Assembly: GCA_029448655.1 (NCBI GenBank)
Contig: JACCLO010000004.1
Location: 2,914,001 to 2,978,000 of the forward strand
Source: Wolfiporia cocos
Lineage: Eukaryota > Basidiomycota > Agaricomycetes > Polyporales > Phaeolaceae
Length of the DNA: 64,000 bases
Direction of reading: 5' to 3'
Position 1 is the first letter of the stretch. Each line of letters opens with the position of its first letter. The position numbers were made by a program, and so were the translations under genes. The notes beneath the pieces are model-generated. The model searched no databases and was not told the origin of the DNA. It was given only the letters and a program-made list of their open reading frames with translations. This document shows positions 1-64,000 of this stretch, one piece after another.

Positions 1-1264
1 CGATGTCCCGTCTAGGTTGGCGTTTCGTCTTCTGGATCATGTTCATCGCAGCAGCTATATCCACTATTGGATTCGTCCTGATCCTACCGGAGACAGTGAG
101 TACTGCCAAGCACTCAGGAATGGCGTACGACAAGATTGATTGTGATCATATCGCAGTACGCTCCTGTTCTGCTACGCCGAAGAGCTCGAAAGCTGCGCAA
201 GGCTGCCGAAGGCAAGATTGTGTACATCTCAAAGTTCGACGTTGGGACATCAACGAGCAAGGTGGAGAAGTTCAGGCGGAACATGGAAAGACCCTTCAGT
301 ACGTACCTTCGTACCAAGTTTCGCAGAATTGTAATTGTGATATCATGTAGTGTTCCTCGTAATGGAGCCCATCGTACTCTTCCTAGCCATATACGTTTCG
401 ATTGCCTATGCGATCCTCTACGGCTTCTTTGCTGCATTCCCGATCGTGTTTCAGGAGCAGCGGCACTGGTCGCCTGGGATGGGTGGGCTTGCCTTCATCG
501 GTGTCGGTGTGGGGACGACGTTTGGGATGTCCTTGGCTCCGCTGCAGAACAGGTTCTATTGGGCCGCGATGGCGCGCAGTCCCACGGGCAGGGCTCCTCC
601 AGAGGCGTAAGTAGATCCGTTCGGGGTTAAAGATCGTGTACTGACTTTGTTTAGGCGGCTGTACTCTCCCATGTTCGGCGGACTCTGTCTTCCTGTCGGG
701 ATGTTCTGGTTTGCTTGGTGAGTCACTTATACAGACAAGGTCGCAGCAATCGAATCAGTGAGTGGTAGGACAAGCAATCCGCACGTATTCTGGCTCGCAC
801 CCATCCTCGCTGGCGCGCCTTTTGGCACAGGAGTCGCGCTCGTGATGCAGGGCCTCACGCAGTACCTCATGGATGCATACCAAATATATGGCGCGAGCGC
901 GCTGGCAGCGACGGTCGTCCTCCGCTCGATATGCGCTGCAGTGTTTCCTATAATTGTACCTGTTATGTATCAAAGACTGGGAGACGGGTGGGCACCCAGC
1001 GTGTTCGGTTTCTTGGTTGCGGCGTGCATGCCGCTACCATTTTTGCTCTACGTGAGTACTGTGTTGTCGTCGACGGACTATAGGTGATTGACGTCGGTGT
1101 GATAGAAATATGGTCCATGGATACGGAAGCACTCCAAGTGGGCTATTCAGGACACACCTACGCCTCTAAAGAGAATCTCGGCTGTTGTAGCAGAGAACGG
1201 TGTGGAAGGAGTTTCCCAAAACTTGGCGGATGGAGACGACGAGCTGGATGAGAAATCAACATGA
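1..1264 (+). CDS. MFS transporter, 3' part (5' end outside window)
   Basis: Integral membrane carrier of the major facilitator superfamily, probably a fungal DHA1 drug/H+ antiporter-like protein of the plasma membrane. Six exons can be joined in frame: up to 95, 157-298, 351-606, 655-717, 769-1051 and 1106-1264, with GT-AG borders. The first visible segment has the GWRFVFWIM motif before a hydrophobic helix ending in LPET, followed by a basic cytoplasmic stretch (APVLLRRRARKLRK) typical of the central loop in this family. The remaining exons give the C-terminal helices, including an F(F)QE-type segment and GAPFGTGVALVMQGLTQYL. The N-terminal half lies upstream of base 1. Substrate cannot be told. 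The stop is TGA at 1262-1264. Confidence 0.85.
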
Positions 1265-1556
1265 GCACGATTTGATGAGGTAGCATATATCGATTCCTTG
1301 ATTATAATAATGCCGTAATGATAGACAATTGCTGAACGAAACCCCGTAATGCAATTTGTGGCGTCGTGGCAGTAAGCAATGAACGACGAGAGTTGCCATA
1401 TCGAGTAATGACACCGCAGCTGAACACGATCACGCGCGGACGGCTGACGCCAAATCGGGTCTCGCGTCGGCGCAGTTGGCACAGGTTCGCACTGTGCAGT
1501 CCCCCACCGGTACCGCTGCCGCGCAACCGCTGTATTTTAGTGCCCCGCAGCCTGGA

Positions 1557-2900
1557 ATGGCTTCCCCACACTCCTTTATATCCACCGTGTCGTCCTCGCT
1601 GCCCGACCTCTACGCGCCGCCGCCCTCGCACGACACCTCCATGCAGCAGGTCTCGATGCCAAACGTGTTCGTCATCCCGCCGGAGGAGGAGCAGGACGAG
1701 ACGCCGCCGTGGTGCGAGTTTGATGCCGCGGAGGCCGCGCAAGGGGCGCACTCGACCAAGCCTGACATCGAGGCGATCGACACCGCGCTGAACCTGCAGC
1801 AGCAGGTAGACAACCGCGCGCCTGCTTTCCATCGTGCCCTGCAGAATGACTCCCAGGACACGGTGGTGCTACCGAAGAAGGGGTCGCTTGCGCAGCTCAA
1901 GGAGAATGTCGCGTATTGGGACGAGCGCACTCTGCACCGAAGACCATACGAGGGCGACAGAGACATTGTGGAGGTGTTCAAAGTTCGTAGAGACGAGGGT
2001 ATGGACGAATGCGGACAAGCCCAGGGGCAGATGAAAAGGTCAAAGACTTTGCGACTGCGCGCCACACAGGCGTTTAGGTCTATCAAGAACGTCGGCAAGG
2101 GAGCGCGGCGGCCAGAAGCCTCCGCCAGCAGCAGCTCGCTCGCGTCGCAAATAGACTCGCCAGGATCCATGGACTATTCTGAAGCAGGCTCCCTGCCCAG
2201 CCCAGGAGCGTCGCAGCTGAAGAAGCGGAAGTCAATTGCCTTCTCGCAGTTCTTCACGTTCTCCCAGCATAGCCGACCTGTGGCGGCATACCCAGATGTC
2301 CCGCGATCTCCCATTTCACCCACCTCCCCATCCTCTGCTGCATTGCCAAGGTATAGCACATCGACCATGCCGCCGCTGATTTCGCCCATTACATCGAACG
2401 CACGCGGGCTTCAGTCGTCGCCTTCCCTGGAGGACTGCGTTGACGCATCCTCGGACAACCCGCAGCTTGGCCCTCCGCTGCCCCGAGGAAAGTCGTTCCG
2501 CAAGCGAATTTCGGTGCTCGACTTGCAGCGGCTGTTTAGCTCGAACAGTCCGCCCCGCAGTCCGGCACTGAGCAGCCCACCTCCCAGTAGCCCGCCTCCC
2601 AGCAGCCCCTCTCCTACCACGGAGTCCTCGCGCGATCCTAGCTCCCCAGTGACGACCGCTCACATTTTCGGAGCATCGCCATCTGCATCAGAGCCGCACT
2701 CGCTCGCCGAGTCTGAGGCCTCGCGCACCTCCCTCTCCTCCTTTGCATTCATTTCCAATAGTTCATCGCCATCGCCGTCGAACCCGGAGTTGGGCATAGA
2801 ACAGGACAAGCAGTCAGACTGCGACGGCCTGGAAGTGGAGATGCAGCTCAACTCGCTCCACTTTGACTCGCTCGAGTTTGATCCGGGCGAGTTCCTATAG
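1557..2900 (+). CDS. Ser/Pro-rich hypothetical protein
   Basis: Unrecognised protein of about 447 residues in one exon. The open frame extends upstream to about 1383 but contains no ATG before 1557, so the start was set at MASPHSF; an upstream exon remains possible. The chain is mostly low-complexity Ser/Pro/Ala. Three conserved-looking basic patches stand out: RSKTLRLRATQAFRSIKNV, KKRKSIAFSQFFTF and KSFRKRISVLDLQRLF, each a short amphipathic stretch after basic residues. There is a PPSSPPPSSP run near the C-terminal third and an acidic end. No membrane segment or signal peptide is seen. Such features fit a disordered regulatory or scaffold protein, but no function is claimed. Confidence 0.6.
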   Translation: MASPHSFISTVSSSLPDLYAPPPSHDTSMQQVSMPNVFVIPPEEEQDETPPWCEFDAAEAAQGAHSTKPDIEAIDTALNLQQQVDNRAPAFHRALQNDSQDTVVLPKKGSLAQLKENVAYWDERTLHRRPYEGDRDIVEVFKVRRDEGMDECGQAQGQMKRSKTLRLRATQAFRSIKNVGKGARRPEASASSSSLASQIDSPGSMDYSEAGSLPSPGASQLKKRKSIAFSQFFTFSQHSRPVAAYPDVPRSPISPTSPSSAALPRYSTSTMPPLISPITSNARGLQSSPSLEDCVDASSDNPQLGPPLPRGKSFRKRISVLDLQRLFSSNSPPRSPALSSPPPSSPPPSSPSPTTESSRDPSSPVTTAHIFGASPSASEPHSLAESEASRTSLSSFAFISNSSSPSPSNPELGIEQDKQSDCDGLEVEMQLNSLHFDSLEFDPGEFL

Positions 2901-3230
2901 TTTGACGACTCGTGATGAACGGACAGTAGTGTTTACCCATCTCTCATCTTGTCGGACAGATGCATGCTGTATACGAGTACCCGTTTTATGATACCTTGCG
3001 CCCTCGCTAACCCATTCGCACTTGAGCGGTGCTGCGGACTACTCCACCTATCTGCGCTTTCGCTGCCTACCCCTCGCATGCTTCGTTTGAATCCCATCTG
3101 CTGAGTACTGAGTATCGGCTGAGCCGTCTGTTTGTTGATACTTCTGTTTGATTGCATAAGAATATAAAGAGGTATAAATACATTTGCAGGTCAGTTGGCT
3201 TCAGGCAGGACGTCCGGACATGCAGCAATT
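2901..3230. other. Intergenic, convergent 3' ends
   Basis: This short space separates the stop of the Ser/Pro-rich gene from the last exon of the glucosidase I gene on the other strand. It is AT-richer than the neighbours and should hold both 3' untranslated regions. No gene seen. Confidence 0.5.
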
Positions 3231-6200
3231 TCAGTACTTTTCAGACAATACTAGGAACTGGATTAGCGTGGGCTCGTCGTCATCGTTCAGTGTTAGTGCT
3301 TACTTAGTGATACCAGTGATGTCCATCCGGTGAACGGGTGGCTGTAAGAATCTGTTAGCAATGGGTCCCCGACCTTGACTCCTGCCTTACCTCCTCCTGC
3401 CCTCGCCTGTGACAGCATCGTATTGCTCCCAGACATAGCCAGTGCGTTGGTACTCCTGCAAGGGCGCTTTAGCAGCCTTTCATGACACACGCATGCGGAC
3501 GTACCCTGAACACGTTGTCAACGATGTTCTGTCTCAGCTCCGCATAGATCTCCTGCGAGCGCTGCTGGTATGGGCCCTCCTGCGCGGCATATGTCTATCA
3601 CACAACAAACCGTGTCAGCAACTCCTCATACGCCTTCCGCCTTGATACTTAGCCAACGGACCTGATACAGCGCCTTGAGCGCGAGGAAGTTCATCTGAAC
3701 CCAGATTGGACCCTTCCAATAATTCTCCCCCTTGCCGAACTCGGGATGGGAGATCGACAGGCTGCGCAGGCCGAACGGCGACCAGAGGTGCTGCGGGTCG
3801 CGCACCATGTCGAGGATTGCACCAAGGTGCGGCGAGTCTGGCGGGAGGAGTCCGAGGCTGAAGGGGAAGAGGGAAAGGTAGCCTTTGTGGCAGACGTGGT
3901 AGGACTCGTCTGCAGTCGTAGAACGTCAATATATGCTCCCGATGAAAGCGGGACAGCGTACCTTCGTCATTTACGCCCACATCACAGTACATCTGATTCT
4001 CCTCGCTCCAATGCAAGTCTAAAACAACACCCATCAGCCGTTGCAAAAGCACGCCACAGCAGCACGCACCGTCAATGTTATCAATAGTTGCCTTTTCGAT
4101 CTCTGCGAACGCCGCCGCATCATCCACTTCCCCCACAAACTCGGCGATCTCGCGCATTGTCCGCGAGAACAACGCCATCCACGAGATCAGATCGAGATGC
4201 AGCTCGCCAGCGTGAGCCGGCCCACGCGGGTAGTCGTCCATCCCGCTCGTGAGCACATGGGTCTGGCTCCGCCCGCGCCAGCGATACGCCTCCGTGCGCG
4301 AGCGCGCCCGTCGACCGTACTGCTTGATCTGCCCGCGCTGCGTGCGCCGGAACCAGTCGTAGTGCCGCTTCAGCGGCGCATAGATCTCTTTGCAGAAGCT
4401 CAGCGCGAGCTCGGGCGAAGAGAGGTACCGACTGCCCGGGGCTGAGGAGGGGATTTCGGAGAGGGGGACCTGTGCGCCGGTGCCGAGGTCCATGCCTAGC
4501 TCTTGATCAGAGAGCTGAGAAGCGGCAGCTTTGAGACGGTGGATGAAGGCAGTGACGGCTAATGTCAAAGTAGGAGGGTTGGCATTTGTCGGTACCTGCG
4601 TCTGAAACTCAACGGGAACCTAACTGAATGTGGTGAACCAGTGCAACATTTAAGGTGTGAAAATGTTACCGACCCTGCTGCGAGCCTCCTCGCCCAGGAT
4701 CTGTTCGCGTGCAACCCAGCCATCTTCATCGATGAGGTTGATCCAGTCTCTCAGGATCTCAAGGCTAGTACAGCAGGATTGAATGGATGTAAACCTTCGC
4801 ACAATGTGAAGCTCACCTCAGATCGTTATCCCACTCTCCGATATGCAAAAGATGGAAACCTTCGTCCCTGCCCGCCAGTATCAGCCTGCGCGGGATCGCA
4901 CACAAGCTCAACACATACCAATAGAAACCTCTTGGGAAGAAGCTCCTACTCGGCGTGGCTGTCAACAACGCCCTCGGCTCTGTCAACCGCGCACCCTCGT
5001 CAATGTCGTCCCCAGAAGCCCCATCGTCATCCTCCCGATCCCACTCGTACGCAAAGCCCTTGTTCACGATCGATGTCCCATAGAAGTAGCCAATGCCTCC
5101 GACGAGGTTCGACGTGATAGCCTTCGAGAACGACCGGAGTGCGGCGAGATCTGCGGAGGGGTACGTGGATGGGACGGGGAGGACCGTATCGAACTGCGCA
5201 TCGTATGTCGCAACAAGGGCAGGGATGCCTTCGTCGAGTGTCGATGCTGTTGCCGAGTGTCAGCGTGTAAATGAAGCAAGGTGGAAAGGAATTATAGGGA
5301 AACTGACCAGTGAGCTTCTGCTTCGCGCTCGCGCTCTCAAAGTACACGTCGAACTGGAATGGTCCGTCGAAAAGCTTCTGCACGGCGAAGAGGTTGCTCG
5401 CGGAGTAGACCTCGTCTGAGAACTGCAGAGTGAAGGACGGATCAGGTAGTCCAACAGGGGACTCCTTGTACGGTTCCAGGACATCCTGAGCGTGGTTGAG
5501 GATATTCTTGAGTAGGTACTCTGTCCATCTCAATAGGTGAAGTAGTATAGACAAGGTGCAAGTGATGGCATACCCCGCGCTTGCCAGACTGTACCCGGCT
5601 GAACACGCAGACCAATGAAGTGTGTCTTGCCGATGCGATGCGCGAAGTCGTTAGCGTAGGGACCAGTAGATACTGCTTCGTTGTTGGGACCTAGACACAC
5701 GTGTTTATCTGCAAGCCTTTTGACGGCTGAGCAAGCCGCGTGTACTTACCATCAACAACGCGCAAAGTGAAGTCATCTAGATCAGGCGTTGAACCGGCAT
5801 ACTTCACGGGCTCCTCAAGACCCTGCGGCGCGCGTCAACTTAATCATCACGCCGCACGGAGGACAGTACGAACATTTTCGTCCTCTTCTGTCTCCATGTC
5901 AAGTCCTCCTAGACCCTCGAGCCCGACGTAGAAGATGGTCGATATCCGGCTGGGGAGCGCTTCATTCCCTTATTCATCTGTTGCACCGTGTACAAGCAGC
6001 TCAGGTACGCACTAGGGTTCAAAGGCTCGCCCTTGATACGAGCTGCCCAGCTACCACCATTTTCGCCTCCAGGGACCTTCAAAAACTCAGTAGTGATGAC
6101 AACATTGTTCGGTGCATCTTTGATGACCTGCACGCCTCCCTCGCGTGCATCGTACTCCGTCCAGGTGTATCCATTCAGCCCGTCTCCTTGATCACAGGCA

Positions 6201-6455
6201 TGGCGCGCACCTACACCATAAGCGTATGTCAGGCGCACTGGTACGCTTCGCGGTTGGGCATCGCTTACGAGTGAGTGACTGGTAATCCTGTGTGCCGAAC
6301 CACATTAGGCCCGTCATGAGTGATTGCGGAATCCGCGGTCGCAGGCCGAAGTACAGGCCCGGGCGGTACGCGCCCCATTCTAGCGACTCTGAATCGTTCG
6401 TATGTTGGGATAGGACGGCGGGAACGAGCGGGAGGAGAGCCCACAGAAGGCGCAT
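3231..6455 (-). CDS. Mannosyl-oligosaccharide glucosidase (glucosidase I), GH63
   Basis: ER enzyme that trims the terminal alpha-1,2-glucose from Glc3Man9GlcNAc2 at the start of N-glycan processing. The N-terminus ([16 protein letters not shown]) is a signal or anchor helix, followed by the family's [20 protein letters not shown] and [13 protein letters not shown]. Later exons carry [60 protein letters not shown] and the end motif [11 protein letters not shown] frame running past the last donor stops at 3293, but splicing an intron at 3251-3303, which has a CACTAAC branch site, adds ILSEKY before TGA and restores the usual C-terminus. An upstream in-frame ATG at 6557 would add a basic 34-residue cytosolic tail, as in type II forms. 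About ten introns; internal exon borders were not all fixed. Confidence 0.9.
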
Positions 6456-7008
6456 TGCGGCAACATGCACTCGCGATCGTTGCAGCGGAGTGAACGTGGC
6501 AAGCGCCGGCGCGCGTCGCGACGCGCGTGGCGTTAGACGCGTCCTCGTGACCGGCAACAGTCGCTGGACCTGAATTTGAGGATTAATCCAGGCGTGCGGA
6601 TCTCGTTAGCACAAAAGCTGATGAAGTCCCCTGCAACGGATCGTATTTTGCCACGAAACCTCACTCTTGTTGAGGGGGAGATAATCCTCCAGTAATAAAT
6701 CCAGGCGAAGTCAAATGTATCCTCGCTTGTACTGGCTTTCCCGGTGCCAGCGGCCGGCGTGCCTATAGGGTATGCAGGCTATACAACGTCTCTGTGCCGC
6801 CACAGCCATTATATGCAGTGGTAAGCATGTGTCGGATGCAGCGCCTCATTCGGTCATTTGATCAAATTGAAGGGCCAGCCGGGCCAGAAATGGCAGGTGT
6901 AGAACAGCGCGCACCTGTCATGACTTGCCTCGAGTCCGCCTTTCCCTCAGCTATATAGCTCGCTGTACATGTACTTTTTCACTTTCACTTAAGTTCTCCT
7001 TTTTCGCA
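6456..7008. other. Divergent promoter region between glucosidase I and NYN gene 1
   Basis: This gene-free stretch separates two genes transcribed away from each other. It contains pyrimidine-rich tracts just before the NYN start and a TATA-like box. No coding potential was seen. Confidence 0.5.
6952..6957 (+). promoter_or_regulatory. TATA-like box for NYN gene 1
   Basis: TATATA lies about 52 bases before the ATG at 7009 and is followed by a CT-rich stretch, as is common in fungal promoters. Assigned by position only. Confidence 0.35.
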
Positions 7009-9371
7009 ATGAATGACCACGAACCAGTCGCCATCTTCTGGGATTACGGTAGGTTTAATCTCACGCTGCCGTGCGCGGATAGAAGCTGATCATTCTCACG
7101 GGGCGGCCGTCGAATATCTGTTTCACTCAATATTTACGACCAGAGAATTGCACTCCGCCATCAACAACTTCGGGATACGACATTGTAGGCAATATCCGGC
7201 AAATAGCACATATGTATGGGAGCGTAAAGCTCTTCAAGGCCTACCTCGAGCTATCGGAACAGCCCAAGCCAATCAACCTGCGGTCTGAGCTTCAGTCATG
7301 CGGCGTATCCCTGACAGATTGTCCACACAATGGAAGGAAAGATGTTGCCGATAAAATGATGATAGGTCTGTAAACATGACCAGCAATTTCATTGCAAAAT
7401 AGGCAGCTTACCTGGGTACACACCAACTCAGTGGACATGTTGACATACGCCATCGACACACCGGCCCCTGCGACGATCGTCGTCATATCCGGAGATCGCG
7501 ATTTTGTATACGCCGTGTCTGTATTGCGGCTTCGCAGGTACCGGGTAGTGGTCGTCACTCCTACTTCAGCACACGCAAGTCTCCGCTCACAAGCTTCCAA
7601 TATCCTCGATTGGGAACGCGATATCCTCGGGCGGGCTGCCCGAGAAGGCAGCCGGCCTCTTAGCTGCGAGTCCGGCAGCAGCGGCAGCAACGCCTCGCCT
7701 GTTTCGCACAGAAGATCACAGTCCTCAGTCGCCACACTCGTGACGTCCCCTATGCGCCCGTCAACGCGGCTCCCCTTGAAGGGGGAGGCCCCTAATGGGT
7801 ATACTGCCAACAAATTGCAGCCTGCTGCGAACATTGTGACGCCACAGTTCAGGACAGCCGCAACACAGACTTCCACACCAACCTCGGCCAGTGTGCCACA
7901 GTCTGCCTTATTGACGCCATTGGCAACCCCTGGGGAACTGTGGCCGCCACCACGCCCATTTGTTCCGGTTCATGATGAGATGTATTCGCATCCGAAGAAC
8001 ACCGAGCCTATTGCTGATTTGAACATGCACTTGAAGAGTTTCGAGGAGCAGTTGAATGGTTTTGAAGAGTCCTTGAACTCTGAGACCTCTTCTACTTACG
8101 TGCGTACTTTTGGCTTTGGCTCGTTCGTTGTAGGGCATCGATCTGATTTTTTTCCGTCGCAGCAAACTGTACCCTCTATGACGCCCGAACCTTTTCCAAC
8201 ATATGTAGTCATAAACGAACCCACGCCTGAAGCACTTACGGGTAGTTCGTTTATCGATAACACTCTTTCTACTGCAAATCCCGACACCGCGGCCGCTTCC
8301 CGTTTGGCCAGAGTCGGCCGCATATACAACAATCTTGTAACCCAGGAGAGGCTCGTCGCTAATCCGACAACCTCCCCGAGGTCCCTGCTGTCCTTCCAAA
8401 AACACGATGACGACTACGACTCGGATGACTCTGGTGGACCGCCAACTGCTTTACCTTCTCCGCCGCCTGTTGAGTACAAGTTCGGCAGCATGACTGTATG
8501 GTCAAACTCCACTTCAGAGGTCAGCACGCTTGGTGCGACACCGTCGACACCGAACAGCAATCCTGCCACCACGTCGTCAGCGAAGTCCATGCCTACAAAC
8601 GTTACAAGTGGCCGGTCGCTGCCGGGTACACAACTCGCGCAGAGTCCACCGGCGGCACTTACGCAGCCCGTTCAAACCACACGGCCTGCGGTCACGCCGA
8701 TGCAGCCCACTGCCGCCCCTTCACCCGTAAAGTCAGTAAATCCAGTCTCTGTGATGACCGCCAGTACACAATCCGCGCCTGCGCGCGCGTCCGCACCACC
8801 ACCTGCTCCCACACAGTCTGCACCCGCCCTTACGAAGAGTACCCCTACCCCCGCAAAGCCTGTCCCTGCTCCAGCGAAGTCTGTGCATGCCCCAGCAAAG
8901 TCTGTACTTGCACCAACAAAGCCTGCACCTGCCCCAGCAAAGCCTGCTTCCTCCCCCGCACAGCCTGCGCCCGCTTCTACAAAGTCCGCTTCTGCCTCTG
9001 CGCAGCCCGCTACCGCTACCGCTTCCGCCGCCGTACAGCCCTCGTCTGCCCGAGCCACAACCTCTTCCTCTTCATTATCTTCTTCCTCGTCCTCAGCGCC
9101 ACTCCCGCCCCCACCCGCGCACTTCATCGACCTCCTAGTGTTCTTGGAGAAGTGCCGAAAAGTCGGCGTCCACCGTCCGCTACGCTCGAACGTCGCGCTG
9201 ACGCTGACGCAGCAGAGCAAGGACATATACAAGCTGACAGGCGTGAAGAACTGGACGCAATACGCCGCTGCGGCGGAGAAGCTCGGCATGGTTACGCTCG
9301 GTGGCAGCCAGGGGGACGCATGGATATCGTTGCAGCCGAGCTGGTACGGGAGGGTGCCCGTTAACCCGTGA
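7009..9371 (+). CDS. NYN (PIN-like nuclease) domain protein, copy 1
   Basis: Three exons (7009-7048, 7144-7365, 7432-9371) give about 733 residues. The N-terminal NYN domain is clear: VAIFWDYENC, YDIVGNIRQIAHMYGSVK, LRSELQSCGVSLTDCPHN, DVADKMMIVDMLTYA and ATIVVISGDRDFVYAVSVL. Aspartates in WDY, DVADK and SGDRD match the metal-binding acidic set of this RNase-like fold, seen also in MARF1/limkain-type proteins. A long low-complexity Ser/Thr/Pro/Ala region follows, with imperfect repeats of the type APAKSV/PAPAKPA. A compact C-terminal domain of about 85 residues (HFIDLLVFLEKCRK to ISLQPSWYGR) looks like a winged-helix or OST-HTH-like module. Probably an RNA-binding endoribonuclease; the substrate is unknown. 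A paralogue lies at 17677-19338. Confidence 0.85.
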
Positions 9372-9657
9372 ACAAACGGGTGCCTCTGGCATTTGAGTGC
9401 TTTCGTTAAAGTTGGATTGTCACAATGCTTGCCGCTGTCGCGCTCTTTGCTCAACATCACTCTCGCTCAACACTAGTCCCAGGACTACTTTCCTTGTATC
9501 TCTGACATTACATTAACAGGATATTATACCCGACATGACGCATCTGTATTCACAGTGTAGCAATGAGGATGTATACCTGTAGATATTGATCCGTAAAGGG
9601 CATCGCCAATGCAACATATTATTATGTCAGGTGTTTGAGGAGCATACCGGGACGACG

Positions 9658-10881
9658 TCACTGATGTGTTGACCACACGCTCAGTACGTCGTCGTCCTCC
9701 TCCAGTTTTTCAATGAGGCCGTCGACTTGATTTTCCGTTTCTGAATCCAATGAAGAGGCCTTCTCCAGGGCTTTAAAGATCATTTCGCTGCTAAGCAGCT
9801 CTCGACATAGCCCCGTATCCATAGCAGTCGCAGTCAGTTTCGCGAGATCTTGCGTTTGGCATTCGAACTGGATAACGCCGTTTCAGTTTCTGTTAGCATT
9901 TGTTAGCGGAACGGCATACTTCTATAGTGACGGAGTCTGATGTGTGTGCAATCTCCTTGAAATCCTCGGCCCCAGCCTCAAGAGTGGCTTCAATGAGTTT
10001 GTCTAGCTTGTCTTGAAGACCCTTATCTCCGGTGCCCTCTTCTCGGTCGACAGCTACTTTGACAGCGCCCTTTCGTTCGAACATGAATTTGACTGGTGCA
10101 AGTCGCGCTCTGAGGCGTGTGAGCATCGTCAGTTCTGAATGCCAAACAGCAGCACATACCCGTGGTCAGTGAGAGTCGATCGTACTGAATGTAGCGTGCG
10201 GTTGACATTGTCTGATTGGCATTCTCTTCACGGTGTCAGGAGCAGACTGCTGCGTGCAAGGAGAGACGCACATAATCAGACCAACAGAACCTGGTGCTAT
10301 CGCTTCATACGTCAGGTATTGGTCACCCGCTTTGCTACCTCCTGCAACCTAAATTTAACATCGCGTCTTAGGGCAATAAGGTGAGATGACGTGAGTTCTA
10401 ACGTGCCTTCTTCAGAGCATTCTCTATGTTCTCTTTTGGTACACCCTGCGCCTTTACCCGCTTGAGAGTAGCTGCCAATGACGCGTTCACTTCCGGGTCG
10501 ACACTACCACCGGCTAACAATCACAGCCAAGAATAAAGATTCAACATCATCAACAAACGGCATAGGCGTACTTCGCACCGCAGTCATAATTTCCTACAGC
10601 AGAGACGTTGAATACATCGGATACAGTATAGGCTAAGCCATACCTTTGTGGCTCTGGCGTACATTTTCCCCCTCAGTTGATCATTCATGCCTTTCTTCTC
10701 CTTGATTTTAGACCACTAAGCATATCCGGTGAGCCCCGGAACGCGGAGAAAGCTGAACGGAATGCATTACTTTATTGTGTCCTGAAAGTGCGACAGAAGA
10801 CGTGCATATGGGTCGCCTGGAAGTGCATATAGAGTATCGCAAAGACGAAGGCACTACAGAAAACCGGAGAAATGCACTCAT
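9658..10881 (-). CDS. TACO1/YebC-family mitochondrial translation activator
   Basis: DUF28 family protein. The mitochondrial members help translate COX1 and other mitochondrial mRNAs. Seven exons splice in frame. The first (10771-10881) begins MSAFLRFSVVPSSLRYS, an Arg/Ser-rich presequence, and ends in the family signature SGHNKWSKIKEKKG across the first intron. Later pieces include GKMYARATKEIMTAVR, SVDPEVNASLAATLKRVKA, PKENIENALKK, DQYLTYEAIAPG, FMFERKGAVKV and the acidic end LEEDDDVLSVW. The length (about 270 residues) fits the family. The downstream neighbour, the SulP gene, is on the same strand but is functionally unrelated. Confidence 0.9.
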
Positions 10882-11204
10882 ATTCGAGGCAGATCTCGGA
10901 TAGTTGTTAGGCTCGGCCTTAGCAAGGTTGATCGAACTCGCGCCGAGCGATGCGATCAGAAGTGCTACTCATACTATGTCACATGTGATCACCTTATGTA
11001 ACGGTCTGACGCTGGAAATCAATAGAAAATGTGGTGTCCTTCGATGAATAAGGATAGGAATCTACAGCACTGCCGGTGTCTACTCGACATTGATAGTATT
11101 ACAATGCGCCAAGCTAGCCTAATCGTGAGGGTAGCACATACCATCCGTAAATTACAGAGTCCGTATGTCGTATGTACAGTCGTGAGCAATAATATCATAA
11201 GTTA
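10882..11204. other. Intergenic, promoter of TACO1-like gene
   Basis: The stretch between the TACO1-like start and the stop of the sulfate permease, both on the minus strand. It should hold the permease 3' UTR and the TACO1 promoter. No other feature seen. Confidence 0.4.
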
Positions 11205-14000
11205 TCAGCATTCCGACGACGAGGCCTGGTCGATCTGCTTGATATCGTCTTTACTCAGACTCGACCGCGACACGGGCTCCATGCGCGACAGACCGCTCTC
11301 CGCAGCTTGGACGGCACTCGCGAGGTCGAAGTGGAAGAACGGAGTGTCCTCGAGGTTAACAGGCGCTGTCTCTTCCACCTCTATCCGTGGCTCCTCGGTG
11401 ACGCTCGTAGGTAACACGGACTCGAGATCCACAGGCTCGGGAAACCCAGGTAGTGATCGGCCTTCCCGGTAGGGAACGACCGATGCAATTTCCGTGGGAA
11501 TGCTGGAGGCTGGAGTACCGACTCCGAAGCCGCCTGCGATGAGTGCGCGACGGATCCAAGGGGACAGGATGGTAGCGAAGTGGAACTATACGCGGGGTCG
11601 TCAGGAACAGAAGGTCTTCTGTGTGAGATCTGGCGAAACTCACCTCAACGGGCCGGTCTGCCCATCTGTCCACTTCTATTCTGGTATCAATTAAAGCTTG
11701 TACGGCGGTTGTATCAATGTGTGAGCTATCGAGTGCCTATCAGCGCCCATCGATTACTGGAACCGAGGGAAGGAAGGCGTACATTCCGGAGAAGTCCAAA
11801 ACAATGGCATGTAGAATAGGTTTGTTCAAGTTCTCAATATTCAAGTCCTGCCCAGGGCGGGGACCGGGGTCGTTCCATGGGCGATCCCGGACGCTCACAT
11901 TGCTGAAGTCCTTCCCGCGACGCGTGTTCTCCTTGACATAGTCTACAATGCCCGAGTTGAACAGGTGCGAGTTCGGGTACAGCAGGCTCTCCTCGAAGCG
12001 GTACACAACGATACCGGGTGCGGGAGGTGTGACCTTGATGTCAGGGTTCATGAGCGTGCCTTTGGGCGTCAGCGGCACGAACACGTCGCGGTCCCCATCA
12101 GAAGACTTGGGGTTCGCCTGGACCTTGACCCTGCCGAGGAAGTAGCCGCGCGGGCGCGCGACGCGGACGAGGAGCAATGCTAGCGACGTGCAGATCGCGG
12201 TGTAGATACCATCTTCGATCGTCGAGAAGACAGTGACGAGGACAGCCGCAAACCAGATGACAAATTCGATCGGCGACACACGCCAGTACGAATACACCTG
12301 GCGTGGCGACGCCACGAGATCCGCGACGGCGTGGATGATAACTGCCGAAAGGGCTGCGGACGGGATCCAGTAGAAAGCGGGGGTTAAGCCGTAAAGGGCA
12401 ACAAGGACAACGACGGAGGAGACAAGACCCGCGGCGGGGGTACGAACACCCGACTTCGAAGACAGGGCTGAACGTGAGAACGACCCGGTAGCTGGGTACG
12501 CGCCGAAGAGCGTGCCAATGGTGTTGGTAACACCAATGGCGATCAGCTCTTGGTTGGGATTGATTTTGTAATTATTCACGCGACCGAATGCTAGGTGTTG
12601 CTAAATTAGCCGCTCGATCAGATCTGCAGATGGGAGATAAAACATACATCTGGAGATCGCAATGTGCTCGAGCACGAGGATGATCGTGGCTACGGGCAGC
12701 TGAGGGGCAAGAGCGCTAATAAGATCGGCATCGATGGTCGGAGCACCCATGTCCTGGAAGCCACGCGGGACGGTACCCAAGATCTTGATAGGGTACTTGC
12801 CAGAGTGGCTCTTCCGGTGCCGGCAGTAGAGCCAGGAGGCAATCGTCAAGATGACGATGACGAACGCATTCCGGAAAACGGACAAGAAGAAGAAGATTCG
12901 TTCTGCATTTCGAAGAAAAAAAGACATCTAGCGTCAGATTGAGATCTGCAATGAGATGGATGTGTGTACGCACGTCTTCTAGGGAATCGCCGGATCATGT
13001 AGTCGCACGTCATGCGAATCATGTACAGCGATGCCAATCCAGTCAATCCAAACGCTGCATCGAGCTGCGTCTTGGGTAGGTGCTTCAGTGAATTGATGAT
13101 GACCTTGTACGTTGCCGCACGTGTGCTGCATCACCTTATTAAAACTTCGCCATGTATAGATGTGAAGTACTCACTCGAAGCCTGTCAATCCCATGAGACC
13201 AGGGACCTGGCCAGAGACGATGTTGATCGCGGAGCCGGTCATGTATCCACTGACTGCAGGCGCGGGGATAAACTCTACAATCCAGCCCAATCTGAGAAGG
13301 CCGAGAGCCAACACGATGAAACCGCAAATGAAGGCAATCGTTGTGGCAATTTCCGGTGAGCTCCACCTGTCGGGATAGTGCTGGTTGACGTAGCTGATAA
13401 TTTGCGAGACGGTGAGTGACATGACCGCCACTGGCCCGATGTTGACATCCTTGGACGTCGCGAACAGCTACGAATGTGACGGTGAGCATGGCACTCGGCG
13501 CCATGCCGCGAAACACATACCGAGTAGACCAGGGTACCGACGAAAGTGGAGTAGAGACCATACTGGACGGGAAGCGTTGCGATCTGCGGTTGATCAAATG
13601 TCAATACGTCGACTGCGTGATCGGGACAAGAAACACATGCCTGAGCATACGACATGCTCTGGGGAACCGCAACAATTCCGACGGTGAGACCAGCAATAAG
13701 ATCACCAGTAAGCCAACCCAGATCTAGCGCGAGAAAATTGTGTTACTAGATCGCGGTCAGTGATATGCTTTTTACGCACTGTAACGGCCGATCCAGCCGG
13801 TAATTGGGAACAATCCCTTCACATAATTGATGGCCTGCGCACCCGGGTTAGGTCATGCGCGAAAAAAAAATAGATAGACGTACGCCCCGCCCGGGATCCT
13901 TGGACAGACTGTGAGCCCACTGTCCAACGGTGACCACAGGAATGGGCTCCTCTGGGTAGCCCACGATACGCTTGACAGCGTTTTTGGCTTCTGAAATCAT
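11205..14000 (-). CDS. SulP sulfate permease with STAS domain
   Basis: Plasma-membrane sulfate/H+ symporter of the SLC26/SulP family. The start MISEAKNAVKRIVGY matches the cytosolic N-tail. The membrane part includes QSMSYAQ, ATTIAFICGFIVLALGLLRLGW, AVSGYMTGSAINIVSGQVPGL and the well-kept block QELIAIGVTNTIGTLFGAYP followed by SFSRSALSSKSGVRTPAAG. After the last helices (FVIWFAAVLVTVFSTIEDGI) comes a cytosolic STAS domain with IVVYRFEESLLYPNS and HAIVLDFSG, then an acidic C-tail ending SSSEC. About ten short introns; the reading frame appears whole. Sulfate uptake feeds cysteine and methionine synthesis. A TATAAG sequence lies about 50 bases upstream of the start on the minus strand. Confidence 0.92.
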
Positions 14001-15995
14001 GGGAGGGAATGGACGAGAGAGTGATCCAAGGTGGGCTTGGACATGTCTAGAACTACTTATACCGAGCGCAGAGCGCGCAATTTCGCGGGGAAGATGCGTT
14101 GCAGGCTAATGACAAATTGCTCCGTGACTACGAGCGTGGAGCGCGCCTTGGGATTAAGGCACGGAGAGGACCGAGTCAATGGACAGGCGTCGCTTCGCTT
14201 GAGAAGCGAAATCGTAAGGGCGTCGCTCACGGGGCTAGCGCAGATGCTGTACAAGTCCATGAAATGAGCGTCTTGATGAAGATACACGGCAGGTCCGTCC
14301 GCATTTTCCCCCGGCGGCTTGCTTGGAGTACACGTTGGTCAATTAGCACGCAATCTTGCGAGCCCTGATGCCACCGGAGTTGTCACGTGACGTCTCGATC
14401 GCGTTTGCGTTCGCGGAGAAGCATGCTATCGTCGCGTCAATCCGATCGCGTACCGTCGGTGGCACTGCCGCCGGGACTTTCGCCTGCGATATGCTCACCA
14501 TTTGGCAAGGATTTCGTGTTCGCCTCGGCCGCCGGAACGCTCCCCGCATTCATGCACTGCTGGCCTTCTAGCGCCACGTCCGCTGCTGCCAAGTCGCAGT
14601 CTATGCCTTTTAGGCGCACGCCACTGCCGTCACCCGACGCGGCTAGTGCGAGGACGGTCCATGGCGACACGGCAAGTCTTCGTGCAGGCACGATCGTGAT
14701 TGAGAAGAACAGCGTGAGATACCCAAGCCCCGAGGTACTTCTCGTGGCCGGCCAATTCTGCTGGTGCGCGAAGTTTCTTTCACAGGCCGGCAGACCGGCC
14801 AGGGCTTCGAGCTCCCCAAAGATCCTGCAGACTCGCACTTTGCGGTTAGTTCTGTCGTGTTCATCGCGAGGACAATGCCTCATTTGCGGGTTAACACGAC
14901 TACCTACGTCGCGTTTCGGCGCGGCAACCCTGCGCGCGGTCGCATCACCCCGTACCTCATAGTATGGGTCGACAATTTACCGAGTCTGTAGATCCCGGCT
15001 CATAGCCTTCGCCTATGTGACTCCGGCCACATCAGATGCAGCGGAGCATGATCTGAAGCGAGCATGAGGAGCACTGGCGCGTTGGATGATGCTCTGCGCC
15101 AATATCTCGAATTCCGAATTCATATTTATAGGCGAAGCCCGGATGCCCTAAGGCGCCCTCAGACTGTAGCAGCACTCGAGCTGTGATGCCGAGCCTTTGC
15201 GGTAAGTGCAGGATGGCCGTTTGGCTTGGCCGCGACCCGACGGTGGTGATGGGAAACACCGTAGAAACGAAACCTCACCGCAGTGCCGGTCTACCCCGCT
15301 ACTAGTCCCGATGCTTCTTGCAGCTTCGGCGAAGCAGAGGCGACTGTCGACCCCAGTAATCACCGTAGCGTGCTAAAGGTGAGGCGTGCCGATTATACGA
15401 CGGTTGCAGCTGTATGTCTTGACATACATTACCGCGTGCCGCTTATCGGTTGACTGAAAGTATAGTTCTATTCGGCGGCCGGGGAACATGCTGGAGATCG
15501 TTTGTGTCCATGTCCATTCCAACGCATCGCGGTAGCCTCTGAGTGAACATAGCCTGTCCGCCACCGCGACATATGAAATCTAACCTACCGAGGTACTCAC
15601 CTTGAGTAACCCCAGTGTAGAAGTGCACGATCTATTGGCATGAATGCGCGTGGTGAGAACTTAAAACGACATCGAGTTATATTATTTCCTTCAATTGGGA
15701 TTAGCTGAGAGATCCGTGCTACACGTATGTCAAGTGACTCTTGACGCATCCGAGATGCACGCATGGGCGTCATACCACTGAGAGTATGCAGGCGCTTGCC
15801 CAAGCCGATCAAATCAGCAAGTCAGCAAGTAGAGTGGCGCGGAGCACGTGGCAGTACACTTGCACGCAGAAAGTAACGACTCGACACCGACACTCTACCA
15901 GCCAACGACCAGCCTCTTCGACCAGCAGTGCGCGGTGCGCCTGTATTACGACAACCGTCACGTCTTCATTGCACGACCACTATTCTTCTCCGACA
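14001..15995. other. Gene-poor spacer
   Basis: Almost 2 kb between the divergently transcribed SulP and STRAP genes. A GC-rich stretch at about 14.39-14.96 kb is open in a plus frame for about 190 codons, but that frame starts with GTG, lacks a recognisable domain and overlaps equally long frames on the minus strand. It was therefore not called. No RNA gene or repeat was recognised. Confidence 0.4.
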
Positions 15996-17264
15996 ATGGC
16001 TCATCATCCTAAAGCAGTGCCTCTCGTGGCTCCCGGCCACACGCGTCCCGTCACCCACCTCTCCTTCTCATCCCTCCAAGATGACGGGACCTATGTACTC
16101 ATATCTAGTTGCAAAGACGGAAACCCGATGCTTAGAGAGTGGACCGGCGACTGGATCGGGACCTTTATGGGTCACAAAGGCGCGGTCTGGAGCAGCAAGC
16201 TTTCCCCAGATACCTCGCGCGCCGCTTCAGGAAGCGCAGATTTCACAGCGTACGTCGCTCACTCCGTCGATGCGTGGCGGCACGCTAGCGTAGCCAGTGC
16301 ACGATCTGGACTGACGTCGCGTTCATTCACACAGCAAAATTTGGGATACGTATTCTGGCGAGCCCTTGCATTCATTCCCGCATAATCACATTGTTCGGAG
16401 CGTGGCGATATCTCCCAGTGCTTCGCACCTGTTGACGGGTGGGCAGGAGAAGAAGGTGCGCATGTTCGATCTGGGTCGCCCGGACGCAGAACCGGACGTG
16501 TTCAGCGACAACGGTGGAACGATCTCGCATGATGGCATGGTGAAGAGCGTGGTGTGGGTTGGGGATCACACCGGGGTGACGGCAGGGGAAGATGGGTTCA
16601 TTAAGTGAGTACACACGACAGCCTGTCGGTCGTTTAGGTGTTCGTGTAATCCCGCGATGCGCCATGTCTGATGTGCTCATTCGCTTCAGGTGGTGGGATC
16701 TGCGCACGCGGAAGCTCACTACGAGCCTTACCTTCCCCGGGCCAATCACGTCGATGGAACTCTCTCCGCAGACGAACAGGCTGGTCGTCACATCCGGCAA
16801 GACCGTGTGCTTCATCCCCGCCCTGCTAAACGGCGGCCAGACCCACAGTCTGACGTTGCCCTATGCCCCCTCATCTGCGTCGATTCACCCGATACTCCAA
16901 GATCGATTTGTGACGGGAAGCCTTACCGATGAATGGGTCCGCGTGCATGATGTGACTGGCGAGGAGAGAGAGGTGTTGAAGGGACACCACGGGCCTGTGC
17001 ACTGCGTCGAGTTCAGCCCAGATGGGGAGATGTTCGCGAGTGGAAGCGGTATGTCTGCGTCATTGTCGATCTGCGCAGCGACTGACTGCTTCATCCTACT
17101 CTATCTACGCGTTTGCAGAGGATGGTAAGGGCAATTCGAGTTACGGCATCCCGATATGCATGTTGACGATCGTTCTAATGATAGGTACAATTCGCCTGTG
17201 GCAGACGACACCAGGAAAGAGCTACGGCTTGTGGCAGGGGACTCAGGTCAACGGAGGACCATAA
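15996..17264 (+). CDS. STRAP-type WD40 repeat protein
   Basis: Serine-threonine kinase receptor-associated protein (unrip) family. In animals it binds the SMN complex and TGF-beta receptors; in fungi it is a WD40 scaffold. The start is MAHHPKAVPLVAPGHTRPVT, followed by the family stretch LISSCKDGNPMLREWTGDW and GTFMGHKGAVW. Exon joins give ADFTAKIWDTYSGEPL, LLTGGQEKKVRMFDLGRP, EDGFIKWWDLRTRKL, GHHGPVHCVEFSPDGEMFAS and the C-terminal GSEDGTIRLWQTTPGKSYGLW. About 330 residues form the blades of one propeller. Four short introns. The length and both ends match the family, so the model is likely complete. Confidence 0.92.
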
Positions 17265-17676
17265 TCTATAAAAGACTAATACGGGTTCTAATGTATCCCC
17301 TCATACACGGTCTCCCGGGTCTGCACGACGCGTGGCAGCATTGTCCGTTCCCTCAGCATCTCATTCTAGCCCGCTTTACGGTATCCGTGTACTTGGTTGC
17401 TGTGGCACACTTCGACTGTTTCGGTCAATATCTATTGGATCTGTGCTGGCCGAGCTTCCTTCAGCCCAGCACCCGGCAAAAGTCTCGAATATAGCGCATG
17501 ATCTTGAAATCGAGAGATGCATGTACATATGAATCCGTGCATTCCCGTAGATACAGCAATATTTACATTAGTGGCTACTAGTACAGATGCCGTGTGCCCG
17601 TGCATTCAGCGGTACCTGATGCTGTGCATATCCGCTCATAGTCGTTGTTACATAAGTTGCAGCTGCCATATAGACG
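17265..17676. other. Intergenic, convergent 3' ends
   Basis: Space between the stop codons of the STRAP gene (plus) and NYN copy 2 (minus). It is AT-rich with several ATA/TAT tracts, fitting two 3' UTRs. No gene seen. Confidence 0.4.
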
Positions 17677-19338
17677 TTAGGACCACACTTGCCCGCCCAT
17701 CCGCGCCGCCCACCAGCTGTCAAGGCTCGTCTCCACTTTGGCCGGGATGCTGACGCCCTGGAGCAGGCGAGGGTGGAGCGAGACCCACCGCTGGCCATCG
17801 ATACCGCCCGGTCCCCGGCTGTTGTCATGAATGACGACGACGTCCGCCTCCTCCGCGAGCGTGATGTATTCCTTCAGCTTCGTAACGCCCGCACGCTCGT
17901 ACACCGTCTCACATTGGCGGCGGAGCAGCGTGCCAAGCTCCGAGAAGGCGACCTTGCGGACACCCTCCTCGCGCTGCTTCCGCAGCACCTTTACGAGCGG
18001 CTTGAAGGGGGCGGCGACCCGTCCTGTGGACGTGGAGGCGTTTGCCTGAGATGGGTGCGCGGAGTCACCGGCGTGTTGGTAGTTATAGGGAAGACTGTTT
18101 GCGTTTAGCTGGGGTAGGAGGTCGGAGAGCTGGTGGAGGTATGACGGAGAGTAGGGCGATTCCTCGGACGAGTCGTTCGTGTTGTCGTCGTAAGGAGACT
18201 CTTCGTCAGGGAGATCGGCATGCCCATACGGATCATCGAGGTTGGATGAGTAATTGCTCCATCTGGAGATTGACGAGTCCTTCTCGGATCTATCAACAAG
18301 CTAGAGATACACATAAACATAAATGGGTGTTCACAGCGAGTGAGCCATAGAACTTACGAGCGAGCCGAAATACGACGTGGACTGTGGAGACGTGTCAGGC
18401 TCTGAGTCCACGGCAGTGCTGCCTGTCATGGGCTGATACCGAAGCGTCTCATTATTCGAGCCAAACGGGGATGTGTGTAGATGACGTACCGTCTCTGGTG
18501 CATTGAGCGACTCCAATGGAGTAGCAAAAGAGAGGAGTGATGAACCGTCTGATGAGCGGTTCTCGACATCCAATGGCGATGGAGGTAGGGTCGTTACTGT
18601 TATTGCAGGTTGCACAGGTTGCGGCGCCGCGCGGGCGCTCGCCTCAACAGAAGAACGCGAAGAATCTGCGTTGCTGGTGCTCGAAACGGATGCGCGGTGC
18701 TTAGCGTTCTGCGTCGCGCCTTCCGGGAGCACACATCTGGGCCATGCATGCAATTCCGTAGCTTGTGCCTTCAGACTCGCCGACGCCACATTGGGCGCTA
18801 ATATGACCACGCGGTATTGTCGATTGCACAGCACGGAGACTGCGTACACGAAGTCACGATCACCCGTAATCAAGACTATCGTCGCGGGAGCCGGCGTGTC
18901 CATCGCAAAGGTCATCATATCCACTGCAGCGCACCCGTCAGTCATCGAAGGGCCCTCGTGCGCGTACGAGCGTACCTATGATCATCTTGTCGGCGACGTC
19001 TTTGCTGCCATTGTGCGGACAATCGACGAGGTGTACGCCACATGAGACAATCTCGGATCGAAGTGTCTTGTTCTTAGTGTTCTGCTGTTCCGGCAGCTCC
19101 AAATAGACATTGAACGTCTTCACGCTGCCATATTTGAGTGCGAGTTGGCGAATCCTCGCCACAATGGTCGCAGTAGGAGGATTCCCGAGCGCGCTCGCCG
19201 GGAGCGCACAGTTCTCTGTATTGCGCAGGCAATGATGTCGCGGAGGTTAGCAACTGTGGCGTTAGGTGAGCCCGTCGTAGCAACCGTAAAACACGCACCA
19301 TAGTCCCAGAAAATGGCAACGCTTTCCGGGGCTGGCAT
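17677..19338 (-). CDS. NYN (PIN-like nuclease) domain protein, copy 2
   Basis: Four exons (19299-19338, 18976-19215, 18358-18923, 17677-18300) encode about 489 residues. The NYN domain parallels copy 1: VAIFWDYENC, RIRQLALKYGSVKTFNVYLE, LRSEIVSCGVHLVDCPHN, DVADKMIIVDMMTFAMDTP and ATIVLITGDRDFVYAVSVL, with all acidic positions kept. Exon 1 is 40 bases in both copies, and the first two introns interrupt the same codons in the same phase (GAG of DYEN and GTG of IVDM). The middle is Ser-rich and acidic (DDPYGHADLPDEESPYDD). The C-terminal module (PLVKVLRKQREEGVRKVAFSE to WVSLHPRLLQG) resembles a winged-helix domain like that of copy 1. Probably an RNA-directed nuclease; the target is unknown. Confidence 0.85.
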
Positions 19339-20644
19339 GCTGCGCAGGGCTCGCAGCGTATATCAGTGGAGGGAGCGCGGCCTGGTCAAGTCGAAGAGGT
19401 GGTAGCGAGACAACATATGCGGGCGCCTGTTATAAGCTCGAACGGAACCACGCGTTCTGCACACTGCATGTGCCTTGCACAGGGTAAGCGCATCGCCGCA
19501 CACATATGCAAACGAGGATTGTTCTGGAAGGTCGGGCGGCATCGCGACTCGCCGGGGAAGCATCGCCTGTCATTCACGACGTCGGCAACGAACTGATGAA
19601 CTTTCAGTGCGGCGGAAGACGATGCGTCGGTGCGCTCGACGCCGCGAGCGTTCCCGGCGCATGGGCTCGCCGCGCGCGCACATGCAGAGAGGTGGCATGC
19701 GCTGTCTCTCGTCAACAAGAAATATATGGGAACCCTCGCCGCTACACGCATGTGAGAGCGGGGTCGCGGAGAAACATGCGCGCGCTGAGTCGGCGGAGGC
19801 CCGGGGATTGCCGCCATCGCACCCAACGCTCGAAGAGGCAAAGTCTTCGATCGTTCTTTGTCTCTGTCTCTATTCCTCACCGCGAGATATAGCGACTCGA
19901 CTCACCAGACGGCGCATGACCGCCGAGCTCATCGCTAAGGGCGTAGAACCTCGCTGGTTTTCTCGCATGATGCCGACGCCGGGTGTATCACATGCGAGTC
20001 GTGTGGGACGCGTCGCTGTTTTGGCTGAGCGCGCCGTCGACCCAAGAAATCGAGCAGCACCTGCTGCTCTCCGGTGCAACGTCCATGAAGACATAGTCTC
20101 AGAGTCGTCCTCATGAGCATGGAGCTGCCGTATTCCGTAACTTACGGGCGCTGGCGAGCTGCGGCGCCAGTGCCTGAGCAGCGCCCCGACTCTCCGCGAC
20201 GGAATGGGGCCTGTCTAGGTGAGCCACTTATCGCCGCTCGAATGCAGGACGGGTGTAACACGTAACAGTAGCCATTTTTCGCGGTCATTCAGGCCAATGA
20301 CACGGTCAGATGATCGCGTTGCCAATACATGTCAAACCCGCGCGCAGGGCCCAGACGGGAGTTGATGTTGCCATGTTTGTAGCCACTGCCCGCCAGCCAA
20401 TCCGTGTTGCGCTCATGACCACTGTCCATCAGCTGAGGATTCCCGCCTGTAGCCTCCTGATGCGTCCGTCCCGCACGGGGCTCCTCTGAACCCTGTCCGC
20501 ATTCTCAGAGGAGCAACCGGTTTACAACCGCAACCGATGCTGAGTATAAGAGTGCACAATGTGGTGTCTGTAATCTCGGCACAACCACATACTCGCAGAG
20601 CACCCGCTTGGCTAGGCCCAACATCCCACTCAGCGATTGTCACT
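19339..20644. other. Gene-poor spacer
   Basis: Region between the divergent NYN copy 2 and the short-chain dehydrogenase. Frames of 120-210 codons occur on both strands over the same GC-rich bases at 19.4-20.1 kb, but none shows a domain or consistent coding bias. It is treated as promoter and spacer sequence. Confidence 0.4.
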
Positions 20645-22528
20645 ATGCTACTCCGTCAGCCCACGAGCCTCGGTCGGTCATTTTTGTACGGCGCGCGGGC
20701 CGACGCGCTTCCTGGCCGTGTGATGCGCTTCTCTACCGCGCCCGTTGCTCGCATGACGGGCAAGTCCCCTATGCAGGCCGAGAAGCAGAGACAGACGACA
20801 GGCGTGCTGCCACCCTATGGTCCCGTTGGCGCTTCCGCGGCCCTCGCAGCGAAGCCCGGTTCCCGTACGTTCGCACTCGTAGCGTCGTGACTAGCAGATC
20901 CAAGCCGAGACGTTTACAGAGCCAAAGAGCACGCTGTTCGAGCATGAGTTCTCTCTCAAGGGCAAAGTCGCGATGGTATCGGGGGGTAATCGCGGCCTTG
21001 GCCTCGAAATGGCCATGGCGCTGGCCGAGGCAGGTGCACGTGCAGTGTACTGTGTCGACCTACCCAAGAATCCTAGCGGCGAGTGGACCAAAGTCAAAGA
21101 GTACCTCTCGCGCATGCAGGGTAGGCCCGCCGACGGCAGTTTCGAGTACATCTCCGCGGACGTGCGGAACCAGGTTTGCCGAAATTCCATATACCTTGTC
21201 CTTGGCTGATCGTGCTCGTTTATCTGTTTCTGATATTGTTGCGCACCCCCTCGCACCATCACGGCGGTAGGAGGAGATGTGGAAGATCGGCGAAACCATC
21301 GGAAATAACGAGGGCCGCATGGACGCGTGCGTTGCCGCCGCAGGCATCCTGCGGGATCACACCGACTGTCTCGAGTATCCCGCGCGGCAGTTCCAGGACG
21401 TACGTCTCATCGTTGCACCACCACATACAATCTCAGAAAATACTGACATGGGTCCCTGCTTGGCAGGTCCTCGATGTGAACGTGAATGGCGTGCTGTACA
21501 CCGCGCAGGCCGCAGGGCGCCAGATGGCGCGCTTTGGCAACGGCGGGAGCATCGTCCTCATCGCGAGCATGAGCGGCAGCATCACGAACAAGGTATGCCT
21601 TGCGCTTGGCCACCCGCTGGCGTTAGCGCCGGCGCGACGCCATGGTGTGGTATGAGCGTGCTGATGCGGCTGCCCGCTACGCCAGGATCACGCCTGGATA
21701 TCTTACAACACGTCAAAGTCGGCGGTGCTCCAGATGACGCGGAGCATGGCGTGCGAGCTGGGCCCGCGTCGCATCAGGGTCAACTCGATTAGCCCTGGGT
21801 ATATCTACACGCAGTGCGTACTCTGTCTCTTTTTTCCTGATGGTCTCCCACCTTTCCCTGAGGCTCGAGAGCTTGTGTGCCCTCTGCCTCGTAGCTTCGG
21901 AGCCGCGTCTCCCCTCGGTATCTTTAGTTCGTGCTCTATACTTGATTGGCACAAGTGCATTCTGTTTCCGTAACAGAATGCAGGCACTCCACTCCACCGA
22001 GGACGCCTGCCATGTTCTAGGCTCCGAGATGCCCGGGTCGGACGCAGGTGCCTGCATATCGTGCTATCGTCGACATCGCAGCACCGCAGCACCCATGTCC
22101 GCGATATCTCGACGTTCTGCGTCTTCATTCCTTACGATGTCGTGTGCTAGCCACTCGGCGCTGTGCCATCATCCACCTTACCTCTCGAGCCTCATGGTTC
22201 CGCGCACCCACGACCGTGCGGGCCTCGGCGCTGCGTGACATTGACACTGACACGGGCGCGTCGCACACAGCATGACCGCAGCATACCTCGACCCGCAGCC
22301 GCACCTGATCGACGAGCTCTCGCGGTCGAACCCGCTGGGTCGGCTGGGGCGGCCCGATGAGCTGCGCGGCGTCGTGACGTGGCTCGCGAGCGACGCGAGC
22401 ACCTTCTGTACCGGCAGCGAGTGAGTGTCTCTCTCGTTGATGTCCCTCGTGGCGTGCCGGCGCTCGGGCCGATGCTGACCTGGGTTCGCCGCAGCATTCT
22501 GGTCAACGGCGGGCACCATGTGTGGTAA
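20645..22528 (+). CDS. Short-chain dehydrogenase/reductase (polyol dehydrogenase-like)
   Basis: NAD(P)-dependent SDR of the classical type, nearest to fungal arabinitol/sorbose-type reductases. Seven exons: 20645-20864, 20905-21173, 21271-21399, 21467-21592, 21686-21813, 22271-22420, 22495-22528. The N-terminus is Arg/Ser-rich (FLYGARADALPGRVMRFST), suggesting mitochondrial import. The Rossmann motif is GGNRGLGLEMA, the catalytic set is Ser in SIVLIASMSGS plus YNTSK, and the tail is GSDILVNGGHHVW, as expected for the family. Intron 1 is only 40 bases and needs an AAG acceptor to hold frame (PGSPETFTEPKS). Intron 5 is about 457 bases, far longer than the rest. Polyol substrate is an inference. 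Confidence 0.88.
21957..21981 (+). repeat. Perfect hairpin inside the long SDR intron
   Basis: GCATTCTGTT, a five-base loop (TCCGT) and AACAGAATGC form a perfect ten-pair stem in intron 5 of the dehydrogenase gene. Its role is unknown. Confidence 0.6.
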
Positions 22529-23815
22529 GCGGGCTGCGTCAAGCGGCTGGGAGCGGAGTCTACTATTCGGAACCGGGTGGGCTGGTCGTCTTTTTTTTCT
22601 TTTGGGTTTTGGGGGTTCCTCACAGGTATTTCGGATCAGAGGGTTGTTAGAGTACGTGCTGCACACATAGATGAGGTGCTCAGTCATAGTTGGACTGCGT
22701 CGTGGTGGTGGCACGCAGATGCACAGTAACAGACGTTAGCCCGGAATGTGGCGTATATCCGGATAATCTATGGCTGAGATCGCAGAAGCTGATGAGAATA
22801 CAACATGCTAACGAGATCCCGTCTTCTTCTGTATAATTCCCGGATTGAAGGAGCAAGTGTATTGTCGTTGACAGGTTCGCTGGCAAGCCGCAGGAATGCA
22901 TGAAGCTGTTGTGGAGTGGATCAGTATCGATGTGCCACTTCCCAGAAAGGCAAACCCGCCACCTTGCGCGCCTGCTGAGTCTCAAACGCAGCTGCGCACT
23001 GCCGCGTGCCGACGGCGTGACGTGCTGGGTGTGACGAGCGGTGACGATGCGGTGCGCATGTCGAGACTCGGTCTCCAGTGCGATAGCGGCGAGAAGCTCG
23101 GTTCCAAGGCAATGCACCCAGGCAATATTACAGCAGCGTGCGAGGGTTCTGTGCGTGCCCTCGACGTGCAACGTTGCGCGCAGCTGGCCTGTTAATCGCG
23201 ATAGCATTTCCGCGATCGCGATTCGGCGGCGGCCGCGGGATGATGGGCCAATGAGGGCGCGGATGGGACTGCGGTGCACCGTGCGCCTGTCGGGTCGAGC
23301 GCCGGCCCCGAAGGAGAAGGCGAGCCCCGCGGTGAGAAGGCGGGCACCGCGGTCGAGATCGCAAGGGACCTGCAGGGGTGGGAGCGGACGGGGCTATGTA
23401 TGGGCGGGCTGACAGTCACGGGGAGGCCGTTGGGAACGTCGCGCGACCCGCGCAGGCGAGACTGCGAGCTGCTGACACGCAGCGGGCTGACTGTGCCAGG
23501 CAGGCTACGCGGGCTGCGGAGGGGCGTGGCGTATGAACACATCATGAGCAAGCGAGCAGCGGAGAGCTGGCGCGCCGGGGAGCCTGTCACGGTCACGCCT
23601 GCCTTATCCGGCAGGAACGTGGCGTCGAGCGGGATCGAGATTCCGCAGCGCGGACTGCGGTGGCGCCCAGCTGCGCAGTTGACCGCAGGCTAGCGCAGGA
23701 CGGGCGATCGCTCTATCCGCACACTCGACCCAGCGCAGCATCCGCTCCTTCCTCCCCGACGCCCACCTTCGCCCACCACCTCGCTCAGGAGGCCATCGCG
23801 CCCCGTCTCCAGAGC
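22529..23815. other. Gene-poor spacer upstream of SMG6-like gene
   Basis: After the dehydrogenase stop there is a T-rich tract at about 22590-22605 that may mark its 3' end. The remainder is GC-rich and has overlapping frames on both strands without recognisable domains. It likely includes the promoter of the SMG6-like gene. Confidence 0.4.
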
Positions 23816-26800
23816 ATGCAGGACTCTCCCCCGCCCAGACAAGCCTCCGCGTCCCGGCGGCGCGAGCCCCCCTCTGCGCAGCCCAACCTCGCAGACAAGT
23901 TTGTTGCCTTCCAGCGCAGGCAGGCCGCGTACGTCCCGCTCCCGTCAATTGATGACTCCCGCTGATCGCCACCCCGACTGCGCCCACAGCGCGACAAAAC
24001 CGCGCGAAAAAGCAGAGCGGCCTCCCGCTGTCTCCCCTTCCACCGCCCGCCCCATCCGCACACTGCACGCGCCCCCCCTTCCCTCCCCCTCCCCCACGCC
24101 GCACGCCGTCGTCCAGCAGGGCTCCCCCGCCGCGATGGACGCCGACGCCGACGAGTTCTCCCGCCGCCTCAGGATCTCCGCCCACTCGCCGCGCAGCGCG
24201 CACGCGCGCACGCAGGCGGGGCCCTCCGCCAGCCCCGGCAGGCTCTACAACCCCAACGCGGACCACGGCCGCAGGCAGGCGTTCTCCGCCGAGCCGGACA
24301 GCATGTCCGACGCCGCGTCCAGCTCATACGCGCCCCGCGGGCCCGTCCCGCAGGGCCCCCGCGCACACCCGCCGGCGTCCTCCCGCGCCGCGGCCGACTC
24401 GCACCGCCAGCTGTTCGACCACCGCAAGGACGACCCCGTCCGCTTCTCCGTGCTCGCGCGCCCGCAGGTCTCGCCGAAGGGCGCGCCCAATGCCGGCCGG
24501 CCGCCTCCCACGCCAAAGTCGTCCGGGGACTACGTCTCCGCGTCCTCGACGTCCTCTGCGTCGTATGCGCAGAGCACGATCTCCTCGAATTTTACCCTCT
24601 CGACCACAAGCGACTCCTCGGCGCCCTCGTCGCTATTCGATAATCAGAATAGCCGCGCGCGCCGGTCCGAGGATAGCGCGTCGAGCACCAATGCTTTCTC
24701 GATGCAGCTCAAGAAGCTGTATCGAGAAATCACCGCTCTCGAGACCAAGATCCAAAGCGAGGACCGAGACAAGGACCGGGAGGACGGCGAGCGGGATGCG
24801 CCCCGTGTTGGTGTGCTCGTAAAGTCGCGCAACGGCGCGGCGCCGGAGCTGAAGGGAGATGAGCAGGAGAAGGACAAGTGGAGACGATTAATGCAAGATC
24901 ATAAAGAGTGCGTGCGATCATACTGATGACAGTCCATCGTCCTGATCTGCATGATTTGCCAATCATAGTCTCGCCGAGAGGGTACAGAACCTACTCACCC
25001 TCACACTCGCCCCTTCCGTTCCGGCCTCGTTGCGCAACATACCCGCAAAGTACAATTTGATCACCCGCCTATGGGCACATGCCTTCCACCGTCTGCTCGA
25101 GTCTCTTCGTCGAGCAGCGTCGCCACCGCACGAATCATATGTCGCACTTGAATACCTTCAGGTAGGTGCTGATGGCGCAGCAGGCGAGACAGCGTGTCAA
25201 ATGCTCATACGCGTCTAGGATTTCATCTATTATGCATACACCTTCTACACCGGCCTCCTGGAGGAGCGCAATCTGGCCGACCTCCGCATCAACTGGGTCG
25301 AGGCACTAGGCGATCTCGCGCGCTACCGGATGACCGCAAGCGCGCTCCTGGACAACGCACAGGGCGCGTCGGGCATGCTCACCACCTCGGCGCTCGCGAC
25401 TGCTGCGGGGACGCCGCGCGGGACCAGCGTGCGCTCCGGCAGCTCCGGCCACGCGGAGCTCCCCGTGAACCCGCCTGCACGCATCGACGACTCGCCACGG
25501 CTTGCTGGGGACGTGCCGAGTGTGGGGCTCGCGGCGGCGAAGCGCATGGAGCTGGAGCCGGAGCGCGAGCGCTGGCGGCAGATTGCGCGGGACTGGTACG
25601 CGCGCGGGCTCGCGGGCACGCCGGGTACTGGTAAGCTCCACCACCACCTCGGGCTGCTCAGCCGCGACAAGGACGGGCACGAGGAGGAGCTCCGGGGCAT
25701 GTACCACTTTATCAAGAGGTGAGTCGCATTGGGGATAGGTGGATACGGTGCTAATATGGCTTGTGCTAGCATGATTGCGTTCCGCCCGTTCGACACGTCA
25801 CGTGAGTCGATACTTCAGCTGTGGTCGCCGCTCGCGCAGAAGCGGCGACAAGCGCCCGAGGCCGGCCTCACGGAGCTGTTCGTGCTGCTGCATGGAATGT
25901 TGTTCACGAACATCCAGCTGGACGACTTCCGTGGGGTGCTCGAGCGCTTCGACGAAAAGCTGAAAATCGAAGGTGAGGATGATCCCGGTTCGCATGGGTC
26001 GCGGGCGGCGCGCGCCACGGTGCTGAGACCGGCAGCCATCCTTGCCAGCTTTGGCAAGGCTGGATGTCGGCCCCACTGCCCTGCGCCGCCGCCGGCTGTG
26101 GCGCGCGGATCCGCCCGCGACCGCACCCGTTTTGGAAGTGCGAATGCTAACGGCGGATGTGCAGGCGGATCGGTCGTCGAAGAGCGCGACTGGATCATGA
26201 TGGCCGTCGCGAACCTCGGCGCCGTCCTCGAGTTCGGCCGCGAGAACGCCGTCCTCCGCGGCATCAGCGCCCGCGACGCCGCCTTCCGCGCGGGCGTCCG
26301 CCCCGCCGACGCCGGCCGCGTGAAGCTCATGGCGAAGAGGGCCGACGACGACGACAAGAAGATGGACGTCGACGGCGACGACGCCGCCCCCGACGCCCGC
26401 AGGTTCGCCGCGATGCAGGTCTCGCCCGTGCTCTCCCCCGCCCCCGCCGCGCCCGAGGTGCCGCCGGCACTCAAGCTGGGCATGCAACTCACGTTTTCGA
26501 TGCTTCAGCACGCGCTGAAACAGCCGTTCCGCAAGGCGTCGCCCCACGCGCGCTCGACGCTCAGCCCGTACATTACCGTCGTACTGACCTTCCTGGCCAC
26601 TGCCCTCAAGGAGCCCACGGCGCTCGCGGTGCTCGAGCGCGCGGTCCCGTGGGCGGAGCTCGCCGGCTTCCTGAACACCATCCCGCGGAGGTGCCTGTTC
26701 CCCGAGCAGCAGAAGGAGCTCGCAGACGCGGTCCCGCTGCTGACGAGCGCGACGAAGCCGCTGCCGGAGGACTGGTGCCTGCGCGGGCTGGGGTGGGTCG

Positions 26801-28064
26801 GCAAGCGCGTGTACCCGCAGGGGTTCTGGGGCAGGGAGGCGAGCGCGGAGGAGCGCACGGCCGAGCTGGACGTGCTCGAGCGCGTCGAGGCCGCGGACCA
26901 GCGCGACGGCGTGATCGAGGACGGCGATGGCGAGGACACGCAGGCGGACGCGCGCCGCAAGGAGACGGAGCGCCGCTGGGTGCGCATCGCGCGCGCGGGG
27001 CTCAAGATCGCGAAGGCCGTCGACGGGTTCACGTACGTGCCCGCGCCCAACGAGAACGAGCGCGGCCAGTGGCGCATCGAGGGCGCGCTGGCGGCGAAGG
27101 TGGCGCAGTGGCAGGAGGAGGACCGGCGCGAGCGCGAGGAGGAGGAGCGGAGGCTGCGCGGACGGAGATGGGACGAGGACTCGATGGACATCGATGATGA
27201 TGAGAGCCCTGTTGCCGAGGACTTCACTGACGAGAGCGGGGACGACGAGGCGGATTCGGACGAGGTGAAGGCGTTGAAGGTGCGTTTGCGTCTTGGATCT
27301 CTGATCGTGATGGCATCTGAGCTAGGCTGACACACTCTATAGGCACGGCGTCGCTATCTCCAGAGCCTCCTCCAGTCGAATGCACGAAGCGAGTCTTCAT
27401 CTAGGCGACAGCCTCGGGGTCCATCAGCGTACAAGCAATCAAGATCGCGACCGGCCCTGCCCATCATCCCGGGTTACACAATTATCGTCATCGATACCAA
27501 CATTCTTTTATCGTCGCTCTCTATGTTTGCAACACTTGTCGAGTCGGTGCAATGGACCGTCGTCGTCCCGCTCCCGGTGATCATGGAACTCGATGGGCTG
27601 TCCGCCAACTTCTCGCCGCTCGGGGATGCCGCCAAAGCCGCGCTGGAGTACATCACCTCACATTTGCGTACGCACCAGAAGTCCATGAAGGTGCAGACCT
27701 CGAAGGGGAACTATCTCTCCAACCTCGCGATCCGCACCGAACTGGTCGACTTCGACGGCGATGAGGGGTCATGGGAACGGAACATGGACGACCTCATCCT
27801 GCGTGCTGCGATCTGGCAAGACGAGCACTGGGTCGATCGGTCGACACTGCTCGGCTCGGGTGCTCCAGATCGCGACACGACAGGTGCCGCCAAGGTCGTG
27901 CTACTCAGTTTCGATCGCATGCGTGAGTAATCCGTCGTGCACACCGCTGATCCGTGGCTAACTGACAGCTGTGCGCGTTGACAGTTCGTCTCAAGGCGCG
28001 TTCGCGACAACTGTGCGCGGCGAACGAGCAGGATCTGGTGTCCATCCTCGCGCCCGGGAGGTGA
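23816..28064 (+). CDS. EST1/SMG6-like protein with C-terminal PIN nuclease domain
   Basis: Large protein (about 1,150-1,200 residues) of the EST1/SMG5-7 group. In SMG6 the PIN domain cuts target mRNA near premature stops in nonsense-mediated decay. A disordered N-terminal part starts MQDSPPPRQASASRRREPP (exon 23816-23938, then 23990-24907). A coiled segment with LYREITALETKIQ leads to the 14-3-3-like TPR region (LQDFIYYAYTFYTGLLEE, HHHLGLLSRDKDGHEEELRG) and the EST1 helical region. The end is a PIN domain with VIDTNILLSSL, PLPVIMELDGL, NMDDLILRAA and VLLSFDRMLRLKARSRQL, supplying acidic residues typical of active PIN folds. The last intron falls inside DRML. The intron at 25973-26164 has 192 bases and no stop in frame. 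The PIN domain argues for SMG6 rather than SMG5/7. Confidence 0.88.
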
Positions 28065-29452
28065 CGCGCTGCCGCCCACCGCCCAGCTACGGCACACCTC
28101 GTACTCGTCGCATCGTCCTGATTGCTGCGCGTGGCGTCCGCCCGCGCTGCGACGATCCCCGCCCAGCGTCTGCGCATGTCGCGCTGGGTGCACTATCCCA
28201 TTCCCGTCCGCGGGCCCGGTGGCGCTGCTGCGCCGGGCGCGGCGCTGGCCCAATGGGACGCACACCCGTGCTGATTTGCAAGTGGGTTCCGATGGACATT
28301 AATCTAGGTCGGAGAACATTGGCTCGCTGGGTTCCCTTCGCTATTTATCGAGTTTTTTTTTTCGTTTGGGTGCTGATCAATATTCGCTACGCTCTGTACG
28401 CATACCCTGCATCTGCTGCTGCCGCCGCCACAAAGTACCTGTAATATTGTCTGTATCCTGTAATCACGTAACGCGTTCCTAGTCATCATGCCTTGCTGTG
28501 AGCGGTGCTGTGAAGTTTGGGCGCTGCGGCTATGTACTGGGGTTCCGTGGGTGTCGCGCGCGCTTGGATGGTGTATGTGGTTCGTACCGCACGCCTGCCG
28601 CACACCAATGATCCTGCCGCCTTCCATTGTGCCAGTGCGGAGGTGTACCTATCGACAGCACCTAAGGACACCAGGGTCTGGGCACAGATCGTCAAGGCCG
28701 ATAATTCATGATACCCGCTGTAACCGCCATACTACTCCCGTAGCGCCAGATGAGGGAGTTGACCTTCAACACAGATACGCCATGTCTGAGTCTTTCAATT
28801 TAGGGCACTTCGGCTCCTTATCGCATCAGTGAGTTCCCCTGACGCGGAAACCCCTGACCAAGAACTCGCAGTTCATTTCATTCCAATCAGTGCTCATTCT
28901 GGCACTCCGTTGCAATGCGGCATTGTATTGGGATGTCTTAGGAATGTCAACGACTCAATGCTGCAGTCACTCGAACAACGGTGCTCGGAGAGTGTGAAAC
29001 TCCCGTTGTTCGGAGATTGATCAGTTTTTGGCAGGGCCGCGGAGAGAATTCGTCCAGCCACAGGGAGAGCAGCACACTCCGATCCCGATCGCATTCTTGT
29101 GCACGATCGAGATGATGCTGGGCGTAATGCAGTGGGCGGGCGCCGTACAATAGCATCCTGCAGGCAGATACAATACCGTATCAATTACCGCCGGGACAAG
29201 CCAGGCGCCAGCCATGTATAGCAGTCCATCAGTGCTAAGTGCTAATTGCCATTCCTCTGATCGGACACACCACCGGAGGATTGGACGGCGGCTCGTCTGC
29301 GGCGTGAATCTAAACGCCTTGCCATCTGCTATAAAACATGCAGCCGTATCTCCTCGTCGGTACCACCTACAGTTCGCCGCTCCCGAGTCTCACGCCCCCC
29401 ATCCAAACTGGAGTGCTACACAATCCACCGTCGCCTACCCGCCCGCCGCACG
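28065..29452. other. Gene-poor spacer
   Basis: Follows the SMG6-like gene. The first 400 bases probably contain its 3' UTR, including a T-rich tract near 28353-28364. The open frames here are short and overlap on both strands. No domain, tRNA or repeat was recognised. Confidence 0.4.
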
Positions 29453-29733
29453 ATGCGTTCGCAGCTCAGACTCTACGAACACCCCAACTTCAATGTCGAC
29501 GAGAAGGACATGTCCCTCTTCACCACGATCTGCTTCGTCCTCGGGCTTGCGGTGACCGGCGCGCTCCTCGTGCTGATGATGTCGTGTCTGCTGCTCTGGG
29601 ATGAGTGCGATGTCTGTACGTACCGTCTTGATTGTGCCGACGATCGCGATTCGCGAGGCTGATTAAGCACATAGCCCACGGTGTATTCGTTCGGCCAAAA
29701 TTCGTGCCTGTGCATCAGCTCCTGAGCCAATGA
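29453..29733 (+). CDS. Possible small single-pass membrane protein
   Basis: Two exons (29453-29615 and 29675-29733) with a GTACGT donor and a CACATAG acceptor join to 73 residues. The N-tail MRSQLRLYEHPNFNVDEKD is followed by one strongly hydrophobic helix (TICFVLGLAVTGALLVLMM) and a short tail ending LLSQ. The family is not recognised. The frame across the splice, the hydrophobic span and the ATG context support a real gene, but it is short and could be chance. Confidence 0.4.
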
Positions 29734-31585
29734 AGCAACGATCATCCGCCAGTGTATACATATGGGGTGCGTGCATCATTTCCCAATCGGCCGCCGCCGA
29801 TACTAACCGACCACAGATGCTCCGGCATCCCCCCAGGGCCGCATAGAGGCACCTTACACCTACATCACCGATAATGGATATCAAGCTGGATAACAATAAT
29901 TCGATCAAGACGGCCGCAGCCCGGCATACGCACTGTGGCTGAGACATGCCACCTACTTGATGGTGGTGATGGCCCGCGGCTCGCTATTGGCAAGATAGCG
30001 AAGGCGGGGATGGGGGCGACGAGCGATACAGCACAGATCCTCGGACACACCTTGTGTCATAGTCCCTAGCGTAGATTAGAGCTAGAAGCAGGGTGCAGAA
30101 ACGCCTGTACAATACGCAACCGTGTAGGATAGCCGCCCCACGGGGAGCATTTTTATTTGCTATCTATTACCTCCATCTGCTATTGCGAATGCGGTCAGCA
30201 CACACTAGAGATTTAAGATTTGCGAAGGCGGCGTGCCTCGCTTGGCTGCCGTGGGGACATCGCTGGCTACCAGCTCGCAAACGCATCATGAAACAGGCTA
30301 CTCAAACAGGATGTCATGATGTCAATTTGATTGCTATTGCGTAGACTCATTCGTGGTTGGCGGAGCGCTCGCCCTAGATCCGTCGAGGTAATCAATCTTG
30401 ATACCCTGCTCGGGTGAGTCGAGCCTCTCGGAGAAGCACCACGTCGGCCGGGCTTGATACCGAACGCCACACTCCTTGGGGAGATTAGCCTCACGAGCGG
30501 ATACATAGCGATGGGGGCGCAGCGTCGCACATGGTTGCGCTGGCACCGCCCAACAAAATCTGTCAGTGGCGTCTGCACGCCCACGGTGCTGCTAGTGCCC
30601 GCGCGACTGAGTGCCTATAGCTAGGTCCTGCGATCTGATTTCACTGATCCTCGTCAATGTCGCAGCAAGAAATTGGAAAATAGCCTGACCCGCCCATTAG
30701 CTAGCCTGGAGCACCCCGCGGTGGCGCCACAACATTTGTCATAGGGATTTCGAAATAGGATCCGGCAGGGCGCCAGGTAGGTCAGCGGCCAGGCGATGGC
30801 GTTGGGGGTGTCCGAAAAGGAGAGCCCGCCAAGCCACGGCAATGTTGGATGCAGAAATGGACGCTACCATCTTGTGGGTGAGGCAGGGACCCTGCCATAA
30901 GCGCCACAAGCCGGGCACTATTCAAGACGATCCCCCCCCCCCCCCAATACACTCGTATAGATAGTGGGCGCTCGCGATGGACTTGATTAATCATCGGGGA
31001 CAAGACCGATGGAATGCTGCTGGCCCTGAGATCTGAGACGGCTCAGATAGAATATAACATGTGAGCAGTGCTGTCTGGGACCAGAAACATTTGTCTGCCG
31101 TGATGATGCCATACTGCGTGTGCGCGAGTCGAACTGTATCCATCCTGTGAATGTCGTCGCGGTACTTCCTGATTGCAGTGTCAACATCACGCATGCATCG
31201 AGACGTACTGTACAGCCCATTGGCTCGGCAATGATGATAGCATTACGCGGTATAGGGCTCTAGTAAGGGACGATGCTACTAATGTTCAGCATGTCAACAT
31301 GTGCTAGAAATGCGGGCCTGCACCTTGATGACCTGCAGCATCACGCCTGTGAAGTTGTGATATAACATCCTCGCTACCAGGCTAGGACGCAGCATCAGTC
31401 CAGACTTATGCCAGCGAGACATGCTACCGCCTGCCACGGACCTTACACGTGTCGATATGCAAATCAAGGGCGAAATCGGACAACAGCAAGTAAGCCCAAA
31501 GGAAGATATTGATACCTTGTTTAAAATACAGGCATTTATGATTTGCTAAAGACTTCTTGCCATCCTATCAGCCTCTATCAACCAT
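29734..31585. other. Gene-poor spacer
   Basis: Nearly 1.9 kb without a supportable gene. Only short frames of random appearance occur on both strands. It contains a poly-C run and ends in the 3' flank of the NDK gene. Confidence 0.4.
30932..30945 (+). repeat. Poly-C homopolymer (14 C)
   Basis: Fourteen consecutive C bases in noncoding DNA. Length is likely to vary or be misread in assembly. Confidence 0.9.
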
Positions 31586-32269
31586 CTACTCGAAGATCCA
31601 CTTCGCCTGGTCGTTGGTGTACTGAACAATGCCCTCCGGGAACCAGCTGTTTGTTACGTTAGCGCGAGGAATACCCATCGGAAGAATGACACATACAGGT
31701 TGATCTCCTTCTCCGCGTTCTCGACGGAGTCGGAGCCGTGGCAGATGTTGCGGCCGACGGCAAGGGCAAAGTCGCCACGGATGGTTCCTGATCAGGTAGA
31801 ATTAGTTAGGATACGGCGAGACAGTGTTTTGCGGATAGTGACGCACCGGGGGCGGACGCGAGAGGGTTGGTCGCGCCAAGCATGACACGGCCAGTCTTGA
31901 CAGCGTCAAGACCCTCCCAGACCATGGCAACAACGGGGCCGGAGGCCATGTACGTGATCAAGCCGGGGAAGAAGGGCTTGCCCTTGAGGTCTGCGTAGTC
32001 TGCGTTGCGGTACGAAGTAAGCATATTCCTCCCCGTATTGGATCGTACTGAGATGCTCACGCTTCTCAAGGTGCTCGGGAGTCGCGTGGACGAGCTTGAG
32101 AGCGACAAGCTTGAAGCCACGCTGCTCGAAGCGGCCGATGATGTTGCCAACGATGCCGCGCTGGACACCGTCCGGCTGCGCAGAGCAGGTTAGCGACGTG
32201 TCGGACGCGTTGCGACGCGTCCCAGCTCACCTTGACCATGATGTAGGTGCGCTCCTGGATGTTGACCAT
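31586..32269 (-). CDS. Nucleoside diphosphate kinase
   Basis: Transfers the gamma phosphate of ATP to NDPs via a phosphohistidine. The model has the N-terminus [76 protein letters not shown] and the active-site block [18 protein letters not shown] containing the catalytic His. It ends [19 protein letters not shown], as in almost all eukaryotic NDKs. Four introns. About 151 residues, the family's usual length. A TATAAA sequence lies about 75 bases upstream on the minus strand. The divergent neighbour is QCR7. Confidence 0.96.
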
Positions 32270-32483
32270 GGTGAGTGTGCTGGCAAGGGCGGAATGGGAT
32301 GGAGAGATGGATGGATGGATAGGAAGGAAGACTGCAAGCGTGTTTTATAGCAGCGCCGATCATCTCGCTAAATCGGGCAGGTCGTAGCCACCGCACGCAA
32401 ATAGCGCCAAACATCTCATCTCGGGCAGTTTCGTCACGGACACCTGCAGCACCGCGCAAAGTACACTCGACTCTGCTGCCGCC
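32270..32483. promoter_or_regulatory. Bidirectional promoter region, NDK / QCR7
   Basis: Only 214 bases separate the two divergent start codons. The region includes a GATG-rich tetranucleotide stretch (GATGGATGGATGGAT) near 32304-32320 and a TATAAA on the minus strand facing NDK. Shared regulation is an inference from spacing. Confidence 0.5.
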
Positions 32484-33021
32484 ATGGTCCTTGGCCCTCT
32501 CGGTCCCTCGCTCGCGCCATCTGTTCTCAAGAACAGGTCTCTCTACAGGTGGGTCAAGCCTGTCGCGGACTGGTATGTCAACCTCTCCGGATGGAGGAAG
32601 GTTGGTTACAAGTATGATGACCTTAGTGCGTGTTCTTTCGGTCTCGGGACGTGTTTCTTGACTAAATCATATGCTGCAGTCCCGGAGGAACGTCCGGACG
32701 TCGAAAGGGTGAATATGTGACGCGGTATTATTAGTGCAATGAGTTAACGCACACCCACCAGGCTCTGAGCCGCTTGACTCCCCGTGAGGCGTACGACCGC
32801 CAGTTCCGGTTGAAGCGCGCCTCGCACTGCAGTGTCCTTCACGATATCCTCCCCAAGGACCAGTGGACAAAACCCGAGGAGGTACGTTACTTGTCCGAGT
32901 TCGGCTGCCCATGCTCACCTCGAGGCAGGATGTTCGCTACCTCACCCCACACATCGAAAACGTCGAAAAGGAGGAGCAAGAGAGGCGAGCGTGGGACAAC
33001 ATGGCCATCGAGAGGAAGTAG
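32484..33021 (+). CDS. QCR7: Cytochrome b-c1 complex subunit 7 (QCR7)
   Basis: Small nuclear-encoded subunit of respiratory complex III on the matrix side of the inner mitochondrial membrane. Four exons encode about 126 residues: MVLGPLGPSLAPSVLKNRSL, then WRKVGYKYDDL, a very short exon with PEERPDVERA, LTPREAYDRQFRLKRASHC, LPKDQWTKPEED and VRYLTPHIENVEKEEQER. These match the UQCRB/QCR7 family in order and length. The third stretch sits in a small exon of under 40 bases. The gene is convergent with transketolase. Confidence 0.95.
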
Positions 33022-33264
33022 ACTCTCCGTTTGTAGCCCCGCTTCCGAATCATGCGTCGTCCCATACATGTTCTCAGACTCTAGAGGAATCCGCGCATTT
33101 TCGCAGGCATGCATCTCACGGGACTTGACTTGGTTGCATCGGAACAATCCGCAAGGTGAGCGCATTCCAAGCAACAAGGCATTTCTATGGCATTATTACA
33201 CCGAAGTACATGTTGGAACACTTCCGCCGACGTCCCCTAAATCTGGAGATGCTCTATATTGTCC

Positions 33265-36077
33265 TCAGAAGGCCTTAACCAACGGCGAGACGACCTCGCC
33301 GCCCTTCTGCTTGTAGAAGGCCACGATCTTCTTGCTGATCGCAGCGATGTCTATGATGACGGCATTAGTACGACGTTCATATCGCTGATCTGCAGAGCCT
33401 GCACGTACTAGAGCCGGTGATGCCGAACTTCTCGTACACCTTCTTGTACGGGCCAGAGGCACCCCAACCGAACAAACCGAATTGCTGTAAAGCGCCAAGT
33501 CAATGATCTGCAATTCATTCCTCGGGAACTAGAGACCCTACCTCGTGGCTGTACTTCTGCCATCCGAATGTCTGCAGCGATATCCCCATCAGCATCCGCG
33601 CGATCTTCGGCAGGAGCATTCTAAACTCACCGAGAGCGCCTCGACGGACAGGATAGGAGCACCGCTCCTGAGCACGCTAAGTCTGTACTCCTCCGACTGG
33701 AGGTCGAACACGGACCAGCACGGCAGAGAGACGACGCGCGCAGTGATGCCCTCCGACTTGAGTTGCACAGCCGCCTCGAGTGCGATGCTGACCTCGCTTC
33801 CGGAGCTGACAATCGTGATGTCCTCCTTCTCCGCCTCGAGCACAACGTACCCGCCCTTGGACGCGGCTTCGATCGATGACGCCTCGAGGTTGGGCAGGTT
33901 CTGGCGCGAGAGCGAGAGGATCGATGGCGTCTCCTTGCGCGTTAGCGCCATGTAGTACGCGGCAGACGTCTCGTTTCCGTCCGCGGGGCGCCAGAAGTCG
34001 ATGTTCGGCGTGGCGCGGAAGTGTGCGGCGGTCTCGATAGGCTGGTGTGTCGGCCCATCCTCGCCGAGACCAATAGAGTCGTGCGTGGCTGCGACGAAGT
34101 CGTTGAATTGAGATGTCACAGAACCTCGCGAGGGCGGCACTCACCAACCCAGATGACCTGGTGCTTGCTGAGAGCCGACAGCCTCACAGCACCGGCAGCG
34201 TAGGACACGAAGTTCTATATACAATACTAGGATCATATTGCGAAGTCGAATACCACGAAGCACTCACCAAGAACGTAGCGACAAAGGGAATGATACCGCC
34301 GTACGCGTGCATGCCGTTGGCGATCGCGCCCATACCGTGCTCACGCACACCGAAACGGATGTACGTGCCCTTGTAGGTGCCCAGGCCGGTGCTCTCGGGC
34401 TGGAAGTCGATCATCGCCTTCGTGCGCGTCAGGTTGCTGCCTGTAAGGTCCGCGGAGCCGCCCATGAGCTCCGGCAGCAGAGGGGTGATGGCAGTTAGCA
34501 CGATCTCAGACAGCTTTCGGGACGCCTGCGCCGCGTCCGAGGCCTTGTACGTGGGCAGAGCCTTCTCCCAGCCGTCGGGGAGCTTGCCGGCGATGCGCCG
34601 CGTGAGCTCAGCGTACTCCTTCGGGTACTGCTGGCCGTAGGAGGCGAGCTGCGCGTCCCACTTCTTTTCGAGGGCAGCACCGCGCGTGGCGACCTCTGCG
34701 TAGGCCTTGTACGTCTCCTCGGGAACGTAGAATGCTTGATCAGCTGGAAGGCCGAACTTGGCCTTGAGCGCCTGAATGTCATCGGCCTTGAGAGCTGTTG
34801 CCAGTCAGCTAAGCCATTGATGACATGAGCCATTGGACATACGAGCGCCGTGAACTCCGTGCGTGCCCTGCTGCTTGGAGCCATAACCAATGGTCGTCCG
34901 AAGGCGAATGAGGGTCGGCTTGTTCTTCTCTTTTTGAGCCTCAACGATCGCATTGTAGATGCCCGCAAGGTCGCTGTAACACTCGTCCGTTCGAATACAA
35001 AGATGTGATAAAGTCGACAAAGACTTACCGGTCACCGTCATCGACGTGGAGAACCTGCCAACCATACGAGAGGAAGCGCTGTTCGACGTTCTCAGTGAAG
35101 GCAACGGCCGTGTCACCATCAATGGAGATATCTGTGACTTGTTAAACGTGTGTTCATTATGGATGTGGTCGTGATGCCTCACGGTTATCATCGTAGAACT
35201 GTACAATCAATCAGACAAGCTGATGCACTACACACGCAGACCACTCACGTAGATCAGGTTGCCTAATTGCAGGTGACCGGCAAGACTGGCCGCCTCACTA
35301 GCAACACCCTCCATGAGACACCCGTCACCAGTGAAGACTGTTCACATGTCATGTCACCGTGTGAGAGGAAATATTTCATGGGTGTCATACCATACGTGTG
35401 GTTGTTGATGAGCTCGAAGCCCTCCTTGTTGTAGAGGGCAGCAAGGTGCGCCTGAGCAATTCCCAGACCGACACCGTTGGCAAAACCCTGTCCAAGGGGA
35501 CCGGTGGTGACCTCAATACCATCAGTGTGTCCGGCCTCGGGGTGACCAGGGGTGAGCGAGTCAATCTGGCGGAACGCCTTCAGGTCATCCATTGAGAGCT
35601 TGTACCCCAACAGGTGCAGCAGAATGTACTGCAGAGCACATCTGTGGGATCGTTCAGCGGAAATCCCAAAGTCCCGACATCTGGGAGGCTTACGCATGAC
35701 TGGAGACGCGTCGACATTCTGATTAGGGACCTGGCTCGAGATCGGTACGCGATGGCACATACCCGTTGGACAGCACAAATCGGTCACGGTTAAACCATTT
35801 TGAGCTCTTGGGGTTCGCGTTGAAGAAGCTACGGACGCGTCAAAATCCACATCCCCAAGCTATATGTATCGCGTGCATACCGAGAAAAGAGGACGTGGGC
35901 GACAGGCGCCATGCCCATGGGGGCACCTGGGACGCGGGGTTAGTGGGATTCCAGGCAAATGGGGTGAGTCTATGCACCTGGGTGTCCCGAGTTTGCCTTT
36001 CCAACGACATCGGCCGCAAGGGCACGGATGGTAGCAATGGAGATGTCGTCTGAGGACTGCTTGGTGAAGCTGGACAT
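33265..36077 (-). CDS. Transketolase
   Basis: Thiamine-diphosphate enzyme of the non-oxidative pentose phosphate pathway, moving two-carbon units between sugar phosphates. The start is [19 protein letters not shown] with [13 protein letters not shown]. Key blocks follow: [32 protein letters not shown] (cofactor site), [18 protein letters not shown] (ThDP/Mg motif), [20 protein letters not shown] and [17 protein letters not shown]. The C-terminal domain ends [13 protein letters not shown]. About ten introns, many around 50-60 bases. The reading frame appears complete, and the length (about 690 residues) is normal for fungal transketolase. Confidence 0.95.
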
Positions 36078-36127
36078 GGCGAAATGCGAGGAGGGGAGAG
36101 GTAGAGTCGACGAGACGCGGACCATGC

Positions 36128-36133
36128 TATATA
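36128..36133 (-). promoter_or_regulatory. TATA-like box upstream of transketolase
   Basis: TATATA core 51 bases before the transketolase ATG within the 268-base divergent region shared with CMC2. Assigned by position. Confidence 0.4.
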
Positions 36134-36345
36134 ACGCGATCATCACGTGGCTGATCTGTGATCTGAAGTAATCTGGCTACTCACTCGCAGCTCATTTCTC
36201 ATCGGACCCCGCACTTGGATCAACTCTTCTCACCGCTCTCGGTCCGAGCGTTTTGGCTGAAGCATCGCGCTGATTTTGCTGACTCCTGAAACACTCTTGC
36301 GCTGTTTTTGACCAGTGACACCCACGTACAGCCCACCCAGGCCCA

Positions 36346-36698
36346 ATGCATGAGCAGGTCTACACCGCGAGTAAACGGTTAGGTGAGCACTGCGTTGGTC
36401 ATGCATTTATTGGTCAGGCGCGCTGACACGATGACAAGCCTGCCAGGACTTCATCGACGCCCTGGACGCCTGCCATGCCAACCCATGGGCAAAGTGGACG
36501 GGGGGCTGCAACGCGGCAAAGCATGAACTCAATATGTGCTTGAGAAAGGAGGTAAGCCCGGGGTATCACTGACATGGCAGCACATATGTTGTTGAACCGC
36601 GGGATTAGCGTGTCGAGCGCACGGCGAAAAACCGCGAAAAGGCCAAGGAGCGGCGCGCGAAGATTGAGCAAGCGTGGAAGGAGATCCGTGAAGAGTAG
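36346..36698 (+). CDS. CMC2: Twin CX9C mitochondrial protein CMC2
   Basis: Small intermembrane-space protein linked to cytochrome c oxidase biogenesis, imported by the Mia40 route. Three exons (36346-36382, 36439-36551, 36609-36698) give 79 residues. The two CX9C motifs are CQDFIDALDAC and CNAAKHELNMC, in a helical hairpin with PWAKWTGGC between them. The basic tail RVERTAKNREKAKERRAK is typical of the CMC1/CMC2 family. The first intron splits an Ala codon and the second precedes RVERT. The first exon is only 37 bases, so it is easily missed by gene callers. Confidence 0.9.
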
Positions 36699-37294
36699 CT
36701 GCTGCCAAATCCAACCGACGGACGCTCCACGCGGGGCCGAGCGCCTCATTCGTCTGCGGTTCCGTTTACTTGCGAACAATGCTAGGCGCACAAACACATT
36801 AGGATATCTCGGCAGCATTTCCTGACGGCATCGTACATCATGATTCACCGCTTGGCACTCAGCGGGGACAGATCGTCGTCGCAGACGACAATCATACTCA
36901 GGAGATTTGACGGGTTATGTGGACTTTCGTAACATTGTCGATGCTCTCCTTAGCAATACTGAACTCATTCCCCACTCGCTGCTTCGCCTTCCATGTCCAC
37001 GAGTCAATCATGGTACGTTATCAGTGCAAGAAGTGCTTGACTTCATGTTGTCACGAGGATCCTCGGCAAGTCCCTAACCCTTGAGCTTGCGAGCTCGTTC
37101 TGCACATCCGTTGAATCCTGCACTCTGGTTTCTCCGTCATTATTGCCCTCACATTTGCTATGACACTTCACGAGTATGGATGAACGGGGAAAGACACGAA
37201 TTCGGACTTATCTGAGCTTCCGCTCCATATCAGTACATTGTTTCGTAGAGAATGGGAGGGATACAGTTGATAGCCATACCACTATGTTACCAGT
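36699..37294. other. Intergenic, convergent 3' ends
   Basis: Between the stops of CMC2 (plus) and the GH31 gene (minus). No coding potential recognised; probably two 3' UTRs. Confidence 0.4.
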
Positions 37295-40200
37295 TCACAA
37301 CCTCAGAGAGACTTGCCTCTGGCCCGACGCCACAGACGCTCTCGTGCGCTGACCACCGGCGAACCAATTTACAGCCGCCAGCTCTACACTCCCTGCGGCA
37401 ACGCTCACGACCACCTCCTCTCCGCGCCGCTCGGCCTGCACAATCCCCGCGATGCTCACCCCAGCCCCTATTGGCACCTCCGTCCGCACCGTCTGCCCGT
37501 CCGCGATCTCGTACACCTGCACCTCGACCCCCCGCGCGAGCTCGTAATCCGGGCGGCCGACGCCGCTCGGGCCGAGGCACAGCACGGTCCCCTCGCGCAC
37601 CCATACGGGGATCTCGTCGAGCGGGACGGCCTCCTGCACCCACATCGGGCCTTGCACCGTGCGCGCGGGGTGGAAGAAGGACGTCCAGCGCCCCGCGGGG
37701 AGGTAGTACTCCGTGTCCTCCCCGACCGGCACGAACACCGGCGCGACGAGCAGCGAAGGACCGAACATGTACTGCCGGTCGAGGTAGTGCGTAGTGCGGT
37801 CGGAGGGGAACTCGATGAACATGGCGCGTTGGAGGGGGTGCCCGAACGTGCGCGCTTTCAGGGTCTGGGGCAGGACAGATAGTGCTCAGTGCATTGCGGA
37901 TGCGAGACTGAAGGGCGGCTCACGAGGTTGTACAGGTATGGCATGAGCCTGTGTTTCGTGTCGAGGAAGCGTGCCATGTACGTCGCCGCCTCTTCTCCGT
38001 ATTGCCAGGGCACGCGGTACGACATCGAGCCGTGCAGACGAGAATGCGACGAGAACAGTCCATAAGCCACCCACCGATGATAGATCTCTGGCGGTGGGTG
38101 TCCCTACGGAGGACAGTCAGAGTTTGCCTGTTGCATGCGAGACTACAACCGCACCTCAAAGCCGCCGATGTCATGAGATGCGAAGGCAAAGCCGGAGGCA
38201 GTCAGGCTCAAGCCGCCACGCAGTGTCTCGGCCATTGCTTCGAAGGTGGACTCGCAGTCACCTCCCCAATGCTAGAGGGTTCCCTCGTTACACATGACAC
38301 GTCGCGATGGCATCTTTGTGCTTACCACAGGGAATCTGGTGCCCGCTCATGAGCTATCGTCACGCTAGTCGCAATAATCACAAACCTTTGCCCACCAGCA
38401 GTCGCAGAACGCGCAAAGACGGCTGCTTCACCCTCGCCGAAGCGACGCTTCAAAATCTCAAACACCATCTGGTTGTACAGATAAGAGTACGCATTGTGCA
38501 TGCGCATCGGATCCGATCCATCGTGGAATTTAACGGAGGCATGGGGAATTCGTTCGCCAAAGTCCGTCTATCCAGACGTTAGGGGGGAGTAGATGGTATG
38601 ATAGGTTTAACTTGCTTTGAAGGTATCGACACCTAAGTCGATGAGGGCTTCCAGCTTGTCCGAGTACCACTTTCGCGCTGCTGGATTTGTGATATCAACG
38701 ACGCCCAAGCCAGGCTGCCACAGGTCCCATCTTCATACCAAGTCTTCTAAGTACAGTCAGTGATACAAGCGGGCAATGGGACGCACTGCCAAGGTGTGCC
38801 ATCGATCCGCTTGATCAGGTACCCGTGATCGACCGCCTCTTGGAATATGGGTGACAGCTGTGAGATATATGGGTTGACTATTTTGCAATTGAGAACCTAG
38901 GCGTCAAGTAATAAAGAACAACGCACTCCACACGCAAACTTTCACACCATACTTGCGCTTGATCTCGGCGAGATACGCCTCAGGGTTTGGGAAGTTATCG
39001 GGGTCGAACGTAAAGGAACACCTGCCGCATGGTCGCGCCCACGGTTCGCAATAGGTCATAGGTACACCGCATAGACGCACCACTCATATTGCTTCATCCA
39101 GAAGCAGTCCAGATGGAACACTCGCACGGGGCAGCTGCGGTCCAGCATCCCCTGCAGGAAGCCGGAGACTGTCTTCTCATCATAAGAAGTCAAGAACGAA
39201 GTTGAGAGCCAAAGGCCGAAGGTCCACGTGGGCAGTAACCTGAAACCGATAGTTCACGTTAGCTGCCTATAGATGGGATCGACAATGGTACTGACGCTGG
39301 ACGTCCGGTCATGCGAGTATACCGCTCAAGAATCTGGGTGTCATGAGTACACGGCGACAGACGTCATGGGAGGCCAGCAGACGCACCTCCAGGGGAGTTG
39401 CACCATAGATGATGAAGTATTCCAGGCTTTCGCCAGCAACACTGACTCCGACACGGCTAACTTTCTCACTGCCTACCTCTACTTCCACCTCGCCCGGATG
39501 ATTGATGAACACACCATAGTTACGGTTGGTTATGTAGAACGGCACGCATTTATACGCCTGTTCACTGGACGTGCCGCCGTCTTGGTTCCAGATGCTGACA
39601 GATTGACCTACATATGGCGTCACCTCTGGGCGAACCCGATAGTATATGCGCTCTCCCTTACCATTTTTGACAAAGGCACCGAATTGTTCGCCGAGTCCAT
39701 AAATCAGTTCACCCGGGGAGAGGTTGAGCTCGGAGTGCACATAGCGCACGCTTTCCGGTGGGTTACCTGGGTGAGGGTTCGAGCTGACATCAGTCGCGAG
39801 GCACGAGCCATTCGACGCGCTCCTGAGCGTCCATTTGAACGGGACATCATAGATGCTCTGGTACTTGAGCCCTGCATACGTCAAAATGCGCGACGGTGAG
39901 CGGAAAGTCACCGTGTACGGGTTCTCTGTGATCTCTGCAGTGAGATCCCCAGTGGAGACGGACCATGCGGCGTCGCCCTGGGAGAGAGACACGGAAGGGA
40001 GAGGGGGGTCATCAGGGAACAGTGCAAACTTTGGAGTGGGCTCGGAGTGCTTGAAATGCTCGATGTTCACCCCAATGACGCCCTCGGTGGGTGAATGGAC
40101 GCGGATGCTGAACACAGGGCCTGCAGCCACGGGCGCTTTCATTACTATGGCACAGGCAATCCAAGCATGCATGCACACCGATGAGTGTATCCCCGCGGTG

Positions 40201-40326
40201 GCGGATGTGCTTCGTGGAGACCTGCAGGCGGTACCCGTCGCCATCAGGTGTCGCCTGCACGACCTGCATGCCAGAATGCGCCTTCACGCCGCTCTTGTGA
40301 AGCCAAAACCCATCGTTGAAGCGCAT
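37295..40326 (-). CDS. Glycoside hydrolase family 31, alpha-xylosidase type
   Basis: GH31 enzyme closest to the YicI-like alpha-xylosidase group, which removes alpha-linked xylose from xyloglucan oligosaccharides. There is no signal peptide (start MRFNDGFWLHKSGVKAHSG), so it is probably intracellular. Blocks in order: GLGEQFGAFVKNGKGERIYY, YKCVPFYITNRNYGVFINHP, PTWTFGLWLSTSFLTSYDE, RVFHLDCFWMKQYEW, then KTDFGERIP with the nucleophile Asp, ARSATAGGQRFPVHWGGD with the acid/base Asp, and FWSHDIGGFEG-like ASHDIGGFEG. The C-terminal beta domain ends RQVSLRL. About ten introns; one near the N-terminus (40145-40178) is only 34 bases if the frame is to hold. Confidence 0.9.
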
Positions 40327-40374
40327 GGTGGCTGTAATGACGAGACGAGAAGCCGTGCCCGGACAGCTTCACGG

Positions 40375-40382
40375 TATATAAG
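40375..40382 (-). promoter_or_regulatory. TATA-like box in GH31 / serine dehydratase divergent region
   Basis: TATATAAG (CTTATATA on the minus strand) lies about 50 bases upstream of the GH31 ATG. The rest of 40327-40882, the divergent region shared with the serine dehydratase, has no recognised feature. Confidence 0.4.
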
Positions 40383-40882
40383 AACAGAGGGTTGGCGGAC
40401 CGCTGCAGCCGGGGCATGTCCACATGGGCCCCCGCACGGGGGGCTGCACATGAATACGGGAAGCAGCCGCCCCTACACGAATAAGCTCGCTGGAACAACT
40501 CAACAGCGCGAGGCTGCGTGGCGGTGTGTCATCAGAGGGGTGGCGACGCAAGCGGAAGATCTTCGGGCTCGTGGGGATTGAGGCTCTCTGGCACCGATCG
40601 TGGCTTCGGGACTCGTCCAGGGACAGACAGACGCGCGGTCACGTGGTCGCGATCTTCTGGCCGTTTTGACTCGCGCCGCGAAGATAGCAGTGATTGCATC
40701 CCGTCCCTGCTTAGTCACTGTAATAGACTTACGCGAGGAACGACGTGTGCAGGATCGGTAGCAACCTTCCTCTCCTCTGTCAGATTCTACTTAACGTGAG
40801 TACTTGAGTGTCGACACTGGGAGCCAGCGTAATTTTGCTCAACACGGGTATTCAGATTATCTCCGAGCCCTTCTCTCCACGG

Positions 40883-42263
40883 ATGTCGGTCGCAGATAAA
40901 GATCCGGAGAAGCTCTGGCTCGAGACTCCTCTAGTGTACTCTCCGCACATCTCAGCCCGCCTAGGATGCAATGTCTACCTTAAATTGGAGGTGAGCTGCA
41001 TCCTGGCACTAGCTGGGTCCAGGGACGACCCAGAACGCTCACCTGCGCCCGCCGCAATTCAGAACCTCCATCCATCGCACTCCTTCAAATATCGCGGCAT
41101 CTCATACTTCATCCAGCATGCCGTGCGTGAGCATGGGTGCGGTGTCCACCTGATCGCCGCCTCAGGCGGGAACGCAGGCCTCGCCGTCGCGTGTGCAGCC
41201 AAGGCGCTGGGCGTGCGGTGCACGGTGTTCCTCCCGGAAGGCGTGAGCCCGTCAACTGTCGACTTCATGCGCGCAGAAGGCGCGGAAATCGTCGTTGGCG
41301 GCAAGTGCTACCTGCAGGCACTGAATGCAGCAGAAGACGCCGTCAAAGCCAGCCCCCTAGCGTAAGTGGCGTTGCCCGCTCGTCAGACGGCTGCTTCGCG
41401 AGAACTGCGGCTGAATTAATGTCGGCCCTCAGGTTCATGGTGCCCGCGTACGACCATCCGCTCCTCTGGGAGGGACACGGCTCGATGATCCCGGAGATTG
41501 CGCGCCAGCTCCCAGCTGGCACCAGGCCGGATGCGATACTCTGCAGCGTCGGTGGCGGCGGTCTGTTCGGGGGCGTAATGGAGGGTTGCAAAGCAGCCGG
41601 ATGGGATGACGGTCAGCCTATCTGCACCTACAAACCGCAGAGCATGGCTTACTCACCATTGGCATACAGTGCCTCTCGTGACCCTCGAAACGCACGGCTG
41701 CAGCTGCTTCTACCAGTCGCTCGCTCTAAACCCAGGGCCATTCCCAGAGTCAAGTACGCCACCAGAGGGCGTGCGCGTCGAGCGGGACGAGACGCACGGC
41801 GTTGCGGTGGCACACCTCTCCGCACTCCCATCGCGCGCAACGAGCCTCGGCGCGAGCTCGCCCGCAGCGGGGGTCGTCGCGCAGGCACTGAAATGGAAGG
41901 GAGGGATCAAGAGCGTCAGCATACCTGACGAGCTGGCGATGGAGGCCGCCATGAAGTTTGCAGGTAGGGTTTTGGGGAAGTTCGTGGGCATAGCAAGTGC
42001 TGACGGCGCTCACAGACGATCACAAGATCATGGTCGAGCTTGCTTGCTCGACCACGCTCACGCCCGCCTATAGGCCAAGTCTTTTCAGTAAACTCGTCCC
42101 ACCGCTAGGGGCGGAAAGGACGATTGTGTTCGTTGTTTGCGGAGGATTCAAGATATCGCTGAAGGAGCTGGAGGAGTACAGGCAGATAGTTGAGGCAGAT
42201 GCAGCAAGGGGAGGAGAGTGGGACGTGCTGTGCAACGGTGAGAGGTGGAGTGTTAAAAAGTAG
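40883..42263 (+). CDS. L-serine/L-threonine dehydratase (PLP enzyme)
   Basis: Fold-type II PLP enzyme that deaminates serine to pyruvate or threonine to 2-oxobutyrate in the cytosol. Start MSVADKDPEKLWLETPLVYS; an upstream in-frame extension has only GTG, so ATG at 40883 was chosen. The cofactor lysine lies in PSHSFKYRG, the phosphate-binding loop is SVGGGGLFGG, and AASGGNAGLAVACAAK binds the substrate carboxylate. TLETHGCSCFYQSL and ELACSTTLTPAY also match fungal serine dehydratases. Introns interrupt after KLE, after SPLA and in later exons. Length about 350 residues, complete. Confidence 0.92.
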
Positions 42264-42410
42264 ATGCATGTAGTATTACAGATGTCTCGAGACCATGGTG
42301 TACGTGCGGAAACAATGCTACTGGCAGTATAAGGATCACATCATGTCTGATGACGACATGGTCTTGCTCACTTGGACATGAGATCTTCTCTTCGGGTGAA
42401 TGACAATATG

Positions 42411-42799
42411 TCAGACTGTATGTTCGTTCCCATTAGCGTTGTCTTCGTTTCGCGCCTTCTCTGCCCTCCTCTCTGCCTTGCGTGCTCTGATCTTTGCGAG
42501 CTCCTCCCTTAGCGCATTCGGATCCGTAGGGAGTGACTATCATTGTGGACATGGGAATCAGCAAAACACCCTTAAAGGTTGAGCCTGTCCTCACCGTAAC
42601 CAGTCTCTCGTCTGGTGGGAATACATGGTCTTTATACTGTGCGTTATCCGCTCAGTGGCTGAGCTGAGTGTGTCGGAGAGAACGTTACCGTTAGGACGTG
42701 TCGACGGTACCAGTCAGGGTCGCCATAATGCAGCATCATAGCGACAGGAAAGAAGACATAGACTGCAAACTTGAATACCTCGAGATTGGGACCAGCCAT
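42411..42799 (-). CDS. PET100: PET100, cytochrome c oxidase assembly protein
   Basis: Small inner-membrane protein needed for complex IV assembly. Three exons join to 92 residues. The N-terminus MAGPNLEVFKFAVYVFFPVA is the membrane helix with the family signature, followed by MMLHYGDPDWYRRHV, then PPDERLVTSLPTDPNALREE and a charged helical tail rich in Arg, Lys and Glu (KIRARKAERRAEKARNE). The signature NLEVFKF plus HYGDPDWY is diagnostic. Convergent with the serine dehydratase, whose stop is only 147 bases away. Confidence 0.93.
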
Positions 42800-44176
42800 G
42801 GTTTTCGTCGAGGATTAGGCCTTAACCCGACAGATAGTCGACGTCCACAGCTTTTCAAGAGCGCGTAAGCTCTACCAGCTGTTGCGTGAAACCCACAGGA
42901 CCACTTGCCCGTGCGGCGGCTTGGGCACCTTCCGAAATTGTCGACAGGCCTGTGCGCTCCGACAATCCGTTCACGTGCAAGACTGTGGGCGCTTGCATGT
43001 CCAGGTACGCGATCACCGCGATCCCCCCCGCGATCGCTGTACACCGCCACTTGGGTGTTCGCTACCGACTCGCTTCGCCATCGCTGCGGCTACAGTGCGC
43101 ATCTAGCGTGCACTGCTCTGCGGTAGCATAGCGTCGCGAATACCGAATACCCCGAGCGCATACCCTCACGGTCTGATGACGGATCCTACTGGTCGACAAT
43201 CGGCAGTCTTCCCCATGCACGGCCGGGGCTGCCAGGCGCGTATGTCGGCATCAGTCAAGACCCGATGCCACGCAGTCAAATAGCGATGTAATTACCTGGT
43301 GTCGTAGGTGACAGTACTCCACACCCTTCTGTGCCCGTGCGTAGCCCAAGAACATCTCTGTCTGCATAATGATTGTTCATCTTTTCCTTCTAGCTATATT
43401 GTGGTCCCGAGTTCATCCACGCCATGAATTATGAATTATGTCGGCGCTCACGACTTCTTGCATCTGCTCTCCTCGGTGGCTTTTCCTGAACGGGAGCTTC
43501 GTTGGGACACAATCGCGATCGGTCCCTTTGTCTTCGTCCCTTCCGGGGACAACTGTCAGGACATGCGGACCTCAGCGCGCAGACACTGACTCCAACTATA
43601 GCCCCACCCGAATGCGTGAAGCATATATCACAGAACCAGTATGTTCTCATCCTCCCGCCTCTGCCTTGTCAAACTGTCGTCGGCCGCCCCATCACGCCGT
43701 GTTGATCTTCCGTGCCTCATGCCAAGGTTTGGCTGGCCATCGGCGGCCGCGACTGTGTCATTAGGTAGTCCTTAGACCGTCTTAATGCGCGTGCCCATCC
43801 GTGAGATGTGTCCTTGATGCCATCGCGAAACATTTTCCAAGTATGGGCTCAAACATTCTGCACCAACGTATTAGCGGAAGCGAGGATCCATCCCACTGGG
43901 AAATACATCAGCGTGGGGCCCTACCGATGGCTTATGACTTTGTCTCGGAAGCGGAAGGTGCCCGTACCGGCCGCGATGAATTTCACAGATTACTAAATAG
44001 GACGAAGAGTATTTGAGTTTAAAAGCCAGGACATGCGCTCCCGGCCCAGCATCGCACTGTAGCCGCAATAACCTCGCTCACTCATAACCGTTCGTTCAAA
44101 TTTGTGAGTCCCACCCCCCCTACAGCCCTCTTCGTTCAGTTTACGCTCGCTGCCAGAATATCTCTTCATAGTCAAA
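42800..44176. other. Gene-poor spacer
   Basis: Divergent region between PET100 and the large unknown gene. Short plus-strand frames near 42.88-43.13 and 43.44-43.76 kb overlap in several phases and show no domain. A short direct repeat (GAATTAT twice) lies near 43424-43438. No RNA gene recognised. Confidence 0.4.
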
Positions 44177-47100
44177 ATGTGCGTTGGCGAAAATTGCGCG
44201 CCTCAGGCGGTACATTACATGAATGCACAATTGGCCGCGCTTCATGACAATGCCGTTGCTTGTCTCAAGGACCACGATCCCGCTCACAAGCCTCAGGATC
44301 AGACCCGTAAGTTTGTAGGATCTCGAGCTGTCTGTTCTCTGATTGCTTCGTCTAGGATACTCCCATGCCCTCGCCGAATATGCGTACATTGATCCGCACT
44401 CCAAGGGCCATCACAAGATGTTCCAGGCCAGTTTCGACAAGCCTCAGCTAGAATTCATCTGCAATCACGATGCAGTCCTCCGTCTGAGAATCAAAAAGGG
44501 TTATTACCGTCTTGACTATACCAAAGCATCGTCGGTTACTTACTCCGACAAGTACGTCTGCTTTCTTGAAATCGCTCGATTCATGTTCATGTTTCTTCAG
44601 GGACCGTCTCCAAATGTTCTCCGATGCGGAGCTAGCATATCGCATTCCTTTTGACCAGCGCAGCATTACCGGCAAAGACTCAAAGATCGGCAATCACGCG
44701 AATCTCATCCAGTTGATCGTCCTCAACCTCACCAGTGCGTTCGCTTCCATTTGCAACAGCTCATCCGCTCATGCACCCCACAGAGGCGCAGCTCATTTCT
44801 GCCGAGCCTGCCGTCGTCATCGGCCGCGAGGCGCTCACGTTCTACCTCTCGCACTACCTCTCCTTCCTCCAGCAGGCGGGAAACCACGTCCTCTTCTCGC
44901 TCCCGGACTTTGACGATGACCGCTACCGGCTCACCGTTGACTATTCGCTCATGGGAGCATACGTGCTCGCGATCGACGAGGTGTATGGGATCGCAGTCGA
45001 CAAGATCAACGCGTACCTATCCTCTGTGTGGCTGAAGGCGTCCATGCTCGCGGGCGGGCTTACCGGCCAGGCGTCCGACTGGAAGACGACGTGCATCGCC
45101 GAGTTCCGCAGCACGTGGACGCTCGACGCCTCCGCGGAGACGCACTTCCACCTCAAGCTCGGCGCGCCGCGCATCAAGCCGATCTGCTCGCGCGAGGCCG
45201 TGCTGTACTTCACTGTGGACGAGGTGACGTTCTACGACAATGCAGACTTTGAAACGTACGGTACTTCGTATGTCGTTGCAGTGCGATTGGGCTGACAATA
45301 GTGTGATGTAGTGCTCCCAGTCAACGTTACACGGGTTGGGAGATCGCGCTCCTAGTTGACCTCATTCATGAGGTGGAAGCCGATGGACAGATCACCCGCT
45401 GCAAGATTGACATGACTAGTACGCCATTTCCATATATCTTTTAGACCGAGGCTCAAGCCGTTGTTGCCTCTAGCTGCGCGCCTCTACCACCAGTTCTGCA
45501 CCTTCACCGGGCTCGACGAACACGATGAGATCGCACTGACGTTCTGCAGCCGCCTCGTCGAGTTCTTCTCCGGAGAATACCTCGACATCCTCGAGACCGT
45601 GGACTTCCATGTCGTCTATTTCTACGACACGCGCTGGCCCGTGGTGACTACCATTGGCAGCGAGTCTGAGATCGAGATCGACAGCGTGATCGATGTCGAG
45701 ACCTTCGACGAGAAGGAATCCTGGTCGCTCACGACCTCGGACACGCGCAGCACGCACATCGCCGAGTGGAAGGAGACCATCACGCGCTGCGACATGCTCG
45801 GCTTCGACCAGATCACCGCCGTATCGCAGTCGACGATCAACGTGCACTACAAGACGCTGCGGAATCTGGCGCTCGAGTCGAACGGCGCGGAGTACTTCTC
45901 TGCGCTGTCGAGCTGGACGTACGACCAGTACTTCCACTCGACCTTTAGGTCACTCGCAGTCCGCCTGCTCAGCAACGGACGTGCGATCGTGTGGGTCCGC
46001 ATGAAGCACGGTTGGCTGAAGACGCTCAGGAACTGGCTGCCGTGGAGCGAGTACGTGTCTGCTCGTGTTCCATCATCATGACAGCGTCTGATCTGTATCT
46101 ACTCATTAGGAGCGAGAAGTACCACTTCGAGGGCTGGCACCTTGCCTTCGAGGTCGAGATCAAGAAGTGCACGCATTCAAGCCTCGATGTTTCCGAGACG
46201 TTCTTGAACAAGTACAAAGACTCTTTGATCTGGAAGGAACACGGTGACCGTTCGGATCGCATCCTCGAGCACATCTACCTTGACCTGCGCAGTAAGTCTG
46301 CATTCGTGCGTTCGCCGCGACACCGAGATTTGATAATTCTTCATAGACGCTGAATTCTTGCACGAGTTTTCTGGCTTCGACGGCCTGTTCCACGCACACG
46401 ACGTTCGCCCGATCGACAAGGTCCAAGCTGTTGTGCACTATCTCAAGAACCACTACTTCCCGCACCTCGCGAGCCAGGGCGTGAACATCCTGCACACCGT
46501 CCCTGTCTATAAGGTTGGCCTCGCGCTCCCGTCCTACGCGCTCACCAGCATCGCCTGGCACGTATACTCAAAGGCTGAGATTACGCGTCACACCTGGTCG
46601 CAGGTCTCCGCCGTGGCGGAGCCAGCGATCGTGATCGTCGGCGTAACCGGCTCGCGCACGCTCCCAGCGACGCGCCTCGAGTACTCCGCCAACTGGGTCG
46701 TCCGCGTGTCCAAGACCATTTCGTACGGCACGGTCTCCATCGCGCGCTCTGTCTTTATGGAGGAGCGCCTGCTCAAGCTCCTCTCGCGCGTCAACTCGCT
46801 CACCACGATCATCCCCCTGTTCTCGGGCATTGACAACGGCGTGTGGAAGCTGGAGCTGACCACCTGGGCCGAGCACGACTGGCGCAAGGGGAGCGCGTGC
46901 AACTGGAAACCTCTTGCGGAGGCGAACGGCGTGAAGAAGTACATCTGGCAGCACCGCGATGGCTGGAGCTACGAGCACGAGGGCACTGGTGATGTAGCCA
47001 ACGGAACGTACTCGGTATCTTGTGAGTGCCTTCCTGCATCTTAATCGATCCAAAGGCTGACTTTGCAAAGGCCTGACCCGTAACTTCATCGAGCTTCCCA

Positions 47101-47968
47101 ATGCTAGCAGGCAGAGGTCTCTTGACATCAAGATCTGGGGTGAGGTCGAACTTGAGATGTCATTCAGCTCGGGCAACCAGCGCGGAAGGTAGCTTCATAC
47201 CTCCAGACCTCATGATTCAGTTGCTTACGATGACCACAGCGCGAAATCGACTGCTCGGTGGAATGCTCTCGTCAGCCTGCGCTCTGACGTCGGTGGCCTC
47301 AAGGTGAATGTCTCGGGCTCCCTCGTGCCCACCATCGACCGGACCGCCATTGTCGGCGAGTCTCCTGCTGCCAAGTTTACCGACCCGTACACACACCTGA
47401 AGGCGCACCTACCCGGCACCGTCGACCTCGAGGCGGTCGTGCAGGAGCTCCGCACCTTCGAGGGCGTCTGGCACTATGGCTACATCGGCCTGCAGGCCTA
47501 CTGCCTCGCGAACCCTGTCTTCGACCTCAAGGGCGACGTCATGTTCGAGCTCCGCCCGCAGGCGCTGCAGGTCGCGCAGAGCGCGGCTGCGGCGCGTCGC
47601 CAGGTCAGCACCAGTAGCTCGCGCGTGAGGCCCGCCCGCACGAACATCTCACGCGGCTCATCTTGTGAGTGTCATCAGGTACTCCCACTTGCGCGGATCA
47701 CTAACATTGTGTCGTTTCAGTCTTTGCGAAGGCCAAGGAAATTGTGCAGACTGCCTTGCACAGCCAGACCGAGTCGCACAGCGTTGTCGCGAATGGCCAC
47801 AACGGCTTCGCAAACGGGCATGGAAATGGTTACACGAACGGCCACACTGCCAACGGCGGGGTATACTCTTCGACAACGATGACATACGGCGCCAAGACGG
47901 AGGAAACCGAAATCGAGGAAGAGGAGGACCAGTTGTCCTTTCTTGTGCCTGAGGTTACAATGGCGTAG
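44177..47968 (+). CDS. Large protein of unknown function
   Basis: Multi-exon gene of about 1,050-1,150 residues that I do not recognise. The start is MCVGENCAPQAVHYMNAQLA. The body has repeated beta-strand-like sections (LEFICNHDAVLRLRIKKGYY, PICSREAVLYFTVDEVTFYD, KWTCIAEF-like TTCIAEFRSTWTLDASAET) suggesting two or more related beta-rich domains in its first part. There is no signal peptide or membrane helix. A later exon reads WKLELTTWAEHDWRKGSACN. The C-terminal tail is low complexity: NGHNGFANGHGNGYTNGHT, then an acidic EEEED stretch. About eight introns of 50-70 bases. Frames are long and strongly GC3-biased, so expression as protein is likely; the role is unknown. Confidence 0.75.
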
Positions 47969-48313
47969 TGGGTGGTGTTCCTGGACGAGTTGGTGTCCCT
48001 GTTCCGCCTCGTGCTGCTGCTGTCGATGCGGTTGCTGTTAACCTTCGTTTCTCTCTTGTTCTCATACCTCTGCGAACACTTCACTCTCATTCGACTCTCT
48101 CCTCGCATTACCTATGTCAAGGCCTTGACATTTGCATCTTGCACTACCGATGTACTGGTACTGTACTCGAATAATATCCTGGGATTACAACTCGATGTGG
48201 TAGTTTGCAGAATACGAAAGATGTAAATATGTAGAGAATATCACGACTACTGATACTGGAGGATGGCTGGTTACATATCAGATGGTAGTACTATCAATGT
48301 AAGGTGCTATAAC
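47969..48313. other. 3' flank of unknown gene up to tRNA
   Basis: Probably the 3' UTR and spacer before the tRNA gene. No coding feature seen. Confidence 0.4.
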
Positions 48314-48385
48314 GGTCGCGTGGCGAAATGGCATCGCGTCTGACTACGAATCAGGAGATTGCAGGTTCGAGACCTGCCGCGGTCA
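48314..48385 (+). tRNA. tRNA-Arg (anticodon ACG)
   Basis: Folds as a 72-base cloverleaf without intron. The acceptor stem GGTCGCG pairs with CGCGGTC (two G-T wobbles), the D arm has GCG/CGC, the anticodon stem TCTGA/TCAGG closes the loop CTACGAA with ACG at the anticodon, and the T arm is GCAGG-TTCGAGA-CCTGC. The B box GGTTCGAGACC is intact. The discriminator base is A. CCA is not encoded, as usual in eukaryotes. Confidence 0.93.
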
Positions 48386-48697
48386 TCCTTTTTGCGTTCC
48401 TTGATGCTGATCTCCATTCCCGAGCTGAGCGTGAGGGAATTTTTTGGGTAATCTGTAGGATCGGAATCATGTAAGCGCCCGTGGTTGATCGTACGGTACG
48501 ATCGACCGCACGCCCGTCGTGCGGAAATTCTGGCTGCATTCGCATCCTGATGGCAGTTTTGAGCAGTGACACTAGTGCTGTTTCTGCACGTGGTACTGAA
48601 TATCCGATCTGTATTCCATGAGTCTGTCAAGTATACAGTATGTCTTCTACCCTCTCCAGCTTTCCAAGCTTTGTGCAGCATCCTCTCTCCTTACCAG
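48386..48697. other. Spacer between tRNA and GAD 3'-end fragment
   Basis: No gene, repeat or RNA feature recognised beyond the tRNA terminator. Confidence 0.4.
48389..48393 (+). terminator. Pol III terminator of tRNA-Arg
   Basis: Run of five T three bases after the tRNA 3' end. Confidence 0.8.
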
Positions 48698-48799
48698 CAT
48701 AACCCTGCTCGGGCTTGCAACAGTCTCATTTGGAGACTCTGCTGTCAATACGGCGGCCAGGTGGTGTACGTGGTTTTTGTTAGTTCAGCATTGCTTGGC
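48698..48799 (+). repeat. Direct repeat copy A: fragment of glutamate decarboxylase 3' end
   Basis: About 100 bases closely matching 54696-54794 in the same orientation. Shared landmarks include CATAACCCTGCTCGGGCTT, GCTGTCAAT, GCCAGGTGG and TTCAGCATTGCTTGGC. In copy B this is the last coding bases and 3' flank of glutamate decarboxylase read on the minus strand. Copy A stands alone and abuts the truncated POLD2 relic. Exact identity was not computed. Confidence 0.85.
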
Positions 48800-48805
48800 G
48801 CGCTG

Positions 48806-50159
48806 GCGTTCCCGTTATGATGGATGAATCGCTGTCGAAGTACAGCTGGCACCAGAACGTGTCTGGCGCTGTCGGCGCAATATGGCGCCAGCGCAGCGAG
48901 GACGATGCAGTCGAAAGCCGAGGGGAGGGCGGCGTGGGGAGGTATTTGTACATGTCGTCGAGCGCCTGGCCGGAGGAGACGAGGAGCGTGCGCGTTGGAG
49001 CGTGGGACCCAAGAGAAGAGGCGGAGGGTGTAGCTTTGGCCTTTTACTTGCCTTTAAGTTGGCGGAGGGTGATGGAGGGGGGATGGAGGGGGTGGGTTGC
49101 ACGCAGATGTAGGTGGGGACAACGCAGGGTGCGGTGAAAAGGTTGGTGGGTCGTGTCCGTAGCGCCATGTCTGCATTCAGGACTGTTGTCAGATGTCGTA
49201 CGTGAGGATTGAGAAATATCAAATACCGATTTCTTGTTTTTGTTGTCGCCATATTCTCATCGTTTCCATTTGACATGGCGGAAGCAGAAAGCGAATTGCC
49301 TGCAATAACTGGGCGGGAGATGCGCGCCGCGCCTGCCTGGTTACTCACGCCTCCTGCTTCGCCGGTGAGATACTCAACCAGCATTTGTATCTGTGGGTCC
49401 TCTGATGAAGGAGCGCCAACGTCAAGACCGGACGCGGATTGCGGCCCCATATCACACTCGAGAACGAGTCAAGACGCGTCACGCTGGTAGGTGAGCGCCT
49501 CAAGTCAGACAGCCGGTGACCGGAGTGGTCATAGCCGCGTCGGGAATGGAGACGAGTGAAGATGAACTCGAGGTAATTGATGGTAGTTTTGCGGGAAATG
49601 TCAACCGGTGAGCACATTTTCGGGCGCGGGGAAGGCGCAGGGATCGAACGCTGCTAAGCACGTGTATACAGAGTGTATGGGATACAGACGGGAGAGACGT
49701 ACGTCGCACGCAATTCCTCAAGGACATTCGGTTTGAGGGGCATGTCGATATAGACTGTGCCAACGATGTAACACAACTCGCCTTTCACGATCTCTAGCAT
49801 GCAGCGAGCGAAGAGTGGGTCACCTTCATGGTGGTCCGGCATATAATCGCGTGGTAAGACATTGAAGCTGGTGCGCTCCACGCGATCTGACTATACCACG
49901 TACCCGCGACATCTTTCCATCTCTGTTTCGCTCGCGCTCGCATAAATTCCCGAATTCTCTGCAGCCTGACAAAGTATATGCTCTAATGCTGGTACGACCG
50001 GCTCTTTCAGCATCACGTAAAGCCTGGCATATTTTCTAGTTTGTCTGCGAGAGCTGTCGGTGGCCGGCGTAGGGGAGCAGTGGGAACGGTTTTATAAGAC
50101 GGGATCAACACTGTGCGAGGCGGTACCGTTGTGTTGTGTAGGCGTATATGATCAGCCAT
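48806..50159 (-). pseudogene. DNA polymerase delta small subunit (POLD2) pseudogene, left copy, internally inverted
   Basis: Relic of the B subunit of DNA polymerase delta. On the minus strand the 5' part begins near MADHIRLHNTTVPPRT and ENMPGFT, then shifts frame before RWKDVAG, GDPLFARCMLEIVKGELCYI and VYIDMPLKPNVLEEL. The next part of the gene, 49449-49605, lies inverted on the plus strand. The 3' part then resumes on the minus strand with SASGLDVGAPSSEDPQIQML, NPHVRHLTTVLNADM and, in another frame, HIAPTAPDTFWCQLYFDSD. Homology ends at about 48806, where a copy of the glutamate decarboxylase 3' end begins; the usual POLD2 C-terminus is missing. Frameshift, inversion and truncation together rule out a normal product. 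Confidence 0.88.
49449..49605 (+). repeat. Inverted internal segment of the POLD2 pseudogene
   Basis: On the plus strand this piece reads LENESRRVTLVGERLKSDS and, after a one-base shift, PVTGVVIAASGMETSEDELE, which is the middle of POLD2. Both flanks carry POLD2 on the minus strand. Its first 50 bases match 63958-64000 of the right copy in direct orientation. The breakpoint near 49605 lies right after the minus-strand sequence CTCACCGG. Confidence 0.85.
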
Positions 50160-53100
50160 GTCACTACAGAGAGTTTGAGCTCAAGGGCGATGGGAGCACG
50201 CGTGAAGGAAAGAAGACGCGATCGCGAGACGCGTCGGTTCGCGTTGGGTGACATATGTGATCGTGATCGACGGCGTAACTCTTTCTCCAGCGCCAGCTAG
50301 CTCGTCCCCGCTCCCGCCATGTCGTCCGGCTCGGACTCTCATTAGCATCTCCTGTGTCCTTGCCGCTGAGCTGGCAAACTAAATACACCTTGAAATCCTT
50401 TGGCTACTGAGTCGAGATAGCGCTAGCGGCCGAGAATGATCAACATTTCCAGTCACCTTAACTTCTACAGAATCCATCTGCTCTTCTTGTGAGTGTAGTT
50501 TAAGACATTTCAGATATACTGTATGCTGCATATACTCCTGGGGGTGGGTGACGGGGCCGAACACTCATTCTCATCAAATCGGAAAGGCTGCAATTTGAGA
50601 CTTCGTCGTGTGTTCCCTGCTGCGTGTCTCACGCTCAGAAGTCAGCGTTCAATATTGAATACTCACGCGCTGATCGTTGCAGCACATTGACCCCTCTGAT
50701 ATTGTCCGGCATCCTGTATGCAGACAATGGCGATCGACCGGTGGCATATATAGACAGTCTATATAATTGTGTCAGCGCAATGACAATGACCGGTCTTGCT
50801 ACCGTAGATCTCAGCGGCCTCACGCCATTCCAGCAAGCATTGCTATTCATACAGATGTGTTCGGGAAATATTGTGGGTTATTCTCCCGGATCTCTCTGCA
50901 GAGACTCTTTGTAACCAGGGAAATCTCTTTCCTCCCTACTATTAGGTCTTGGTGTCGTGGGTCATGGTCTACATTCGTCGGTATGTATAAGCAGCCATGA
51001 AACTAGAGTCATGCCCAATTCTTCGAACAGGCGTTACCTTGCACAGCAATTCAAGCAGGTCGTCCAATTGGAGCTCGGCGGGGAGACCCCAGGTGAAGAT
51101 ATACGCTTCGCTCAACCTAGAGCAAACTCGACATCCTGGTGGAAAAAGCGCGGCAGCCAATTTCTTTGGCATCACACACATGTCGAACAGGATCTTGCCG
51201 GAGACAGCCGCCCTTCGACTAGCGATGCAGTAGATGGACAGTCACAGCGCATTCGCCTTGAAATCCGCAGGGCGGCTGATGCACCAAGACTGATCAATCC
51301 GAGCGGTGACATCAGTGAAGCGCATATGAATTCCTCTAGCGCTCATCATGTTAGGGATACCTCGCCTCATGGAATTGAGAGGGCAGCTGCTTTACAAATT
51401 TCACCTGAAGACATCTCCATTGAGGCTTCTAATGCCGAGGGTTCCACCGAGCCGAGCACCTTAGCGGCCGAAGAGGATGTGTGCGACCATCGGCCTAAGT
51501 TACCAGAAGATCACGCATATACGACACACGAGAAGTACATAGCTGATATTTACTATTTGTGAGACAAAACCTGATCGGTGCTGGCGTAGACTAAAAGCTT
51601 CGGATAATGTACCTTCTTCTGCGGCAACTCGGCCAAATGCACCAGGTAATCTTAATTACTACCTTCCACTTGAGCAACAAACTGACCTCGTTACATTCGC
51701 CGAACAACGTACAGCGGGCAACGGTCTCTCTATGCCAAGGATACCGACAATTGAGTTCATTGAAGCACCTCGTTCGCCTCGTCAGTTTCAGCATGCAGAC
51801 CAAATCAAGCCCCGCCCAACAACGCGGACCGATGCCGAGCGTGGGCTGACCCAAGACCAAAGTACGTGGTAGTGTATGCGTTATGATACTTCGCGAACGA
51901 TAAATCCTTAAAGGGTCCACGCGTCGACCGACTTTGTCCTTGCCTCGCAGTGTCGGATCAAGCCGAATCATTCGTCCGACGACTCATGCTATACACGCCG
52001 ACTTCGGAGGGTTCCCGATGCCCCATCGCTTACTATCTAGCCTGTTCCATCGATGCTTCCCGAAGATCGAACGCAAGCTAACGCGCACATTGACCATTCC
52101 ACGGACAGAGACGATTACTTCTCGTTATGCATCGCAGTCAGCTGGGGCACGGCCAGTGCCATACATCAGCTTCGAGGCAGTCGTAGGCCGTAACTCATCG
52201 TTCAAAGATCTCACGGAAGAACAGATGGAGGAACTTGGAGGTGTAGAATATCGTGCACTCACTGCACTGCTCTGGATTGTGGGTGGAGTGAGTACTAATT
52301 ACTAATTATCAAAATGGAACGCAAGCGAGCTGGCTGCAGTATCATATCGCAGTGCAGCTGCTGGCTTTCGCTGCAATCGCGCCGTACATGTCTATTCGCC
52401 GATGGAGTGACGACTTGAAGCCTCCCGTTCTGCACAAAGACATTTCTCCCGTTTGGTATGTCCACTCACTAGGATCATGCACTGTGTCAACCTGTTATAT
52501 AGGTTTTCAGCCTTCCAAGTTGTGTCAGCATATACGAATACCGGGTTCTCTCTTGAGGACACGTCCATGGTGCCTTTCCAAGAAGCATATCCCACATTAT
52601 TCCTCATGGTTCTTCTCATATTAGCTGGAAATACCGCTTTTGTGAGTCGCTCGCCACACTCTGTCCGAAGCCACTGCTGACGTAGAGCTTTTCTCCAGCC
52701 AATCTTGTGAGTGAATGTTTGCATGGTGTGTGGCGCGAGATCTGATGTTCCTCGCGCATCCAGCCTCAGATTGACCATGTATGTTTGCTGAAATCTCTGT
52801 CGTCTCGCTACTCACATTTTATAAGATGGATGCTCAAAATACTCCTGAAACGACGGCGACGAGCCAATGAGACCCTTCAATTTCTTCTCGATCACCCAAG
52901 ACGATGTTTCATTTACTTGTTCCCATCCCATCATACATGGATTTTAGCCACGATTTTGTTCATGCTGAAGTACGTCCTTATTATTAACTTTACCTACGAA
53001 ACCTAATACATCCTTGAGCAGTGGCTCTGACTGGTTCTTTTTCCTGATACTTGATCTGGGGAACCCTGCGATTACGTCCATCCCGGTCGGTGTACGTGTC

Positions 53101-54682
53101 GCCGTTGGACTTTTGCAGGCGACCGCAGTCCGCACTGCGGGTTTTACGGCAGTCTCTCTAGCAACCATAGCCCCCGCGGTCAAGTATGTTGATCTTATTT
53201 CGAGGGTACCGCAGACCAGCTGATGTGCTCTGCAGGGCGTTATATGTGATCATGATGTATGTCAGTGCTTGTGAGTATGAAAGTGTGCGTGCACAAGGTA
53301 TCCTGCTCATAGAAGAGGTAAGATCCCATAGCCATGAGGTGTGTCGTCAACGCAATCGCACTCCGCGCTATGTTGTGACTGAAGTCGAGTAAGTGTGCGC
53401 TCGACGAACGTGTATGAGAAGAAGTCTCTCGGCATTTTTGATGACGAACACGAACCTGACAGCGACCCCGACCCCAAAGAGAGTCGCATTGCAGTTTGGA
53501 GCGAGTACCTCAGCTTGCACATGCGCAAGCAGCTATCCTTTGGTGCATAAACATCTGCTGAGGTTGGGTTCAACGGAGATTGACGCGTATATTGATCCAG
53601 ATATGTGGTGGTTGGCGACCGCGCTGTTCCTGATTTGCATAATAGAGGTACTTCATTGCAAAACAAGCTGATACGGACCAGATATTGATGGCTTATCAGC
53701 GCGATGGCCTCGACGATGCAGAAAATGCAACCTGGTTCAACATCTTCAGCATTCGTGAGCGATCTCCTTTTGGACATCTACATTCTGCTAACGCCCTGCT
53801 GCTACAGTATTTGAGTTGGTTGCCGCGTATGGGACAGTCGGCCTCAGCCTTGGCATTCCATATGTGAGTACTCCTGCCCCAAGCTAGCTCGTGTACGCTC
53901 TTCACGGCGTGTCATCCGCAGGCCAACTATTCCTTCTCCGGCGCGCTTAAGCCGCTTTCCAAACTCATCATCTGCGTGGTCATGCTTCGTGGACGACATC
54001 GTGGACTTCCCGTCGCCATCGATCGCGCGGTGATGCTGTCTCCCGAATTCGACAAAGTGCTGCAGGAGCACTCGTCAGCTAGCGACGTAGGCAGAGGCGA
54101 CAACCTCGCCACACCAATCCGCACGTCTGCGCTGCGTGAGGACGGTACGAAGCAAGCAGAAAGTCCACGTCTCGATGGACTACGTCAGCGTCCATTGCGT
54201 GGAATTCCCGAGCAGAATCAGTTGAAGGATGACAGTGGGGAGTATACATAAACGGGTCACGGTCACTTTGATTCCGAACGCCTGCACTAGCGCCGAGAAA
54301 TATCTGAACGATGTTCTCACCTTCCGACACGGCTGCATACAGTTTTTCTTTTGCATAACTCTACATGGTGGCATTCTCGAGCTCATATACACGAACGATC
54401 TGATCTACCGATCTCCAGATACACCCTACACTTGAACGTTTGAACAGTATAGTCGAACAATGAAACTTGCTTCCGCTACCATGGCATGTGCGTGCTTCCT
54501 CAACGTTGCAACAGGAAGCAATAGGTCGACGTTGTCATGACCGGGTTTTTGGCAAGAATCGAGCAGTATTTGCATGAACGCTCTTGGACCGCATGATCCT
54601 GTGATATTTGTACATTCATCGATTACAGTGATAGTTGTACACTTGTCCATCATGAATCGCCTGCACTATACTCGTACAGTAC
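49606..54682 (+). repeat. Left arm of large inverted repeat (POLD2 5' part + TRK)
   Basis: Mirrors 58502-63953. Starting from the outer end each arm holds the POLD2 5' part, a short divergent promoter, a TRK gene and about 430 bases of 3' flank. The inner end is marked by a sequence around GTACACTTGTCCATCATGAA and CTGCACTATACTCGTACAG, whose reverse complement starts the right arm. Homology is interrupted by indels, most clearly between POLD2 and TRK, where the right arm is about 400 bases longer. Identity was judged by eye only. Confidence 0.85.
50436..54251 (+). CDS. TRK-type potassium transporter, left copy
   Basis: Plasma-membrane K+ uptake protein of the fungal TRK/HKT superfamily, with four membrane-pore-membrane units. 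The start MINISSHLNFYRIHLLFF continues across an intron into TLTPLILSGILYADNG. Pore segments with their filter glycines: AMTMTGLATVDLSG, SAYTNTGFSLEDTSM, AVRTAGFTAVSLAT and AAYGTVGLSLGIPYANYSFS. A long hydrophilic loop lies between the first and second units (about 51.0-52.2 kb), as in yeast Trk1. Other marks are RALTALLWIVGG, HPRRCFIYLFPSHHTW and SVRSTNVYEKKSLGIFDDE. The C-tail ends DDSGEYT. About fifteen introns, all spliceable in frame by eye, including one with a TAAG acceptor before VRSTNV. It appears intact. Confidence 0.88.
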
Positions 54683-54695
54683 CCTTTCTTACTAA

Positions 54696-54794
54696 CATAA
54701 CCCTGCTCGGGCTTACAACGGTCTCATTGGAGACTGCTGTCAATGCAGCAGCCAGGTGGCGTACGAGGTTTTTGTTGGTTCAGCATTGCTTGGC
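54696..54794 (+). repeat. Direct repeat copy B: 3' end and flank of glutamate decarboxylase
   Basis: Matches 48698-48799. It overlaps the last coding bases and 3' flank of the decarboxylase (minus strand) and starts just beyond the inner end of the left inverted-repeat arm. Confidence 0.85.
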
Positions 54795-56720
54795 ATACGT
54801 GCCACTCGACTTGCTGCCTGAGCCCTCGTCGAGTTTACCGTGGTGTCCCTCGACCGTCTTCCGCTGGGAAAGCGCGTTCAAAGCATGCATCGGCGAATCG
54901 TCCTTTGCCAAGCTTTCCACCACCTCAATCTGTGATATCGTTAGCATCTTTGTTTTTCTAACGCAGAGTGGGCGTGCTCACAATGTCCGCAACAAGCCGG
55001 TCGATCATGACCGCAGTCAAGTTCTCGCGCACGACAACGCGCAGAATCTCGACGTCGCTCAGCGCAGGCGCAAGCTCGTAGTTCGGCACGATCCAGCCCT
55101 TTGCGCGGAGCAGTGTCTGAACCCAGCGCTGCTGCACGTCAGGGCTCTTCGCGCGGTAATCATCCGAGAAGCGGAATGCCACTACTGGGAGACCGGGGAC
55201 ATAGTTCTGTGCGGAGTTATGAGAAAACCTTGGCGATAGCGCGATCGAAAGCGACGCATCCATACCTCGATATTATCTTCGTCGAACCCAATCGCCTGCT
55301 TCGCGCCAGTGAGCACACCCTCCACCGGCCGGTGGATGTCGCTCAAGACAGTGAAAAAGCCGCTCTTCTCCAATGCCCGACTCAACAACCGCGCATTCTT
55401 CATATCCGCCAGCGCGACCGCGCGGTACCCCTCGAAGCCGAGGTGCACAAAGTTGAAGTATTGCGCGATGATCGGGTGCGCGGGGCGCGAGAAGTTGAGC
55501 GAGAACGAGTACTCGACCGAGCCGAGGTAGTGCAGCTCGAAGATGAGGTCCTTGGGCAGGAGGTCCTTCGAGCGCCACACGACCCAGCCGACGCCGACGT
55601 ACGAGAGCCCGAACTTGTGCCCGGACGTGTTGATCGAGACGACGCGCGGGATGCGGAAGTCCCACACGTGCTTCGGCGTCGCGAACGGCGCGACGAATCC
55701 GCCCGACGCGCCGTCGACGTGGATTGGTACGGAGTGGCCCGTCTGCGCCTCGTATTCGTCGAGCAGTGCCGCCATCTCTGCCACGGGCTCATAGTGGCCG
55801 GTATAGGTGCCTGCATACAATGTAAGTCCGAGGTCCCTCTCCGTGACAAATGTGCGTCACGAACTTCCAAGGATGACATATACGCCGATAGTGTTCTCAT
55901 CGACGTACTCCATCGCCTTCTTAGGATCGAGACGGTACTTGCTCTCCTCAGAGATGGGGACGAGACGCGCCTCCACATCGAAATAGCGTGCAAACTTCTC
56001 GAGGGCGACCTGCGCGTTCGCGCCCATGACGATGTTCGGACCCGGCTCGTGTATCGACTTGCCCTGTGCCTTGCGCTTCTCCTGCCAGATGCGCTTCATC
56101 GCGAGCCCGCCAAGCTGAATAGCCTCAGACGAGCCAGTCGTCGCGGTGCCGATGGCCGAGTTCGCGTGCGGCGCGTGCCACACGTCCGCGAGAATCGACA
56201 CGCAGCGCGTGTGGATGACCTCTGGGCACGGTGTCAGACGTGAACAGCTGCGATGCGGGAAGGGGGGACGCACGCGTCATCGGGTACTCGTCCTGGTCGA
56301 TCAGGTTCTTGGAGATGTTCTCCATCATGAGCTGGTCGGCCTGCTTCGGCATCCATGTGTGCACGAAGGATGCGAGGTTGAGCGCAGGCGTGCCGTCGAG
56401 GGAGAGCTCGTCGTGGATGAGCTGGTACGTCGACTCCGCGTCCGTGCCCTGGGTAAAACATCAACTATCAGCGAAACCCGTGGCAGTGCATTGCAAATTG
56501 GCGGACCTTGGACGGCAAGCGGTATTTGGGGATGGGCTGGATGCCATAGCGGGCACCGTATGGGTGTGAGGCCTCGTGTGAGGTCGGGCTATGGACTTTC
56601 TTCTTCATGGAATGGTCCTGCCCCTCCTTGATGAGATTGTCGGCATTGACGTGCTGTTGGAGCTCAGTCAACCTGCTTGTCTATATTGCGAGAAAAGACA
56701 GATACCTTGGATAAGACCAT
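54780..56720 (-). CDS. Glutamate decarboxylase
   Basis: PLP enzyme converting glutamate to GABA and CO2 in the cytosol. The first exon is tiny (MVLSK); an intron with a TATAG acceptor joins it to [20 protein letters not shown]. Blocks follow: [60 protein letters not shown] and the cofactor lysine in [19 protein letters not shown] frame through the last visible exon would stop at 54958, but splicing GTGAGC to ATCACAG there adds [20 protein letters not shown] and the standard C-terminus ending GTYAKQC at 54780. About 540 residues, seemingly complete. Its 3' end lies in the repeat shared with 48.7 kb. Confidence 0.93.
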
Positions 56721-58501
56721 GGTGGCTGGTTTAACTGTCGCAGAGGCAGGGAAGTGATGTGAGTTGAGTAGGAGAGGAGGTCCTTATATGCGCCCGGGGC
56801 GGTAAAATAGATTGACAATAGGTATAGTGGCCGTCATGAACCTAATGACATCATTTCCCATGCCGATGCAGCTGTGATTCCTACACCGCAATGATGCTTG
56901 TTTATTTTTGTGCCCACCCTATATGTCAGCATACCCCTTCTCTCTCCAAGCCACGTTCGTGTTCAACGTTCATCTCCGGCGTGCTCTCGCCGCGTTCGAC
57001 AAGAATCCACGGTGAAGTTGTGCGCAGCGGAACGGAGAGCTGTCAGGCGTGTAGCTGCAGTGGCGGGTGGCGCGGAGACGCGTCATGTCACGTGTACGCG
57101 TTTCCGCCACGTGAGACCGGCGAACAGGAAATGTCTTGAATTTGTGTTCCAACTCCTGCTCCACCTGGATCTATCTTTGTAATGCGAACCAGAGTTGCCA
57201 GCGATGTGTGCCTATCCGTTGACAACTGCAAGGCTGCGGTCAATCACCGTTGCTATATCCTGGTGTGCGACCCACACTCAAATGCTCACGGTCGTGCGAG
57301 GCTAGGCTTCAACGCAATTGCACAGCCTTTGCGCCAGAAACGCGGGGCCACTAGCTGCGTAGAAGGGGCTTGTTTCCAACGTCGTCTTCACGGGCTCCAT
57401 ACAATCGAACTGCTCATGTGTTCATTCGATCCAGGGCTTATCCCCGCCCACAGAGCCTCGAGGCCAGGAAGACGCCTGGCGGAGGCAATTGAAAACATTA
57501 ACAGGTGCGCCTGGCCCCCCGCCGCCAGCTTGAACCTAGCGTACAAGACACGGTGCCTGCCTTTAAGACTTAAATGGCCACCTGCAACAAGTCAGCGTAC
57601 CTGATAGCTTGACAAGGGTAAGTCATGGTACATCTGCAGACCTATGCGCGTTAACGCGAAAATACCAATACCCTCAGGTACAGAGCGCTGTTGCGCGGGA
57701 ACAGTTCTGTCTTCTAAAAGACGTGTTCTGATGCATCAACTTCTCGAACATGACGCACGGCCCTAGGTCTCGAGCCACAGAACCCGCTCATCCACCGGAC
57801 ATGGCTGTGGAGGCAGCTTGTGAACATTCAAAGTGGGACCTCACGGTTTCAGTATAAGCCTCATGTACGCCCCATATTCACAGACACGAGATGTTAGAGT
57901 TTTGGTGCAACTCCGGCCGCAGTGAATAGCGATGCTGGTGAATGTCTGGGACAGCGAACTTAGCTGAGTGCGCATTGCCGACACCGCTGACACCGGCACC
58001 GGATCCGCAAGCGGTGTATTAAACGCGGTCACCTGACCGCATCATGGGGCGTGCCACTCGCGATCGGTATCTTTTGACTCTCCTCGCCTGGCTGTCACTA
58101 CTGTGCACTTCGGAGTCAATCGCTGCGGTCTGCATTTCGTTGGTGGTACTTCAGACTACATAATCACTGTGCTATCACTATATATGCAATGATCCCCTCA
58201 CCATCAATCACGGTCTACAACTGTCTCAGGTATTGTCTACATGGTGCAACATCCACCGCGTCTGCAGGCCATCTTTAACAGGCTATTTACTCTGCATCTT
58301 ACGAAAATACGACGATATATCAATGTTTGCTTCGCTCAAACATTTTGAACTGTTGGGACACCACTGGAGCTGGGATTGCTTCCGGAAGGTTGGTGGTCTC
58401 GGTGGTCTGGTAGAGCTCCTTCCGTTTCACGGAGAGTCTTCGCGGATGCCACGGTCGTCGCATCCCCTATGTTAATTGCTGCTACGCCTGGTCAGAGTGC
58501 T
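56721..58501. other. Gene-free spacer right of glutamate decarboxylase
   Basis: Contains the decarboxylase promoter at its left end. Plus-strand frames near 57.18-57.60 and 58.23-58.48 kb have no recognisable domain. The stretch is not duplicated in the window as far as could be seen, so with the decarboxylase gene it forms the unique spacer of the inverted repeat. Confidence 0.45.
56782..56788 (-). promoter_or_regulatory. TATA-like box of glutamate decarboxylase
   Basis: TATAAGG on the minus strand, about 62 bases before the ATG at 56720. Confidence 0.45.
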
Positions 58502-58919
58502 GTACGAGTATAGCGCAGGCAGGTGGTGTTTCATGATGGACAAGTCTACAACTATCGCTGTAATGGATGAAGGTACAAAAATCGCAGGGTCATGCGGCCT
58601 ACGTCAGAGCGTTCATGAGATACCAGTATACTATCTGACTCGACGCTTCCCGAAAACCCGGTCACGATGACCTGCTTATTCCTGTTGCAATCAAGATAAT
58701 TCCGAGGCCAAGACGCAGTGCGCGTAGTATCCGGCTTTGGGGAGCACGCATATACTATGGGAACTGCAGGGTAACTACAAAGTTAGAATCTGGGGGCGTG
58801 AAGAGAACACTGTATGTAGCCATGTCAGGAGCAGGAGGTTGGAACATTGCCAGCCTATGTTTAATTTTTCGGCGCAAGTACAATCGCTCGGAAATCAGGT
58901 AACCGTGACTCGTTTATGT

Positions 58920-61900
58920 TTACTCCCCACTGTCATCCTCCGATTGATTTTTCTCAGGAATTCCACGTAATGGACGTTGACGCAGTCCATCGGGATGTGG
59001 ACCTTCCGTTTGCTTCTCACCGTCCTCGTGCAGCGCAGACGTGCGGATTGGTGTGGCGAGGTTGTCGCCTCTGCCTACGCCGCTCGTGGATAAGTGTTCC
59101 TGCGGCACTTTGTCGAATTCGGGCGACAACATCACCGCGCGATCGATGGCGACGGGAAGTCCACGATGTCGTCCACGAAGCATGACCACGCAGATGATGA
59201 GTTTGGAAAGCGGCTTAAGCGCGCCGGAGAAGGAATAGTTGGCCTGCGGATGACACGCCGTGAAGAGCGTACACGAGCTAGCTTGGGGCAGGAGTACTCA
59301 CATATGGAATGCCAAGGCTGAGGCCGACTGTCCCATACGCGGCAACCAGCTCAAATACTGTGGCAGCAGGGCGTTAGCAGAATGTAGATGTCCAAAAGGA
59401 GATCGCTCACGAATGCTGAAGATGTTGAACCAGGTTGCATTTTCTGCATCGTCGAGGCCATCGCGCTGATAAGCCATCAATATCTGGTCCGTATCAGCTT
59501 GTTTTGCAATGAAGTACCTCTATTATGCAAATCAGGAACAGCGCGGTCGCCAACCACCACATATCTGGATCAATATACGCGTCAATCTCCGTTGAACCCA
59601 ACCTCAGCAGATGGCTATGTACCAAAGGATAGCTGTTTACGCATGTGCCAGCTGAGGTACTCGCTCCAAACTGCGATGCGACTCTTTTCGGGGTCAGGGT
59701 CGTCATCAAAATTGTCTTCGTCATTATAAATGCCGAGCGACTTCTCCTCATACACGTTCGTCGAGCGTATACTTGCTCAACTTCAGTCACAACATAGCAC
59801 GGAGTTGCAGTTGCATTGACGACACACCTCATGGCTATGGGGACTTGCCTCATTTATGAGCCGGATACTTTGTGCACTAACACTTTCATACTCACAAGCA
59901 CTGACATACATCATGATCATGTATAATGTCCTGCAGAGCACATCAGCTGGTCCCCGGTATCTTCAGAAAAGATCGACATACTTGACCGCAGGGGCTACGG
60001 TTGCTGGAGAGGCTACAGAAAAACCCGCGCTACGGACTGCGGTCGCCTGCAAAAGTCCAACGGCGACACGTACACCGACCGGGATGGACGTAATCGCAGG
60101 GTTCCCCAGATCAAGTATCAGGAAGAAGAACCAGATAGAGCCGCTGCTCAAGGACGTATTAGGTTTCGTAAACAAAATCAACAATAAGGACGTACTTCAG
60201 AATGAACAAAATCGTGGCTAAGACCCATGTATGATGGGATGGAAACAAGTAAATGAAACATCGTCTTGGGTGATCGAGAAGAAATTGAAGGGTCTCATTG
60301 GCTCGTCGCCGTCGTTTCAGGAGTATTTTGAGCATCCATCTTATAAAATGTGAGTAGCGAGACGACAGAGATTTCAGCAAACATACATGGTCAATCTGAG
60401 GCTGGATGCGCGAGGAACATCAGATCTCGCGCCACACACCATGCAAACATTCACTCACAAGATTGGCTGGAGAAAAGCTCTACGTCAGCAGTGGCTTTGG
60501 ACAGAGTGTGGGGAGCGACTCACAAAAGCGGTATCTCCAGCTAATATGAGAAGAACCATGAGGAATAATGTGGGATATGCTTCTTGGAAAGGCACCATGG
60601 ACGTGTCCTCAAGAGAGAACCCGGTATTCGTATATGCTGACACAACTTGGAAGGCTGAAAACCTAGATAACAGGTTGATACAGTGCATGATCTTGATATG
60701 TGAACATACCAAGCGGGGGAGATGTTCCTGTGCAGGATGGGAGGCTTCAAGTCGTCACTCCACCGGCGAATAGACATGTACGGCGCAATTACAGCGAAAG
60801 CCAGTAGCTGCACTGCGATATGATACTGCAGCCAGCTCGCTTGCGTTCCATTTTGATCATTAGTAATTAGTACTCACTCCACCCACAATCCAGAGCAGTG
60901 CAGTGAGTGCACGATATTCCACACTCGCAAGTTCCTCCATCTGCTCTTCCGTCAGATCTTTGAACAATGAGTTACGGCCTACGACTGCCTCAAAGCTGAT
61001 GTATGGCACCGGCCGTGCCCCAGCTGACTTTGATGCATATTGAGAAGTAATCGTCTCTGTCCGTGGAATGGTCAACGTGCGCGTTAGCTTGCGTTCCATT
61101 CTCGGGAAGCATCGATGGAACAGGCTAGATAGTAAGCGATGGGGCATCGGGAACCCTCCGAAGTCGGCGTGTATAGCATGAGTCGGCGGACGAATGGTTC
61201 GGCTTGATCCAACACTGCGAGGCAAGGACAAAGTCGGCCTACGCAATGACCCTTTTGGGGGTTAACATTTGCTGAAGTATCATGACGCATACAAAGCACG
61301 TACTTTTGCCTTGGGTCAGCCCACGCTCGGCATCGATTGAGTGTGGCTTAATTTGGTCCGCAACCTGAACGTAACGGGGCGAACTCGGTGTCTCAACGAA
61401 CTCGATTGTATGTGTCCTTGGCATCAAGGGACTGCTGCCTGCTGAGCGTTCTTCGGCAAATTCAGATCATTGCTGAAATGGAAAGTAGTGACAAAATTAC
61501 CTCGTGCATTTGGCTGAGTTACCACAGAAGAAGGCATATAATCCGGAGTATATAGTCTAAGCCAACGCTGATCAGGTTTGTATCGTGGTCAATAAATCTC
61601 AGCTATGTACCTTTCGTGTGTCGTATATGCGTGATCATTTGGTAACTTAGGCTGATGGTCAGGTGCATCCTCTTCGGTTGCTAAGATATCTGGCTTGGTC
61701 AAACCCCTGGCATCAGAAGCCTCCGTGCCCTCGATGGAGTTGTTTTCAGGTACAATTTGTGAAGCAGGTGTCGTCTCATTTCCAGGGGGCGAAGTATCCC
61801 TAACATGATGATGAGCTCTAGAGGGGCTCAAATGCGCTTCACTGATGTCACCGCTCGGATTGATCAGTCTTGGTGTATCAGCCGCCCTGCGGATCTCAAG

Positions 61901-62760
61901 GCGAATGCGCTGTGACTGCCTATCTGCTGCATCGCTAGTCGAAGGATAGCTGTCCCCAGCAAGACTCTGTTCGACATGCGCACGATGCCACAGACTTTGA
62001 CTGCCGCGCTTTTTCCACCAGGATGTCGATTGTTCTGTAGGTTGAGGGAAGCGTATATCTTCACCTGGGGTCTTCCCGTCGAGCTCCAGCTGGTCGACCT
62101 GCTTGAATTGCTGTGCAACGTAACGCCTGTTCAAAGAATTAGGCATGATCTTAGTTTCATGGTTGCCAATACATACCGACGAATGTAGACCATGACCCAC
62201 GACACCAGGACCTTATTAAATGAATTCTCCTCAGTCGAACAGTCTCTGCATAGAACTTCGGGAGAATAACCCACGATATTGCCCAAACACATCTGTATGA
62301 ATAGCAATACTTGCTGGAACGGCGTGAGGCCGCTGAGGTCTACGGTAGCAAGACCAATCATTGTCATTGCGCTGATACAGATAAAGAGACTGTCTATATA
62401 TGCCACCGGTCGATCGCCATTGCTTGCATACAGGATGCCGGACAATATCAGAGGGGTCAATGTGCTGCAACGATCGGCGCATCAGTATTAAACAATTTGA
62501 TGATCACAGGAAGAAGCCAGAAGGAAGGAGCTGGCGCTGGAGTTCCATTGTACTCTCTTCCAGAAGATCATTATGTCTGCAGCATCTATACAGCTGGACT
62601 TCGCACACAGTCGGCGCTGGACAAACTACTGCTCGTATTCGGCCGCTGCCGACTGCTGAGCGCCAGCAGCATATGTGCGGCATAAATTATATTTTAAGGA
62701 CACTTACAAGAAGAGCAGATGGACTCTGTAGAAATTCAGGTTACCGGAGATGTTGATCAT
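58920..62760 (-). CDS. TRK-type potassium transporter, right copy
   Basis: Paralogue of the gene at 50436-54251 with the same exon layout. Start MINISGNLNFYRVHLLFF, then TPLILSGILYASNGDRPVAY. Pore segments are AMTMIGLATVDLSG (Ile replaces the Thr found in the left copy just before the first filter Gly), SAYTNTGFSLEDTSM, AVRSAGFSVASPAT and AAYGTVGLSLGIPY. The loop after SIRSTNVYEEKSLGIYNDE has extra acidic residues. The stop is two codons earlier than in the left copy because a TAT codon has become TAA, giving the end DDSGE. No internal stop or frameshift was seen when splicing by eye, so both copies may be functional. It is transcribed toward the decarboxylase. Confidence 0.87.
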
Positions 62761-63388
62761 CCTCAGCCACTAGTGTTGTCTTGACCCAGTAGCCAAAGGA
62801 TAGGGAAAGCACAAAGAGAGATATAAGAGTCGCTGATACAACTACTCCTATAGATCTACTGGACATATATAAGCCAAGGCCGAGGATACAAACCAGCTCA
62901 TAACAGTATATATACCTACTTTACAAGTGTCCTGCCTGCCAATAGTGGCATGGCTACTAGAAGCATCGTAACAAAATTAAAGGGCTTGGGCAAAGGTCTC
63001 CGCTGATGTGAGTGTAGATGTCGCAAATTGTGGGCTGAGTATCGACATGAAAAGCCAGACGTCAATGTGAAGTGAGATGTTCCTTTGGCTGAGGGGCTAA
63101 AGCGTCTCACGGCATGTCTGATCTTGGTCTGAGAGCTTATGCGTCGCCTCGTTCCGGCTTCAGGCTATGAATAGTCCCGTTGATCCTGGGATGAGCAGTC
63201 TGCCAGTTCTAGAGTCCGAGCGGGACGACACGAGGCTAGCTGCGCTTGAGAACGAGACACCAGACGCGTTTGTGGCGTCACGCCGTCAATCATGTATGTC
63301 ACGTGTCATTTACCACGCTCAACGACGCGAACTCTCGCGTCTTCCTTCCTTCACACTGGCGGATGCGGAACAAGCTCAATATAGTGAC
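62761..63388. other. Divergent region between right TRK and POLD2 relic
   Basis: About 630 bases versus about 280 in the left arm. The 50 bases next to the TRK start (sharing CCTTTGGCTACTG) and the part beyond about 63.26 kb match the left arm. The middle, about 62.8-63.2 kb, has no counterpart there and looks inserted on the right or lost on the left. Confidence 0.5.
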
Positions 63389-64000
63389 ATGGCCGCTCAA
63401 AGCTCAATGTACGCTCACACGACCCAACGGTCCGCCTCTCACGATGCTGATTTTGTCTTGTAGATCCGTTCCCACTGCTCCCCTAAGCCGGCCACAGACA
63501 ACTCTCCCAGACAAAGCAGAAAACACGCCGAACTTTATTAGGCTCCAAGAACCGGTCATATCGGCATCAGTATGCGAGCATACACTTTGTCCGGCTGCAG
63601 AGACTCCGGAAATTTGTGCAAGCGCGCGCGAAACAGAGATGGAAAGATGTCGCGGATACGTAGTATAGTCGTATCGCGTGGAACGCACCAGCTTCAATGT
63701 CTTACCGTGCGATTGATCGCTGGAATAATATGCAGGCGATCCGCCTTTCGTCCGTCGCATGCTAGAGATCGTGAAAGGCGAGCTGTGTTACATCATCGGC
63801 ACAGTCTACATCGACATGCTCCTCAAGCCGAATGTCCTCGAGGACATTGCGCGAGATGTACGTCTCTCCCTTCTGTATCCTTCACTTCATATACACATGC
63901 TTGGCAGCGTTCGATCCCTGCCCCTCCCCCACGCCCGAAAATATGCTCACCGGACGACATTATCGCGCTCGAGGACGAGTCAGGGCGCGTCACGCTAGTA
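63389..64000 (+). pseudogene. DNA polymerase delta small subunit (POLD2) relic, right copy, cut by window end
   Basis: 5' half of a POLD2 copy. The presumed start MAAQSSMYAHTTQRSASHDA meets TAG soon after, where the left copy stays open. Downstream, in shifting frames, come SVPTAPLSRPQTTLPDK, then RSYRHQYASIHFVRLQRLRK with VQARAKQRWKDVA, then GDPPFVRRMLEIVKGELCYI and VYIDMLLKPNVLEDIARD, an intron, and PDDIIALEDESGRVTLV at the window edge. The donor after DVAG is GTACGT in the left copy but ATACGT here, so normal splicing should fail. The later exons are well kept. It is probably a pseudogene, although sequence beyond 64000 is needed to be sure. Confidence 0.75.

Follow-up and report, generated by a model that had tools for sequence, protein, structure and literature searches.

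A duplicated and inverted TRK-POLD2 unit flanking a glutamate decarboxylase gene in Wolfiporia, with probable gene conversion between its arms

Segmental duplication, either in tandem or inverted, accompanied by interlocus gene conversion forms a known general class. A system with a layout similar to the locus described here is the flip/flop region on Saccharomyces chromosome XIV, in which gene-bearing inverted arms of several kilobases enclose unique genes and undergo gene conversion (PMC9731477). The yeast arms are nearly identical and lie 24 kb apart, both orientations are found in nature, and conversion between the inverted arms has been proposed to cause recurrent inversion (PMC9731477). 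A limited open-access search on basidiomycete paralogs, inverted repeats and gene conversion returned no paper that, judged by its abstract, dealt with this subject.

We analyzed a 64-kb stretch of Wolfiporia DNA, hereafter the window, which corresponds to positions 2914001-2978000 of contig C34 in an assembly of 64,431,438 bp and 76 contigs. An earlier note on this DNA had described two inverted arms, each with a TRK potassium transporter gene and a 5' fragment of POLD2, around a unique 3.8-kb spacer holding a glutamate decarboxylase (GAD) gene. In a self-BLASTN of the whole window, four antiparallel matches between the arms and one direct match appeared off the diagonal. The inverted arms are thereby confirmed, and the absence of an antiparallel match in a self-comparison, which would have spoken against them, is excluded. 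The longest antiparallel match pairs 50658-54301 with 62489-58864 (89.2% over 3663 bp); the remaining three pair 49591-50149 with 63968-63407 (81.7%), 50395-50496 with 62801-62700 (85.3%) and 54566-54656 with 58623-58530 (84.2%), so that A and B diverge by 11-18% across the aligned pieces. Both TRK genes point towards the spacer, as had been stated, with TRK-A on the forward and TRK-B on the reverse strand. The uniqueness of the spacer was borne out by a genome search, in which 54661-58529 occurred a single time, the 110-bp repeat aside. Thus, as in the yeast region, long inverted arms surround a unique spacer. The coordinates of all features are listed in Table 1.

Table 1 Features of the locus in window coordinates.
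Feature	Position	Strand	Remarks
Left direct-repeat copy (putative target duplication), GAD 3' end and downstream sequence	48690..48799	+	88% to 54688-54794 (direct match, self-BLASTN of the window)
Unit A, inverted TRK-POLD2 copy, left arm	48800..54681	+	self-comparisons
POLD2 pseudogene of unit A, scattered pieces	48800..50090	-	self-comparisons
TRK-A, 20 exons, 876 aa, open	50436..54251	+	PF02386, E 2.1e-106
Conversion tract 1, exons and introns	52487..52979	+	A-B 98.4%, B-C 87.7%
Conversion tract 2, exons and introns	53552..53903	+	A-B 99.4%, B-C 84.1%
Right direct-repeat copy, with GAD stop codon (54780-54782) and 3' flank	54688..54794	+	
Predicted glutamate decarboxylase (GAD), 7 exons, 537 aa, open	54780..56720	-	
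Unit B, right arm	58500..64000 in the window, on to 64534	-	self-comparisons, genome search
TRK-B, 20 exons, 875 aa, open	58920..62760	-	exons carried over from TRK-A
POLD2 of unit B, without last exon	63468..64000, to ~64534 at the B/C junction	+	

When arm A was searched against the assembly, at least 11 matches were obtained. Arm A itself and units B and C, each split into four pieces, account for those on C34, and C4 and C3 contributed one weak match each. Unit C is a third, diverged copy on the same 5.1-Mb contig. Repeating the self-comparison after addition of the next 34 kb placed it outside the window, from 64538 to ~71000, head to tail with unit B (58500-64534). The second arm is truncated solely by the end of the window. 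The arms described earlier are therefore real, but their extents required correction, since arm A reaches down to ~48800 and the POLD2 gene of arm B continues to 64534, past the window end. Likewise, each arm does contain a TRK gene and a POLD2 remnant, but the remnant in arm A is scrambled and not a simple 5' fragment. A piece of ~150 bp (49450-49597) is inverted in place, ~160 bp are absent near 49118, and the last part of the gene is absent as well. In unit B, the 5' part of POLD2 does not follow a single reading frame. Among the three units only unit C carries an intact POLD2, with an open model of six exons and 569 aa at 69310-71314 in window-style numbering, for which five of five PDB matches were polymerase delta subunit 2 or its yeast counterpart.

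TRK-A was spliced by hand on GT/AG sites and its exons were transferred to TRK-B and TRK-C by MAFFT alignment, with exon 5 split at one further intron during modelling. None of the three models contains a stop before its end. TRK-C, located outside the window, is an open model of 20 exons and 869 aa that ends 8 residues short of the end of the W. cocos MD-104 protein. TRK-A matched the TrkH Pfam profile as one continuous protein with 356.8 bits (cut-off 27), covering positions 110-494 of the 502-position profile (PF02386). The whole-protein TrkH scan is that of TRK-A, with which TRK-B and TRK-C align at full length. Across the whole genes dN/dS ranged from 0.26 to 0.47, and from 0.41 to 0.71 in the long loop. 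In the region around the TRK start, A and B share 63% identity and B and C 95%. As judged from sequence, the three genes encode predicted K+ transporters and likely represent three copies with diverged regulation. An origin as retrocopies was rejected because introns are kept in all three.

Unit A has on either side a direct repeat of ~110 bp that corresponds to the GAD 3' end. Aligned locally, these two repeat regions scored 91.5, compared with a maximum of 42 among 1983 random pairs of 300-bp stretches drawn from the initial 48 kb of the window, and the repeat identity lies within the range of A/B divergence. As direct repeats flank unit A and contain the GAD 3' end, unit A resembles a TRK-POLD2 copy inserted at this site in inverted orientation, with duplication of the target. 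For a staggered break, a target duplication of ~110 bp is long, and any mechanism proposed for it would be a guess. With regard to signs of a transposable element, the self-comparisons revealed no repeat common to both ends of A beyond the flanking direct repeat. TRK and POLD2 are the genes modelled in unit A.

We consider a local, DNA-level history of duplication in four steps highly probable as a whole. The ancestral arrangement would have consisted of GAD, the spacer and then a divergent TRK/POLD2 pair. A TRK-POLD2 copy without the POLD2 tail would have landed at the GAD 3' end, in inverted orientation and with duplication of ~110 bp of target, giving rise to unit A. TRK together with the first five of the six POLD2 exons would then have been duplicated in tandem to yield B and C. 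Finally, the A and B arms would have paired, and non-allelic gene conversion would have transferred two stretches from A to B with no net inversion. Arms, repeats, conversion tracts and open reading frames are directly evident in the sequence; we infer the order and direction of the events and the mechanism of breakage. For the order, the two ends of unit A are informative. Its inner end extends ~20 bp further than unit C, into sequence that is present beside B and absent from C, and its POLD2 end reaches the equivalent of ~71000 in C, past the point at which B is cut. Since A holds both ends, its template would have been an undivided unit, and A should predate the tandem duplication of B and C. 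The order of dS values outside the conversion tracts agrees with this (A-B 0.216, A-C 0.193, B-C 0.124).

The evidence for conversion comes from the distribution of variable sites among the three copies. Over A 50655-54300 we counted 537 variable ungapped columns, in which B equals C in 261, A equals B in 177, A equals C in 90 and all three differ in 9. The two tracts stand out from the other three TRK segments, where A-B identity is 87-90% and B-C identity 91-95%. In a shuffle test that permuted the 528 two-state columns and assumes exchangeable sites, neither the best A=B segment (52512-53903, score 53; largest shuffled score 16) nor the longest A=B run (46 columns) was reached in any of 5000 shuffles. 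This best segment also spans 52980-53551, a mixed stretch between the tracts in which B=C columns are the commonest (B=C 42, A=C 26, A=B 22, all different 2), an observation that counts against it. Exact A-B identical runs measure 254, 251 and 219 bp, and both tracts fall inside the TrkH domain match.

Within the tracts (codons 492-590 and 715-813) dS was 0.036 for A-B, 0.199 for B-C and 0.190 for A-C. The A-C value is thus unchanged from that outside the tracts, which points to A as the donor and B as the recipient of a non-reciprocal transfer. Residues of outgroups at tract sites fit this direction: among the sites where two outgroups agree, A and B carry the ancestral and C and the W. cocos protein the derived residue at six, with one site showing the opposite. 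Two one-way A-to-B gene-conversion tracts are therefore a well-supported reading of the sequence, and homogenization of the arms by conversion, as in yeast, extends to these two tracts only. In principle, polishing errors could also homogenize such tracts. A possible A-C exchange at 53287-53324 is not claimed, as its best segment was reached in 1 and its longest run in 52 of 5000 shuffles. The tracts would preserve similarity between portions of the two transporters, with drift in the region around the TRK start.

Among the matches listed, the nearest TRK protein is P0001 of W. cocos MD-104, with 83% identity to A, 91% to B and 96% to C. In a FastTree phylogeny of 126 sequences, P0001 shares a single clade with A, B and C (support 1.0), and the TRK gene on C4 falls apart from them with other Polyporales TRKs (0.93). 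Three TRKs from C3 and C4 entered this tree as rough query-anchored translations, with intron columns and stops skipped, and their sole purpose is the placement of A-C; the tree does not include the fragment at C3:1704427. At 80 sites outside the tracts, A differs from a state shared by B, C and P0001, which suggests that A is older than the split from W. cocos MD-104. The corresponding counts for the other partitions are 18 sites with C and P0001 against B, 8 with B and C against P0001, and 4 with B and P0001 against C. B may thus also predate the species split, though this is less sure, because A equals B at 12 of the 18 sites and conversion may inflate the count. No A- or B-like protein of MD-104 was present among the matches listed (120 of 357), P0001 being the sole MD-104 protein there. 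When residues 1-448 of A served as query (117 matches, proteins of ~246-784 aa), the MD-104 proteins obtained were P0145 at 41% and P0149 at 50% identity, each over parts of that query. A and B may be either lost or not annotated in MD-104, and this counts against the duplication history.

The earlier note had further proposed that recombination between the arms could flip the GAD gene. Recombination between the arms has taken place, as judged from the A-to-B tracts, but this assembly displays no net flip, and conversion is not inversion. Had a net inversion followed the B/C duplication, the right arm should have an inner end of A type and the right repeat should have moved. Neither was observed: at 54301-54680, where the arms have their inner ends, B equals C in 68 of 93 variable columns, with A=C in 8, A=B in 10 and all different in 7, and the repeats around A are still in direct order. 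These observations argue for a spacer in its original orientation here, with an even number of flips being possible. An inversion with staggered breaks can produce inverted copies at its two ends, and a single event of this kind might have made both arms and turned GAD round. We set this explanation aside as very improbable, since it predicts inverted short repeats at the breakpoints and those found are direct and flank arm A alone. An inversion hotspot, in which the GAD spacer flips by crossover between the arms and both orientations segregate as in the yeast flip/flop, would suit the geometry of the arms, the long exact A-B runs and the well-supported non-allelic conversion, and the same process has been proposed for the yeast inversions (PMC9731477). 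Besides the missing net flip, however, the arms are only ~89% alike with most of their length unhomogenized, the tracts are one-way and not reciprocal, and even in yeast no flip was recorded in ~53,800 mitoses and 950 meioses (PMC9731477), so that we regard a hotspot as unlikely. Orientation polymorphism across isolates is possible, the comparison here being of one assembly. Less likely still than the hotspot itself is that the spacer flips repeatedly in natural Wolfiporia populations via the TRK arms, so that the orientation seen here would be one of two states, with each crossover making chimeras of two TRK genes and coupling the context of GAD with TRK diversity. Because the direct repeat records the original orientation, a flipped isolate would be recognizable at once.

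The arms might be an assembly artefact in which two haplotypes or paralogues were joined head to head, and a later paper suspects an assembly error in chromosome 1 of SS20, a chromosome that may or may not hold this contig (PMC11354754). Such a join appears extremely improbable given that the arms differ by 11-18% in aligned pieces and have different flanks, that the third diverged copy lies on the same contig and that all three TRK frames are open. In addition, the assembly fits in size that of Wolfiporia hoelen SS20, a homokaryon sequenced with PacBio at ~330x and assembled into 64.44 Mb and 78 contigs (PMC9503964). The main text of that paper makes no mention of potassium, glutamate, GABA, inversion or gene conversion (PMC9503964). 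The gene in the spacer is a predicted glutamate decarboxylase by its match to PF00282 (PLP decarboxylase domain, 211.6 bits) and by comparison with 28 PDB sequences, of which the best eight are glutamate decarboxylases (top E 7.1e-126), and a genome search with it found this locus alone. GAD and TRK could have been held together as a functional cluster for acid or ion stress, in line with the link between GABA production and K+ uptake suggested before. Adjacency and open frames alone speak for it, whereas other TRK loci lie on C3 and C4, away from the sole GAD found, and the duplicated unit carries POLD2 and not GAD; we find a cluster scarcely credible and the suggested link unsupported. A limited open-access literature search found no reported GAD-potassium transporter cluster and no reported tandem duplication of potassium genes in Wolfiporia. 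In the favored duplication history, GAD looks like the landing place of the TRK-POLD2 copy and is likely a bystander, and the locus so far says nothing on GABA or acid stress.

With respect to sequence decay, no RIP signal was detected by the TA/AT ratio, which was 0.62-0.65 in the arms compared with 0.63-0.65 in the spacer and in window positions 1-48000. The TRK units have a lower GC content (0.50 versus 0.56-0.57), a lower CpG observed/expected ratio (0.94-1.01 versus 1.09-1.13) and a higher CA+TG index (1.27-1.34 versus 1.14-1.17). In combination, these three values make a mild CpG-type decay in the TRK units possible.

Compared with other fungal TRK genes (PF02386), the locus is distinguished by three linked copies that fall into one clade with a W. 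cocos protein. It shares with the general class of segmental duplications the retained introns, the truncated neighboring gene (POLD2) carried along and the mosaic of homogenized tracts, and differs from it in that a direct repeat of ~110 bp, located at the GAD 3' end, flanks the inverted copy. Unlike the yeast flip/flop region, it has arms of ~89% identity outside the two tracts, a 3.8-kb spacer with one gene, a third tandem unit and one known orientation. By analogy, the resemblance to the yeast system would extend as far as conversion and not to flipping. The locus clearly exemplifies an ordinary form of local gene duplication, and offers a small, readable case in which an inverted gene copy would have formed and then exchanged sequence with the partner copy on the other side of a single-copy gene.

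Around the start of TRK-A, the potassium-transporter gene of the inverted unit A, positions 50395-50660 of the window share only 62-63% identity with the corresponding regions of units B and C, whereas B and C are 95% identical to each other there. As judged from the sequence, this difference suggests that the regulation of TRK-A has diverged from that of TRK-B and TRK-C. In base composition, all three TRK units are reduced in GC and CpG relative to the spacer and window positions 1-48000 and show a higher CA+TG index, and the TA/AT ratio is equal in both sets.

Self-comparison of the window and adjoining sequence revealed two ORF blocks, ~37 kb apart and 70-80% alike across the matched pieces. 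A Pfam search at E 0.01 returned no matches for three ORFs from the block inside the window. Of the more distant TRK loci on contig C3, one is apparently fragmentary.

Features at and beyond the inverted-repeat locus (C3 and C34, contigs of assembly G000)
Feature	Location	Remark
ORF block	window 44168-47557	left of inverted-repeat locus
Paralogous ORF block	C34:2995696-2999059	direct orientation
tRNA-Arg (ACG) gene	window 48314-48385	~300 bp outside left direct repeat
More distant TRK locus	C3:1691193-1693122	
More distant TRK locus	C3:1704427-1704570	
More distant TRK locus	C3:1737916-1739880	

TRK-B and TRK-C also show differences among the copies at positions near what we take to be the selectivity-filter loops. 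Close to these putative loops, TMIG in TRK-B is a copy difference, and TRK-A and TRK-B carry YTNTG, whereas TRK-C and the nearest W. cocos MD-104 protein carry FSNSG.
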